Of a stretch of 64,000 nt of DNA, positions 1 to 64,000 are shown one piece after another. The translations under genes and the position numbers were made by a program. Positions within the stretch are counted from its first letter, which is position 1. Every line of letters starts with the position of its first letter. Origin of the DNA: Opitutia bacterium UBA7350 (GTDB taxonomy: Bacteria > Verrucomicrobiota > Verrucomicrobiia > Opitutales > Coraliomargaritaceae); the NCBI GenBank assembly GCA_949524905.1, contig CATINC010000005.1:62001-126000 (forward strand). The letters are read 5' to 3'. The notes under the pieces were generated by a model that was given only the letters and a program-made list of their open reading frames with translations, was not told where the DNA came from and did not search any database.

Positions 1-1
1 A

Positions 2-2803
2 ATTCTCGGTGACAAAAATGGGAATGTTGTGCACCTCCACGAGCGTGATTGTTCCGTACAGCGCCGTCACCAGAAAGTTGTTGAAATCGCACCCTCCATC
101 GGTCTGCCAGATAAAGTCCGTGCCGACCTTTGTGATGCCGCCGTCAAGATTGCAAAATCCATCGGTTACTACAGTGCCGGTACGGTCGAATTTCTCTACG
201 ACCTCAACACCGACGAATGGTTCTTTATCGAAATGAATCCTCGGATTCAGGTGGAGCACACCGTAACTGAAGTCATCACCGGTATCGACATCGTGCGCAG
301 TCAGATTCTCATCGCGCAAGGGCATAGTCTCCACAGTAAAGCCGTTGGAATCCCCCAACAGGAAGACATCCCGCGTAACGGCGTCGCCATTCAGGCACGT
401 ATCACGACCGAGGATCCCGAAAAAAATTTCGCGCCTGATTATGGCAAAATCGTAAACTATCGTTCTGCTGCAGGCTTCGGTATCCGGCTCGACGGTGCAA
501 TGGGTGATACGGGTGCGGTGATCACGCCGTACTACGATTCCCTGCTCGTAAAACTCACTGCATCGGCTCGTACTTTTGAGCTCGCGATCCAACGCATGGA
601 TCGTGCCCTGCGCGAAATGCGAATTCGGGGAGTGAAAACGAATATTCCATTTATTGAAAACGTGGTGAACCATCCGATTTTTGTGTCGGGTAAAGCAACC
701 ACCACTCTGATCGATACTTCCAAAGAACTCTTTGATTTTAAGCGACGCCGCGACCGCGCAACAAAGCTGCTCAAGCTCTTGGGTGAAACGATTGTCAACG
801 GCAATGATCAAGTGAAAGGCCGACCCGTTCCCGTGATGGATTTGCCGGTGATTGTTCCGGAAGTGGACCACACCAAAAAACTCCCCAAGGGCACAAAGGA
901 TTATCTCAATCAACACGGGCCAGAAAGATTTGCTGAGTGGACTCGTTCACAGAAGAAATTATTGGTGACCGACACAACCATGCGGGATGCGCACCAGTCA
1001 CTATTGGCGGCGCGGATGCGCAGTTACGATCAACTTATTGTGGCAGATGCAATCGCCCAGCGAGCGGGTGATCTTTTCTCGCTAGAATGCTGGGGCGGGG
1101 CGACCTTCGATACTTCTATGCGCTTCTTGCATGAGAACCCTTTTAAACGACTCCAGCGCTTGCGAGAGCGGATTCCGAATGTTTGCTTCCAAATGCTTCT
1201 GCGTGGTGCTAATGGAGTGGGTTACTCGAATTATCCGGATAACGTCATTCGTGGATTTATCCAACATTCAGCTGAGTCTGGCATGGATATTTTCCGCGTC
1301 TTTGACTCTCTGAATTACCTGCCTAATCTAAAGGTTGCGATGGAATCGATTCGTAAGCACACCAACTCGGTCTGCGAAGCGACGATCTGTTACACGGGCG
1401 ACATCCTCGATCGTAAGCGCGATAAATATACCCTGAAATACTATGTCGATATGGCGCAAGAACTGGAACGTATGGGAGCGCACATGCTTGCTTTGAAGGA
1501 TATGTCCGGACTTTGTACCCCTCACGCAGTCTACAAACTCGTCAAAGCCCTGCGTCAAAAGGTAGGCATTCCAATTCATTTCCACACCCACGATTCTTCA
1601 GGGATAGCCGGAGCTTCCATTATCAAAGCTGCTGAAGCCGGGGTCGATGTAGTGGATCTCGCAGTCTCTTCGCTCTCTGGCTTGACTTCGCAACCCAATC
1701 TCAATTCCACGATCCATGCCCTGCGAGGGAATCCGCGTGATACCAAACTCGACCTAGCTTTCTTTAATGAGCTCTCGATCTACTGGGAGGCTGTTCGCCA
1801 ATTCTATGGTCCATTCGACACGAGCCCCAAATTTGGCTCAGCAGAAGTTTACACTCACGAGATGCCCGGTGGACAGTATACCAATCTTCGAGAACAAGCG
1901 AGGGCACTGGGACTCGGTGCCCGCTGGCCGGAAGTGGTGCGTTATTACCACGAAGTCAACGAACTACTGGGTGACATTGTGAAGGTGACGCCTTCTTCAA
2001 AAGTGGTGGGCGACTTGGCGATGTTCTTACTCACAAAAGGGGTTGAACCTGCCGACCTTTTAAATCTTGAGCCTGGAACTGCCTTTCCGGAATCGGTGGT
2101 GGATATGCTTTCTGGTGGCCTGGGGCAACCTAAGGGTGGTTGGCCAAAGGCGGTCCAAAAAGTTGTCCTCGGCGATCGCAAACCTTTTAAAGGTCGCCCG
2201 AGTAGCCGTGCAGAGAAATTTGACCTTGAGGCGACGCGGACCGATTTAAAGAAACGCTTTAAACGACCCATCCACGACGATGACCTCTACGCCTATCTCA
2301 TGTATCCGCAGGTCTATAATGACCTCGATAAATTTGTGAGCGAATACGGTCATGCGCGTGTCCTCCCGACCCCCGCTTTTTTCTACGGCCTCAAACCCGG
2401 CGAAGAAATCACCGTTGAGATTGAGCAAGGCAAGAATCTTATCATTAAACTCATTTACGTCTCCGAGCCTAATGAGAGTGGTGAACGTACCCTTACCTTT
2501 GAACTCAACGGTCGCGCCCGCGAATGCGTCATCCTCGACCGTTCCGTCAAGAGCGAGACCCGCAAACGCGCCAAGGCCGATCCCGCCAACAACAAAGAGG
2601 TCGGTGCGCCCATCCCAGCGATGGTCAGCAGCGTCACTGCCACGGTCGGGCAAAAGGTCAAAGCCAAGGAAAAACTCTGCGTGCTGGAAGCGATGAAGAT
2701 GCAAACCACGGTGTATGCCCTCACCGACGGGGTCATTGACGCGGTCGAAGTTCAGGCCGGCGATCAGGTTGACAGTAAGGACCTCCTCGTGCGACTGAGA
2801 TAA
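2..2803 (+). CDS. pyc: Pyruvate carboxylase, 5'-truncated by the window edge
   Basis: Frame is open from base 2; biotin carboxylase motif (FIEMNPRIQVEHTVTE), carboxyltransferase (DTTMRDAHQSLLAARMR), C-terminal biotinyl motif (LEAMKMQT). Confidence 0.96.
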   Translation: MLGDKNGNVVHLHERDCSVQRRHQKVVEIAPSIGLPDKVRADLCDAAVKIAKSIGYYSAGTVEFLYDLNTDEWFFIEMNPRIQVEHTVTEVITGIDIVRSQILIAQGHSLHSKAVGIPQQEDIPRNGVAIQARITTEDPEKNFAPDYGKIVNYRSAAGFGIRLDGAMGDTGAVITPYYDSLLVKLTASARTFELAIQRMDRALREMRIRGVKTNIPFIENVVNHPIFVSGKATTTLIDTSKELFDFKRRRDRATKLLKLLGETIVNGNDQVKGRPVPVMDLPVIVPEVDHTKKLPKGTKDYLNQHGPERFAEWTRSQKKLLVTDTTMRDAHQSLLAARMRSYDQLIVADAIAQRAGDLFSLECWGGATFDTSMRFLHENPFKRLQRLRERIPNVCFQMLLRGANGVGYSNYPDNVIRGFIQHSAESGMDIFRVFDSLNYLPNLKVAMESIRKHTNSVCEATICYTGDILDRKRDKYTLKYYVDMAQELERMGAHMLALKDMSGLCTPHAVYKLVKALRQKVGIPIHFHTHDSSGIAGASIIKAAEAGVDVVDLAVSSLSGLTSQPNLNSTIHALRGNPRDTKLDLAFFNELSIYWEAVRQFYGPFDTSPKFGSAEVYTHEMPGGQYTNLREQARALGLGARWPEVVRYYHEVNELLGDIVKVTPSSKVVGDLAMFLLTKGVEPADLLNLEPGTAFPESVVDMLSGGLGQPKGGWPKAVQKVVLGDRKPFKGRPSSRAEKFDLEATRTDLKKRFKRPIHDDDLYAYLMYPQVYNDLDKFVSEYGHARVLPTPAFFYGLKPGEEITVEIEQGKNLIIKLIYVSEPNESGERTLTFELNGRARECVILDRSVKSETRKRAKADPANNKEVGAPIPAMVSSVTATVGQKVKAKEKLCVLEAMKMQTTVYALTDGVIDAVEVQAGDQVDSKDLLVRLR

Positions 2804-2809
2804 TTTAAA

Positions 2810-4669
<1,860 letters not shown>

Positions 4670-4703
4670 GTTTTTCGGGTAAATCTGCTGTGGGTACTTA
4701 CGG

Positions 4704-5597
4704 CTATCGAGTGAGGGGATCGCCCATATTCATGAGGGGCAAGGGGGTGGGTGAATCTCCATTTAGGAAGTATATTTTACTGGAGGGGTTGGCGGAGATT
4801 TCTTTGAGGGCTTCGAGCGCTTGGATTTGAACGTATGCAGGGTTTTTAGCGATGGCTTCATTGAGTTTGGTGATTTCGTAGGCTTGGGCGTCGGCGAGGA
4901 TTTCACGTTGTTTTGCCTCTAGTTCTGCGGCTTCGCGGTCAGCTTGGGCTTTCGCAATGATTTGCTGTTGCTCGGTACGGAAGCGCTCGAGTTCGGCTTT
5001 TTGTTTTTCAACTTCCTGTTCGCGTTCTTTTTTAGATTCGATGGCACGGGTGATAAACGGGGGGAGGCTGATGTCGCGAATGAGGATGTCGAGGCAGACG
5101 ATGCCACGTTCATTGAGATAATCACTCATAGAATTATAGATAGCGGACTGAAGGTTTTCCTGTGTTTCTTGAAGGAAGAAATCTTCGGCACGGACGATGC
5201 TTTTGCCCTGCTCGCGTACAACAGAGCGAAGTTTGGGTTGTATCTGGACTCGTACCGCGTCTTCAAAGGTACCTGTTTCTTGAAGAATACGGGGGGCCTC
5301 TTCGCCATCGATGCGGAATTTTATACTGACGTCTACGCTTGTGGTAAGCTGATCCTGAGAGGGGACGCCTGCGCTCTCCTTGAGTTCTTTTTCACGAATG
5401 TCGTAGAAGGTGAATTCATAGAGGGGATTGACGGGGATGGTGAGGCCCTCTCGATAGGGCTCGTCAACAACTTCGCCAAAGAGGGTGGCGACAGCAACGT
5501 GTCCGGCTGGGACGCTGACAAACAAGCGTGAGCCTCCGAGTAAAACGAGGAGTACGAGTGCGATGAGTATGGTTGTGGTGAGGGTGCTTTTATTCAT
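4704..5597 (-). CDS. SPFH/prohibitin-family membrane protein (HflC/prohibitin-like)
   Basis: N-terminal [16 protein letters not shown] band-7 start, long charged helix [21 protein letters not shown]. Confidence 0.85.
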
Positions 5598-5659
5598 GTT
5601 TTTGATTGAGAGACAGTTTCTCGTGGCTGTCAGTAGAAAATAGTTTAAATATTTAAAAG

Positions 5660-6682
5660 ATGAAAATTAGCGGTGCAGCCATAAAAGTGGATTTGACATC
5701 CAAGGCGAAGGACCTCGGATTTGCAGCTCTGGAGGTGAGTTCAGTGCCGGTGGATTTGCGTCAGGATTATTACCGTGAGTGGATTGCGAGTGGCCAGCAT
5801 GGCGGCATGGACTGGATGGAGCGGAATAATGATCGCCGTTTGCAGCCGGAGGCTTTGATTCCCGAGGCTCGTAGCATTGTGGTGGTGAGTCTTAATTATT
5901 ACCAGCCCGATCCCCAGCGGGGGTTTCGCATCGCAAAATATGCGCTCGGGGATGATTACCACAACTTGATATTGAAGCGTTTAAAGCAGTTATGCCGCGT
6001 TATGCGGGAGGAATATGGTGGGGTACAGCGACCTTACGTGGACACTGGGCCAGTTTTGGAGAAGCCCATTGCGGCAGCAGCGGGATTGGGTTGGCAGGGT
6101 AAGAGTACAATTTTGATCGAGCCCAAACGGGGTACTTGGTCGTTTTTAGGAACAATCGTGACAACGCTGGATTTGCCGAGCGGGCAAGCGGTGAAGGATC
6201 GTTGTGGAAGTTGCACGCGTTGCATTGAAGTGTGTCCGACTCAAGCGATCACGGCTCCATATCAATTGGATGCGCGTCGCTGCATTGCTTATCTGACCAT
6301 TGAGCATGATGGGGCCATTCCTCTGGAGTTTCGTGAGTCAGTGGGGGATCGTTTGTTTGGCTGCGATGAATGTTTAGATGTTTGCCCCTGGAATCGCTGG
6401 GCGGTCGTAACTAAGGAAGCACGGTTCGCGCCGCGGGATCTCCCGCTCATGCGGGAGATGTTGCGATGGGAAGAATGCGAATTTAGCGAGCGTTTTAGGG
6501 GGTCGCCGATGCGGCGCTTAAAACTGCAACGATTTAAGCGCAACATTTGCGTGGTTTTGGGAAATGTCGGCACGGGTATGGATGTGCCTGCGTTAAAAGC
6601 GGTGGCGCAAGGCAAGGATGCCTTGCTGGCGGAGCATGCTAGCTGGGCTCTGGAGCGTATCCAATCACGAAGTGATGCTTAG
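5660..6682 (+). CDS. queG: Epoxyqueuosine reductase
   Basis: Two 4Fe-4S clusters (CGSCTRCIEVCPTQAI, CDECLDVCPWN), DTGPVLEKPIAAAAGLGWQGKST. Confidence 0.95.
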   Translation: MKISGAAIKVDLTSKAKDLGFAALEVSSVPVDLRQDYYREWIASGQHGGMDWMERNNDRRLQPEALIPEARSIVVVSLNYYQPDPQRGFRIAKYALGDDYHNLILKRLKQLCRVMREEYGGVQRPYVDTGPVLEKPIAAAAGLGWQGKSTILIEPKRGTWSFLGTIVTTLDLPSGQAVKDRCGSCTRCIEVCPTQAITAPYQLDARRCIAYLTIEHDGAIPLEFRESVGDRLFGCDECLDVCPWNRWAVVTKEARFAPRDLPLMREMLRWEECEFSERFRGSPMRRLKLQRFKRNICVVLGNVGTGMDVPALKAVAQGKDALLAEHASWALERIQSRSDA

Positions 6683-7140
6683 TTATGTTCCCAGCGCTCA
6701 ACGGTGAAGTCCGAGTTTTCAATCTCGACGGCTGCAAGGGTAAAGTCGTCTTCAAAACTTGGAAAGAAGGCGTCGCCTTCGCAGGTGCGGTGTACTCGGG
6801 TGAGGTAGAGGGTCTCGCAATGAGGTAGCATTTGGCGATATATATCACCCCCGCCCGCAATCCAGATCGTCTTGTTGGTTTTGAGTTGTTTCAGCTTCTC
6901 GAGATTACTGAGGCAATGAACGCTTGGAATGTTGCGAGGAGTTCGGCTAAGGACATAGGTTTCGCGTCCGGGTAGGGGGCGCCCAATGGAGTCAAAAGTT
7001 TTTCGACCCATGATTAGGATACCGCCCATGGTGGTTTGTTTGAACCATTTGAAATCTTCAGGCAAGTGCCAAGGGATGTCGCCAGCATTTCCGATAACGC
7101 GGTTTTCTGACATGGCGGCGATGGCCCTAAAGTGTTTCAT
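6679..7140 (-). CDS. folA: Dihydrofolate reductase
   Basis: AIAAMSENRVIGNAGDIPWHLPEDFKWFK, MGRKTFDSIGRPLPGR. Confidence 0.96.
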   Translation of the reverse strand: MKHFRAIAAMSENRVIGNAGDIPWHLPEDFKWFKQTTMGGILIMGRKTFDSIGRPLPGRETYVLSRTPRNIPSVHCLSNLEKLKQLKTNKTIWIAGGGDIYRQMLPHCETLYLTRVHRTCEGDAFFPSFEDDFTLAAVEIENSDFTVERWEHN

Positions 7141-7154
7141 TTATCTGTATTGGC

Positions 7155-7949
7155 TTAGACCGCGATAGGAGCCTTGATGGCTGGGTGGGGGTCGTAATTA
7201 AGCAGTTCAAAGTCTTCATAGCTGAAGCCATCGATGGTTATGACTTCGGGGTTGAGTCGCATTTGAGGGCAGGCTCTGGGTTTACGGGATAGTTGCTCAC
7301 GGGCTTGCTCTACATGGTTGGCGTAAAGGTGAAGGTCGCCGAAAGTATGAACAAATTCTTTAGGTTTAAGGTCGCAGACCTGAGCAACCATCATGGTAAG
7401 TAGGGCATAGGAGGCGATATTGAAAGGGACGCCTAGAAAAATGTCGGCACTGCGTTGGTAGAGTTGGCAACTGAGTTCACCGTTAGCTACGTAGAATTGA
7501 AAGAGTGCGTGGCAGGGTGGAAGTGCCATGTGTTGAATTTCTCCTGGATTCCAAGCGCAAACGATGTGACGGCGGCTATCGGGATTTTTTTTTAGGTCTT
7601 GGATAAGGTTTGCAATTTGATCCACGCGAGTGCCATCGGAAGCAGTCCAATCACGCCATTGCGCTCCATAGACTCGGCCTAGGTCACCATTTTTATCGGC
7701 CCATTCATCCCAGATGCTGACTTTGTTTTCACGCAGGTAGGCGATGTTAGTTTCTCCTTTAAGGAACCAAAGGAGTTCGTGAATGATAGAGCGCAGGTGA
7801 AGTTTTTTAGTCGTGAGTAAAGGAAAATCGGGATTTAGAGAGAAACGAGCCTGCGCTCCAAAGATAGAGTAGGTACCAGTGCCGGTGCGATCGTCGCGGT
7901 AGGTGCCTGTTTCAAGAACGGTTTTGAGTAGGTCTAAGTAACTTTTCAT
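7155..7949 (-). CDS. thyA: Thymidylate synthase
   Basis: [45 protein letters not shown]. Confidence 0.98.
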
Positions 7950-7991
7950 TGCTTGGAAATTTCACTGCTAAGTGAGGTGCTGTCAATTTAC

Positions 7992-8354
7992 TTAGCCGCG
8001 AATGACCAGATCTTGAATCGCAGCGCAGTGCGGTAAGCGGGCAATTTTGTTTAGAATGTGCATTTTCTGAAAATTGAGCTCTGTGCGCAGGGTGGGGTTT
8101 GTAACCGAAATGATTAGGGTATGCTCGTCTTTGATGCGAACGGGATTGCATCGGTTCGCTAATTTGCCGAAAACTTCGCCCCAATTTTCAACAAGGGATC
8201 GCTCGGGGCAGGGCTCTTCGATTTTGTAGCGTTCTTTAAAAACAACCAACAAACTATTAAGACTGACCGGCATACGTTTGGAGGACCAGCTAACATTGCG
8301 TGGCAATCCACGAAAATCAGCGATAATGTCTTCAGTTGGTTTGGAAAATGGCAC
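7992..8354 (-). CDS. DUF721 / DciA-like protein
   Basis: Small protein with VENWGEVFGKLANRCNPVRIKDEHTLIISVTNPTLRTELNFQK pattern typical of DUF721. Confidence 0.7.
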   Translation of the reverse strand: MPFSKPTEDIIADFRGLPRNVSWSSKRMPVSLNSLLVVFKERYKIEEPCPERSLVENWGEVFGKLANRCNPVRIKDEHTLIISVTNPTLRTELNFQKMHILNKIARLPHCAAIQDLVIRG

Positions 8355-8521
8355 AAATTAAGCTTGTACGAAGGACAAAATTAAATCCAGCCCATAAGTA
8401 AATATAATTATAATTTCTAATAGCTTACACTGCAGTGATTAAAAAATGTTTTCGATTTCATAAAAAATAACTTGCAAACAGCCCAAAAATGGACCAAAAA
8501 ATTAAACATATTAAAGATCTT

Positions 8522-8607
8522 AGCTCCTGAAAGGGAGCTTGGGGTAACAGAATAAAGTAGACAATGGTAGGCGCACTCCTTAGGGGTAGGGAGTGCGCCT
8601 TTTATTT
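8522..8607 (+). ncRNA. Candidate small RNA or attenuator leader upstream of rpsA
   Basis: Hairpin AGCTCC-tgaaag-GGAGCT (8522-8539) followed by an intrinsic terminator; no ORF; in a 450-bp intergenic gap. Confidence 0.4.
8570..8607 (+). terminator. Rho-independent terminator-like hairpin
   Basis: GGCGCACTCC-N10-GGAGTGCGCC perfect 10-bp stem followed by TTTTATTT. Confidence 0.85.
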
Positions 8608-8713
8608 GCTCGCTTTGTATGGGGCCTGAGCCATTGAGTCGCTCCTTGTGCCGAATTAGGCTTTTATTATGCTTGCCATGTCAGCTCTAGAGGCTAAAAA
8701 TTTTTGGCTCTTT

Positions 8714-8803
8714 GGATGATTGGTATCATCCTACGGGGCCATCCCAACATAAATTATAACCATCAACCCAGTCGCTCGCTTTAGGCAGCGACCCACGCCA
8801 AAT

Positions 8804-8817
<14 letters not shown>
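8714..8817 (+). promoter_or_regulatory. Structured rpsA 5' leader (three hairpins, the last containing the start codon)
   Basis: GGATGAT-tggt-ATCATCC (8714-8731), GTCGCT-N10-AGCGAC (8771-8792), ATGAG-tcaa-CTCAT (8804-8817); no Shine-Dalgarno before the ATG. Confidence 0.45.
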
Positions 8818-10462
<1,645 letters not shown>

Positions 10463-10494
10463 TACGACGCTTTGTTTTGAGTGACTCCACTTTC

Positions 10495-10523
10495 AAGCCC
10501 CCGATTTCCGGGGGCTTTTTTTA
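10495..10523 (+). terminator. Rho-independent terminator of rpsA
   Basis: AAGCCCCCG-atttc-CGGGGGCTT then T-tract, just after the rpsA stop. Confidence 0.92.
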
Positions 10524-10579
10524 TTTCAATCATTGATCTATAATTGAACCCTTCTTGGGAAAAAGATTCGATCCACCGC

Positions 10580-13063
10580 ATGCCTAAGCCCGCTCCTAAT
10601 TTCAGTCATCGTTTCTGTGTTGATCTAGCCGGAGGGCAGGTTTATCGCCAAGCTGAAAAACTTTATGAGGGCGGAGCTGTGCGAGAAATAGAGTGGGCAA
10701 ATTCCATGCTTACAGGTGAAGTTAAGGGAGCCGCAGGCATCTATCACCCAAGCCTTAATCTACGATCAACGGTTTTTGTTGAAAATGAATGTAGCTGTCC
10801 TGTTGGTCGCAAAGGCCGCATCTGTTCGCATGCAATAGCATTGTGCCTCCACTATGAGGCCAACCGCAGCGATGTAGATATATCGGTAGACGATCAAGAC
10901 AGTCATCCAAGGGGATGGTTGCTCGAACCGTCAAAACCAAACCTACGCCGACAAGCAGAGGCAAAAGCTCAGGCGCGATGGTCCAATGAGGCAAAAAATT
11001 TCCCAGAGGTCATGCCTGCGGGTGATCCCATGGCAGATTGCCCGGAAAACAAGATTGTAGTGGATGGTTCCACGCAATATCTCGCCATACGCTTGCCTGC
11101 AGGCGGGGATGATTCAATTCGACCGTTGCGTGAAATAATTAAGACAGAAGGTTTCCAGCTTGAACCAAGAAATCGTCGTTGGTGGTTACGTGATCAACAC
11201 AAAGTTCTGAATTTCTTGGCCCTCTATTGGAAACCCTTGCGTGAACAATGGCGTGCATGCTTTACCGCTAATTTTGAAATTAAACTCCAGGGAGTGGAGA
11301 TTTCTAGTCTTCAGGTGGATGCCATCGAAACCGAGGAAGGGTTTCGTTTAGACTTAAGCTTAAGTCGTCAACAGGAGCCTGAATCGGTGCGCCGTGCTAT
11401 GAGCGGAGGCAAGCATTACATCGAAGAAGAGAAAGGGGCGATCACCTTAATCGACCGCAGCGCAGTTAAGGATCTGCATCGCATTGAACGCGCAGTAAGT
11501 GGCCAAGCAGACCGACCCTTCACCTCTGGCTTTTCCAAGAAATTAGGAGCGGAGGAATTAGTAGCGGTAGAGGCTATGCTCGATGATATGGCACCGGGTT
11601 GGGAAGCCCCGCAAGCATGGCAGGCTCGCAGTCGTGCCTTGCGTGATATTGGAGCATTAGCTTCGCCGCCGATACCAGAACATTTTGATCAACGTTTGCG
11701 GAGTTACCAACGCATAGGAGTTGCCTGGTTATGGCATCTTTATCGTCACCAATTAGGGGGGATTTTGGCAGATGAAATGGGCTTAGGTAAAACCCTACAA
11801 GCACTTGCTCTGGTGGCTTGCATACGAAAAAACAATACTCAACTAGAGCCCGCATTGGTCGTCTGCCCGGCCAGTTTGGTGGAAAACTGGTGTCGTGAAG
11901 CAGCGCGATTTACACCAGAATTGAGGGTTTTAAAACATCATGGTTCCGGTCGGGCAAAAGAAGCGGTTGCTCTAGAAGAGGCAGATCTCGTGGTGACTTC
12001 TTATGGGACCCTGCGTCAGGACGGTGAACTAATGGAAACGCTTGACTGGTCGGTGGTGATTGGCGACGAAGCACAGCACATTAAAAATCGTCGTAGTCAA
12101 AATGCGCGTACGCTGACGCGTCTTCATAACGGGGGTCGCTTTTTGCTGACGGGTACCCCGGTCGAAAATTCTTTAGAGGATCTGTATTCCTTATTTGAAT
12201 TTCTTATGCCAGGTTACTTAACCACACCCAACGGTAAATTATCTGGAGAGGAGCGTGCTTGGCATAGTGAAGGGCAGAGCCGCCGTGCGGCAGCCTATAT
12301 ACTTCGTCGAACAAAGCAGGAAGTGGCACCGGAATTACCAGAGAAAATTGAAAAGACTTTTTATTGCGAATTGGGAAGTAAGCAGCAGCGCTTCTACCAA
12401 GAGACACTTGAGAAAACGCGGCGTGAAATTTTTGAAATGGAGATGGCGGGACTATCGGCCGGACGAGTACGGTTTGCGGCCTTTACAGAGTTATTGCGAT
12501 TGCGTCAGGCCTGCGTGGATCCTCGTATATTGGATGCAGGATTTGAAGCGGCAGCATCGGCAAAACTGATGGCTTTTGATGAGATTCTGGCTGAATGTTT
12601 AGATAACGGCGGGCGGATGCTGGTTTTTTCCAGTTTTGTAACTGCTTTGAAATTATTGGCAGAGCATCTAGCATCGGCGGGTCATCGATTTGCTTATTTA
12701 GACGGGCAAACTAAGAAACGTTTGGCAGTCTGTGACGCCTTTAATGATGATCCGAGCATTCCAGTATTTTTAATATCTCTGAAAGCCGGAGGTACTGGTT
12801 TAAATTTAACGGGAGCTGATACGGTCTTACATTACGATCCATGGTGGAATCCTGCGGCTGAATCACAGGCTACCGACCGGGCACATCGGATTGGCCAGGA
12901 ACGGGTTGTGACGAGCATCAAACTTATTGCGGCCAATACCATTGAAGAGAAAGTCTTGGAATTACAAAAGCGCAAAGCCGAGCTTTTAACCGAGCTCTTT
13001 GAGGAATCAGCGGCCGCTAATGCAAAGGTCAGCATTGAAGATATCAAAGGCCTCTTGGATTAA
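10580..13063 (+). CDS. SNF2-family DEAD/DEAH helicase with N-terminal SWIM zinc finger
   Basis: [21 protein letters not shown] (SWIM), [56 protein letters not shown] opens at TTG 10544, first ATG at 10580. Confidence 0.93.
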
Positions 13064-13132
13064 TATTGCGAATGAAAGTGGTGGGATCGGTCTTGCTTCC
13101 TGCGGATCCGTCCTTTTGCTGGAGTTAAGAAT

Positions 13133-14077
13133 ATGGCGGATTCATGGGAAATCTTGAAATTACTAGCAGACCCGACCCGGGTACGCTTGCTGTCGCTGCT
13201 TACCCGGGAGGAACTCTCGGTGGCGGAATTGCAGGAAATCATGGATATGGGACAATCGCGAATTTCATCCCATCTGGGGCTTTTGCGACAGGGTGAGTTA
13301 TTGCAGGACCGCAGGGAGGGGAAGAAAACGTTTTATACCTGGAGTAAGGGTGTTGAAACGGATGCTCAGGTATTGATTGTGACCGCTTGTCGAACGGTAG
13401 CCGAAACTCCGCAAATTATGGAGGATGCTGCAAATCTAAAACGCGTTCTCGAGAAACGGAAACGTAAAGCGGAGGAATATTTTAATTCAGTCGCTGGTCG
13501 CTTAGGCAAGCATTATTGCCCTGGACGAAACTGGGAGGGTATTGGGCATTTACTGCTTCAGATGACGCCCCCTTTGATCATTGCCGACCTGGGTGCAGGC
13601 GAAGGTTTGATTTCACAATTATTGGCTCGGCGAGCAAAGCAGGTTATCTGTTTAGATAATTCACCGAAGATGGTTGAGTTTGGCACGGCTTTGGCAAAAA
13701 AGAATGAATTCAGTAATTTAGAATACAAGTTGGGGGATATTGAGTCAGTACCTTTGAAGGATCAGTCCGTCGATTTAGCTTTGCTCAGTCAGGCTCTGCA
13801 TCACGCATCTCACCCGCAGCAAGCGGTTAATGAGGCCTTTCGTATTCTGAAACCGGGCGGTCAACTGGTGGTCATCGACTTGCTAGAGCATCAGTTTGAG
13901 AAGGCGCGTGAATTATATGCGGACGTATGGCTTGGGTTCTCTGAAAATAAGCTTTACCAATACCTCAAGGAGGCAGGATTTAGGGGAATTGATATTAATG
14001 TAGTGGCGCGGGAAGATGAGCCTCCGCATTTTGAGACTGTTTTGGCAAGTGGCTTAAAAAACGCCTCTGAAATTTAA
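13133..14077 (+). CDS. ArsR-family wHTH regulator fused to class I SAM methyltransferase
   Basis: N-terminal [44 protein letters not shown]-terminal [50 protein letters not shown]. Confidence 0.9.
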
Positions 14078-14088
14078 AGGACTTATCA

Positions 14089-14832
14089 ATGGAGGCAAAT
14101 AAAGAGGCGGTACATGCTTATTTTGATTCAGATGCCGTGGTGGATCATTACGCTAGGGCGGCTGAAAGGGTCGGGCTTTGGGAGTCGGAAGAGAAAATTT
14201 TCCAACGTTTGTTTAAGCCTAAAGATAGTTTATTGGAGTTGGGTTGCGGAGCCGGTCGCATCGCTTTTGGTATGCATGAATTGGGCTACCGTAATTTACT
14301 GGGGATGGATTTTGCACGCAATATGGTACGCCGAGCACGACATATGGCGGAAGTTTTGGAATACTCGATTCCATTTCGTGTGGGAGATGCTACGGATTTG
14401 GAGTTTGAGGATGCGGTCTTTGATGGTGCGATTTTTGGTTTTAATGGTTTGATGCAAATACCTAAAGCGACGCAGCGATTGCAGGCACTCCGCGAAATCT
14501 TTCGGGTTTTGCGCCCCGGAGCCTGGTTTGTTTTTACAACACATGATCGCGAGCGGAGTCCAGATGTGGCTTTTTGGAAAGCGGAGCAGCAACGATGGAT
14601 AAATGATGCGCCTCCGAAGGGCTTGCATGAATTTGGCGATCGTTTAGAACCTAAAGCGGCGGGTGTGCATTTTATGCATGTGCCAACGATTGCAGAAATG
14701 GAAGCGAAACTTCGCGCGGTTGGCTTTCATATTGAGGCACATCTTATGCGCTCTGAATTGGCAAATGAATCGAAGCAGGTGCGGGAATTTTCTGACGACT
14801 GCCGAATTTGGGTGGTACAGCGTCCGGCCTGA
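14089..14832 (+). CDS. Class I SAM-dependent methyltransferase
   Basis: [39 protein letters not shown]. Confidence 0.88.
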
Positions 14833-14838
14833 AGTCAC

Positions 14839-15567
14839 TTAGGTGAGCCCAGCATCATTAAAGCTATAATAGCCTAAATGCTTTGGATCAATTTCTCGGC
14901 GTCCGATAATGATATGATCAAGAAAATCAATTTGTAGAGTTTGGGCAGCCTGTTGGAGTTGGCGAGTGATGCAGATATCAGCTTTGCTGGGGGTAGGGTC
15001 ACCGCTTGGATGGTTGTGGACTCCGATGATTGCGGTGGCATTACATTTGATGGCTTCGCGGAAGACTTCACGTGGATGCACGAGGCTACTGGTGGCAGTG
15101 CCGGAAGTAATCGCTAGGTCTCGGAGCAGTCGATTTTTTCGGTCAAGGCACAAGACCCAGAATTTTTCAACGTCAAGGCCGGCAACTTGAGTGCGAAAAA
15201 ATTGAGCGACGCGTACTGGAGAATTAAATGCTTCGGTACTTGTGGCTTCATCCCAAGCGCGAATCAGCCTTTTAGTGAGTTCCATAATTGAAAGCAATTG
15301 TGCGGCTTTGACAGCGCCAATCCCGTGAACCTTGAGAAAATCCTGCATGGTCCAGTGAAGGAGCTTATCCAAAGAACCCGCTTGCTGGAGCAACTCTTTA
15401 CAAAGACTAACAATATCGATTCCACGAGGTCTGCTGCGTAACAAAATGGCCAATAACTCCGATTCGCTCAATGATGAAGCGCCTAGTTTTTCAAGCCGTT
15501 CTTGGGGTCGTTCGCTGGCAAGCATATCTTTTATGCGCACCGCTGGGTAAGTCGATTTCATTTGCAT
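14839..15567 (-). CDS. radC: RadC-family JAB/MPN domain protein
   Basis: RPQERLEKLGASSLSESELLAILLRS; JAMM motif HNHPSGDPTPSKAD. Confidence 0.95.
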   Translation of the reverse strand: MQMKSTYPAVRIKDMLASERPQERLEKLGASSLSESELLAILLRSRPRGIDIVSLCKELLQQAGSLDKLLHWTMQDFLKVHGIGAVKAAQLLSIMELTKRLIRAWDEATSTEAFNSPVRVAQFFRTQVAGLDVEKFWVLCLDRKNRLLRDLAITSGTATSSLVHPREVFREAIKCNATAIIGVHNHPSGDPTPSKADICITRQLQQAAQTLQIDFLDHIIIGRREIDPKHLGYYSFNDAGLT

Positions 15568-15649
15568 AAAAATGAATAATTATATTCATTTTGTCAAAAT
15601 AACATTCTGCGGAGCGGTCGCTCATGGGTGGCGGCACGCCTGATGGTTT

Positions 15650-16843
15650 GTGCGTGAGGATACTTTTCTAGTTGTGGCAGGTCTCGATTTTGACCATCTC
15701 ATAGAGGTGCGTTTAAAACCTGACAAACCAAGCCTCTATGGGGAAACGCTGGAAACATTGACCAAAATCCTGACGGATGGGGGACAAGCTGTGTTTCGAG
15801 CACGGCAAATCATGGATTGGCTCTACAAAAAGCGAGTGAGTGAATTCGATCTGATGATGAACTTGCCAAAGAGTCTACGTCAATGGCTGGGGGAACAGTT
15901 TTGTATCTATCCCATACGTCCGGTGCTGGATAAGCGGTCAAATGACGTTACTCAGAAATTGCTAATGGAGCTTGAAGATCGATCTTTGATTGAGACAGTT
16001 TTGATTCGTGCGCCGCAGGAGGGAGTCGGGGTAGAGCAATCACGTAAAACGGTCTGTGTTTCCATTCAAGTGGGTTGCGCTTATGGATGTCGTTTTTGTG
16101 CCTCTGGCTTGGCGGGCTTTAAACGCAACCTGCATGCCTCGGAAGTGGTGGCTCAGTTGATGCATATTTGCCGTATGGAGGATGCGCACACACCTCGGGC
16201 GGATGCAGCAATCGCATCTTTTGATAATATCGTCTTTATGGGCATGGGCGAACCGTTGGCGAATTATGATGCTCTGGTGCGCGCCATCCAGATTTTAAAT
16301 GCGGATTGGGGACTGCATTTTGGTGCTCGCCGTATCACAGTTTCAACTTCGGGGTTAGCGCCGCAAATTCTAAAACTGGCAGATGAGGGAGTGGCCGTGC
16401 GACTGGCGATTTCGCTTCACGGAGCAACCAATGAAGTGCGAGATCAAATCATGCCGATTAATAAAAAGTATCCGCTCGAGGTTTTGCTCCCAGCGGCAAA
16501 GGCTTTTCAAGAGAAGCATGGGCGTATGCTAACGCTCGAGTTTATTCTGATTGAGGGGATCAACGACGACCTCGAACAGGCGCGTGAACTTGCCAAGATC
16601 GCCTACGACTTACACGCACACGTAAACTGCATTCCTTATAATAAAGTGGAGGGTCTGGAGTGGAAGCGCCCCAGTATGAGACGCCAGGATACTTTTGTTA
16701 AGGTGCTTCGCGAGGCGGGCGTTTCGGTTACGATCCGTCGGGAGAAAGGCCATGATATCAACGCCGCATGCGGGCAGTTGCGGCTAAAAACAGAAAAGAC
16801 ACTTGCCAGGTCTGAACCTAAACCCGGGAATCCTTTTAATTAG
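15650..16843 (+). CDS. rlmN: 23S rRNA/tRNA adenine C2-methyltransferase (radical SAM)
   Basis: CAYGCRFCASG radical SAM motif, FMGMGEPLANYDALVRAI, NCIPYNKVEG; exact start uncertain (GTG). Confidence 0.95.
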   Translation: MREDTFLVVAGLDFDHLIEVRLKPDKPSLYGETLETLTKILTDGGQAVFRARQIMDWLYKKRVSEFDLMMNLPKSLRQWLGEQFCIYPIRPVLDKRSNDVTQKLLMELEDRSLIETVLIRAPQEGVGVEQSRKTVCVSIQVGCAYGCRFCASGLAGFKRNLHASEVVAQLMHICRMEDAHTPRADAAIASFDNIVFMGMGEPLANYDALVRAIQILNADWGLHFGARRITVSTSGLAPQILKLADEGVAVRLAISLHGATNEVRDQIMPINKKYPLEVLLPAAKAFQEKHGRMLTLEFILIEGINDDLEQARELAKIAYDLHAHVNCIPYNKVEGLEWKRPSMRRQDTFVKVLREAGVSVTIRREKGHDINAACGQLRLKTEKTLARSEPKPGNPFN

Positions 16844-16861
16844 GTCAGCTTAATGGGCACA

Positions 16862-16891
16862 AAAAACCCTCGACTTGCGTCGAGGGTTTTT
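16862..16891. terminator. Bidirectional intrinsic terminator between rlmN and tRNA-Met
   Basis: aaaaaCCCTCGAC-ttgc-GTCGAGGGttttt, A- and T-tracts on both sides. Confidence 0.9.
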
Positions 16892-16894
16892 AAA

Positions 16895-16971
<77 letters not shown>

Positions 16972-17047
16972 GTAAAGTCTTGAGGTGAATCGATTAATGA
17001 ATCACTCAGAGACACGGCTGTAAAGCCTTTATTGCGACCAGTGGGCG

Positions 17048-18286
17048 CTACAAGAAGGGAACTGGGTCAAATTTATCGCCAAGAATCTGTTGGGCATCTG
17101 CCTGAAGCCATTTGTCGAGGACAGTGTTATAGATGCCGCGGAAGTCGGTGGTGTATTGGAGGTCTTCTTTAGGGTCTAGGTTGAGATCGGGGCGTTGCCC
17201 AAGAACGCCACCTTTGACGTCTCGGCCCATGACAAAGAGAGGGGCTGCGGTCCCGTGGTCGGTGCCGGCGCTTCCATTTTCGTCGGCTCGGCGGCCAAAT
17301 TCTGAGAACGTCATCGTGAGTACCTGGTCGTCGCGCTTGTTGGCTTTGAGGTCTTTTTGGAAAGCTGCCATAGAATTGGCAAGGTCGCCGAGGAGTTGAG
17401 CGTGTTTGTTGAGTTGATTGGCATGGGTATCGTATCCGGTTTGGGAAACGTAATATACGCGAGTTTCCATATCGGCATGAATGAGGGCAGCAATGCGCTT
17501 GAGTGATTGGCCGAGATTGCTGGGGGGGTATTTTACCTGTGTCTTGTATTGAGCGAGGTATTTCTCGACGCGGCGTTCGGTGACCAGGGTATTCATCATC
17601 GTCTGCTGGAGATAAGAGGTTGAACCTTCAACGTGAGGTTCGTTTAGAAGGGTTTCGTAGGCAATTTCTGAAGCAGACTTTCGGCGCTTAAAACTTCCAC
17701 TGGAACGCATCCCAAAAATAGAGGCGGGTTCATCGGTGAGATAGCTTTGAGGAATGATGTCGCCGATGTGAACGGCGGAGGGGTCGGCGTCTTCAGGTTT
17801 GCCCGAGCAATTGTTATCAAGGTAGCGCCCGAGCCAACCGGTGTTGCTATAGGCATCACTATCTGTGGCGGTTTCCCAAATTTCAGTTGAGCGGAAGTGG
17901 CTACGGCTTGGATTGGGGTATCCTACATTTTGAATGATGGAAAGGTTGTCATCCTCTAGAAGGTTACGAAAAGAACCCAAGGCAGGATGGAGGGCAAGGT
18001 GGTCCTCTACTGGATGGATATTATCGCGAATGGATAGGTTGGGTCGTAAGCGGAAGTAATTGTCATCGGTAAAGGGAATGAGGGTGTTGAGCCCATCATT
18101 TCCTCCCCCGAGTTGTATAATGACGAGGATAGGTCGGTCGCGTTCAGGGCCTGGGTTTTGAGCGTGGGCACTGCGAGTAAGGAAGGCGGGAGCAAAGCTG
18201 CTGAAGGCGAGGAAGCCGAGGCCGCCGCCGGCACTTTGCCGAATGAATTCTCGACGGGTCAGAGGGGGAGGCAGTTTTGGATTCAT
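17048..18286 (-). CDS. DUF1501 family protein with Tat-type signal
   Basis: TRREFIRQSAGGGLGFLAFSSFAPAFL Tat signal; VIIQLGGGNDGLNTLIPF, SEFGRRADENGSAGTDHGTAAPLFVMG. Confidence 0.9.
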   Translation of the reverse strand: MNPKLPPPLTRREFIRQSAGGGLGFLAFSSFAPAFLTRSAHAQNPGPERDRPILVIIQLGGGNDGLNTLIPFTDDNYFRLRPNLSIRDNIHPVEDHLALHPALGSFRNLLEDDNLSIIQNVGYPNPSRSHFRSTEIWETATDSDAYSNTGWLGRYLDNNCSGKPEDADPSAVHIGDIIPQSYLTDEPASIFGMRSSGSFKRRKSASEIAYETLLNEPHVEGSTSYLQQTMMNTLVTERRVEKYLAQYKTQVKYPPSNLGQSLKRIAALIHADMETRVYYVSQTGYDTHANQLNKHAQLLGDLANSMAAFQKDLKANKRDDQVLTMTFSEFGRRADENGSAGTDHGTAAPLFVMGRDVKGGVLGQRPDLNLDPKEDLQYTTDFRGIYNTVLDKWLQADAQQILGDKFDPVPFL

Positions 18287-18306
18287 GAGAATGGGCAGGG
18301 GTGGAA

Positions 18307-19812
18307 TTAACAGAGGTTGTAGGCCGGTGACTGTAGGAGCCCGATAATAGTATTACGAAGATTCCAATAGTTTTTTGGATTCCCTTTGTTGAGGAGCATA
18401 ACAAGGGTCGCGCGATAATTCTCGCGAGAGAGTTCGGTAATAAAGTAGTTGATAAGTAGGTCAGCAAGAGCTTCAGGTTCAAGTTCCAATAGGGTATTTA
18501 AGCGATCCTTAGAGACTTGAAAATTTGCATAGTTATTTTCAAGAGCTGTTTTGAGGGTGCGCTGATCATTACCGTTTAGATTATTTTCATCAATCGGGGT
18601 GAAGAGGTAGTCAACCAATTGGCGACGACCGCTAATGGTGGTGGCATTAATCCAGTTTTGCCCATAGAGCCAGCCTCGGACATTGGGTGGATTGTAGAAA
18701 TTCTGACCCATGGTGCGCATGGAATGGAGGGTGCGGCCAGCGAAGGGAGTTACGTCGATACGTAAATCTTGGCAAAGCCCAAGGTAGAACTGGATGGGGC
18801 TTTTGATGAGATTTCCACGGTAGACTGGATGAAAGAAAAGTCTGCTTTGGAAGAAAGTTTGAATTAGGAATTTAAGATCGTAGTTATTAGATGCCCAGAG
18901 GTCGCCTAAGGCTTGAATATAATCTGGGTGAGGAAGCTCGTTATCCGTTAGATAAAATTTCATGAGTTCCTGAATTAAATAGGTACGCGCAGCGGGTTGC
19001 TCAAAGGCGAGATCAATAACGTCATCGCCATCCCATGGACCTTTTTTTCCGAAGACGGACTTTTCGGACTTGTCGTGAATTCTCGGAATGTGGGTGTATT
19101 CCGTGCGTTTTTTAATACGATAGCCGGTAAATGCGCGGGCGGCTTCTTTGATATCGTCTTCGGTGTAGTTGCCTTCGCCAAGAATAAAGAGTTCAAAAAG
19201 TTCGCGAGCAAAGTTTTCGTTGGGTTTTTTTGCAGAGCTAAGGTTTAGATCAAGGTAGCGAATCATGGAGGGTTCACGACTCACACGTTTACAAAGTTCG
19301 GGGTATTTGAGATGAATGCCCTCACGTAAGGTTTGTTCAAAATTAAAGAGAAGGAAGGGTTCGCGAATTTTGCGTTGCTCAACTACAAAGATATCATGCA
19401 GGAAAGTAACAAATTTTTCTTGCGGTGCATGGGCCTCGTCACGAGCAAAGCGATACCATTGGACGGCATACTCGCGGAAGAGGTGCTCTCCTTCGCGACG
19501 AATATCTCTTTGCGCTAAACGGCGCTCCTTACTGTCTTTTAAGCGAGCGGCTTGCGTGCTGCGCTCAAAGTACTCGCGTTCATATTTAGCAAGTTCAGCA
19601 CTTTTTGGAAGGGTGCTAGTGGGTTTAAAAGCTCCTTCGATCGTTTTAGTAACAGTGCCGTTGAGCGCCTGCTTTACCCTTGCAGGGTTGGCGGAATATC
19701 CCATGCGGCGAAATAAATGAGCGGCCGTCTCGGCATTCCAGTGTGATAAGGGGAGCGGTTTCCATGCATCCTTTACTGGAAAGTTTTCTGGGCTTGGCTT
19801 GGCGTAGGACAT
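18307..19812 (-). CDS. DUF1800 family protein
   Basis: AAHLFRRMGYSANPARV, NFARELFELFILGEGNYTEDDIKEAARAFTGYRI, NPPNVRGWLYGQNWIN. Confidence 0.92.
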   Translation of the reverse strand: MSYAKPSPENFPVKDAWKPLPLSHWNAETAAHLFRRMGYSANPARVKQALNGTVTKTIEGAFKPTSTLPKSAELAKYEREYFERSTQAARLKDSKERRLAQRDIRREGEHLFREYAVQWYRFARDEAHAPQEKFVTFLHDIFVVEQRKIREPFLLFNFEQTLREGIHLKYPELCKRVSREPSMIRYLDLNLSSAKKPNENFARELFELFILGEGNYTEDDIKEAARAFTGYRIKKRTEYTHIPRIHDKSEKSVFGKKGPWDGDDVIDLAFEQPAARTYLIQELMKFYLTDNELPHPDYIQALGDLWASNNYDLKFLIQTFFQSRLFFHPVYRGNLIKSPIQFYLGLCQDLRIDVTPFAGRTLHSMRTMGQNFYNPPNVRGWLYGQNWINATTISGRRQLVDYLFTPIDENNLNGNDQRTLKTALENNYANFQVSKDRLNTLLELEPEALADLLINYFITELSRENYRATLVMLLNKGNPKNYWNLRNTIIGLLQSPAYNLC

Positions 19813-19933
19813 TAAAAATGAGACATTTTACAGTAGATAGTTATTTTTTCACAATAGTTTCAAAAAAATATAATGTTAAGTCAGCATAATTTTTCGCTTC
19901 CCCTTTTAGCTAGGGTGGTTGTGATGCCTTTCT

Positions 19934-21166
19934 ATGCCTTGGTATTTTTACCACGCTTTAAAGCAATTGTTCCCTAGCGGGCGCTGCATCTCCTTTTTTT
20001 CCCTTTTGTCGATTTTGGGAGTCACACTGGGAGTATGTGTCTTGATCATTGTGCAGAGCGTGATGAACGGCTTTGGAGAAAATATACGTTCTCGGATTGT
20101 ACAAACGCATGGAGATATTCGCATAAAGAGTGGGGGAATGGTGGATGATTGGGAATCTCTGCAATTGAGCCTAGAGGCCCACAAAATGGTCATGGGAGCA
20201 GCACCCTTTGCGGAAGGTGTCATTATGTTGCAGTACCAAAATAGACCTTTATTCCCGGCAGTGCGTGGAATTGATCCCATCGAGGAGGCTAAGGTAATTC
20301 CGATGCAGAAGTTTTTAACCCTTGGATCATTTGATGATTTTGATGACCGCGGAGTTTTTCTGGGTGAAGGTTTAGCTTATAGCTTACAGGTTTTGCCGGG
20401 AGCTACGGTTGAAGTTTTTACTCCGCTGATGCTGCAAGCCCTCAAAGAGGACGAAGTGCTTTTACCGCGTGAATTTAAGGTGCTGGGTTTCTTTCGGACG
20501 GGTTCTCCAGCGGTGGATGGCAATACCATGATCACAACTTTAAGAGTGATGCAGGAGCTTTACGGAATGGGTGATCATGTGCACGGTATGGCGATACGCT
20601 TGAGGCCGGGTGCGGACGCGCCATTGGTGAGCAAGGAATTGGAGGCGCAGGTATTAACTCCGGACTTAGATGCGGTGAGTTGGCAGGAAGCCAATGAGGA
20701 TTTTCTTTTTGTGATCGAGCAGGAGAAATTGGTAATTTCCTTTATTATTATATTTATCATTTTGGTAGCGTGTTTTTCGATTGCGGTTGCCCTGATGATG
20801 GCGGTTTTACGAAAAACCCGAGAGATTGGTCTTCTGGTTGCAATGGGAGCACCGCCACGCCAAGTCGCAGCTAGCTTTTGCTTGCAAGGTATGGTGATTG
20901 GGGTGGTTGGCACGATGCTGGGTATTGCACTTGCCTTTTTAGCACTGCACTACCGAGTTCAAATAATGGGTTGTTATGCGAGTGTGACGGGTAGCCAGAT
21001 CAATTTCCTTGGGATTTATGACGTCTATCAATTACCGGTGCATTATTTAGCCAGTGACTTTATCGTGGTAACGGTATTTGCGCTGGTTGTTTCAACATTG
21101 GCAGGGCTGGTTCCAGCTATTCGGGCGGCACGCTTGCGTCCAGCGGAGGCATTGCGCAGTGAGTAA
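19934..21166 (+). CDS. LolC/LolE-type ABC transporter permease
   Basis: FtsX-like permease: four hydrophobic segments, [18 protein letters not shown]-like loop ([22 protein letters not shown]). Confidence 0.88.
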
Positions 21167-21851
21167 TTTAACGATAAATTCTGATCTTATCTTAAAAGCC
21201 AGCGGCTTGTCGAAAGTGTTTCTGGGAGGTGACGCTTCGATCCCAGTACTTCAGGGCGTTGATTTTGCCATTAGAAGGGGTGAGAGTGTCAGCATACGTG
21301 GGGAATCCGGTTGTGGGAAATCTACGCTCCTCAATATAATGTCTGGTTTGGAAAAGGCGGATGCTGGAATTTTGGTTTGGGACGAGCAGGTGATTACCCA
21401 TCAATCAATGTCAAAGCTCGCTCAAATACGTTCCCGTTTAATGGGTTTTGTTTTTCAAGCCTATTACCTTGCACCGGAATTAAATGCCTTAGAGAATGTA
21501 TTGCTGGGCGCGCGTATCGCTGGTCGTTTGACGCAGAGGCATCGTGAGCGCGCAATTACTCTGCTTAAACGTGTTGGCATGGGAGCGCGCCTACAGCATC
21601 CATCGACTAAGCTTTCGGGTGGTGAACGTCAGCGCGTGGCGGTTGCGCGCGCACTTATCAATGACCCACCGCTTATATTGGCTGATGAACCAACTGGTAA
21701 TCTCGATGAGGCTACTGGAAGGGCGGTCATGGATCTTTTGCTGGATTTAGTTGCAGAGGAAGGCAAAAGCTTGATTTTAGTAACACACAATCCGGAATTT
21801 GCAGAGCAGGTTGACCTTGCCCTAACCTTACACCTGGGAAAGCTAAGTTGA
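21159..21851 (+). CDS. LolD-type ABC transporter ATP-binding protein
   Basis: Walker [13 protein letters not shown], signature [15 protein letters not shown], Walker [16 protein letters not shown] start overlapping the permease stop. Confidence 0.92.
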
Positions 21852-21934
21852 GCTTGTCTGCGATCGCAGTGGTTAGGGCACAAAAAATCCCGCGTCTATT
21901 AAGATCGCGAGACTTTTGATGTGTTACGCGTTAA

Positions 21935-22186
21935 TTAAACAGCGACCTCAATCACATTAACCTTTCGGTGGGCTCTGTCGAAATCGACTTTGCCGTTCTT
22001 TAATGCAAAGAGGGTGTGGTCGTTGCCCATGCCAACATTCTGACCGGGGTGGTAGCGAGTACCGCGTTGGCGCAGAATTATGTTGCCTGCGGTGACGGCT
22101 TCGCCGCCAAATTTTTTAACACCCAGACGCTTGGCGTTGCTATCGCGTCCGTTTTTTGAAGTTCCTTGTCCTTTTTTATGTGACAT
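21935..22186 (-). CDS. rpmA: 50S ribosomal protein L27
   Basis: [48 protein letters not shown]. Confidence 0.98.
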
Positions 22187-22211
22187 TTGCTAGGTTTCCT
22201 AAGTTGTGGAT

Positions 22212-22526
22212 TTATCCGTTTATCGATTCAATTTTAATGACGGAAAGGTGTTGGCGATGACCGCGGCGGCGTTTGTAGCCTTGGCGACGTTTCTTTTTGA
22301 AAACGGTAATCTTTTTATCCTTCTTGTTTTCTAAAACGGTTGCTGTTACGCTCGCGCCTTCGATGAGTGGGGTACCAAAGCGGGTATCTTCACCCTCACC
22401 TAGCATGAGAATTTCTTCGATGCTGACGGTGTCGCCGGCTTTGGTTTCTGGGTAGGCGTTTACCTTGAGGATGTCGCCTTTAGTTACGGTGAATTGTCGG
22501 CCTTGTGTTCGAATAGTCGCTTTCAT
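22212..22526 (-). CDS. rplU: 50S ribosomal protein L21
   Basis: [22 protein letters not shown]..., [33 protein letters not shown]. Confidence 0.97.
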
Positions 22527-22654
22527 GGGAAAAGCGTTGTAGCAAAGCACTCCGGTGGCTGAAATCAAGCAGAATTTCGTTTATTTTATCGTAACAATTC
22601 GTTGTGGGCTTGCCATAGTGTCTTCAAGTCTCAATTCTGTCTCAATAAGAGTGC

Positions 22655-23149
22655 ATGGTTAATCCAAATAGTAAGTCAGACGAAGTCCATAATACCTTCC
22701 GGGAATTCCTGAGTAGTAAGGGTCTGCGGATCACCAATCAGCGACTCGCAATCTTCGATGCAGCCTTCCAGCACGAGGATCATTTTACCGCAGAGGAACT
22801 ATTGGTTGCGGCACGTGCTATTGATGACACGGTATCGCGAGCAACCGTTTACCGCGCTCTGCCTATTTTAACCGAAAGTGGTTTGATTCGTGAAGTTGAT
22901 GTTGGCCGTGATTATAAATTCTACATGGCGAACAAAAACGCTAATACCTTTAAGGCGCAGGTCATTTGCGTGGAAACAGATAAAATTTTTGAAATTGATG
23001 CTCCTTTTATGGAATGGTACGGTAAGACCGTGGCCGAAAAGTTGGGCATGGAGGTGGTGAGCCAACGCTTACAGGTAATGGCGCGTTGCAAGGATGGACA
23101 CAAGCTCGAGCGTGACCAAGATGCTGACCGAGCAAGAGAGAATTCTTAA
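22655..23149 (+). CDS. Fur-family transcriptional regulator (divergent metal-binding region)
   Basis: w[53 protein letters not shown]; HHxHxxCxxC motif absent. Confidence 0.88.
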
Positions 23150-23164
23150 ACGAAAACGGCTGAT

Positions 23165-23527
23165 ATGGAATCATCAAAATTTGCTTTTGAAATCGAATTT
23201 TTCGCTGATCTCCACAAGCGGATGCCACGTGACCTGAAGGTAGCAGCAATTTTGGCTCAACTCTATACCGAGTCTGGAAAAGTAGAAGAAGGTTTAAAGA
23301 TCGACCGCAAACTAGTGCGTCTTTGTCCTGAAGATCCTACAGTCCACTATAATCTGGGATGCAGTCTTGCCTTAAAGGGGCGAAAAAACGAGGCGGTTAA
23401 GGCCATTCGACATGCCATTTCATTAGGCTATCGGGATTATGATTGGATGTCCAAGGATCCTGATCTCGCAGAATTGCAAACGTACCCCGCTTTTTGCTCC
23501 TTGCTACAGGCAATCAAGCATGACTGA
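23165..23527 (+). CDS. TPR-like repeat protein
   Basis: AILAQLYTESGKVEEGLKIDRKLVRLCPEDPTVHYNLGCSLALKGRKNEAVKAIRHAISLGY. Confidence 0.75.
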   Translation: MESSKFAFEIEFFADLHKRMPRDLKVAAILAQLYTESGKVEEGLKIDRKLVRLCPEDPTVHYNLGCSLALKGRKNEAVKAIRHAISLGYRDYDWMSKDPDLAELQTYPAFCSLLQAIKHD

Positions 23528-23551
23528 TATCGGCTTAAGCCTTTGGTCTGA

Positions 23552-25831
23552 ATGCGCATGAGTGAAGCGAATTTAAAAATACCCGGCGCGGCAATCGTCG
23601 AAGTTGTGCCGCTCTCTGGCTTTGATAAATCACTCGCCTACGCTGTGCCGCCGGCTTCGCTGAAGGAGATTGAAGTTGGTTCCCTGGTGCGTATCCCGCT
23701 TCGACGCCGTAGCGAACTCGGTGTCGTTTTACGTCTGGGTACGGAGCAGGAAATCCCTCTAGGTAAACTTAAGATGCTCTATGAAGTCGTGCAGGATTAT
23801 CCCGTACTCACGGGCGAATTAATAGCGCTATATCATTGGGCACGTCATTACTACGCCACAAGCCCTGAGGCCATCCTTGAGGCTATGATTCCGCCTGCCA
23901 TTCGTCGCGGAATGCGTCCCAAGATGCGCCGCTATCTCAGCCTTGGAAGTTCTCCAGAAGTTGAAGCTCTTGCTGCACTTAAGAAACGTGCTCCCAAGCA
24001 AGCTGCCTTGTTAAATTTTATTGCTCAACAACTTAAACCACAACCGCGAGCAGCCATCCTAAAGCGTCTCAAAATCGGTGCTTCTGCCTGCGATGCCTTG
24101 GTTAAAAAAGGCTATCTTCTCGAGACGGATACTGAAGAAGCTCGTGAGGCCTACGCTGACAGCCTAGGCGAAGTCGAGACGGTTGAAGCAGCTGAAATTC
24201 GACTGACCTTAACAAGGGAGCAGTCGGTTGCGGTAAAAGCCATTACCGCAGCGATCAGCGCCGATGCCTTCAGTGTGCGCCTGCTGCATGGAGTTACTGG
24301 ATCCGGTAAGACCGAGGTCTACCTAAATGCGGTCGAGCAAGTCGTTGCTAAGGGGGGTGGGGTGGTCGTGCTCGTGCCAGAAGTTGCCCTTGCACCTCAG
24401 ACGGTGGGCCGTGTTCGTGCACGTCTAGAAGCACGTGGAGTACGAACGGTTGTTTGGCATAGCCATCTCTCAGACGGCGAACGCTATGATTCCTGGAAGG
24501 CACTCGTTAGTGGTGAAGCGCATGTTGTGGTAGGGGCACGTTCGGCGGTTTTTGCACCCGTGCAAAATTTAAAACTCATGATTGTGGACGAGGAACATGA
24601 ACCTTCATACAAACAAGAAGATAATCCACGTTATCATGGTCGAGATGTCGCGGTATACCGAGCCCATCTCGCTGGAGCAGTCTGCCTAGTTGGATCTGCG
24701 ACACCCTCGCTAGAGACCCTCTATAATGTAGAACGTGGAAAGTATGCCGTCGATCGACTCCTCAAGCGCGTAGACCATTGTGAATTACCCCGCATCCACT
24801 TGGTTGATATGCGTCGAGAAGGGCTCACTGGGCGTGCAAAGGGTTCACCCATATCTAGTATGCTTGCCGATAAGCTGGTTGACCGTTTTGAAAAGCGTGA
24901 ACAGAGCATTCTTTTTCTCAATCGGCGCGGTTTTTCGACCAGCCTCCTTTGTCCTGAATGTGGTTATGTTGCCGCCTGTAAGCATTGTAGTATTCCTAAG
25001 ACTTATCACCGTACCGACCATTCCCTTCGCTGCCATCTTTGTGGTGACGAAGAAAAAGCACCTCCGCGTTGTCCTGAGTGCCGTTCGGAGGCTATTCGGT
25101 ATCGTGGACAAGGCACTCAGCAAATTGAATCTATCGTGCAAAAGATTCTTCCACGCGCAAAGATCGTGCGTATGGACGCCGATTCCATGTCTAAAAAAAA
25201 TCTCTATCGTAAAATTCTGAACGACTTCCGCGCGGGAAAAATCGACATCTTAGTCGGCACTCAAATGATCGCTAAAGGGCTAGATTTTCCAAATGTCACC
25301 TTGGTGGGACTTATAAATGCGGATATGTCACTTCATGTAGAAGACTTTCGTGCGGCTGAACGTACCTTCCAACTCATTGTGCAGGTTTCTGGGCGAGCGG
25401 GACGCGGCGACCGGGCGGGTGAGGTCATCATTCAGACCAGCACGCCTCACGCTCCACCCGTACAGTTTGCTCGTAAATCCGACTTTGACGGCTTCCAGCT
25501 TGAGGAACTTGAACAACGTCGCGAATTTAACTATCCTCCTTTTCAACATCTTATTCGGCATCTTTTTCGTGGGCGCAATCCAGAGAAGGTCAAATTCTTC
25601 ATTGAGCAATGGGCGCGTCGGGTAGAGGAGCATTTCGGTGACCGTCTTACTGTTCGTGGACCCGCCTCCGCGCCCATCGAGAAAATTCGGGATGAATACC
25701 GTTTTCAGCTTTGGTATTTTGCTCCAAGCGCAGAGGCGGTCATCGACGAACTCACTGCTTTGCGGCAGGACTTCAAAATGGATAAATCCGTGATTGACCA
25801 GCTCGATGTCGACCCCATGCAAATGAGCTAG
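23552..25831 (+). CDS. priA: Primosomal protein N' (replication restart helicase)
   Basis: [34 protein letters not shown], zinc motifs [13 protein letters not shown] / [17 protein letters not shown]. Confidence 0.97.
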
Positions 25832-25949
25832 GCTAGCGTGGATTTTGTGAAATCGATTACCTTTATCTTTCGGATCGACAACCTACCTGAGTGCAGCCCT
25901 TTAAAGCATCGCCGCTAGTATTTCATTAAGCTCGCTTGATGGAATAATT

Positions 25950-27872
25950 TCAGGGTAGGGTGGATTCGTTGATCGATTTTGACTCTAAGCCGATTATGGC
26001 TTGTGTACGTTCTAGGACTTGTTGAAAAAGTTGTTCTGAGTTGAGTCCATGTTGCTCGCGAAGTCCCTGCACACTGCTACCGTGTTCGATAAATTCATCG
26101 GGCCAGCCTAGGCGCATGAGAGGGCAAGAAGCTTTTGCTTCATCTAGAGCCTCCATTACAGCACTCCCAAATCCGCCTTGTATTACGTGATCCTCAAGCG
26201 TGACAATGAGTTGGGTATTTTGTGCGGACTCAAGTAAGGCGTCTGTGTCGAGAGGCTTAGCAAAACGGGCGTTGACAACACCGGCTTCTATACCGTGTTC
26301 GCTGAGCTTGGTAGCAATTTGCCGGGCTTCTTCCAGCATGATGCCGTAAGCCCAAAGATCGATTGTGCCAACAGCTTGTAGGCGCTTTGCTTTGCCCAGT
26401 GGCAGAGCTTCTGGGGTTTTTTTGACGCTGACGCCAGCGGCATTTCCGCGAGGATAACGAATAAACGCCGGACCTTGGTAGGCTAAACCAGCGGCCATCA
26501 TATCGGCAAGTTCGTCTTCGTCAGCAGGTGCCATAAGGACGGTATTTGGGACTGAGCGCAGGTAGGCGATATCAAAGAGACCGTGGTGGGTGGCTCCGTC
26601 ATTGGGCGATAGTCCAGCGCGGTCCATACAAAAAAGGACGGGTAGCTTTTGTAGGGCGACGTCGTGAATGATGGGATCAATTGCGCGCTGAAGGAAGGTT
26701 GAGTAGATGGCGCAGACTGGATGAAAGCCTGAGGTTGCCATGCCTGCGGCAAATAACACCGCGTGTTCTTCAGCTATACCTACATCAAAGCATTGATCGG
26801 GCAGTTCACTTTCAAGGATATTGAGTCCAGTGCCAGAAGGCATAGCGGCAGTGATCCCAATAATATTTTTATCCTCACGGGCAAAATGGGTAAGGGTTTT
26901 GCCCATGACGTCTTGGTACTTAGGCGGAGTGTTGGGCGGAGTGGGTTTTCCATTGCCGGTTTCAACATCATAGGGGCTGGCACCGTGAAAGCGTTCAGGA
27001 TTTTTGAGCGCAACATCGTAGCCTTTACCTTTTGTTGTATGCAGGTGTAGCAGGATAGGCTGTTCGGCTTTTTTTGCAAAATTGAGGTAGTGCTCGACTT
27101 GTTCGAGGTCGTGTCCATCGATAGGACCGATGTAACGGACGCCGTATTTCTCAAAGAGGGATGAGGAAACAAAAAAGTCTTTTGTTTCCTGCTTCCATTT
27201 AATTCCGAAATTAATGAGTGCTTGACCACCGGGGATTTTTTGAAGGAAGGCTTCAAGCTTATCGTTGAGGCGATTATAGATGGGGGTAGTAATCAGGTCG
27301 TTAAAATAACGTGATAGAGCGCCAACGTTTTTCGCAATTGAATATTCATTATCGTTCAGGATGATAATGAGTCGTTTCGTGCTGCTAGCTACATTGTTGA
27401 GTGCCTCCATGGTAATACCGCAGGTAAAGGCCGCATCACCGCAAACTGCCACAACGTGTTCATCTGAGCCACGGCGGTCGCGTGCAGTTGCCATGCCCAG
27501 AGCTGCGGAAAGTGCTGTTCCGGCATGACCGGCACCGTAAGCATCGTGCGGACTTTCTTCGCGGTTCATGAACCCGCTCAGTCCGTTATCGTGTCGCAAT
27601 TTGTCAAATCTAGCACCGTTGCGACCAGTCAGGAGTTTGTGAACGTAGGCTTGGTGTGAGACGTCAAAGACCAGTCTGTCATTGGGGGTATTAAAGACTC
27701 GATGCAGGGCGATGGAAATTTCAACAATACCGAGATTTGGTCCTACGTGTCCTCCGTTTCTAGCAGTCGTACGGATGATGCGCTCGCGAATTTCAGCGGC
27801 GAGCGTTTTCTGGTCCTCCAGACCGAGTGTTTTAAGGTCTGCTGGAGAATGGATCTGCTCTAAAAGGGACAT
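25950..27872 (-). CDS. dxs: 1-deoxy-D-xylulose-5-phosphate synthase
   Basis: GHVGPNLGIVEISIALHRVFNTP, GDAAFTCGITMEALNN, DRAGLSPNDGATHHGLFDIAYLR. Confidence 0.96.
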   Translation of the reverse strand: MSLLEQIHSPADLKTLGLEDQKTLAAEIRERIIRTTARNGGHVGPNLGIVEISIALHRVFNTPNDRLVFDVSHQAYVHKLLTGRNGARFDKLRHDNGLSGFMNREESPHDAYGAGHAGTALSAALGMATARDRRGSDEHVVAVCGDAAFTCGITMEALNNVASSTKRLIIILNDNEYSIAKNVGALSRYFNDLITTPIYNRLNDKLEAFLQKIPGGQALINFGIKWKQETKDFFVSSSLFEKYGVRYIGPIDGHDLEQVEHYLNFAKKAEQPILLHLHTTKGKGYDVALKNPERFHGASPYDVETGNGKPTPPNTPPKYQDVMGKTLTHFAREDKNIIGITAAMPSGTGLNILESELPDQCFDVGIAEEHAVLFAAGMATSGFHPVCAIYSTFLQRAIDPIIHDVALQKLPVLFCMDRAGLSPNDGATHHGLFDIAYLRSVPNTVLMAPADEDELADMMAAGLAYQGPAFIRYPRGNAAGVSVKKTPEALPLGKAKRLQAVGTIDLWAYGIMLEEARQIATKLSEHGIEAGVVNARFAKPLDTDALLESAQNTQLIVTLEDHVIQGGFGSAVMEALDEAKASCPLMRLGWPDEFIEHGSSVQGLREQHGLNSEQLFQQVLERTQAIIGLESKSINESTLP

Positions 27873-27875
27873 GAT

Positions 27876-28118
27876 CTATTCGCTTTCCGTCTTGGGGTCG
27901 AGAGCTTCCAAGGTGTCGGTATCGAGATTGAGTTTTTCGATGGTTAGCTCCGCTTGTTTCAAATCGGCTTGGCAAGACTTCATGAGCTGTGTTCCTTCTT
28001 CAAATTTTTTGACTAGATCTGCAAGGGGGATCTCGCCATCTTCCATAGACTCGATGAGGGATTCGAGGCGCTCTAAAGCGTCTTCAAATGAAATTTTGGA
28101 TGTTTTGCTTTTAGGCAT
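27876..28118 (-). CDS. xseB: Exodeoxyribonuclease VII small subunit
   Basis: ISFEDALERLESLIESMEDGEIPLADLVKKFEEGTQLMKSCQADLKQAE. Confidence 0.94.
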   Translation of the reverse strand: MPKSKTSKISFEDALERLESLIESMEDGEIPLADLVKKFEEGTQLMKSCQADLKQAELTIEKLNLDTDTLEALDPKTESE

Positions 28119-28236
28119 TTTGATTTAGAGATCGATTAAGATGAGGCGTAAAATGCTTGGGGTCGAGGCTTGATCTTGATTCGTTTGTGTTTTAACAGTA
28201 TATTAAACGCAATTGAGTCATTTAGCTTTCAAAAAT

Positions 28237-29073
28237 ATGGAGGAAACTTGGAAAATAGCGGCTTTTTATCAGTTCGCCGAACTGGAGGATTCTGCGGATT
28301 GGGCGCAACGTTTGGAGCTTTTAGGGGCTGATTTGGGTCTACGGGGAACGATCATTCTTGCACCAGAGGGCATCAATTCCACTTGTGCTGGCAGTCCCAT
28401 GGCGATTGATAAACTGATCGCGCTTCTGCGATCAGACGATCGCTTGGCAAATTTAGAAGTGAAATTCTCGGAGGCGGATTTTTGTCCTTTTCCAAAATAC
28501 AAGGTTAAACAGAAGCCGGAAATAGTAACATTTCGTCAGGCGGATGCAGACCCGCAGGAAATGCTAGGAACCTATCTTGAACCAAAAGAATGGAACGAGT
28601 TGATTCGTGATCCAGATGTTTTGACGATAGATACCCGCAATGATTACGAGGTGAAGGTCGGGCAATTTAAGGGAGCGCTCAATCCCAAGACGGATGACTT
28701 TGCTTCTTTTGCAGCTTTTGTTGAATCAGAGTTAAAAGGTCGAGAAGATGAAACGATTGCAATGTATTGCACTGGGGGGATCCGCTGCGAGCGTTCAACT
28801 GCATATTTAAAAGGAAAAGGTTTCAAAAAAGTGTATCACTTGAAGGGTGGTATTCTGCGCTACTTAGAGCAGATGCCCCAAGAAAAAAGCCTCTGGAAAG
28901 GCGATTGCTTTGTATTTGATTACCGTGTGGCGGTTGATCACGACTTGAAGCCGGCAATGTGGAAAATTGATCCCGAGACGAGTGACCCGGTGCCGATGTC
29001 GCCCGAGGAACGAGAAAAAATCCATGCACGCCGCCAAAGCGGAGCTATCTTTAAGAAACCCTATACAATATAA
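28237..29073 (+). CDS. trhO: tRNA uridine(34) hydroxylase, rhodanese family (TrhO/YceA)
   Basis: GTIILAPEGINSTCAG, TIDTRNDYEVKVGQFKGALNP, MYCTGGIRCERSTAYLKGKGF; ATG at 28237 preferred over TTG 28213. Confidence 0.93.
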   Translation: MEETWKIAAFYQFAELEDSADWAQRLELLGADLGLRGTIILAPEGINSTCAGSPMAIDKLIALLRSDDRLANLEVKFSEADFCPFPKYKVKQKPEIVTFRQADADPQEMLGTYLEPKEWNELIRDPDVLTIDTRNDYEVKVGQFKGALNPKTDDFASFAAFVESELKGREDETIAMYCTGGIRCERSTAYLKGKGFKKVYHLKGGILRYLEQMPQEKSLWKGDCFVFDYRVAVDHDLKPAMWKIDPETSDPVPMSPEEREKIHARRQSGAIFKKPYTI

Positions 29074-29188
29074 TTTTTTTAAATACCTCTTTCGTTGACA
29101 GTTCGGGTCTTAGCTTAGCAGAATTAAAATCTTATTTGTTTTATAAATTTTACAGGCATTGCCACCGATTTGCCTTTGCTGTTTCCCT

Positions 29189-29779
29189 ATGAAAAATAAA
29201 ATCCTATCCCGCCAAGGCTTCACCTTGATTGAATTACTCACAGTGATTGCGATTATTGGGATACTGGCATCGATCTTGATACCCTCGGTCAATATGGTGC
29301 GAAAAAATGTAAACATCGCAGCCTCCAAATCCGCACTGTCGCAATATGTGAATTCCATACAAGCCTTTCGCAATGAATATAAATTTTATCCTTTAACGGA
29401 CTTAATTGCCAGTCCCAGCGAAGTGCTCGAACTTGATGATGAAGGTAATAGCGAGTTATTTATTAAGACCTTAGGAGCCCGAGATCCATCCAATTTTGAA
29501 ACGGTGGGAGAAGGCGGAAATCGTCGACGCATCTCCTTTTATGAATTTTCAGAGGCTGAGTTTTTTACGGACGAGGATGGCGTGGTTCAAAACAACCAAT
29601 TAGCGGATCGTTTTAATAATAAAAAAATATTCATCGCGATTGATTTGGACGGTGATGGTCAAATCGAGGTACCAGATCCTGAGGATCCTACTGTTACGAT
29701 CAAACTCCGCACCTCAATCACCGCTTACGTAGAGGCAGATCAAAGCATCAACGCACCCGACTACTATCTATACGAGTAG
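29189..29779 (+). CDS. Type II secretion/type IV pilus-type pseudopilin (GspG-like)
   Basis: Prepilin leader MKNKILSRQG|FTLIELLTVIAIIGILASILIPSV. Confidence 0.88.
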   Translation: MKNKILSRQGFTLIELLTVIAIIGILASILIPSVNMVRKNVNIAASKSALSQYVNSIQAFRNEYKFYPLTDLIASPSEVLELDDEGNSELFIKTLGARDPSNFETVGEGGNRRRISFYEFSEAEFFTDEDGVVQNNQLADRFNNKKIFIAIDLDGDGQIEVPDPEDPTVTIKLRTSITAYVEADQSINAPDYYLYE

Positions 29780-29811
29780 GAATTAATCTTCCCCCCTCTC
29801 TCCATTCCTAA

Positions 29812-30501
29812 ATGCAAACCCTGAAGCTTCGCCTCAACAGAAGATGCTGCCGCACCGGTTTCACCTTAGTGGAATTACTGGTAGTAATTTCAATTATCTT
29901 GATTGCTTCAACGGTACTTTTCACTGCAGGTAGTGCGAATAAAGGTGCCTCACTTCGTTCCTCTCAAGGTATTGTAGCGAGCATCATAAAAGGTGCACGC
30001 GCACAAGCCGTGCTTAAAAATGCTGAAACCCGTATTATTATTTATAACGAGCTAACGGCAGACGCAGATAAGTACCGCCGTTATTTTGGGGTAGTTTATT
30101 GGGGTGCCGACAGCAATGGCGTTATGGGTTGGCTAGCCGCCAATAAAGGGACGCTTCTTCCTGAGGGTATTTATTTTGATCCCGATTTGAGCAAAGATTT
30201 TAATTTAACATCTAAGATGAACCTAGATTATCCCCGTACGAAAGTGGGGAATAACACGAATCCGACCACAGGCGGCGGGGGCGAAGAATATTTTTACTAC
30301 GCCTTTGAAAATAACGGTGTTCTGGGTACTACCTTTAATAATAACTGGCTCGCCCTGCGCGCTGGAGTACTAAAACCCAATGGCGAAAGTTTTGAATTAG
30401 ACTTCACCAATCCTGAGGATGAATATCTTCGCACGGCGCTTATCCTTCGCCGCGCAGGCAGTACTACCGTGGTCAATGATCCCGAGTTGGTGACAAATTA
30501 A
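29812..30501 (+). CDS. Pseudopilin (GspH-like)
   Basis: Prepilin motif RTG|FTLVELLVVISIILIAS. Confidence 0.8.
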   Translation: MQTLKLRLNRRCCRTGFTLVELLVVISIILIASTVLFTAGSANKGASLRSSQGIVASIIKGARAQAVLKNAETRIIIYNELTADADKYRRYFGVVYWGADSNGVMGWLAANKGTLLPEGIYFDPDLSKDFNLTSKMNLDYPRTKVGNNTNPTTGGGGEEYFYYAFENNGVLGTTFNNNWLALRAGVLKPNGESFELDFTNPEDEYLRTALILRRAGSTTVVNDPELVTN

Positions 30502-30513
30502 TCAGGCAAAAAC

Positions 30514-31191
30514 ATGACTGCTTCCAAATCATATCCATCACGTGGCGAGGGCTTCAGTCTCATTGAGGTCGTGCTCGCGATCGGCGTTTTTATGGTCACT
30601 ATCCTAGCGCTCATTGGGCTTCTTGGGCCCGCTCTAAAATCGGTCGACGACGTGGAGCAAACCGATGCACTCGTTTCTGTGGTCAGTAGTATTAATACTT
30701 TTTTGCAGCAGTCTCAGGAAATTGCGCCGGGTGCCTCAAAATTTGATGCGATCTTTAATGCCGTAGCAAATGACGGATATGCGACCCTCTTTATTTTTCA
30801 ATCTTATCTAGATGCTGACTCAACCGATACCGAACTGAAGATCGGTTTTTATGCTGAGAGTGTTGGCCCCAATGCCTTGATCGACTCTCAAGACTTTGCA
30901 AATGGCGGCATTCCTCAGGTTTCTGGAGCGATCTACCGCGCTGTGCTAACGCCTTCTTCGGTGCTGCCGTCTGTATACCGATCCGCCGTACGTAATGCCA
31001 CAACGAAGGTTTACAGTCTTACGAAAAATTCACCCCTTCCTTCAGTTTACCCCGAGGGATACTTTGCAATGGAAGTACGTATATTTGCAGAGGAATACCG
31101 CGAAGCCTTTGTTCAGGATCTGAATTTAGGTCTCGTTGAACTTGCCGAAGTTGAGCCTATCTTTACCTACAATGTCGCCGTGGTGCGCTAG
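30514..31191 (+). CDS. Pseudopilin (GspI-like)
   Basis: Prepilin motif GEG|FSLIEVVLAIGVFMVTILALIG. Confidence 0.75.
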   Translation: MTASKSYPSRGEGFSLIEVVLAIGVFMVTILALIGLLGPALKSVDDVEQTDALVSVVSSINTFLQQSQEIAPGASKFDAIFNAVANDGYATLFIFQSYLDADSTDTELKIGFYAESVGPNALIDSQDFANGGIPQVSGAIYRAVLTPSSVLPSVYRSAVRNATTKVYSLTKNSPLPSVYPEGYFAMEVRIFAEEYREAFVQDLNLGLVELAEVEPIFTYNVAVVR

Positions 31192-31198
31192 ATTTGCA

Positions 31199-32119
31199 AT
31201 GAAACTAAAACAGGCCCAGTCGAAGCAACGCCGCTCTGCTTTTACTTTGATTGAGATCATGGTGGCAACTGCCGTGATGGTCATCCTGGTCGGTCTTGTC
31301 ATTCAGATTACCAACGAAGTCCTAAAAGTTTGGAATCGTTCCTCTGGAAAACTTTCTGCAAATTCTGAAGCGCGTCTGGCGATGGAATTTTTGACTCAAG
31401 ATTTAGAGACCGCGGTATTTCGTGACAATCGCATGCAGTGGTTGCGAGTGGAGGGACCCGTGAGCGCGGGCGACAGTTACGCTGATCAAACCGTTGCGCT
31501 GAAGTTTTTTGCCCCCGCCCTCGATCGACCTAAAATGGATGCACAAGGGAATGACATTCCAGGAGACATCTGTGGTATTGCCTATCGTCTGTCGTATCAG
31601 GAAGCCTACGACCAGAGTTTAACTAAGGTCTATGCACTCTACCGCAATATTGTTGATTCGAAAAAAACTTTTAATGAACTGATGGGGAGCGGTAAGCAGG
31701 ATGCTCTGACTTCAGGTGAATGGTCTGCCAGCACGGTGACTGACGATTCCAACTACCTCGCTAGCAACATCGTCGATTTTAAAGTCCTCCTCTATTACAA
31801 TGAAGTTAACAACCAGACGGGTCAGCAAAGCGTAGTACCCTACAACGCAGAAAAAATGACTACAAACGGCGAGCTTAGGTGGAAGATAAACGGCAATTTT
31901 ATTTACGGTGGTTCCGGCGCATCTCGAGCGGACGGCTCTCAAGTGCAGCCGCTCTATGCAGACATTATGCTAACGATGATCACGGACGAGGGGCTTGAAA
32001 TTCTACAGAATATTGAAGCAGGTCGTACTGGAACAGGATACAAGGACGCCAAAGAGGTGGTGCGCAAGCACGGGCAGAGATTTATCCGGCGGGTTCAGTT
32101 TGCTGGCCAAGGCTTCTAG
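31199..32119 (+). CDS. Pseudopilin (GspJ-like)
   Basis: Prepilin-like N-terminus RRSAFTLIEIMVATAVMVILVGLVIQI; operonic with preceding pseudopilins. Confidence 0.8.
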   Translation: MKLKQAQSKQRRSAFTLIEIMVATAVMVILVGLVIQITNEVLKVWNRSSGKLSANSEARLAMEFLTQDLETAVFRDNRMQWLRVEGPVSAGDSYADQTVALKFFAPALDRPKMDAQGNDIPGDICGIAYRLSYQEAYDQSLTKVYALYRNIVDSKKTFNELMGSGKQDALTSGEWSASTVTDDSNYLASNIVDFKVLLYYNEVNNQTGQQSVVPYNAEKMTTNGELRWKINGNFIYGGSGASRADGSQVQPLYADIMLTMITDEGLEILQNIEAGRTGTGYKDAKEVVRKHGQRFIRRVQFAGQGF

Positions 32120-34257
32120 TGATCGTGTGCTTGTCCGCGGGCTTTTTGCATAGCGCGAGCGGCATCCTTAGGGCGATTCAATTGCCCATAGGCAAGTGAG
32201 AGGTTGTACCAGGCGCGGTAAAATTCGGGAGCGCTGGAAACTGTTTCTTCAAGGTAACCGACTGCCAGTTCTAACTTACCTGACTCGGCGGCAAGCAGGC
32301 CTAGAGAGTATGGAAACTGTGGATTATCTGGATCTTTTTTCCAACCACGCTTGAGGTATTGTTCTGCGCTTAGAGGATCGCCGGCAGTACTTAAAATAAT
32401 TGCTGCTTGATGATAAACCGCGCCGTTGGCTTGATCCATCTCTACCGCACGTGCGAGGAATTTTTTGGTACTAACGTTGTCTTGTTTACGTGCGGCTTCG
32501 TATGCCTGAATCATAAGGCTTTGCGGGCGATCAGCATTGAAGTCTAGGTAGGCCTGCCATTGTGCTTTGGCATCTCCTTCGGGAATGGGTTTATTGTTCG
32601 TTTCAAGGGTGCGAGCGGCACTGATGCGAACATTGAGCATCGGGTCACTGAGACCTTCAAGGAGACGGATTTCCTCATGAGGGAGACTGCCGAGAGCCCG
32701 GATCGCGCGTTCTCTGACAAGCGGGCTTTCATGCTTAAGCAGTAGCCGCAGGCGAGCGGCAGTGCGTTGCTCCGGAAGGTAATGGGCGAGGAGTCCGGTA
32801 TAAGTAGCGGTCCAAGCAGGGACATCTTCGCTATCTAATAATTCAAAAAGTGCGTTGAGAGCTTCAGGCTGGAAGGCGTTGGCGGCGTGAATTGCACGAG
32901 CACGAGCGCGTTGTCGATGGTCGGTCAGTTTTTTACCGTACCATTTTTCAGACCACTCAATCGCCCAGTCGACACTCTCTTCTTCATGGCAACGATTGCA
33001 GGTATTGGGAATTCCTAACTCTTGAGTGAGGCGTGGATCTGGGTGTAAAAAACCGTGATCTGCGCGGGGGTCGACTTGCATATAGGTACGCTTCGGCATG
33101 TGGCATTCTACGCAGCGGTTGCCTGTGCTATTAGCTGCGTGGAAACTATGCTCTGTGGGTACAATGATAGGGGCATTGTCGAGTCCGCTCTCATGGCAGC
33201 GCATACACAAGAGGTTATTTTCGGCAGGTAGGATGAGAGCGTTGCTGTGGGGGTTGTGGCAGTCAAGGCAGGTAACGCCAGCGTGTCCCATGCGACTCAT
33301 GCTAAAAGAACCATGAACAAAAACTTCGTCGCGTATTTGACCGTCGGCAAAATAAAGCCCTGCTTGATCGGGAAGGGAGAGACCAAAATGATTTTCGTAA
33401 TGGTCACCCACCTCAAAAGCATCCTCAGTCAGTTGGTCGCGTCGGGAGTGGCAAGTTGCACAGTTATCGGTGATCTGTTGTGGTTCTAGGGCGATAGGGC
33501 GTATGATTTTGCTGGCGGAAGCGCCGTTACGGGCGCTCAGAAGGTGAGCTTCCAGTCCGCTGTGGCACTCTGCACAGGCGATGCCTTGCTGGGTCCAGGT
33601 GCTAGCGTAGGCATTGGACTCGAAGTTAAAATTTTTCTTATACTCGGTGGTGTGGCAATAGGCGCAATTGGCGTTCCAGTTCATGCCCTGCCCGGTCCAA
33701 TGACCCCATTCACCCGGTAGGCGATCTTCGCCTTCGAAAACATCCACCCAGCGATCCTGAAGGACATCGTAGGTCGCGCTGATGGTTTGCAAGCGACCGT
33801 CGGGAAGGGGGGCGAGGTATTGCTTCAGCGGCGAGTAACCAATTACGCCAGTCAATTCATATACTTTATTAAGTTGAGAGTGTGCATCCAGCACCCGTAA
33901 TTCAAAACGTTCATTTTCAAACGCAAGTTCATAAGTGACCCCAGATTCCACTATCCGTCGAGCGGGCGTAAAGGCAGCTTTGTCGAGCTTGGCGGAGATG
34001 GGGCGATTTGCTTTTGCGTGATGACTTTGTTGCCAGTCTTCATAAATCCCGGGGTGACATTCGGCGCAGGCCTGAGGTCCTTGTGCTAAAACACGAGCGG
34101 GATCATGAGAAAAAGGAAAGCCTGCGATTTCAGTGGATGAGGCATTTGGGTTTTTTTGCGCCGATGCTTCGTTTGTGTCAGCGCATCGTGTTAGCAATGA
34201 TGCTAGCGTCAGCGCAACAAGGCAGGACGTTAGAATTTTCGCAATGGGTGCACGCAT
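32116..34257 (-). CDS. Octaheme c-type cytochrome with C-terminal HEAT/TPR-like repeats
   Basis: Eight CXXCH motifs (CAECH, CAYCH, CAECH, CATCH, CLDCH, CMRCH, CVECH, CNRCH); helical repeat C-terminus; likely start MRAPIAKIL at 34257. Confidence 0.88.
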   Translation of the reverse strand: MRAPIAKILTSCLVALTLASLLTRCADTNEASAQKNPNASSTEIAGFPFSHDPARVLAQGPQACAECHPGIYEDWQQSHHAKANRPISAKLDKAAFTPARRIVESGVTYELAFENERFELRVLDAHSQLNKVYELTGVIGYSPLKQYLAPLPDGRLQTISATYDVLQDRWVDVFEGEDRLPGEWGHWTGQGMNWNANCAYCHTTEYKKNFNFESNAYASTWTQQGIACAECHSGLEAHLLSARNGASASKIIRPIALEPQQITDNCATCHSRRDQLTEDAFEVGDHYENHFGLSLPDQAGLYFADGQIRDEVFVHGSFSMSRMGHAGVTCLDCHNPHSNALILPAENNLLCMRCHESGLDNAPIIVPTEHSFHAANSTGNRCVECHMPKRTYMQVDPRADHGFLHPDPRLTQELGIPNTCNRCHEEESVDWAIEWSEKWYGKKLTDHRQRARARAIHAANAFQPEALNALFELLDSEDVPAWTATYTGLLAHYLPEQRTAARLRLLLKHESPLVRERAIRALGSLPHEEIRLLEGLSDPMLNVRISAARTLETNNKPIPEGDAKAQWQAYLDFNADRPQSLMIQAYEAARKQDNVSTKKFLARAVEMDQANGAVYHQAAIILSTAGDPLSAEQYLKRGWKKDPDNPQFPYSLGLLAAESGKLELAVGYLEETVSSAPEFYRAWYNLSLAYGQLNRPKDAARAMQKARGQAHDH

Positions 34258-34353
34258 TTTTAAAAAGGAGTCTTTTTTACTCCCTGCGTCAACCTTCTTG
34301 ACGAATCCAGTTCTAAAACTGTGCGCATCTCTAGATGCGGTCTCGCAAGGCAA

Positions 34354-34593
34354 TTATTGCTCGCTTGCAATCATCTTAGTGAGCTTACCTTCTATAAAAT
34401 AGTACAGGTCTTCGTTGGCTTTATAGATAACCTTGTTTTGGTCCATTTCCATCAAAATTGCACTGTGAGTGGTTTTTAGCCAGGCTTCTTCAGTCATGCC
34501 AATGAAAGGACGTGCATTTAAGATTTCTGTATTTTGTGTGGTTTGGCATGCAACCATGAGGAAAACTGCAGCCGTTAGTAGTAAATATCTCAT
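34354..34593 (-). CDS. Small putative lipoprotein
   Basis: MRYLLLTAAVFLMVACQTTQ signal peptide with lipobox-like VAC. Confidence 0.6.
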   Translation of the reverse strand: MRYLLLTAAVFLMVACQTTQNTEILNARPFIGMTEEAWLKTTHSAILMEMDQNKVIYKANEDLYYFIEGKLTKMIASEQ

Positions 34594-34856
34594 TGTAGTT
34601 TTATTTAAGATGTACTCACCCAAAGCGATGTTTTGAGGTTAAGTACTATATAAATAAAGAATTGATGATAAAAGTTCCTTTAAAAATAACAATATCCTTA
34701 AAACTACCGTCAATTTGTTAAGAGAAGATAAAATAATTCTCAGGGAATACCACAGAACAATAATTTTTCTTTAGCGTAACCTATTGAAAATGAATCGGAT
34801 TCAGTCGTTTTTCCCATTTCATTCACATTTTTAAGTGACAAAAAACACTTGACGGG

Positions 34857-34910
34857 TGGGGCAAAATGGGGCGAAGTAGGTCAAAATGGCAAAATTAGGA
34901 TAAAATGGGA
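34857..34910 (+). promoter_or_regulatory. Putative MraZ-box repeat array upstream of and overlapping the mraZ start
   Basis: TGGGG(34857) TGGGG(34867) TAGGT(34877) TGGCA(34887) TAGGA(34896) TGGGA(34906): near-perfect 10-bp periodicity, like TGGGN-N5 MraZ sites. Confidence 0.7.
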
Positions 34911-34925
34911 TTAATGGATACAGGT

Positions 34926-35369
34926 ATGTTTGTGGGGGAGTACCGCCACAATTTGGATGAAAAGGGGCGTCTAACAATCCCTTCATCTTGGCGTCCAGAG
35001 CTGAGTAATCCTGAGACTAACCTCTTTTTAGCGCTACCGAGCCCTGAGGGTTACATAACAATTTATCCGCCCAAAAAGATTGCTCAACTGGAAGCCTCCA
35101 TAGCGCAGATCAGTTTAGGTGACCGGGAAGGACAGCAGGCAGTAGAAGAATTAATGGCGCGAGCGCACAGCTTTAGCTGCGACAAGCAGGGACGCATCAA
35201 CCTAAACCAAAAGTTAATTGATTTTGGTGGAATTGAGAAAGGCGCAGTGCTCCTCGGCAAGTTATCTACCTTCAGCATATACAGCGAGGCTCGTTATCTC
35301 GGATTGCACAACCGGACGCCTGGAGATCCTGAGGCCCAAGCATCTATCTACAAGCGATTTAACCTATAG
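34926..35369 (+). CDS. mraZ: Transcriptional regulator MraZ
   Basis: [23 protein letters not shown]; second SpoVT/AbrB half [16 protein letters not shown]; start could also be 34905 or 34914. Confidence 0.95.
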
Positions 35370-35386
35370 CCCATATCATACCTCAA

Positions 35387-35620
35387 ATGGATAACACCCT
35401 AGAAGACATTGCCCGCGAGAATTTCCGCAGTTCTGGTTTTATCACGCATCCCAGTAGCGAACGTCCTATCCCTTGGTCGTTTTCCAGTCCCCCTCAAAGT
35501 CCATACACTCAGACTGATGCCGTGCGAGCGATTGAAGCGCGCCGAGCCCATGCTCATGAGCGCGAAAACTTATCACCTAATAAATTTATAACTTTCCTTC
35601 ATGCTTTGCTCGCTCGATGA
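35387..35620 (+). CDS. Small hypothetical protein in dcw cluster
   Basis: 77-aa ORF between mraZ and rsmH, 17 bp after the mraZ stop, overlapping rsmH start by 20 bp. Confidence 0.55.
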   Translation: MDNTLEDIARENFRSSGFITHPSSERPIPWSFSSPPQSPYTQTDAVRAIEARRAHAHERENLSPNKFITFLHALLAR

Positions 35621-36554
35621 AACTCACCAAGCTGCGGCTTCGGGGCATTGCTCGGTCCTGCTGGATACGAGTGTTGCCATGCTTGCTCCGGTCGCGGGTG
35701 CACGTTTTTTAGATGGAACCTTTGGGGGTGGCGGGCACACTGAAGCTTTGCTTAATTCAGCGGATGCGGTAACTGTAGTTGCCTTAGACCGTGATCCGGA
35801 AGCCGCTGAGCGAGCAGAAGTTTTCAGATCTCAATACGGAGACCAGTTTAGTTTTCATGCCATGAATTTTGGCGATATTGCAGAACTTGAGGCTACCGAC
35901 TTTGATGGCATCCTTTTTGATTTTGGATTGTCCTCGTTTCAATTAGATCATCCCGAGCGCGGTTTTTCTTTCCGGTCCGATGCACCGGTGGATATGCGAA
36001 TGGATCCAGAATCTGGGCAAAGTGCATCTGAATTTCTCGAATGTGCGACGGAGGCAGAATTAATCGAAGCTATCCGTAATTATGGTGAGGAGAAGCGTTG
36101 GCGCCGAGTCGTTGCTGCCATTCTTGAGGCACGTGGTACCGGAAATTTAAATCGTACCCAATCGCTCGCAGGCTTGATCTGTTCTGCCGTAGAGCCGAGT
36201 CCGCGAGGACGTAGTAAAGTCCATCCTGCAACGCGTAGTTTTCAAGGTATTCGTATCGCAGTAAACGATGAGTTGGGTGCGATTGAACGCGCCTTGCCAG
36301 CTGCCTTCGACCGGCTCCGAGCGGGTGGCATTCTTGTTGCCATCAGTTTTCACTCGCTCGAAGACCGCATCGTGAAGCGTTTTTGCCGTCGTATGGCAGG
36401 ACGCCCCGAACACGCTAATGATAGTCGAACACTCGACGAGCGCGAGGAACGTGCGCGAATGCTCTCCACGCGTGCAATTGCACCCAGTGTAGATGAAATA
36501 AAGAACAATCCTCGGAGTCGCAGTGCGCGACTGCGTGCCATCCAGAAGCTTTGA
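35601..36554 (+). CDS. rsmH: 16S rRNA (cytosine(1402)-N4)-methyltransferase
   Basis: LDGTFGGGGHTEALL, DGILFDFGLSSFQLDHPERGFSF, AISFHSLEDRIVKRF. Confidence 0.97.
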   Translation: MLCSLDETHQAAASGHCSVLLDTSVAMLAPVAGARFLDGTFGGGGHTEALLNSADAVTVVALDRDPEAAERAEVFRSQYGDQFSFHAMNFGDIAELEATDFDGILFDFGLSSFQLDHPERGFSFRSDAPVDMRMDPESGQSASEFLECATEAELIEAIRNYGEEKRWRRVVAAILEARGTGNLNRTQSLAGLICSAVEPSPRGRSKVHPATRSFQGIRIAVNDELGAIERALPAAFDRLRAGGILVAISFHSLEDRIVKRFCRRMAGRPEHANDSRTLDEREERARMLSTRAIAPSVDEIKNNPRSRSARLRAIQKL

Positions 36555-36955
36555 TGATAAAAAAGACACCATTCACCTTCTCTCAATCTAGAGTGCGCCA
36601 AAATTGCATTACTTCTCTGGTGGGCCTTGGGTTGCTAACAGTGTGTTGTGCGTTTACTCTGGTGTGGATGCAGCAGGAAATTTCTCGTACAGCAAGCCAA
36701 GGAGCTAAGCTGGAGTCACAGTTAGCTGAGAAAGTGGATAAGCTTCGTTATCTCGACGAAAAGATTTCGCGCCTCCATCAACCCATTGTACTACAAGGAA
36801 AAGTTTCGGGCATGCTTCGCGCAGCAGAGGATCTCCAAGTTGTTTGGGTATCTGAGCGCATAAGTGCGGAAGGTCGTATTTATGCTGACGCCACTCGTTC
36901 CAGCGCACCTGGACTTGCTCTGATGTTTGAATCTAAGACCCCTGTAAACCCCTAA
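36551..36955 (+). CDS. ftsL: FtsL-like small bitopic division protein
   Basis: Single TM (LVGLGLLTVCCAFTLVWM) followed by coiled coil; position between rsmH and ftsI; overlaps rsmH stop. Confidence 0.65.
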   Translation: MMIKKTPFTFSQSRVRQNCITSLVGLGLLTVCCAFTLVWMQQEISRTASQGAKLESQLAEKVDKLRYLDEKISRLHQPIVLQGKVSGMLRAAEDLQVVWVSERISAEGRIYADATRSSAPGLALMFESKTPVNP

Positions 36956-36959
36956 AGCC

Positions 36960-37157
36960 ATGACACATCACTACGTTACCAGCGCCCATTTTCGAACACC
37001 CTCTGGTTGTCCCGGTATCGAACCTGTCCTCAACGTCCTCCAGCAAAACCGTCGCTTACCTGACCCTATAAACAAAGAGAACCCCTCAGGTCCGCCTTTG
37101 TCTCCTTCCGCTTCAACCCTTCAAAAGATGACCCGGCGTTTCAAGCCACATGAGTAA
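36960..37157 (+). CDS. Small hypothetical ORF between ftsL-like and ftsI
   Basis: 65-aa ORF filling the gap with 4-nt and 9-nt spacers; no recognisable domain. Confidence 0.35.
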   Translation: MTHHYVTSAHFRTPSGCPGIEPVLNVLQQNRRLPDPINKENPSGPPLSPSASTLQKMTRRFKPHE

Positions 37158-37166
37158 ACCAACCCG

Positions 37167-38975
37167 ATGAGCCAGGCTTTTGTATGTACCCAACGTGCTA
37201 CTTTAATTCAATCAGTGATTGCGCTGGCTTTTTGCATCCTACTTGGTCGTCTTTTTTATCTTCATATTTGGAACCATGAAGATCTAGCTGATCGAGCTCA
37301 AAGCAGCCGTCAAATGGTTAAAGTGATTGAAGCACGCCGAGGAAACATCGTAGACCAACGCGGTAACCTCCTTGCTTCTACTCAAATGACCATTGATCTT
37401 GGAGTAGATCCACAATCGATACGTGAAAGTGATACTTCTAAATTACCAGAACTCGCAGCTTTGCTGAACAAATCCTTGGAGGAAATCGAAACTGCCTTTG
37501 CGACTACCTCCCGAATTCGCACAGATGGCACTCCCTACTTAGTGCGTTGGGTCCCCCTTGTTAAAGGACTCAACCAAGAGATCGCAGCAGAAGTCGATGC
37601 TCTTGGTATCAAAGGCGTCTACGGCAATAATCGGTATGCCCGTACTTATCCCGGTGGTAAACTCGCCGCCCATGTGCTTGGTTATGTTAATAAGGCAGAT
37701 GTTGCCGCAAACGGAGTAGAGCAAACCTTCAATTATTACCTACGTGGTCAGGACGGATGGGTAGAATCTGAACGAGATGGGCGACGCCGCGAGATGGCTC
37801 AATATCGCGACCGAGAAGTACTCCCGCATGATGGGCTTAATTTACAGCTATGTCTCGATCAAATGATCCAACATATTATTGAAGGCGAGGTCGACCGTCT
37901 TGCCGAAGAATATGATCCGGAGAGTATCAGTATCATTGTGAGCGAACCAACGACCGGTGCCTTACTCGGGTTAGCAAACTACCCGAGTTATGATCTAAAC
38001 GAATACTATAATACTCAGAAATACCCAGTAGCCAATCAGCGCAACCGCGCCTTGACCGATTCCTTTGAGCCTGGCTCTACTTTTAAAATAGTACCCATTG
38101 CGGCAGCATTGAATGAGCGATTGGTGCGGGCTAACCAAGAATTTGCGACCAACTTGACGCATATGAACTATCGTGGTCGCAAGGTGAATCTGCCGCGCGA
38201 CGATCATATCAAATCAAACTCATTACGGTTAAACCAAATATTAGTGAAGTCGAGTAATCGAGCTTCGGCGCAAGTGGGGATGCTGCTCGGTGAGCAAATG
38301 CTATATGATTATGCCAGTGCATTTGGATACGGAGAACCAACCGGTTGCGATCTTGTAGGGGAGGGTACGGGCGTCCTGCACCCAGTTCGAAATTGGGATG
38401 GGCTAACGATTACCCGTATGCCGATGGGGCATGCCGTAAGCGCTACCCCGATGCAGGTACACACGGCGATGTCAGTTTTTGCCAATCAGGGCATTCTTAT
38501 GGAGCCCATGGTGGTGCGTCAGGTATACGATGCTGCGGGCGAATCAGTGGTGCAGTTTCGTCCACGAGCAAAACGCCGTGTTATCTCAACTGAAACTGCA
38601 GAACTTGTCACGAATATGTTAACGGATGTGGTCGAGGTTGGTACGGCTCGGCGCACAGCGCGTCTCGATGGACATTTTGCCGCTGGCAAGACCGGAACAA
38701 CGCAGAAAATTGAAAACGGCAGTTATTCTCGAACAAAACAAGTGACTTCTTTCAGCGGATTTTTACCCGCACGTAATCCACAACTCGTGATCACGGTGGT
38801 GGTTGACCACCCCAAGGTATATAAAGCCTCCGGGGGAAAAGTTTGTGGTCCTGCCTTTAAGAATATTGCGCAATCCTGCATTGCCTATCTAGGGATTCGC
38901 TCCGATCGCCAGGTTTCTGCACCGCTTGCACTTAAGCCTTTATTGCTTCATGGAACTAGCCGAATGTCAAATTAG
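37167..38975 (+). CDS. ftsI: Penicillin-binding protein, FtsI/PBP3 type transpeptidase
   Basis: N-terminal TM; EARRGNIVDQRGNLLA; SFEPGSTFKI (SxxK), KSSNRAS (SxN), GKTGTTQK (KTG). Confidence 0.95.
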   Translation: MSQAFVCTQRATLIQSVIALAFCILLGRLFYLHIWNHEDLADRAQSSRQMVKVIEARRGNIVDQRGNLLASTQMTIDLGVDPQSIRESDTSKLPELAALLNKSLEEIETAFATTSRIRTDGTPYLVRWVPLVKGLNQEIAAEVDALGIKGVYGNNRYARTYPGGKLAAHVLGYVNKADVAANGVEQTFNYYLRGQDGWVESERDGRRREMAQYRDREVLPHDGLNLQLCLDQMIQHIIEGEVDRLAEEYDPESISIIVSEPTTGALLGLANYPSYDLNEYYNTQKYPVANQRNRALTDSFEPGSTFKIVPIAAALNERLVRANQEFATNLTHMNYRGRKVNLPRDDHIKSNSLRLNQILVKSSNRASAQVGMLLGEQMLYDYASAFGYGEPTGCDLVGEGTGVLHPVRNWDGLTITRMPMGHAVSATPMQVHTAMSVFANQGILMEPMVVRQVYDAAGESVVQFRPRAKRRVISTETAELVTNMLTDVVEVGTARRTARLDGHFAAGKTGTTQKIENGSYSRTKQVTSFSGFLPARNPQLVITVVVDHPKVYKASGGKVCGPAFKNIAQSCIAYLGIRSDRQVSAPLALKPLLLHGTSRMSN

Positions 38976-39036
38976 TCTACTGCTCGATCAGTCTTTTATC
39001 AGAGCAAAGCTGCGCAACAAAGCTCAGGCTTTTAAG

Positions 39037-40551
39037 ATGGAGCTTCCTCAATCCCGGAAAGGTCACAGCATAGGTGAATTAGTGGAGTGCATGGATGGCA
39101 AAAACTTCAATGGAAAAGATGAAGCGGAAATCACCTGCCTGATTACGGATAGTCGTCGAGTCGTTCCAGGAGCACTTTTTTTCGCAATTGGCGGGCTGCG
39201 CACCGATGGTAATTTTTATATTGAGGAGGCCGTAGATCGAGGTGCGGTCGCTATTGTTTCTGAAAAGAATTTAGGAGATCATATGCCTGTGCCGTGTATT
39301 CGGGTTTCGGATGTTCGTGAGGCCCTCGCTCTTGCAGCGCGTCAATTTTATGATCTGCCCGATGCGGATCTAAAAATAACAGGCATCACTGGAACAAACG
39401 GCAAGACCACCGTTGCAATGTTGCTGCAGCATTTATTAGGCGGAAACAAACAGGTGGGCATGCTCGGCACCGTTCGCTACGACTTGGGTAATCGCACCCT
39501 ACCTTCATTTAAAACAACGCCCGAATCCGTTGATACTTTTGCTCTATTGGATCAGATCCGCGCCGCTGGATGTCAGGAGGTTGCCATGGAAATCAGTTCG
39601 CATGGTCTTGAGCAAAAACGGGTTTTTGGGATGTCTGTAGAGGTTGCCGCCTTTTTAAATCTCACTCGTGATCACATCGATTACCACCAAACCATGGAAG
39701 CCTATTTTGCTTCCAAGAAATTACTCTTTAATGGGGGCAACGGTAGGGTGCCCAAAAGCGCGGTGATTAATCTCGATTGCCCCTATGGTCATCAATTAGC
39801 AGCAGTGCTTGATTCGACGCTTTCTTGCACGACATTTGCGATTGATGCCAAGGCAGATATTTTTGCAGAGGCTGTGCATCTGTCAAAGGATCACACTGAA
39901 TTTACTTTGCATTGGAATGGCGGTCGCACTCAAGTACGCTCACCTTTGCTTGGGCGCCATAATGTGAGTAATCTTCTTGCGGCTTTAGCAATTGGCCTTG
40001 TGAGGGCTTACCCCATGGATGCCATGCTCGCCCGCTTGGATTTTTTCCCCGCCGTTCCGGGTCGTATGGAACGGGTGGTGTGCGGTCAAAAATTTAACGT
40101 CTTAGTGGATTACGCGCATACAGATGATGCTCTCTATCATGCCTGCACGATGGTACGGGAATTGACTTCTGGTCAATCGATACTGGTATTTGGTTGTGGT
40201 GGCGATCGTGACCGCACTAAACGTGCACCTATGCTAAAAGCAGCCATCCTAGGAGCTGATATTATTATCGTTACCTCTGATAATCCCCGAACCGAATCAC
40301 AGGATCAAATATTTGAAGACATGCGGACTGCATTGAGCGCAGCTGATTTTGAACGAGTGCAATTTATCCCCGATCGCAAGCGAGCAATTTCCATTGCATT
40401 AGATTTGGCAAAAGCAGAGGACTGCGTTCTGGTTGCCGGAAAAGGGCACGAGCGCTACCAAGAATTTGACGGTTCGGTTATTTCGTTTGATGATCGTCAA
40501 GTGATACGAGAATTATGGGATCTTAAAGCTAGGGACAGCGCCGGGCAATGA
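39037..40551 (+). CDS. murE: UDP-MurNAc-L-Ala-D-Glu:meso-diaminopimelate ligase
   Basis: ITGITGTNGKTTVAML, SSHGLEQKRV, ITSDNPRTE-type motif (VTSDNPRTESQDQI) for DAP; start chosen after the ftsI stop. Confidence 0.95.
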   Translation: MELPQSRKGHSIGELVECMDGKNFNGKDEAEITCLITDSRRVVPGALFFAIGGLRTDGNFYIEEAVDRGAVAIVSEKNLGDHMPVPCIRVSDVREALALAARQFYDLPDADLKITGITGTNGKTTVAMLLQHLLGGNKQVGMLGTVRYDLGNRTLPSFKTTPESVDTFALLDQIRAAGCQEVAMEISSHGLEQKRVFGMSVEVAAFLNLTRDHIDYHQTMEAYFASKKLLFNGGNGRVPKSAVINLDCPYGHQLAAVLDSTLSCTTFAIDAKADIFAEAVHLSKDHTEFTLHWNGGRTQVRSPLLGRHNVSNLLAALAIGLVRAYPMDAMLARLDFFPAVPGRMERVVCGQKFNVLVDYAHTDDALYHACTMVRELTSGQSILVFGCGGDRDRTKRAPMLKAAILGADIIIVTSDNPRTESQDQIFEDMRTALSAADFERVQFIPDRKRAISIALDLAKAEDCVLVAGKGHERYQEFDGSVISFDDRQVIRELWDLKARDSAGQ

Positions 40552-41915
40552 CGGTATTTAATCCAGCAGATTTGGCACGTTGGACTGGTGGGCAATGGAT
40601 CGCACCACCACCACCTTTGATTCAGGGCTTACATTTTGATACGCGTTTAATGAAATCGGGATCAGGCTTTGTGGCTCTAAGCCAAGGCGAGCGGAACGGG
40701 CATGATTTTTTAGAGGCGTCAATGGAAGCAGGGGCGATTTGTGCCATTGTTGAGCAAATCTGCCATACGCGTTTGCCACAGCTTGTTGTCGTAGACAGCA
40801 TGAAGGCACTCGCTGATATTGCTCAAGCACATCGTGAGCGTTTTCGCCAACCTGTCATTGGGATAACGGGTAGTTGTGGTAAGACTTCAACCAAAGGTAT
40901 CCTAAAGGGTTTATTGGGAAACGCTCGTTGTCATGTAACTCCAGGTAATTGGAATAATTGTATCGGTGTTCCCATGACTTTGTTTGGTTTGAATACAGAC
41001 CAACACAATTTTGCAGTTATTGAAGCTGGAATAAGTGAGGTAGGCGAAATGAAAACCTTGTCTGGTATGATTCAACCAGACCTCGCAATCGTCACTCATG
41101 TCGGACCAGCCCACCTTGATGGTTTGGGATCCACTGCAGGGGTGGCACGTGAAAAAGCAAGTATTATGGCATCTGCTCGATCAGAGGCTCGTTTGATCGT
41201 GCCGGAGTCTGTCTATGCTTTTCCAGAATTTAAAGCCTTGGCGGCGCGCATTTGCTTGGTGCTCGAGGGCGATACGGCCGTGCCCGAACCTGCACCGGCT
41301 CAATATGTGAGATATTACGGTACCGAAAATGGCATTGCCCTGCTAAAAAAAGAATATCCTTTCCCGTCAGTTAGTGCTGGTATGCGCTCAAATGCAGCAC
41401 TGGCTCTAGTCGCAGCTCAGATGCTCCAAGCGGAGGATTTTAAGGGGGCTCAATCGCTCTCATCTTGGAAACCAGATCCTCATCGCGGGGAGTACTTTGA
41501 TTATGAAGAACAATCTTTTTATGTGGATTGTTACAATGCGAACCCAGCCTCTATGCTCGATGCTATGCGAACTTTTGAGGCAACCACTCCCGTTGAAGTC
41601 AAACGTGCTTATGTTATTGGTGCAATGGAGGAATTGGGAACAGATGCAGTTGCCTTGCACGAAACCATTGGGCGAAATTTGCGCCTCAGGGAAAATGATT
41701 TCTTGTGCTTAGTGGGGCCAGAGCACTTGACTGCCGGATACCTTAAAGGTGCTCAAGCGGCGGGTATCGCAGCTGAGCAGGTCACCACCACAGTTTCGGT
41801 CGGCACAATCAAATCAAGCATTGCTGCTTTTAAAGGAGCCGTTTTTCTAAAGGGGAGTCGCGCTTTTAAACTGGAAACACTTTTACCTGAAATGCCTAAT
41901 TTTAAACCAGAATAA
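40548..41915 (+). CDS. murF: UDP-MurNAc-tripeptide:D-Ala-D-Ala ligase
   Basis: GITGSCGKTSTKGILKGLL, HVTPGNWNNCIGVPMTLF, DCYNANPASMLDAM. Confidence 0.96.
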   Translation: MTVFNPADLARWTGGQWIAPPPPLIQGLHFDTRLMKSGSGFVALSQGERNGHDFLEASMEAGAICAIVEQICHTRLPQLVVVDSMKALADIAQAHRERFRQPVIGITGSCGKTSTKGILKGLLGNARCHVTPGNWNNCIGVPMTLFGLNTDQHNFAVIEAGISEVGEMKTLSGMIQPDLAIVTHVGPAHLDGLGSTAGVAREKASIMASARSEARLIVPESVYAFPEFKALAARICLVLEGDTAVPEPAPAQYVRYYGTENGIALLKKEYPFPSVSAGMRSNAALALVAAQMLQAEDFKGAQSLSSWKPDPHRGEYFDYEEQSFYVDCYNANPASMLDAMRTFEATTPVEVKRAYVIGAMEELGTDAVALHETIGRNLRLRENDFLCLVGPEHLTAGYLKGAQAAGIAAEQVTTTVSVGTIKSSIAAFKGAVFLKGSRAFKLETLLPEMPNFKPE

Positions 41916-41922
41916 ATACCCG

Positions 41923-43023
41923 ATGCTAAGCTATCTTGCCGATTTTGAATCTTACTTTGGACCGTTGCGTCTATTTCGTTACCTAACCTTTCGCTCGGCA
42001 ATGGCAGGGATGACCGCGATGGGAATTGGCTTTCTCATTGGGCCTTGGTTGATTGCTCGTCTGCGTCTTTTGAGGGCGCGTCAGTCTATGCGGACGGAAA
42101 CAGAGGTAGGCGAACTGGCGAGCTTACACGCTGCTAAAGCAGAAACGCCCACGATGGGAGGATTGATGATTGCTGCTGCTGTGGTAGTTAGTGCTTTGCT
42201 TTGGGCGCGCCCAAATATTTACGTCATAACGGCATTGGTCGTTTACGGTGGATTAACGTTCATCGGTTTTTTGGATGACTACCTTAAAGTGACACAAGGC
42301 AGCAGCCGTGGCTTACCCGGTCGTTGGAAATTATTAGGGCAGGCAATTCTTACGGTATTAGCGATTACCCTTTTATTAAGTGTTCCCGAATCCGCCGCAA
42401 AAATGCGTGAACTCTGGGTGCCCTTTCACAAAACCATTTTGGTCGAACAGATGTCGCTGGTCTTGCTGTTTCCTTTTTTGTTCCTTGTTTTGGCTGGATC
42501 GAGTAATGCCATTAATCTTACCGATGGAGTTGATGGTCTGGCTATTGGATGCACGGTTACCTCGGCACTGGCCTATGCTATCATGGCGTACGCTGCAGGT
42601 AATGCCATCATGGCGGACTATCTCTTTATAAGTTTTGTACCGGGAGCAGGTGAACTATCGGTGCTGTGTGCTGCGCTGTTGGGAGCCAGTTTAACCTTTT
42701 TGTGGTATAATTGTCATCCCGCCGAAGTCTTTATGGGAGATACGGGGTCGCTCGCATTGGGTGGTCTTATTGGCATGATTGCCTTTATGGTACACCAGCC
42801 TTTGACCCTCGTAATCGTAGGAGGCATCTTTGTTTGCGAGGCCTTGTCTGTTATTTTCCAAGTGGGCTCCTTTAAATTACTCGGCAAGCGAATATTTAAA
42901 ATGTCGCCCATTCATCATCATTTTGAATTAACAGGTTGGCATGAAAATAAAGTCGTCATCCGTTTTTGGATTCTCTCTTTGATTTTCGCTATGGTTGGAT
43001 TAGCGACTTTAAAACTGCGCTAG
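41923..43023 (+). CDS. mraY: Phospho-MurNAc-pentapeptide transferase
   Basis: TPTMGGLMI, NLTDGVDGLAIG, MGDTGSLALGG, MSPIHHHFELTGW. Confidence 0.98.
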   Translation: MLSYLADFESYFGPLRLFRYLTFRSAMAGMTAMGIGFLIGPWLIARLRLLRARQSMRTETEVGELASLHAAKAETPTMGGLMIAAAVVVSALLWARPNIYVITALVVYGGLTFIGFLDDYLKVTQGSSRGLPGRWKLLGQAILTVLAITLLLSVPESAAKMRELWVPFHKTILVEQMSLVLLFPFLFLVLAGSSNAINLTDGVDGLAIGCTVTSALAYAIMAYAAGNAIMADYLFISFVPGAGELSVLCAALLGASLTFLWYNCHPAEVFMGDTGSLALGGLIGMIAFMVHQPLTLVIVGGIFVCEALSVIFQVGSFKLLGKRIFKMSPIHHHFELTGWHENKVVIRFWILSLIFAMVGLATLKLR

Positions 43024-43025
43024 CA

Positions 43026-44270
43026 ATGGGACAAAGCTTGGCAATACTTGGTATGGGTTTAAGTGGTCAAGCGGCTGCAAAATTAGCGCAAGCACAGGGA
43101 GATCAGGTGATCACTTTTGATGCGACTGCCAAAGCCGATGCAGCTGAATTCTCCAAAACAGATCTTACGGCAGTTGACCAAATCCTAATCAGCCCAGGTT
43201 TCGAAGCGAGTCATCCCTGGCGGCAATGCGCTTTAGCGAGTGATAAACCATGCATAAGCGAGATAGAATACGCAGCCGAAAAATGGCGCGGAAAAATATA
43301 CGGAGTGACTGGGACCAATGGTAAGACCTCACTCACAGAACTTTTAGCGGCCGCTTTTTGTATAAGCGGTGCAGATGCTATTGCCTGTGGTAATATTGGA
43401 GTTCCGTTTTCTGAAGTTGCAAATAGTGCTAGAAACACATCCCAGACGATTGCAGTTTGTGAGCTCAGCTCATTTCAGGCAGAACTAGTAGAGCGATTTC
43501 AGCTCGACGGTTTGTTATGGACAAATTTTGCGCCGGATCATCTTGATCGTTACCACCAACTCAGCGACTATCTTAATGCTAAGTGGAAGCTTGTACATTG
43601 CCTCAAGACACAGGCTCCTTTCTTTTATGGGGTCGAGGTGAGTGAGGCCATCGAGGCACACGCACTGGAAGCCAAGGGATCAAGTGTAGCAGTTGAAGCC
43701 ATTGATCTTTCTGGGCTTCCTGTGGATTCACCTTTTAGGCACTCACCACAGCAAGCCAACCTCGCTCTGGCACAAGCATTATGGCAAGAGCTTGGTCTGG
43801 GAGCCTCGGCATTGCGTCAAGCAGCGGTAGAATTTAAAGTGCCTGCTTATCGCTTTGAACTTGTAGCACAGCATGCGGGCGTGAATTTTTGGAACGACTC
43901 AAAAGCTACTAATTTCCATGCAGTGAATGCCGCACTTGGATCTCTTTCGGAGGGTTCGGTTTTCTGGATTGGGGGAGGGCGCGCCAAAGGGGGCAATCCT
44001 GCCGATTTAGTGGCTATCTTGGAGGGTCGCATTACTGAGGCTTGTATCTATGGAGAATGTGCACCATCACTGAGCTCTGCCCTAAATGAATCCAGTATAC
44101 CGTACCATCAAAGTAAGGATTGTGGCGATGCCATTCGCCAAGCAGCGCATCTGGCCCAAGCAAATCCTCCTGCCCATGTGCTGTTCAGTCCTGGCTTTGC
44201 TAGTTTTGATGCATTTTCCTCGTACCTAGAGCGTGGAAAATACTTTGATTCGATTGTTTTTAGTTTGTAG
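43026..44270 (+). CDS. murD: UDP-MurNAc-L-Ala:D-Glu ligase
   Basis: GVTGTNGKTSLTELLAAAF, NFAPDHLDRYHQLSDYLNAK, FWNDSKATNFHAVNAAL. Confidence 0.95.
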   Translation: MGQSLAILGMGLSGQAAAKLAQAQGDQVITFDATAKADAAEFSKTDLTAVDQILISPGFEASHPWRQCALASDKPCISEIEYAAEKWRGKIYGVTGTNGKTSLTELLAAAFCISGADAIACGNIGVPFSEVANSARNTSQTIAVCELSSFQAELVERFQLDGLLWTNFAPDHLDRYHQLSDYLNAKWKLVHCLKTQAPFFYGVEVSEAIEAHALEAKGSSVAVEAIDLSGLPVDSPFRHSPQQANLALAQALWQELGLGASALRQAAVEFKVPAYRFELVAQHAGVNFWNDSKATNFHAVNAALGSLSEGSVFWIGGGRAKGGNPADLVAILEGRITEACIYGECAPSLSSALNESSIPYHQSKDCGDAIRQAAHLAQANPPAHVLFSPGFASFDAFSSYLERGKYFDSIVFSL

Positions 44271-44326
44271 CCTGAGCAACTGCTCGAATAATAAAGTTTT
44301 AAACGCAAAAAGTTACGCTTATCATC

Positions 44327-45196
44327 ATGAAATTATCTAAACTATTCGGACTTGTCCTAAGCCTACATTTGGGCCTCATCGCCATCCTTGTGATTCAACC
44401 TGGTTGTAGCACAACTCAACCACCGACACGCTTTGATCAAGGAGGTGTTTCGAGCATGAACAAAGCGCGGAGTCTTGACGAAGTCCTTCCCGAAAAGTCA
44501 GCCACCACGAGTCTTGATGCTGCTTTTAATGAACCTATTTATGGCACGATTGTTCGCGCAGAACCGCAACGACCCGTTGAGTCTGCTTTTGAGGATGAAG
44601 CTATGCCTGAGGTCGAAGTCACTGGCGATGGCTTTAGTAACTACACCGTTGAAGTAGGCGACAGTATGTGGGCTATTGCCAAAAAACTCAATGTCAGCCT
44701 CAAGGAACTACTGTCAGCAAATGGAATGGCTGAAAACGATCTATTGAGAGTGGGACGTGTGCTTCGCGTTCCCTCGCAAAGTACAGTTGTTAAAGTAAGC
44801 ACCATAACCGCTGATGTCTTTCAACCCTCGGGCTTCAACGCAGCGACTGCAACCTATGAAGTTGTTGCGGGTGATACCCTCGGGCGGATCGCTAAACAAT
44901 ACGATACCAGCGTTAAAGCTATCAAGGCTGCCAATAACAAAACATCCGACTTAATTCGAATTGGAGAGCAATTACTCATTCCTGTTAATGAAACCGCAGC
45001 TCCACAGATCACCGCACCCGTGGTGGCACCGGCAGATCCTATGACGCAAGTAAAGCCAGCAGACTCTGCTCCGGTGGAATTAAAAGAAGTGCCCAGTGAA
45101 CCGGTAATTGAATCTGAGGCAGAGTCCACGGTGGATACGGAGGCTTTGTTTGAGCAAACTCCAGAGGTGCCCATTACTCGAGAGGAGAACCCATAA
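44327..45196 (+). CDS. LysM-domain (two copies) envelope protein
   Basis: YTVEVGDSMWAIAKKLNVSLKELLSANGM and YEVVAGDTLGRIAKQYDTSVKAIKAANN; lipoprotein-like N-terminus ending QPGCSTTQ. Confidence 0.9.
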   Translation: MKLSKLFGLVLSLHLGLIAILVIQPGCSTTQPPTRFDQGGVSSMNKARSLDEVLPEKSATTSLDAAFNEPIYGTIVRAEPQRPVESAFEDEAMPEVEVTGDGFSNYTVEVGDSMWAIAKKLNVSLKELLSANGMAENDLLRVGRVLRVPSQSTVVKVSTITADVFQPSGFNAATATYEVVAGDTLGRIAKQYDTSVKAIKAANNKTSDLIRIGEQLLIPVNETAAPQITAPVVAPADPMTQVKPADSAPVELKEVPSEPVIESEAESTVDTEALFEQTPEVPITREENP

Positions 45197-45234
45197 TAAT
45201 AACCCTGCCTATAAATCTCACCATCCAGTAGGGC

Positions 45235-46380
45235 ATGGCACAACACTTCGCCGGACGACGCAGCGCTTTTCTACGATTACCGCCAGCAGGTGTTTTTATT
45301 TGTTTTGTCGTCATCACCCTGACCTTGCTTGGCTTGGTGGCACTTTTCAGTGCGTCCCAAGCGATGCATGACAATCCTGCGGTGCTTTTGCGCAAGCAAA
45401 TCATCTGGCTGGTGATTGCCAGCCTTGCGGGTGTATTTACCATGTTCATTAATTTGGATGCGTTGCGTCCCTTGAGCTACTTTCTTGCGGGCGTAGCGAT
45501 TTTTGCCCTTGTGGCGGTTTTGATTCCCGGAATCGGAGTAACGGTTAACGGAGCGCAACGCTGGATTGATTTTGGACCGATGCGTCTACAGGTTTCTGAA
45601 ATCGGGAAGCTAGGTCTTCTTTTTGCGCTTGCGCATTACCTTTCAAACAACAAGCGATATTTGGATCAGTTTGTCCGTGGCTTTGTCGTACCTTGTGGGA
45701 TCGTTGGCATTTTCTGTAGTCTGATTTTGTTGGAGCCCGATTTTGGGACAACCTTTCTTTGTGGGGCAGTTGGAGGCGTGATGCTTTTTTTAGCGGGGAT
45801 GCGCATGAAATTTTTGATACCGGCAACGGTGAGTGCGCTCACAGGATTTGCAATTTTAGTTTATAATGATCCAGTGCGCTTGGCACGTATTACCTCCTTT
45901 CTCAATGTTGAGGGTAATCGCAGCGACAGTGCCTATCAATTATGGCAAGGTATCCTTGCCTTTGGTGCCGGCGGATTACAAGGCGTTGGGCTCGGTTCTG
46001 GCCGTCAGCAGATGTCGTTTCTCCCAGAAGCGCATACCGATTTTATTTTTTCAATTATTGGCGAGGAATTAGGATTTTTTTTCACCGCTGGGGTGGTGGT
46101 GTTATTCATGATGCTTTTCTTTGTGGGCATTCTTCAACTTAAGCGTGCTCCGGGATTATATCACTATCTCCTCGTGATGGGGGCCTTGCTCTTTATTACA
46201 TTTCAGGCCTTAATAAATATTGGGGTGGTGACGGGATGTTTGCCGACAAAAGGTATTTCACTTCCCTTTATATCTTATGGTGGATCCAACCTCGTATTTA
46301 TGTTTGTCCTTACGGGCATAATCTTAAATGGATTTCGGACTTGGGAATTTTCCACCCTACAACCCAAACGCGATCTATGA
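45235..46380 (+). CDS. ftsW: SEDS-family division protein FtsW
   Basis: Ten or so TM segments; NGAQRWIDFGPMRLQVSEIGKL, GVGLGSGRQQMSFLPEAHTDFIFSIIGEELGF, LPFISYGGSNL. Confidence 0.95.
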   Translation: MAQHFAGRRSAFLRLPPAGVFICFVVITLTLLGLVALFSASQAMHDNPAVLLRKQIIWLVIASLAGVFTMFINLDALRPLSYFLAGVAIFALVAVLIPGIGVTVNGAQRWIDFGPMRLQVSEIGKLGLLFALAHYLSNNKRYLDQFVRGFVVPCGIVGIFCSLILLEPDFGTTFLCGAVGGVMLFLAGMRMKFLIPATVSALTGFAILVYNDPVRLARITSFLNVEGNRSDSAYQLWQGILAFGAGGLQGVGLGSGRQQMSFLPEAHTDFIFSIIGEELGFFFTAGVVVLFMMLFFVGILQLKRAPGLYHYLLVMGALLFITFQALINIGVVTGCLPTKGISLPFISYGGSNLVFMFVLTGIILNGFRTWEFSTLQPKRDL

Positions 46381-47501
46381 GCACAATTCTAATTGCTTGT
46401 GGTGGCACGGGTGGACACCTCGCCCCAGGGATCGCACTCGCAGAGGTCTTCGTTAAAGAAGGGCACCGTTGTTTATTATTGGTTAGCCAGAAGACCGTGG
46501 ATTCAGCCCTCATTCGCAAGTATGAATCCTTAGATTTTATTGCGATTCCGGGGCAGGGATTTTCAGGTGGTATTTGGCAAGGCTTGAGTGCCTTGTGGAG
46601 TTTATATCGAAGCTTACGGGTGGTACTGCGTTTGATCCGGCAAGAGAGCCCGGACTTAGTTTTTCTTTTAGGGGGTTTTCTTTCGGCTGGGCCAGGTCTG
46701 GCGGCACGCTTAGGAGGGATACCGGTGGTTTTACATGAGGCAAATTCCGCACCTGGGCGAGTTACGCGATGGCTCGCACCCTTAGCTGAAAGAGTGTATC
46801 TACCTGCCGGGTTGTCTTTGGAAAATGTCGCTTCTGAAAAACTGCGTCACCCTGGCTATCCCGTTCGCCAAGAGATCGCTGCCATACCAATAGCATGTGC
46901 TCGGGCGTCCTTAAGGCTAGACTTAGAGACAAAACTTCTGGTTGTTATTGGCGGGAGTCAGGGAGCTCGTGCCCTTAATGACTGGGCTGAAGAAAATTTT
47001 GAATCCTTAGCAGAATCAGGCATTTCTATTTTTTGCGTGAGCGGATTGCAACAGGCAGAGGCACAAAAAACCACCCTCCAAAACCGAGCAGGCAAGCTAT
47101 GCTCTTTTACACGAGTTGAATTTACCGACCAGATGGCAACGGTATTATCTGCGGCTGACTTAGTGGTTTCTCGGGCTGGTGCAGGCAGTATTGCAGAACT
47201 CGCCGCTTGTCGAAGACCAGCGGTGCTGATTCCTTACCCCTATGCGGCGGATGACCACCAGACCGCAAACGCACTTGCTCTAGAGGCAACTGGAGGAGGG
47301 CACATGTTAGCACAGAGCCAGCTCGGCTTGCTTGCAGTAAAGGTAAAGAACTTAATTTTTGATATCGAGGCATTGAAGCAGATGCAAGGAGCCCTTGAAA
47401 AAATAGACCCTACAAACACCGCAAAAGATATTGCGCAGGACTTGCTCACCTTGACCAGAGCGAGGCAGACGTCTAAAACAAAAAGTGGAAATGAAACTTG
47501 A
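46377..47501 (+). CDS. murG: UDP-GlcNAc:MurNAc-pentapeptide GlcNAc transferase
   Basis: MSTILIACGGTGGHLAPGIALAEVF, VVIGGSQGARALND, VVSRAGAGSIAELAACRRPAVLIPYPYAADDHQ. Confidence 0.96.
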   Translation: MSTILIACGGTGGHLAPGIALAEVFVKEGHRCLLLVSQKTVDSALIRKYESLDFIAIPGQGFSGGIWQGLSALWSLYRSLRVVLRLIRQESPDLVFLLGGFLSAGPGLAARLGGIPVVLHEANSAPGRVTRWLAPLAERVYLPAGLSLENVASEKLRHPGYPVRQEIAAIPIACARASLRLDLETKLLVVIGGSQGARALNDWAEENFESLAESGISIFCVSGLQQAEAQKTTLQNRAGKLCSFTRVEFTDQMATVLSAADLVVSRAGAGSIAELAACRRPAVLIPYPYAADDHQTANALALEATGGGHMLAQSQLGLLAVKVKNLIFDIEALKQMQGALEKIDPTNTAKDIAQDLLTLTRARQTSKTKSGNET

Positions 47502-49719
47502 GGAAAAAAGTTATTTTTTTGCTGGAGTCGGCGGCGTGGGGATGACTCCACTGGCAGCTTGGCTTGCTGCGGCGGGCTGTGAGGTATGTGGGCATGATGA
47601 TTATCTGCAAACGGAAGCACGGACCTTACTGGAATCTGCCGGAGTGAAGATCCGTGATTTACTTTTTAGTGAGGACATCTCTAGTTTCGATGTTTTGGTA
47701 TACACAAGTGCCTTGGCAGAAGACCACCCTTCATTAGCAGCAGCAAAAGCAGGTGGTTTGGAGCTTTTACGCCGCGGCGAATTATTGGCAAAAATCGCTA
47801 AAGGCCGCCATTTGCTCGCCGTTGTTGGGAGTCACGGAAAAACAACTACTTCCGGTTTAATTGCGCACGGCTTGATTCAAAACGGAATGAAGGCTGATTT
47901 CATAATAGGTGGATTTTTTGCCAATCAAACCCACTTGCCCTACGCATTTGGGGGACATGAATGGTTGATTGCGGAAGTGGATGAAAGCGATGGCACCATT
48001 GAAGCCTTTGAGCCTGAAGTGAGCTTAGTGCTAAATCTTGATTGGGATCATGCCGATCAATACTCAGATCAGCAGTCACTGGAGTTTGCCTTTACGGCTT
48101 TGTTGGAGCGCACTCGCAAATGCGTACTAGCTCCGGATTCGCTGCGAGCACAATTACCGGAGGTTTTAGGACAAAAGATCATAACGTGGCCGCTACCAGA
48201 TGATGGTATGAATACTCATAATATTACAGCGGCAACTGCTGCTTTGGAATATATACAAGGCGCAAAGCTAGACCTCGCGCCTGAGCATAACTTTCCCGGT
48301 ATGGCACGTCGCCAAGACTGCTTGCACCACGATGTGATGCTTTCGGTTTACGAAGACTACGCCCACCACCCAACGGAAATTGAATCTCTCATTAAGCATA
48401 TGAGAGATGCGGAGCCGGATCGTCGATTGGTAGTGGTATTTCAAGCACACCGTTATTCACGAACACGTCAGTTCAAAGACGGAATTGCACGAGCATTGGG
48501 CAATGCCGATCAGGCTTTCCTTCTGCCAATCTATGGGGCTTATGAAACGGAGCGAGCGGGTGGTGAGATGTTAAATTTAACAATGGCTTTTGGGGCGTCT
48601 GCCCCCACGGTTTTGCCGATGAACCTTCGCGGTATGGAAAAGCTTGCGATGGCTTTAGTGGATGAACCCTCGAGCTTAGTTTTCGCAGGAGCGGGCGACA
48701 TTCATCATTTTGCCAATGCATTTGTAGCCCAGGTGCGCTCAGGCTTTGACTCTCAGGCTGCCTGGAAGCATTATATGCAGGACCGTGTTTCAAAAACTTG
48801 TATTTTGGAGACCGATGTGACCCTCGCTGCAAAGACTACCATGCGAGTGGGAGGTGCGGCGGAATTTTATGCTGAGCCAGAAAATTTAAGTGATTTACAC
48901 GCCTTGTTGCGGGGCGCTCATTTATTTGAACAAAGCGTTTTTTCGCTTGGGAGAGGTTCAAATATTATTGTACCCGACGAGGGTTTTTCTGGTTTGGTGA
49001 TTCGTTTTAATCGCGGTCTTTGGAAAACCACGCTAAACTTGGGTGGGGGACGTTTGTGGGTTGGTGCAGGCGTCCGTTTGAAAGAGGTTTGTGGACTGGC
49101 CGCTAAAGTAGGTTTGTCAGGCTTTGAATTTCTGGAAGGCATTCCTGGGTCGGTAGGCGGATCCCTGCGGATGAATGCGGGTGCTATGGGGAGTTGGATT
49201 TTTGACGTTGTTGAGCGAGTGCAATTACTAGAAGCCGATGGGAGGGTACGGGATATGCCCCAGGAGGCTTTTCATTTCGGATATCGCAAAGTAGAGGAGA
49301 TCAGTACTGGAATTGCATTAGGCGCGATTTTGCGCAGCCCAGAGAAAGAGCAAGGAGCTGCTATTCGCGAACGAATGGATAGTTATGCTTCTGTCCGTAA
49401 GGCCAGCCAACCGCGGGAGCCGAGTGCAGGGTGTATTTTTAAAAATCCGGATGGGGATTATGCCGGTAAGTTAATTGATACAAATGGCTTAAAAGGTTTA
49501 CGCGTTGGAGGTGCCGAGGTCTCAGAAGTGCATGGCAATTTTATTGTAAACAAGGGCTCTGCTACTGCTAAAGATATCATCGAATTGGTGCGCAAAATTC
49601 GAGCGACTATATATCAAAGCTCTGGAAAACTACTGGAACCAGAAGTCTTATTACTCGGACAGAATTGGGATGAGGTGCTCGGCCATCCAGTTGAAGTGGA
49701 GGGCTGTAAAGATGAATAA
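47485..49719 (+). CDS. Bifunctional MurC-MurB fusion (UDP-MurNAc:L-Ala ligase + UDP-MurNAc dehydrogenase)
   Basis: MurC: VVGSHGKTTTSGLIAHGL, EVDESDGT, EDYAHHPTEI, FQAHRYSRTRQF; MurB: TTMRVGGAAEFYAEP, SLGRGSNIIVPDEGF, GIPGSVGGSLRMNAGAMG, EPSAGCIFKNP. Confidence 0.95.
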   Translation: MEMKLEEKSYFFAGVGGVGMTPLAAWLAAAGCEVCGHDDYLQTEARTLLESAGVKIRDLLFSEDISSFDVLVYTSALAEDHPSLAAAKAGGLELLRRGELLAKIAKGRHLLAVVGSHGKTTTSGLIAHGLIQNGMKADFIIGGFFANQTHLPYAFGGHEWLIAEVDESDGTIEAFEPEVSLVLNLDWDHADQYSDQQSLEFAFTALLERTRKCVLAPDSLRAQLPEVLGQKIITWPLPDDGMNTHNITAATAALEYIQGAKLDLAPEHNFPGMARRQDCLHHDVMLSVYEDYAHHPTEIESLIKHMRDAEPDRRLVVVFQAHRYSRTRQFKDGIARALGNADQAFLLPIYGAYETERAGGEMLNLTMAFGASAPTVLPMNLRGMEKLAMALVDEPSSLVFAGAGDIHHFANAFVAQVRSGFDSQAAWKHYMQDRVSKTCILETDVTLAAKTTMRVGGAAEFYAEPENLSDLHALLRGAHLFEQSVFSLGRGSNIIVPDEGFSGLVIRFNRGLWKTTLNLGGGRLWVGAGVRLKEVCGLAAKVGLSGFEFLEGIPGSVGGSLRMNAGAMGSWIFDVVERVQLLEADGRVRDMPQEAFHFGYRKVEEISTGIALGAILRSPEKEQGAAIRERMDSYASVRKASQPREPSAGCIFKNPDGDYAGKLIDTNGLKGLRVGGAEVSEVHGNFIVNKGSATAKDIIELVRKIRATIYQSSGKLLEPEVLLLGQNWDEVLGHPVEVEGCKDE

Positions 49720-50656
49720 CACTCATGCAGGGCGAATTTCGGTGCTCTACGGCGGTATTGGCGAGGAGCGGGCAGTTTCGCTACAAAGCGGACCTGCAAT
49801 TGCACAAGCCTTGGAATCGCATTATTCGGTTGAAATGGTGGAGTTAAATACGGCGGTTTTGCCAAAAGATTTGCACCTGCAAAGTTCTGTAGTGTTCCCT
49901 GCATTGCACGGTAGCTTTGGGGAGGATGGTAGTTTACAAGCTGCTCTAGAGGCGGCGGGAATTGCTTACTGTGGGAGCGATGCCGCTGCCAGTCGTTTGT
50001 GTATGGCTAAAGACCGCACCAAAGTAGTCGCGCGGGATTTGGGGATTGCGACGCCAGAAGCAATTCATTTTGAAGCAGGGGAAAACCCATTGGCTGATAA
50101 TGTAATTGAGATCTTGGGAAATGATCTGGTGGTCAAGCCTGCTAATATGGGGAGTAGTGTCGGGCTTCACTTCGCTAATAGTCGCTCGGCTTTGGGCCTT
50201 GCACTCTCTCAAGTGCATACCGGAGAATGGTTGATTGAACAACGTATCCACGGCCGAGAATTGACCGTGGGACTTCTTGAGGGTCAAGCAATGGGCGTGG
50301 TAGAAGTCGTCAGTGTCAGTGGGGTCTATGATTACGAAGCCAAGTATATTGCCGGCAGTACAAAATACCTCTGTCCGGCAGCCTTGGATGCCACCTTAGA
50401 GGCAGAAATTAAGACCGCTTCGGAGGCTCTATTTAATGCTTGTGGTTGCCGTGATTTCGCGCGGATTGATTTTCTGTTAGATGGCGATATGCCTTATTTT
50501 CTAGAGGTTAATACTTTGCCAGGTCTGACTGCTTCAAGTTTATTGCCAAAGAGTGCGGCATGTGAGGGCTTGGGTTTTGAAGCATTAGCACAAGCGTTGG
50601 TGCGCGGAGGCTGTGAGCGTTATGCCTCAGAAAAAAATGGAGGCGCGCAGGCATGA
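49712..50656 (+). CDS. ddl: D-alanine--D-alanine ligase
   Basis: FPALHGSFGEDGSLQAALEAAGIAYCGSD, VKPANMGSSVG, FARIDFLLDGDMPYFLEVNTLPGLT. Confidence 0.95.
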   Translation: MNNTHAGRISVLYGGIGEERAVSLQSGPAIAQALESHYSVEMVELNTAVLPKDLHLQSSVVFPALHGSFGEDGSLQAALEAAGIAYCGSDAAASRLCMAKDRTKVVARDLGIATPEAIHFEAGENPLADNVIEILGNDLVVKPANMGSSVGLHFANSRSALGLALSQVHTGEWLIEQRIHGRELTVGLLEGQAMGVVEVVSVSGVYDYEAKYIAGSTKYLCPAALDATLEAEIKTASEALFNACGCRDFARIDFLLDGDMPYFLEVNTLPGLTASSLLPKSAACEGLGFEALAQALVRGGCERYASEKNGGAQA

Positions 50657-51600
50657 AGCGTCAGCGCCGAGATTGGGGTGTTAGCAGCGCGCGCGGGCAA
50701 CAGAGTTGGCATGCCTTGCGTGAGCAAACCCACAAAACACCGGGTGTGAAAAGCCTCACCGTTAAGCGCCGGCAAATTTTTCTATACTTAAAGGGCGCCC
50801 TGCTGGGAATCGTTGGTATTGTTATTATTGGCAGTGGCGCCCTTTGGGTCGGTTCTCAACTACAAGAAGATCGTTCAAAAGGAGCCTTGGCTGACTCCAA
50901 ACCGCTTGCATCCATCCGATACAAGACCAACGGGGTATTGAGTCACGCGCGCTTGGGAAGCATGATCAGCGTATCGACGGGAACCCGTTTAATCGATGTC
51001 GATATTCACGCTATCAAGCGCGACTTAGAGAGCATCGGACAGGTGAAGCAGGCGACGGTTGAGCGAGATTTGCCCGACACCTTGCGCATCCAATTACAAG
51101 AGCACAAGCCGATACTCCGTATGGTCATCGAGAATGCCGCAGGTGAAAAAAAACTACGCATGGTTTCACGCACGGGTGAGGTTTTTGAAGCTTTGGATCA
51201 GCCTCCAGATTTTGTACGAACCTTGCCCTACCTTGGACCATTCCAACATAACGATGGGAGTTATTTCCCTCTAGGCGACATGGAGCAGGTGGCAAATTTG
51301 CTGAACACCTGCGAAGTGAATTACCCCAATGAGTTTCAAAAATGGAACGTGGTCTTACTTACACGCTATCGAGGGCAACCGGGTCTCCCTGGAGAGGTTA
51401 TAGAGGTGCGCACAAAAGAGGGTGATTCAGTGGAGCGTTTGATCTTCAGCGCGAGCTTTGATTTTGAGAAGCAATTGGATCGATTACGCTATATTCGAGA
51501 AGTCTCCTCCGCGATGGGTGATCCACTTGTGCGGGCGGATTTCTCCATGAACAACAAGGCCGTCGTAGAATTCAAAAGTGGCCGCAATAAACTTTTATAA
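50653..51600 (+). CDS. ftsQ: FtsQ/DivIB-type POTRA division protein
   Basis: N-terminal basic region and TM, POTRA-like TRLIDVDIHAIKRDLESIGQVKQATVERDLPDTLRIQLQEHKPI; between ddl and ftsA. Confidence 0.85.
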   Translation: MKRQRRDWGVSSARGQQSWHALREQTHKTPGVKSLTVKRRQIFLYLKGALLGIVGIVIIGSGALWVGSQLQEDRSKGALADSKPLASIRYKTNGVLSHARLGSMISVSTGTRLIDVDIHAIKRDLESIGQVKQATVERDLPDTLRIQLQEHKPILRMVIENAAGEKKLRMVSRTGEVFEALDQPPDFVRTLPYLGPFQHNDGSYFPLGDMEQVANLLNTCEVNYPNEFQKWNVVLLTRYRGQPGLPGEVIEVRTKEGDSVERLIFSASFDFEKQLDRLRYIREVSSAMGDPLVRADFSMNNKAVVEFKSGRNKLL

Positions 51601-51697
51601 AAATTGAAAATGGCTATCTTTAAACTCGCCCCCTAAGGCCTCTATTTGACACTTTTTCTTATCGATGTTTTCCTCAATCCAAATTATCTAATAATTC

Positions 51698-52924
51698 ATG
51701 AGCTCGCCCCGTATTGTTGCAGCTGTGGAAATTGGAACCAGTAAAATTGCAGTTTTACTGGGTCGACTCGATGGGAGCACAAAGGTGGACATTGTGGGTC
51801 ACAGCCTTTCCACCTCTAAGGGCGTAAAAAAGGGTGAAATCCGTGATCTGCGAGCCGTTAGTGATTGCGTACATTCGGCGCTCAGTTCTGCTGCTGGTAA
51901 GTACCATATCGATGAAGTCTATCTCGCACTGAGCGGGCGTCATCTAGAAGGTAATTTTAATGTGGGAACGGCGACCGTGAGCGATGCTGCAAGTCGAGTG
52001 CGTCAGATCGATGTCAATCAAGCGATCGCAGACGCTAAGCGACGTGAACTTCCAGAAAATCGCAGTTATATACATCACATCCAAAATCCATTTTGTCTCG
52101 ATGGTAAAGTAGTGGATAGTCCCCTCGAACAACAAGGACAACGTCTGGAAGTCGGTTACTGGTCGGTTCATGCAGATACCCCGCTCATACGAAATTATCT
52201 GCGCGTTATCGGTGGTTATGGCATGGAGGTTAACGACATCGTAATTTCGAGTCTGGCATCCGGAAATATTCTTGCTGAAGAAGTGGAGAAGGATGCCGGG
52301 GTTTTGGTGATCGATATTGGCGGTGGTACCACAGATTGGGTTCTCTATCGCGGGGGCTTTGTGGTCCGTACGGGAGTGGTTTCGGTTGGAGGAGATCACA
52401 TTACTAACGATTTATGTGCAGGGCTGCGCACGGGTCAAAAACGTGCGGAACAAATTAAGGTAGAACACGGACGTGCCTTTCATGATCGCGAAGATCGCAA
52501 TGAAAAAATCTGGCTAGTTGGGGACTATACCATTGGTGATAAAGAGTTTCCAAAATCTGCTGCGACACAAATTATCGAGGCACGGGTAACAGAAATCTTT
52601 GAAATCGTGAAGGCGGAAATCAAGAAAGCAGATTTTTACAAAGTCGATGATATTGCCAGTGGAGTGATTTTAACAGGCGGGACAGCGCGACTGGAGGGAC
52701 TGGAACAGGTTGCGGAACGTGTATTGGGCTTGTCGGTACGCTTGGCGGATTTTGAGCCCGGGTTAGATGCGGAATTACGCAGGCCGGAATATACTACGGT
52801 TATCGGGGTATTAGATTATGCCCGAGTCGATCAAGACCGAGTCGATCAGTCGAATGATGGTATGGGTATTCTCAATGGTCTGATGAATGTCCTTGGGATT
52901 CAACGAAAGGAGGCGAGTTACTGA
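51698..52924 (+). CDS. ftsA: Cell division actin homologue FtsA
   Basis: AAVEIGTSKIAVLLG, VLVIDIGGGTTDWVLYRGGFVVRTGVVSVGGDHITNDL, VILTGGTARLEGL. Confidence 0.94.
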   Translation: MSSPRIVAAVEIGTSKIAVLLGRLDGSTKVDIVGHSLSTSKGVKKGEIRDLRAVSDCVHSALSSAAGKYHIDEVYLALSGRHLEGNFNVGTATVSDAASRVRQIDVNQAIADAKRRELPENRSYIHHIQNPFCLDGKVVDSPLEQQGQRLEVGYWSVHADTPLIRNYLRVIGGYGMEVNDIVISSLASGNILAEEVEKDAGVLVIDIGGGTTDWVLYRGGFVVRTGVVSVGGDHITNDLCAGLRTGQKRAEQIKVEHGRAFHDREDRNEKIWLVGDYTIGDKEFPKSAATQIIEARVTEIFEIVKAEIKKADFYKVDDIASGVILTGGTARLEGLEQVAERVLGLSVRLADFEPGLDAELRRPEYTTVIGVLDYARVDQDRVDQSNDGMGILNGLMNVLGIQRKEASY

Positions 52925-54192
52925 TGGAAAATGTGCCCCATAATGGAACCGAGTTGGAGGCCTCTATTCGTGTACGGGTTATTGGGCTAGGCGGTGGCGG
53001 TTCAAACGTGTTGGCTGGCATTGATCGGGATCGTTATCCACACGTTGAATACCTTGCCGTCAATACGGACTCACAAGCCCTAGCACATTCTCCCCTCACG
53101 CATAAAGTACTCTTGGGTCAAAATATAACGCGTGGACTTGGCGCAGGTGGAGATTTCGAAATTGGCCGCCAGGTAGTAGAAGCGGATCGCGCAGAACTGG
53201 AGGCTTTGGTTGCAGAGGTTGATTTATTAATATTAGTCACTGGATTAGGCGGTGGTACCGGAACTGCCGCGGCCCTTCTATTGGCAGAATTAGCAACCCA
53301 AACCGAGGCCACCGTCCTGGCTTTTACGACTCAACCATTCACCTTTGAAGGTGCTCGCCGAAGGGAGATATCTGATGCTGCTTTGGCAGATTTACGCGAA
53401 AAGGTGCACGGACTGATCCCCGTCCCGAATGATTTATTGCTACAAGAAACAGAGGAAGACGATACAGCGCTATCAGCTTTTGCAGTCGCGGATAAATGGA
53501 TCGGGAAGGGAATACACTCTTTGTGTGCGATGCTTTTTGAAACGGGAATTATCAACCAAGATTTCAGTGCTCTGCGCAATCTGCTCCAAAGACGCGGCGG
53601 GAAAACGATATTTGCTATTGGTGCCGGCAAGGATGAGGATTTTGTTAAAGACGCCCTCAGTCAACTTTGCGACTGTCCCTTACTGCACGCAACCGAACGA
53701 CCCAGTCGGATGGATCGCATTTTGCTGCATTTGGTGGTGGGTTCGGAAATGGGTTTGGCTAAAATACAAGAGGTGGTCACCAGCATCAGTGAGCAGTTTG
53801 ATTCTAGTAAGGAAATTATAGTAGGTGCGGTAATGGATTCTCGCTTTGCAAAATCACTGGAAATTTGTCTCATCGCAAAAGTGGAAATCGAGCCCACTGC
53901 CACGACCTCAGATAATGCAGGTTTGCGCAATGGTCGTGAACCCATGGAGACCATCGGTAGCCTTGGCTTGGAAAACGCCAATATGGAAGCGAATCCAAAG
54001 CCCGTGGTTCACGTATCAAAATTGATCGGTAAAAAGAAAAAAGAAGCCAATGAAGATCAGGATGAATTCCTCTTTGTAGATTTGGAAGCACAGCGCGGGT
54101 ATTTTGAGCAAACGGATCAAAATTTATATAATAATGAAGATCTGGATGTTCCCACTTTCCTCAGGCGAGGGATCAAGATAAAACTAAAATGA
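52924..54192 (+). CDS. ftsZ: Divergent tubulin homologue FtsZ
   Basis: VNTDSQAL, RGLGAGGDFEIGRQ, GLGGGTGTAAA, PFTFEGARRREISDAALADLREKVHGLIPVPND, C-terminal LDVPTFLRR; T7 loop GIINQDFSA. Confidence 0.92.
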   Translation: MENVPHNGTELEASIRVRVIGLGGGGSNVLAGIDRDRYPHVEYLAVNTDSQALAHSPLTHKVLLGQNITRGLGAGGDFEIGRQVVEADRAELEALVAEVDLLILVTGLGGGTGTAAALLLAELATQTEATVLAFTTQPFTFEGARRREISDAALADLREKVHGLIPVPNDLLLQETEEDDTALSAFAVADKWIGKGIHSLCAMLFETGIINQDFSALRNLLQRRGGKTIFAIGAGKDEDFVKDALSQLCDCPLLHATERPSRMDRILLHLVVGSEMGLAKIQEVVTSISEQFDSSKEIIVGAVMDSRFAKSLEICLIAKVEIEPTATTSDNAGLRNGREPMETIGSLGLENANMEANPKPVVHVSKLIGKKKKEANEDQDEFLFVDLEAQRGYFEQTDQNLYNNEDLDVPTFLRRGIKIKLK

Positions 54193-54205
54193 TTTTGCTG
54201 ATTTC

Positions 54206-54916
54206 TTGGAGCAAATACGAGTGAAGCTTGTTCTCTTTAGTCGAATATGTCTTAGTTTTTCCATGAATAATGCTAGCAGTATGATATTGCTTTTGGGAGT
54301 CTTGGCTGCCGGGAATATAGGTGCTTCAGATTGGCAAGCTTTTAAAATACCGGCTGAAATAGCAGCAAAAAATTTGGGTCTTGAGGTAAATATAATGGAA
54401 AAAGGTCGAAGTATCGCCCTCAAGGAAGGGGATTACTTACCAGATTTTGGGCTTATTAATCAGGCAGGCAAAATGGTTTGCATAGAAGATTTAAGGGGCA
54501 AGCAATGGGTTTTAAACTTCATCTTTACTCGCTGCCAAGTGGCAGAAATGTGTCCAGCTGCTACCAGTCGTATGGCTATGCTGCAGCGTGAAGCGCCTAA
54601 GTTTAAGCTGCCGGATTTACATTTTGTTTCCATTACCTTTGACCCTGGCTACGACAGTCCAGCAGTCCTCCGGCGATACGCTCAAGGATTTGGTATCAAG
54701 GAGCACAACTTCGATTTATTGACCTATCCTAAAGAAGCTTTCATCGACAGCCTTCTATATCTCTTTGGTATATTAACCCGGGAAGAAAATGGCACGATTA
54801 CCCATAACAGCGCAACTTTTCTCATTGATGCGACTGGTCGTGTTGCTCTCAAGCAAAGTGGCGCAGACTGGAGTGCGGAAAAAATTCGCAACGCCGCGGC
54901 AGCCCTTTCGGAGTAA
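54206..54916 (+). CDS. SCO1/SenC-family thioredoxin-fold protein
   Basis: LPDFGLINQAGKMVCIEDLRGKQWVLNFIFTRCQVAEMCPAAT; start ambiguous (TTG 54206 or ATG 54263). Confidence 0.82.
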   Translation: MEQIRVKLVLFSRICLSFSMNNASSMILLLGVLAAGNIGASDWQAFKIPAEIAAKNLGLEVNIMEKGRSIALKEGDYLPDFGLINQAGKMVCIEDLRGKQWVLNFIFTRCQVAEMCPAATSRMAMLQREAPKFKLPDLHFVSITFDPGYDSPAVLRRYAQGFGIKEHNFDLLTYPKEAFIDSLLYLFGILTREENGTITHNSATFLIDATGRVALKQSGADWSAEKIRNAAAALSE

Positions 54917-55078
54917 TAAATTTTCATTGGCTTCTAAACCAACAGGGTAAACGAAAAATTTGTGGTTTCTGCGATCGTTTACAACTGCGGGACGCGATCG
55001 GAGATTTCCGGCTTAATCATTCCGTAAGGAAGGCGATAATGAGTTGTCCTAAAAGAAGGAAGACGACAAAGTGGTTTT

Positions 55079-55771
55079 ATGTTTGAGCCTGATTCAGCCT
55101 ACAATGGAGCGACTGCGCTTGTAGCCGGTCTAGTGACCAGTGTACATTGTGTTGGCATGTGCGGACCTTTATCCTGCGCCTTTATGCCGACAAAAGAAGC
55201 GGGCCCTTCTTCGCAATGGGTGCTCTTGATTTATCATGCATTTAAGCTTTTGAGCTATGCCCTTGTAGGTGCTTTAGCCGGAGCATTTGGAAGCGTGATC
55301 CTTGGAGCTTTAGAGGGCAGTTGGTTAAATTACCTTCCTTGGTTGCTGGTCTTCTTTTTTATAGCAATCGCTTTGCAGCTTGATCGTCATTTTCCAAAAC
55401 CGAGATGGCTAGCGCTCGCCTACGGGCGTGTAAGCGCTCATTTTCGTAGCATGGGTAAACCTCTGGCGGCTGGGCTCATTGGTTTTGCTAGTCCTTTGCT
55501 GCCCTGTGGCCCGCTCTATATGATTTTTGGTTTGGCGCTCTTCACGGGCTCTGCGCTTGAAGGGGCTCAATTTGCACTTTGCTTTGGCTTGGGAACTATT
55601 CCGCTCCTTTGGCTCGTGCAATCCCAATTCATGCGTGTGCGAAATCTTTCTAATCCACGCTATCTACAAATGATACAGCGAATCGCTGCTGGTATCGCTG
55701 CCTTGGTGGTATTGTGGCGTTTGCGTGGCACCCTAGGTATTGAAGCAGCAGTCGATTGGATTTGCCGATAG
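55079..55771 (+). CDS. Sulfite exporter TauE/SafE-like (UreH/CcoH-type) membrane protein
   Basis: GLVTSVHCVGMCGPLSCAF, GFASPLLPCGPLYMIFGLALFTGSALEGAQFALCFGLGTIPLL. Confidence 0.85.
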   Translation: MFEPDSAYNGATALVAGLVTSVHCVGMCGPLSCAFMPTKEAGPSSQWVLLIYHAFKLLSYALVGALAGAFGSVILGALEGSWLNYLPWLLVFFFIAIALQLDRHFPKPRWLALAYGRVSAHFRSMGKPLAAGLIGFASPLLPCGPLYMIFGLALFTGSALEGAQFALCFGLGTIPLLWLVQSQFMRVRNLSNPRYLQMIQRIAAGIAALVVLWRLRGTLGIEAAVDWICR

Positions 55772-55836
55772 GAGACGCGGGGCATGGCCTCTTCTATTGA
55801 AAAGCTATCCGTTGTAAGTGAGCGCTGGCACTGGTA

Positions 55837-56556
55837 TTAATTTTCGTCTGGGGGGCTAGTGGGCTCTTCGTATTCATGTTCCTCTTCTTCCTCTTCCTCT
55901 TCCCACTTCATGGTATCGTCCGTTTCAATTTTTTCATCGGTGTCCTCGTCAACATCAGAAAGTTCTTCCTCAAGTTCTTCATCTTCAGTTTTCTTGGGAG
56001 CGTTTTCGTCGTCTTCGATTTCAAATCCTTCGGGGAGGTATTCAAGAATTGCCGTGATCTCGTTAAAGAAATGGCTGGCACGACCCACCATATAGTCTGC
56101 ATTTTGAGACTCACGTATTTCTTCTTCTAGTTCTTCCACGGTGATGTTCTCTGTAAAGTCGATGAGGTCATTGAGCATTTTGATCCGAAGTCGGGTAATG
56201 TGGTCAATGAAGTCAGCATAAGGACCTTTGTCTTCATCGATAACATCTGGAAGGGCAAAGACTTGATCCTCGCAGTCGAGAATGCTGTCTTGTTGACGTT
56301 CGAGATGGACGGATTTGTCTTTCTCGATTTTACCGATGTTGAAAGTATAGAAAGCCTCTTCCACAAGGTCGGTTTGAAGGCCGTAGTCGCTGAGGGCTTC
56401 CAGCAAATCAACAATGTGCTGGAATTGCCTTGGGTCAATAATGCCGAGTCCATCAAGATCCCAATGAATGGGATCGCTTATTTCGGTTATCCACCAATTC
56501 ATATCCTCGCCAAGGCGGGCTTTGCACCAAGTTAGTTTCGCTGATGATTGTGACAT
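55837..56556 (-). CDS. Hypothetical protein with strongly acidic C-terminal tail
   Basis: 239-aa ORF; C-terminus EDDENAPKKTEDEELEEELSDVDEDTDEKIETDDTMKWEEEEEEEEHEYEE. Confidence 0.75.
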   Translation of the reverse strand: MSQSSAKLTWCKARLGEDMNWWITEISDPIHWDLDGLGIIDPRQFQHIVDLLEALSDYGLQTDLVEEAFYTFNIGKIEKDKSVHLERQQDSILDCEDQVFALPDVIDEDKGPYADFIDHITRLRIKMLNDLIDFTENITVEELEEEIRESQNADYMVGRASHFFNEITAILEYLPEGFEIEDDENAPKKTEDEELEEELSDVDEDTDEKIETDDTMKWEEEEEEEEHEYEEPTSPPDEN

Positions 56557-56766
56557 ATTATTAATTTGAACATCTACAGAGGGGATTGACTCTCTTATTA
56601 CGATAACGTTTCAAATTTGAGCATTTAATTTTTGCCAGTGGCAAGATTTATTTATGATAGAAAATTAATTGAGCCGAAGGTGGGTGGCATTTTTCTTGTT
56701 ATAAGTTAGATTTTCTCTAAGCCTCTACTGTTATTATTTGGGTCCCCGATTCGGGATTCCGCTGTC

Positions 56767-57831
56767 ATGGGTGTACTCTACGAAAATTTTATCCGCTCCA
56801 TTTTCTTTAAAATGAGCCCTGAGGTAGCGCATGAGCGCGGTCGTCAGGCCTTGATGACTCTAAGCCGAGTTTCGCTTGCATGCCGCTTACTTCGAAAGGG
56901 CTTGCTAGTGGAAGAAGATAATCCGGTACAACTCTTTGGCTTAGAATTTAAGAACCGAGTGGGATTAGCGGCGGGAATGGATAAGGATGGTGAATTTCCT
57001 CGGGCGGTAGAGGCGCTGGGCTTTGGGCATAGTGAAGTGGGGACGGTGACCCCGAACGGGCAACCTGGAAATCCCGAGCCGCGACTTTTTCGCTACCCAG
57101 AAGACAAGGGTTTAGTTAACCGCATGGGATTTAACAACAGGGGTGCCATGGCGATGCACGATCGCCTTGCCAAACAGTACCCAAAGGGCAAGCGTGGCAT
57201 GCCTGTTGGGATTAATATTGGAAAAGCCAAGCTTACGCCCTTGGAGCACGCCGTAGAGGATTATTTGACTGGCTTTCGGGTCTTGGCGGATCAAGCCGAT
57301 TATTTCACCGTGAATATAAGTAGTCCTAACACAGAGGGTTTGCGTGAATTGCAGGGAGCTCATTATCTACGGACTTTGTTGGGGGCTCTACAGGAGGAAA
57401 ATACTAAGCTCGCCCGCAAGATGGGTCGCGATCGTCACCCCATGCTATTGAAAATTGCACCCGATTTAAGTTTCCGTGAAATCGATGCGATTTTAGAAGT
57501 GCTCCTCGAACTGGGATATGACGGGGTGATCGCCACTAATACGACCATTACTCGTCCAGCTAATTTTTCAGGGGAGACTGTTGGTGGTTGGAGCGGTGGT
57601 GCTTTTATGCGGGAACGCTCAAATGGAGTTATCAAATACATTCACCGAGCGACCGAAGGGCGTTTGCCGATTGTAGGTGTAGGTGGAGTGGATTCACCCG
57701 AAAGCGCAGGGGAAAAAATGGATGCGGGCGCATCTCTAGTACAGCTTTATACTGGCTGGGTCTACCGCGGCCCTTCGCTGGCATGCGAGATCGCTAAAGC
57801 CCTGAAGGCACACGGAGAAAATTGGGTCTAA
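56767..57831 (+). CDS. pyrD: Dihydroorotate dehydrogenase (quinone), class 2
   Basis: FKNRVGLAAGMDKDGE, EVGTVTPNGQPGNPEPRLFR, NRMGFNNRG, VNISSPNTEGLRELQ. Confidence 0.96.
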   Translation: MGVLYENFIRSIFFKMSPEVAHERGRQALMTLSRVSLACRLLRKGLLVEEDNPVQLFGLEFKNRVGLAAGMDKDGEFPRAVEALGFGHSEVGTVTPNGQPGNPEPRLFRYPEDKGLVNRMGFNNRGAMAMHDRLAKQYPKGKRGMPVGINIGKAKLTPLEHAVEDYLTGFRVLADQADYFTVNISSPNTEGLRELQGAHYLRTLLGALQEENTKLARKMGRDRHPMLLKIAPDLSFREIDAILEVLLELGYDGVIATNTTITRPANFSGETVGGWSGGAFMRERSNGVIKYIHRATEGRLPIVGVGGVDSPESAGEKMDAGASLVQLYTGWVYRGPSLACEIAKALKAHGENWV

Positions 57832-57832
57832 A

Positions 57833-58729
57833 TTAGTTTTGCTTTTGAGCGGCAAGCATTTCCATGCGCCGTGCTCGCACGTCAAAAATTTGGGACTGCT
57901 CCTCGGCATGATAAGAAGAGCGAATCATGGGGCCAGATTCACACACCCCAAACCCAACTGCGAGGGCGTAATCCTTCCAACGCTCAAATTCCTCTGGAGT
58001 TACCCAGCGGTCGACTGCTTGGTGATCTTGTGTTGGTTGAAGGTATTGTCCGATGGTAAGGATGTCTACCCCTACGGCTGCCATGTCCTGGAGCACCTGT
58101 TTGATTTCTTCTTCGGTTTCTCCGATTCCAAGCATGATGCCAGACTTGGTGATAAAACCGCGTGACTTAGCATGTTTCAGTACCCAGAGGGAGCGGTCGT
58201 AGCGTGCAGTTTTACGAATGGGTCGTTGAAGGCGTTCAACGGTCTCAAGATTATGATTAAATATATCCGGGCAGGCATCGAGGACCACATCAAGGTATTC
58301 CTGTTGTCCGCGAAAATCAGCCGTGAGGACTTCAACGGCACACTCTGGTACGCGATGATGAATTGCTCGTATGGTGGCAGCCCAAACAGAGGCACCGCCG
58401 TCTTTAAGATCATCACGCGCGACTGAGGTAACCACCGCGTGTTGCAGTTGCATGGTAGCAATGGATTCTGCTACGCGCGCTGGTTCGCCCAAGTCGAGTT
58501 CGGTGGGGCGTCCTGTCTGGACGGCACAAAAACGACAGGAACGAGTACAGATATTGCCAAGGATCATAACGGTGGCCGTACCTCGTGACCAGCATTCGCC
58601 CATGTTAGGACATTGCGCACTTTTACAAACGGTGTGCAGTTGGTTCTCCTCGACAATTTTATGTGTCGCTTTGTAGGCGGGGCTACTGGGAAGTTTGGCA
58701 CGGAGCCATTCTGGTTTGCGGGTCTTCAT
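57833..58729 (-). CDS. lipA: Lipoyl synthase
   Basis: CKSAQCPNMGECWSRGTATVMILGNICTRSCRFCAV, GIMLGIGETEEEI, PMIRSSYHAEEQ. Confidence 0.97.
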   Translation of the reverse strand: MKTRKPEWLRAKLPSSPAYKATHKIVEENQLHTVCKSAQCPNMGECWSRGTATVMILGNICTRSCRFCAVQTGRPTELDLGEPARVAESIATMQLQHAVVTSVARDDLKDGGASVWAATIRAIHHRVPECAVEVLTADFRGQQEYLDVVLDACPDIFNHNLETVERLQRPIRKTARYDRSLWVLKHAKSRGFITKSGIMLGIGETEEEIKQVLQDMAAVGVDILTIGQYLQPTQDHQAVDRWVTPEEFERWKDYALAVGFGVCESGPMIRSSYHAEEQSQIFDVRARRMEMLAAQKQN

Positions 58730-59370
58730 AAAAGCTCAGCACTATTCCCGATAACACGCTTGAATTCAACTGCTAATCGCTCTTTCAATTTTGCAGCTTC
58801 AGGTAGTTTGGAAAGTTCTCTTTTTAAGGAGGTGACCGTACCGTCGGTGATACCGCAGGGAACGATACCTTCGAAATGGGTGAGGTCCGGATCCAGATTA
58901 AGGGCAAAGCCGTGGTAGGTAACCCATTTTTTGACTGCCACTCCTAGCGCGCAGATTTTTCCTTGCTCGATCCAGATGCCGGTCTTGCCTTCACGACGGT
59001 TTGCCTTGAGGCCATAGTGGGCGAGGGTATTTATAATTACGGTTTCCAGGTCTCGTAGGTAAGCGTGTAAATCGCGGCGGTGCGTGATGGATACGATCGG
59101 GTATCCCACCACTTGTCCCGGGCCGTGGTAAGTGATGTCGCCACCTCGGTTAGAGGGATAAAAGCTAATGCCTCGTTTCTGGAGTTCAGCCTCGTTCCAG
59201 AGAAGGTGTTGCGCCGCGTCCTTTCGCAGACCAGTGGTGAAGACCGGATCATGTTCGGTAAAAATGAGAGCATCTTTAACGCGGTCTTCGATCCGTGCAA
59301 GCAGGCGATTTTTTTGCTGCTTCAGGGCGAGGGCATAAGGGGTGCGTCCCCAGTCGAGGATCTCGATCAT
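58726..59370 (-). CDS. lipB: Octanoyltransferase
   Basis: NRGGDITYHGPGQVVGYPIV, KTGIWIEQGKICALGVAVKKWVTYHGFALN. Confidence 0.96.
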   Translation of the reverse strand: MIEILDWGRTPYALALKQQKNRLLARIEDRVKDALIFTEHDPVFTTGLRKDAAQHLLWNEAELQKRGISFYPSNRGGDITYHGPGQVVGYPIVSITHRRDLHAYLRDLETVIINTLAHYGLKANRREGKTGIWIEQGKICALGVAVKKWVTYHGFALNLDPDLTHFEGIVPCGITDGTVTSLKRELSKLPEAAKLKERLAVEFKRVIGNSAELL

Positions 59371-59379
59371 GACGAATGC

Positions 59380-59940
59380 CTATTTTTTTGGAAGGACCAC
59401 GCGCCGACGAACGACATTTCCTGGGCGAACGGGCGCAGCCAGTGTCGCCTGTGTTTGGAGGATAGCAGGTAAGGGCTTTGCTTGTTTGCCTATCTGGGGC
59501 ATACTTCCAGGTGTACGAGAGACGACGGGTCCGGTGTTCTTGATCGGGAGCGGACGTTCATTGGCGGAGGCCATTGCAAGGCGTTCACTGCGACCGTCTT
59601 TGCTCACGGTGAGAGAGAGGTTTCCGGTATCAAAATCATTCACCACAACACCGTTGGCATTTTCGCCTTCCTTGAGCCAGTAGCCCAAATTTTCCTTTTT
59701 GTTAAATATGCTAAAATGGAATTCGTCGCCTATTTGAATCACGCCTCGAAATTCTAACTGACGTGCGATGGTGCCACTTGGCGCTGGAGCGAGCGGCTTG
59801 GCTGCAACTACACCATGATTGGGGGGCAAAAAGGGGCTTTTTGATTGGAGATTAACCTGTGCCGACAGCGCTCCAGCAGTTGCGAGGAGTAGCATTAAGG
59901 ATCGTTTAGTGTCGGTGCTCGGCATCTGGCGGAGTAACAT
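59380..59940 (-). CDS. Hypothetical exported protein of secretion locus (possibly GspC-like)
   Basis: Signal-like N-terminus (SLMLLLATAGALSAQ); immediately downstream of the secretin gene. Confidence 0.55.
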   Translation of the reverse strand: MLLRQMPSTDTKRSLMLLLATAGALSAQVNLQSKSPFLPPNHGVVAAKPLAPAPSGTIARQLEFRGVIQIGDEFHFSIFNKKENLGYWLKEGENANGVVVNDFDTGNLSLTVSKDGRSERLAMASANERPLPIKNTGPVVSRTPGSMPQIGKQAKPLPAILQTQATLAAPVRPGNVVRRRVVLPKK

Positions 59941-59943
59941 ATT

Positions 59944-62040
59944 TTATTGGTATTGGCGTGTCTTGGGGTTTTTCAGCTTGGGTTTTTTTGGCTTCTCGTC
60001 TTCAAAGCCACTGCCTTCCATATAGGCGTCGCCGGTGGTTCCGGTTTCGAGGTATTCCTTGACGACCTTGCGCTCCTTTAGTCCTTCGATGGCTTTGCGG
60101 CTCATTTCATTGGCTTCGTCTGGGGTTTTTAGAATAGTTGGCCGAATAAAGATGATCAATTCTGTGCGAGTATATTCCACATCTTCATGGCTGAGTAATT
60201 GTTTGAAGACCGGCAGGCGGCCGACGATGGGGAAATAGATATTGGAGACATCCTTTTTATTTTCCTGTAGACCGCCTAGGATAATGACATCACCATCGTT
60301 TACCGTGATGGTGGAGTTGGCTTCGCGTTTACCAATGATGGGGCGAGTCTCTTCGTTGCCCGCAAAATTCTGTACCGTATCCACTGTTTGCTCAATTTGT
60401 AATTGCACCGAACCATCTGCTCCGATCAAGGGGGTGGTGGTGAGCTTGATGCCGACATCACGGTATTCTAACTGCGTCTGGGTGTTGTTACTGCTGTTAT
60501 TAAAGGAAGTGGTACCGGTCTCAAAGGGGCGTGACTGGCTCACATTTATAATGCCCTCTTCATTGTGGCTCACTACGATGGAGGGTGTGGAGAGGACACG
60601 TATGTTGTTATCGCCTTCTGCGAGATCGAGCACGGCGTTAAGATCAAATTTTCCAAAAGTAGAAAGCAATGTTTCAGCTGCACCCGCTGCTGGTGTGGCT
60701 GAGTTGACGACGTTTGAAGCCACACCTGACATAGATCCAGTCAATCGAGTGCTTCCATCGTTAAAGGCGAGTTCAAAGCTCTTGATGCCACTACCTTGGT
60801 TTTCATCGAGGGAGACTTCGGTGATGATGGCTTCAATGCGGACTTGAGGGAGGGGGATATCGATTTTATTAATCAACTCACCGATGGACTTAAGGTCGGA
60901 GTCGGTTCCGTAGGCGACGATGGAATTAGTGCGGGTATCTGCGGAGAGGCCCACGAAATTAGAGAACTGAAGGGCGCTGTTTGCTTCGTTGGAGTTGGGG
61001 GTGATGGCGCGGGCAACTTGAGCCTGTTTGGGCGTATTCTTATTGTTGTTATTATTATTCTGATCACGGTTGCTGTTTTGGTTGCGGGTGACCTTGGCGT
61101 CTTCTTCACGACCTTCTTCCTGCCCAGAAATAATATTTTCAATAATGGGAACGACGTCTTCTGCCTTCGCTTGACGGAGTTGAAAGACTTCGCTCCGGGT
61201 GAGTGGAGCGGCATCGATATCAATACTTTTTACAACTTCTTTTATGGTGGCGAGGTTATCGGGTTGTGTGACCACGATGAGCTGGTTGCTGCGTTCGTCG
61301 GCGGTGATGCTGGTATTGCCGTCGAAGTAACGGGCGAGGGGTCCCTTAGAAAGATTTTCCAGTTGTTGCTGCATGTCCTGTGCTTGGATGTAATCGAGTT
61401 TAATGAATTCAATTTGCTCGCGGTATTTTTGGGGCTGGTCGAGGCTTTGGAGCATCTCTTCTACTCGTTGGAGGTTGAGGAGGGCATCGCTTACGAGGAG
61501 GGCATTGGCTTTTGGAAAGGCCACCAGGTGGGATTGGTTGGAAAGCAAAGGTGCAACAACACCATCGCGACTTTCTTCTGCATCCAAGTGATTCAGGCGA
61601 AAAAATTTGGTGTAGATTTGTTGACTGGGCGGGAGTTCAAGGGTGCTACCTTCCAGCAGAACAGGCGTGTTTTGTTGGACGTTGTTGGCAGGGACTGCCT
61701 TGATAAAACGCCCACCAACATCTGTTAGCATAATACCGTTGAGACTGAGCAGGCTTTCGAGCGCTAGAATGGCCTCTGATTGTGAAATGGAACCACGGGA
61801 GTTAAAGTTTATCTTAGCGGGAGGGATGTCTTGCCGGCGAAGAACGATTTTTCCAGTGAGTTGTTCGTAGAGCTCAATGACTTGAATGGCGGAATCATCG
61901 CTGAGAATCAGCGTGCCGATGGTCGGTTCAGATTCCGAGACGGTTGCTCCTGCATCAGGTGATTGTGCCGCCAGTGGGGTGATCGCACTCAGGCAAATAA
62001 AGAAGAGGCTTATGAGCGGATTTTGAAATGATATTTTCAT
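59944..62040 (-). CDS. gspD: Secretin (GspD-like)
   Basis: Signal peptide; N-domain repeats; VRIEAIITEVSLDENQGSGIKSF, VLSTPSIVVSHNEEG, DVGIKLTTTPLIGADGSVQLQIEQTVDTV, VNDGDVIILGGLQENKK. Confidence 0.93.
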   Translation of the reverse strand: MKISFQNPLISLFFICLSAITPLAAQSPDAGATVSESEPTIGTLILSDDSAIQVIELYEQLTGKIVLRRQDIPPAKINFNSRGSISQSEAILALESLLSLNGIMLTDVGGRFIKAVPANNVQQNTPVLLEGSTLELPPSQQIYTKFFRLNHLDAEESRDGVVAPLLSNQSHLVAFPKANALLVSDALLNLQRVEEMLQSLDQPQKYREQIEFIKLDYIQAQDMQQQLENLSKGPLARYFDGNTSITADERSNQLIVVTQPDNLATIKEVVKSIDIDAAPLTRSEVFQLRQAKAEDVVPIIENIISGQEEGREEDAKVTRNQNSNRDQNNNNNNKNTPKQAQVARAITPNSNEANSALQFSNFVGLSADTRTNSIVAYGTDSDLKSIGELINKIDIPLPQVRIEAIITEVSLDENQGSGIKSFELAFNDGSTRLTGSMSGVASNVVNSATPAAGAAETLLSTFGKFDLNAVLDLAEGDNNIRVLSTPSIVVSHNEEGIINVSQSRPFETGTTSFNNSSNNTQTQLEYRDVGIKLTTTPLIGADGSVQLQIEQTVDTVQNFAGNEETRPIIGKREANSTITVNDGDVIILGGLQENKKDVSNIYFPIVGRLPVFKQLLSHEDVEYTRTELIIFIRPTILKTPDEANEMSRKAIEGLKERKVVKEYLETGTTGDAYMEGSGFEDEKPKKPKLKNPKTRQYQ

Positions 62041-62066
62041 AATGAAGCAGACGCTATGGAGAGAAT

Positions 62067-62624
62067 CTAGATAGAATCTTTAATAAGTTCAAGGGAAGCG
62101 ATTTCAAAGCGGATGTCCAGTTCCTCAGGGTTTCTGCGATTGGATTTAATGTGAACGCTTTGTTGGTTGATGTAGGGGGCTTCGTTGAGGAGGAGATCAT
62201 TAAAAGCAATATACTGGGCAATGGTAGCGCGTTTGAGCTGAACACGGAGGGTGTGCTCATTAAAAATTTCACCTTGGCGCGACTTAACAGGACCCATATC
62301 GGCTCTCGAAGAGAGGCCAGACTGGCGAAGGAGGCTGTCGATTTGCCCAGAGAGCTGAGTCGCGCCAAAAGTTTTTTCTGAGTCAAGTTTTTCCATAACC
62401 TCGCGAGCGCTGCGGGCATAGCTGTCGGCGCGCTCAAGCCAGAGGGATTGCTCTTGGAGGTTGGCAGAGGCAACCCGGCGGTCATCGTTCCAGGTACCGC
62501 TTCGATTGATCCAGCTAGCAGCCCAGATAGCGAGCATGACCAGAATGAAGCAGAGACTCAAAAGTTGCTCACGCACGGTGAGTCGCCGCAGGATGCGCAA
62601 GATAGCTTGGAATCGGAATTGCAT
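62067..62624 (-). CDS. GspM-like type II secretion protein
   Basis: Small bitopic protein (LLSLCFILVMLAIWAASWI), overlapping the GspL-like gene upstream of gspD. Confidence 0.6.
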   Translation of the reverse strand: MQFRFQAILRILRRLTVREQLLSLCFILVMLAIWAASWINRSGTWNDDRRVASANLQEQSLWLERADSYARSAREVMEKLDSEKTFGATQLSGQIDSLLRQSGLSSRADMGPVKSRQGEIFNEHTLRVQLKRATIAQYIAFNDLLLNEAPYINQQSVHIKSNRRNPEELDIRFEIASLELIKDSI

Positions 62625-63748
62625 TAGGAAGGAGATTCAGGCTGAGCTTTGTCAGGTTTTTTAATGGCTGGAGTTTGGGCTTCGCGATGCAGGTAGCTAA
62701 GTTGGAGCGTGAAGGAGGTTTTACCTGAACGGGTAAAGGTTTTGGGTGGGGTCAAAATTTCAAACTGTCCCGAGGCTTTTAGCTTCTCAATGTAATCGTT
62801 CAGGGCATTAACGGTATTGGCTTCGCCTTCAAGGGTGACGCGATTATTTTCCTCGGTGCTAGTTTCGGTGAAATGAATGCTTTGGTAGGGTCGAATGATG
62901 TTGAGGGTTTCCAACATGGCAACGGGACGTAGTTGATTCTCAAAGACGCGTTGTAGTTTTACGCTCAAGGCCTGCTTTTCTTGAATCTGTGCGACGGCAG
63001 CGCTCTGGCTTTCGATTTTGCTTTCACGGTTGTTGAGCCAGAGATTGCAAGTAAGGAGGAGGGCTTCTGTAACAAGGAGGAGGGCTGCAAAACAGGCAGC
63101 GTACTTAAAGCCCTCTAGGAAATATGTGCTGAGTTTGCGCGAGCGTCGCTCGCTATTTTTGAAGGCCATCGGCCGCAGATCTGCAGCCCACAGAGTTTCG
63201 GGATCGAGCGGAGCGGATTGGGCGATGTCCTGATGGGGCGTACGTATTTCAAAATATACATTTTGCTCTTCGTCCGTTTTCGCACTGAGAAGTTCAAATT
63301 TCGCTTGGTCTTCGGGTTTAATACTGGGTTGAGTAATGATTAGCTCAGGAATACCAGGGGGCTCATCGTAGACGACTTCTGCGCAACTTATAGGGCTTTG
63401 AAATATGTGCCTACCCGCCTTCGGATTGATTGCGTGGAAGGCTAAGAAATCTGGAAGGACCCAAGTATAACTTTCAAGATCTTTAAAGCCCGCTTGCTTG
63501 AGACGGTCTTGATGGGCCGCGAAATAAAGCAGACGTTGTTTCTCAAAATCACATAGGTAGCCCCAGTTTAGATGTTCAATCGGAAAGGGGGCAAGGGCTT
63601 CCAGGCTCAACTCAGCAAAGGAGGGAATCTCTTCTGCGCTTAAACCGTCTGGTAATTTAAAACCCTCAATGAAAAAGAGGTGACCGGGCAGGAGGCAAAG
63701 ACTGTTTTCTGCCGTCGGCTGAAGGTTCTCGGTTTCAGGTTTTTCCAT
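62624..63748 (-). CDS. GspL/PilM-N-like type II secretion protein
   Basis: Cytoplasmic N-terminal region, single TM (FAALLLVTEALLLTCNLWL), periplasmic coiled coil; gene context. Confidence 0.6.
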   Translation of the reverse strand: MEKPETENLQPTAENSLCLLPGHLFFIEGFKLPDGLSAEEIPSFAELSLEALAPFPIEHLNWGYLCDFEKQRLLYFAAHQDRLKQAGFKDLESYTWVLPDFLAFHAINPKAGRHIFQSPISCAEVVYDEPPGIPELIITQPSIKPEDQAKFELLSAKTDEEQNVYFEIRTPHQDIAQSAPLDPETLWAADLRPMAFKNSERRSRKLSTYFLEGFKYAACFAALLLVTEALLLTCNLWLNNRESKIESQSAAVAQIQEKQALSVKLQRVFENQLRPVAMLETLNIIRPYQSIHFTETSTEENNRVTLEGEANTVNALNDYIEKLKASGQFEILTPPKTFTRSGKTSFTLQLSYLHREAQTPAIKKPDKAQPESPS

Positions 63749-63788
63749 AATTTTGATCCGGTGGTGGATACGGCTTATGTGTAGTGAT

Positions 63789-64000
63789 TCAGCGGTCTAT
63801 GTCGATCTCGGAATAACGAGCAGCAGGATCTGCCATGGGGCGGCGAATTCCAGTACGGAGGTCAATTATACGGAATGGATACTTAAGGGCATCTTGCTCT
63901 TCGAGGGTTCCGCTACGTCGAGTGTCGCGATCATTTGTGCCTGGAAGCGAGCGAGTGCCAGTATTACCGGTATTGATTTTAGGCTCAACAACTGCTTGTA
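63789..64000 (-). CDS. C-terminal part of an uncharacterised secretion-locus protein (possibly GspK-like), truncated by window edge
   Basis: Open minus-strand frame: ...QAVVEPKINTGNTGTRSLPGTNDRDTRRSGTLEEQDALKYPFRIIDLRTGIRRPMADPAARYSEIDIDR*; absent from the supplied ORF track because it has no start codon. Confidence 0.55.
   Translation of the reverse strand, partial: QAVVEPKINTGNTGTRSLPGTNDRDTRRSGTLEEQDALKYPFRIIDLRTGIRRPMADPAARYSEIDIDR

Follow-up and report, generated by a model that had tools for sequence, protein, structure and literature searches.

An Opitutales FtsZ without the second acidic residue of the T7 loop: a candidate slow GTPase

Here, we report that the FtsZ encoded in the window (the whole 64,000-nucleotide stretch of DNA that was analysed) carries alanine at the position of the second acid of the T7 loop, i.e., Asp212 of E. 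coli FtsZ, and that this acid is missing in 136 of 147 FtsZ sequences of the order Opitutales, where Ser, Thr or Ala mostly stands instead. Taken as one joint explanation, towards which we lean by a modest degree, this gene encodes the one genuine division FtsZ of its Opitutales host, a natural and adapted protein whose sequence predicts low GTPase activity and slow dynamics.

The ftsZ gene (positions 52924 to 54192; forward strand, as are all features below) encodes a protein of 422 amino acids, and its translation comprises a GTPase domain, the FtsZ C-terminal domain, a disordered linker and the conserved C-terminal peptide EDLDVPTFLRRGIKIKLK. It is the final gene of an ftsW-murG-murCB-ddl-ftsQ-ftsA-ftsZ (dcw) cluster. 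Directly upstream is ftsA (51698 to 52924; 408 amino acids; TIGR01174, 286.9 bits with a cut-off of 175.85), whose stop codon overlaps the ftsZ start, preceded by ftsQ with its POTRA domain (50653 to 51600; PF08478) and by ftsW, murG, a murC-murB fusion and ddl (45235 to 50656), the latter four named from their ORF translations. The MurC-MurB fusion is 744 amino acids long (47485-49719); such a fusion has also been described in Verrucomicrobium spinosum (PMC4803751).

The protein scores above the gathering thresholds of both Pfam domains (PF00091, 107.9 bits; PF12327, 36.7 bits). It is below the NCBIfam ftsZ equivalog cut-off (TIGR00065, 228.2 vs 295.2 bits), which is an annotation threshold, and its orthology is based on tree, synteny and single copy; the same cut-off is passed by 19 of 156 genomes of the order and by all 13 matching control genomes. 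An AlphaFold2 model (pLDDT 80.6) has the FtsZ fold, and its PDB matches are FtsZ structures, with target-normalised TM scores of 0.84-0.93 for nearly all of the best 50. The tail, EDLDVPTFLRR, contains an FtsA-binding peptide of the D-[IV]-P-x-[FY]-L-R type. By alignment, the T2 loop N47-T-D49-S-Q51 (53062 to 53076) retains E. coli N43, D45 and Q47, which belong to the Mg2+/K+ site (PMC8936486); the T3 loop G75-G-D77 (53146 to 53154) places Asp77 at E. coli position 73; the tubulin signature reads GGGTGTA (53248 to 53268; GGGTGTG in E. coli); and Arg146 (53359 to 53361) corresponds to R142, the gamma-phosphate arginine (PMC8936486). Altered guanine contacts, suspected from ADKW replacing ANDV, were rejected, since the residue that touches the base (E. 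coli position 186) is Asp, the same as in B. subtilis. Trp192, conserved in the clade of this FtsZ, is a clade mark.

The T7 loop (53545-53571, gga att atc aac caa gat ttc agt gct) translates in frame as G-I-I-N-Q-D-F-S-A and aligns without gaps to E. coli FtsZ, with Asn211 at N207, Asp213 at D209 and Ala216 (codon GCT, 53569 to 53571) at D212, the D213 of S. aureus. Against the hydrolysis motif NxDxx[D/E], the loop NQDFSA keeps the Asn and the first Asp and lacks the final acid, and every other counterpart of the S. aureus catalytic-site residues is retained. The absence of this acid had been noted in the sequence-only reading and is borne out by the DNA and the alignment; the comparison with relatives proposed there found the loss to be clade-wide. 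A second species of the genus (L002/L213, an independent assembly with 67% identity) also has Ala, in GVINQDFGA, and none of the 34 FtsZ of the family, one of them from a two-contig genome (G020), is acidic here.

For the order as a whole, relatives' FtsZ were fetched and aligned, giving 147 sequences, 107 of them from 16 better-conserved families. Position 212 is Thr in 52, Ser in 45, Ala in 19, His in 6, Met in 4, Tyr in 4, another residue in 6 and acidic in 11. Within the better-conserved families the acid is missing in 102/107, and the neighbouring functional positions hold: D209 is acidic in 104/107, R142 is Arg in 101/107, N207 is Asn in 98/107 and D45 is Asp in 105/107. Among 80 named relatives (Cerasicoccus, Coraliomargarita, Opitutus and others), no acid was found in any readable T7 loop (73-74 read). 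The acid is present in 42/50 FtsZ from other orders of the class, and chance is ruled out by this difference. FtsZ is normally better conserved than FtsA. Over 119 loci of these relatives the median identity of the FtsZ core is 45% and that of FtsA 44%, indicating that FtsZ is unusually variable relative to FtsA in these bacteria. Two local variants were seen. Cerasicoccus FtsZ (L032-L035, f20 g54) has R142H alongside D212M, and these two residues are in contact through water in S. aureus FtsZ. One genus of another family (f8 g39; L063, L067, L302) has the loop GLINVNFST, i.e., D209N with D212T, in an otherwise conserved FtsZ.

In an FtsZ tree computed with the T7 columns removed, the sequences of the order cluster together (SH-aLRT 100), joined by a single long-branch sequence from another order (L168). 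The nearest relatives in the class, f29 and f31, carry the complete NxDxxD loop (GLINIDFADLR/GLINRDFNDLR). The simplest account, given this grouping and these outgroups, is a single loss, probably close to the root of the order and before it radiated; the direction of change is taken from the outgroups because the parsimony counts are unrooted. The acid was probably regained at least twice, in parts of f24 (g32/g63) and in f9; in f24, g32 has Asp again and its neighbour g57 has Thr. These regains indicate that the rest of the GTP site is still compatible with an acid. Other orders of the class more often have the reverse state, D212 kept with D209 lost (31/49, and 5/49 for the opposite pattern); L139, L142 and L145, with loops such as GLIRIGFDDL, have lost N207 together with D209. 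Both T7 acids are missing in only 9/228 sequences, among them the NVNFST genus above. This distribution suggests that at least one of the two T7 acids must remain, and it stays a suggestion because the mutual-exclusion test on the tree yielded 7 independent pairs, too few (median p 0.5).

What the two acids do is seen in S. aureus filament structures (PMC8936486). Three residues, D210, D213 and G72, keep the catalytic water in place; D210 (E. coli D209) swings during catalysis and places the attacking water, D213 (E. coli D212) is static and is linked by a further water to R143 of the adjacent subunit, and D46, Q48 and N208 arrange the loop together with Mg2+ and K+. The final acid had been taken in the sequence-only reading as the residue that drives hydrolysis; this stands insofar as it holds the water and fails insofar as the swinging acid is D209, which is kept. 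The T7 loop in the window has therefore lost one of two acids and not the whole catalytic centre. The accompanying claim that mutants at this position are GTPase-impaired agrees with the E. coli and B. subtilis literature. E. coli D212G has about tenfold lower GTPase (<1% of the wild-type value elsewhere) and still assembles static rings (PMC7320174), D212A is a much slower GTPase that can still build filaments where cells divide (PMC4383033), and B. subtilis D213A treadmills slowly in thick rings (PMC8079713). Cells with D212A and co-expressed FtsA finished extra septa with wild-type FtsZ also there (PMC4383033), and E. coli D212G fails to complement unless a suppressor appears, which happens at ~1e-6 (PMC5405962). 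In S. aureus FtsZ, D213N abolishes assembly (PMC8936486). The abolished assembly and the need for a suppressor imply that the natural protein must differ elsewhere or be adapted.

Under the explanation that we favour, the ancestor of the order would have lost D212 once while Asp213 (D209) and Arg146 (R142) stayed. The window FtsZ would bind GTP and form filaments as normal, and its T7 loop would give the GTP site of the neighbouring subunit one acid, not two. GTPase would still work, running on D209 and R142, and would be intrinsically slow; filaments would then be long-lived and treadmilling slow, and the role of the ring may shift towards scaffolding FtsA and wall synthesis. A broader version seems to us rather improbable, i.e., that FtsZ filaments throughout the order hydrolyse GTP too slowly for treadmilling, which would then not be the driver of septum synthesis there, and that T7 loops eroded repeatedly in the phylum, each lineage usually keeping one acid and some then losing FtsZ.

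The main rival to a slow GTPase is that the acid has been functionally replaced, so that Ser/Thr at the site, the retained D209 with R142, or the T3-loop acid of the GTP-carrying subunit (Asp77) keeps the water network and GTPase is near normal; we regard this as possible, if on the unlikely side. D209 and R142 are indeed strongly retained, and the presence of Ser or Thr in 97/147 suggests that the site is perhaps not free to vary and may still bind water, so that rates in relatives could be close to normal. However, the genus of the window has Ala, Cerasicoccus has Met and other relatives have Gly/His/Tyr. As for the T3 loop, an acid at position 73 occurs in 132/147 of the order, but also in 72/80 of the other orders and classes of the phylum, where it is near-universal (Asn in E. 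coli and B. subtilis); it predates the loss and is found in M. tuberculosis FtsZ with its intact T7 loop, so it is not a specific replacement. A scan for order-specific conserved acids returned several, all outside the active site and none in the T7 or T3 loops.

That FtsZ is instead decaying, largely dispensable in the order and on its way to an FtsZ-less state, is improbable. It would draw on the badly eroded sites of f4, f22, f26 and parts of f16/f19, and on four families with small genomes (f7, f25, f27, f28, e.g., G049, G067, G071, G075; 0.7-1.1 Mb), in which no FtsZ was matched by three probes (the window protein, TIGR00065 and a profile built from divergent FtsZ of the order) and FtsA had no match above its cut-off. 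These four families apparently divide independently of FtsZ and FtsA, as judged from their gene content. The near-closed genomes G119 (one contig, 2.3 Mb) and G077 (3 contigs, 2.7 Mb) of f16 g24 likewise gave no FtsZ and no FtsA over cut-off; other members of f16 g24 carry a divergent FtsZ. Decay, however, would not explain why the family of the window and the main families conserve the gene cluster, the FtsA-binding tail and all the remaining residues of the active site.

It had also been proposed from the sequence that a second FtsZ or tubulin completes the active site, as alpha-tubulin does for beta-tubulin. There is precedent, since beta-tubulin and archaeal AtubA have Lys at this T7 position and leave the partner's GTP unhydrolysed (PMC13394414). 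A heterodimer would call for two paralogues, one or both of which still have the T7 acid, and the genome of the window (99.97% complete, 17-contig draft assembly) was found to hold one FtsZ/tubulin gene. One FtsZ gene per genome is also the rule in the order by our FtsZ-family search. The heterodimer idea thus fails for this genome, and its loophole, a partner beyond profile detection, is a very slim one. G109 is the only genome of the order with two full FtsZ copies; its second ftsA-ftsZ pair (L059, G109:C5:60380-61915) is attributable to transfer or contamination because the FtsZ of this pair falls with family f30, which belongs to another order (SH-aLRT 100). Finally, a base or assembly error at Ala216, for which one could point to the draft state of the assembly, has practically no chance of being the cause, because the independent assembly of the genus has the same residue and the acid is absent throughout the family, G020 included, and across nearly the whole order.

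Most work on whether bacterial division depends on rapid GTP hydrolysis and on treadmilling has used defective laboratory alleles. The Opitutales are a natural experiment on the amount of GTP hydrolysis that division needs, a clade with cultured members (Cerasicoccus, Coraliomargarita) from which the acid has apparently been missing since the ancestor of the order, with regain in a few lineages. The rates of these FtsZ would tell apart what D209 and D212 each contribute.

The Opitutales protein is a variant of a known family, seen by comparing position 212 within the phylum; no report of the T7 loss in Opitutales was found in the open-access literature, including papers on FtsZ of Verrucomicrobia (PMC1845146, PMC5147048, PMC12283558). 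With the canonical FtsZ of E. coli, B. subtilis and S. aureus it shares the fold, the nucleotide site, the T2 residues, R142, N207, D209, the C-terminal FtsA-binding peptide and the place after ftsA in the dcw cluster; it differs in the absence of D212 and in its profile score (228 bits vs the NCBIfam cut-off of 295). E. coli D212G (ftsZ2), D212A and B. subtilis D213A change the same residue to Gly or Ala with the other catalytic residues intact, but these laboratory alleles impair division or depend on suppressors or wild-type FtsZ, whereas the state described here is natural, ancestral to the order and carried by the sole gene copy. Beta-tubulin and AtubA likewise have no acid at this T7 position, but they form heterodimers in which only one of the two sites must hydrolyse, while the filament of the window FtsZ must be homomeric. 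A functional likeness is to the FtsZ of Candidatus Thiosymbion oneisti (PMC8953583), a natural division FtsZ with low GTPase, measured there and predicted here; its catalytic and GTP-binding residues are conserved, whereas the window FtsZ lacks the D212 acid.
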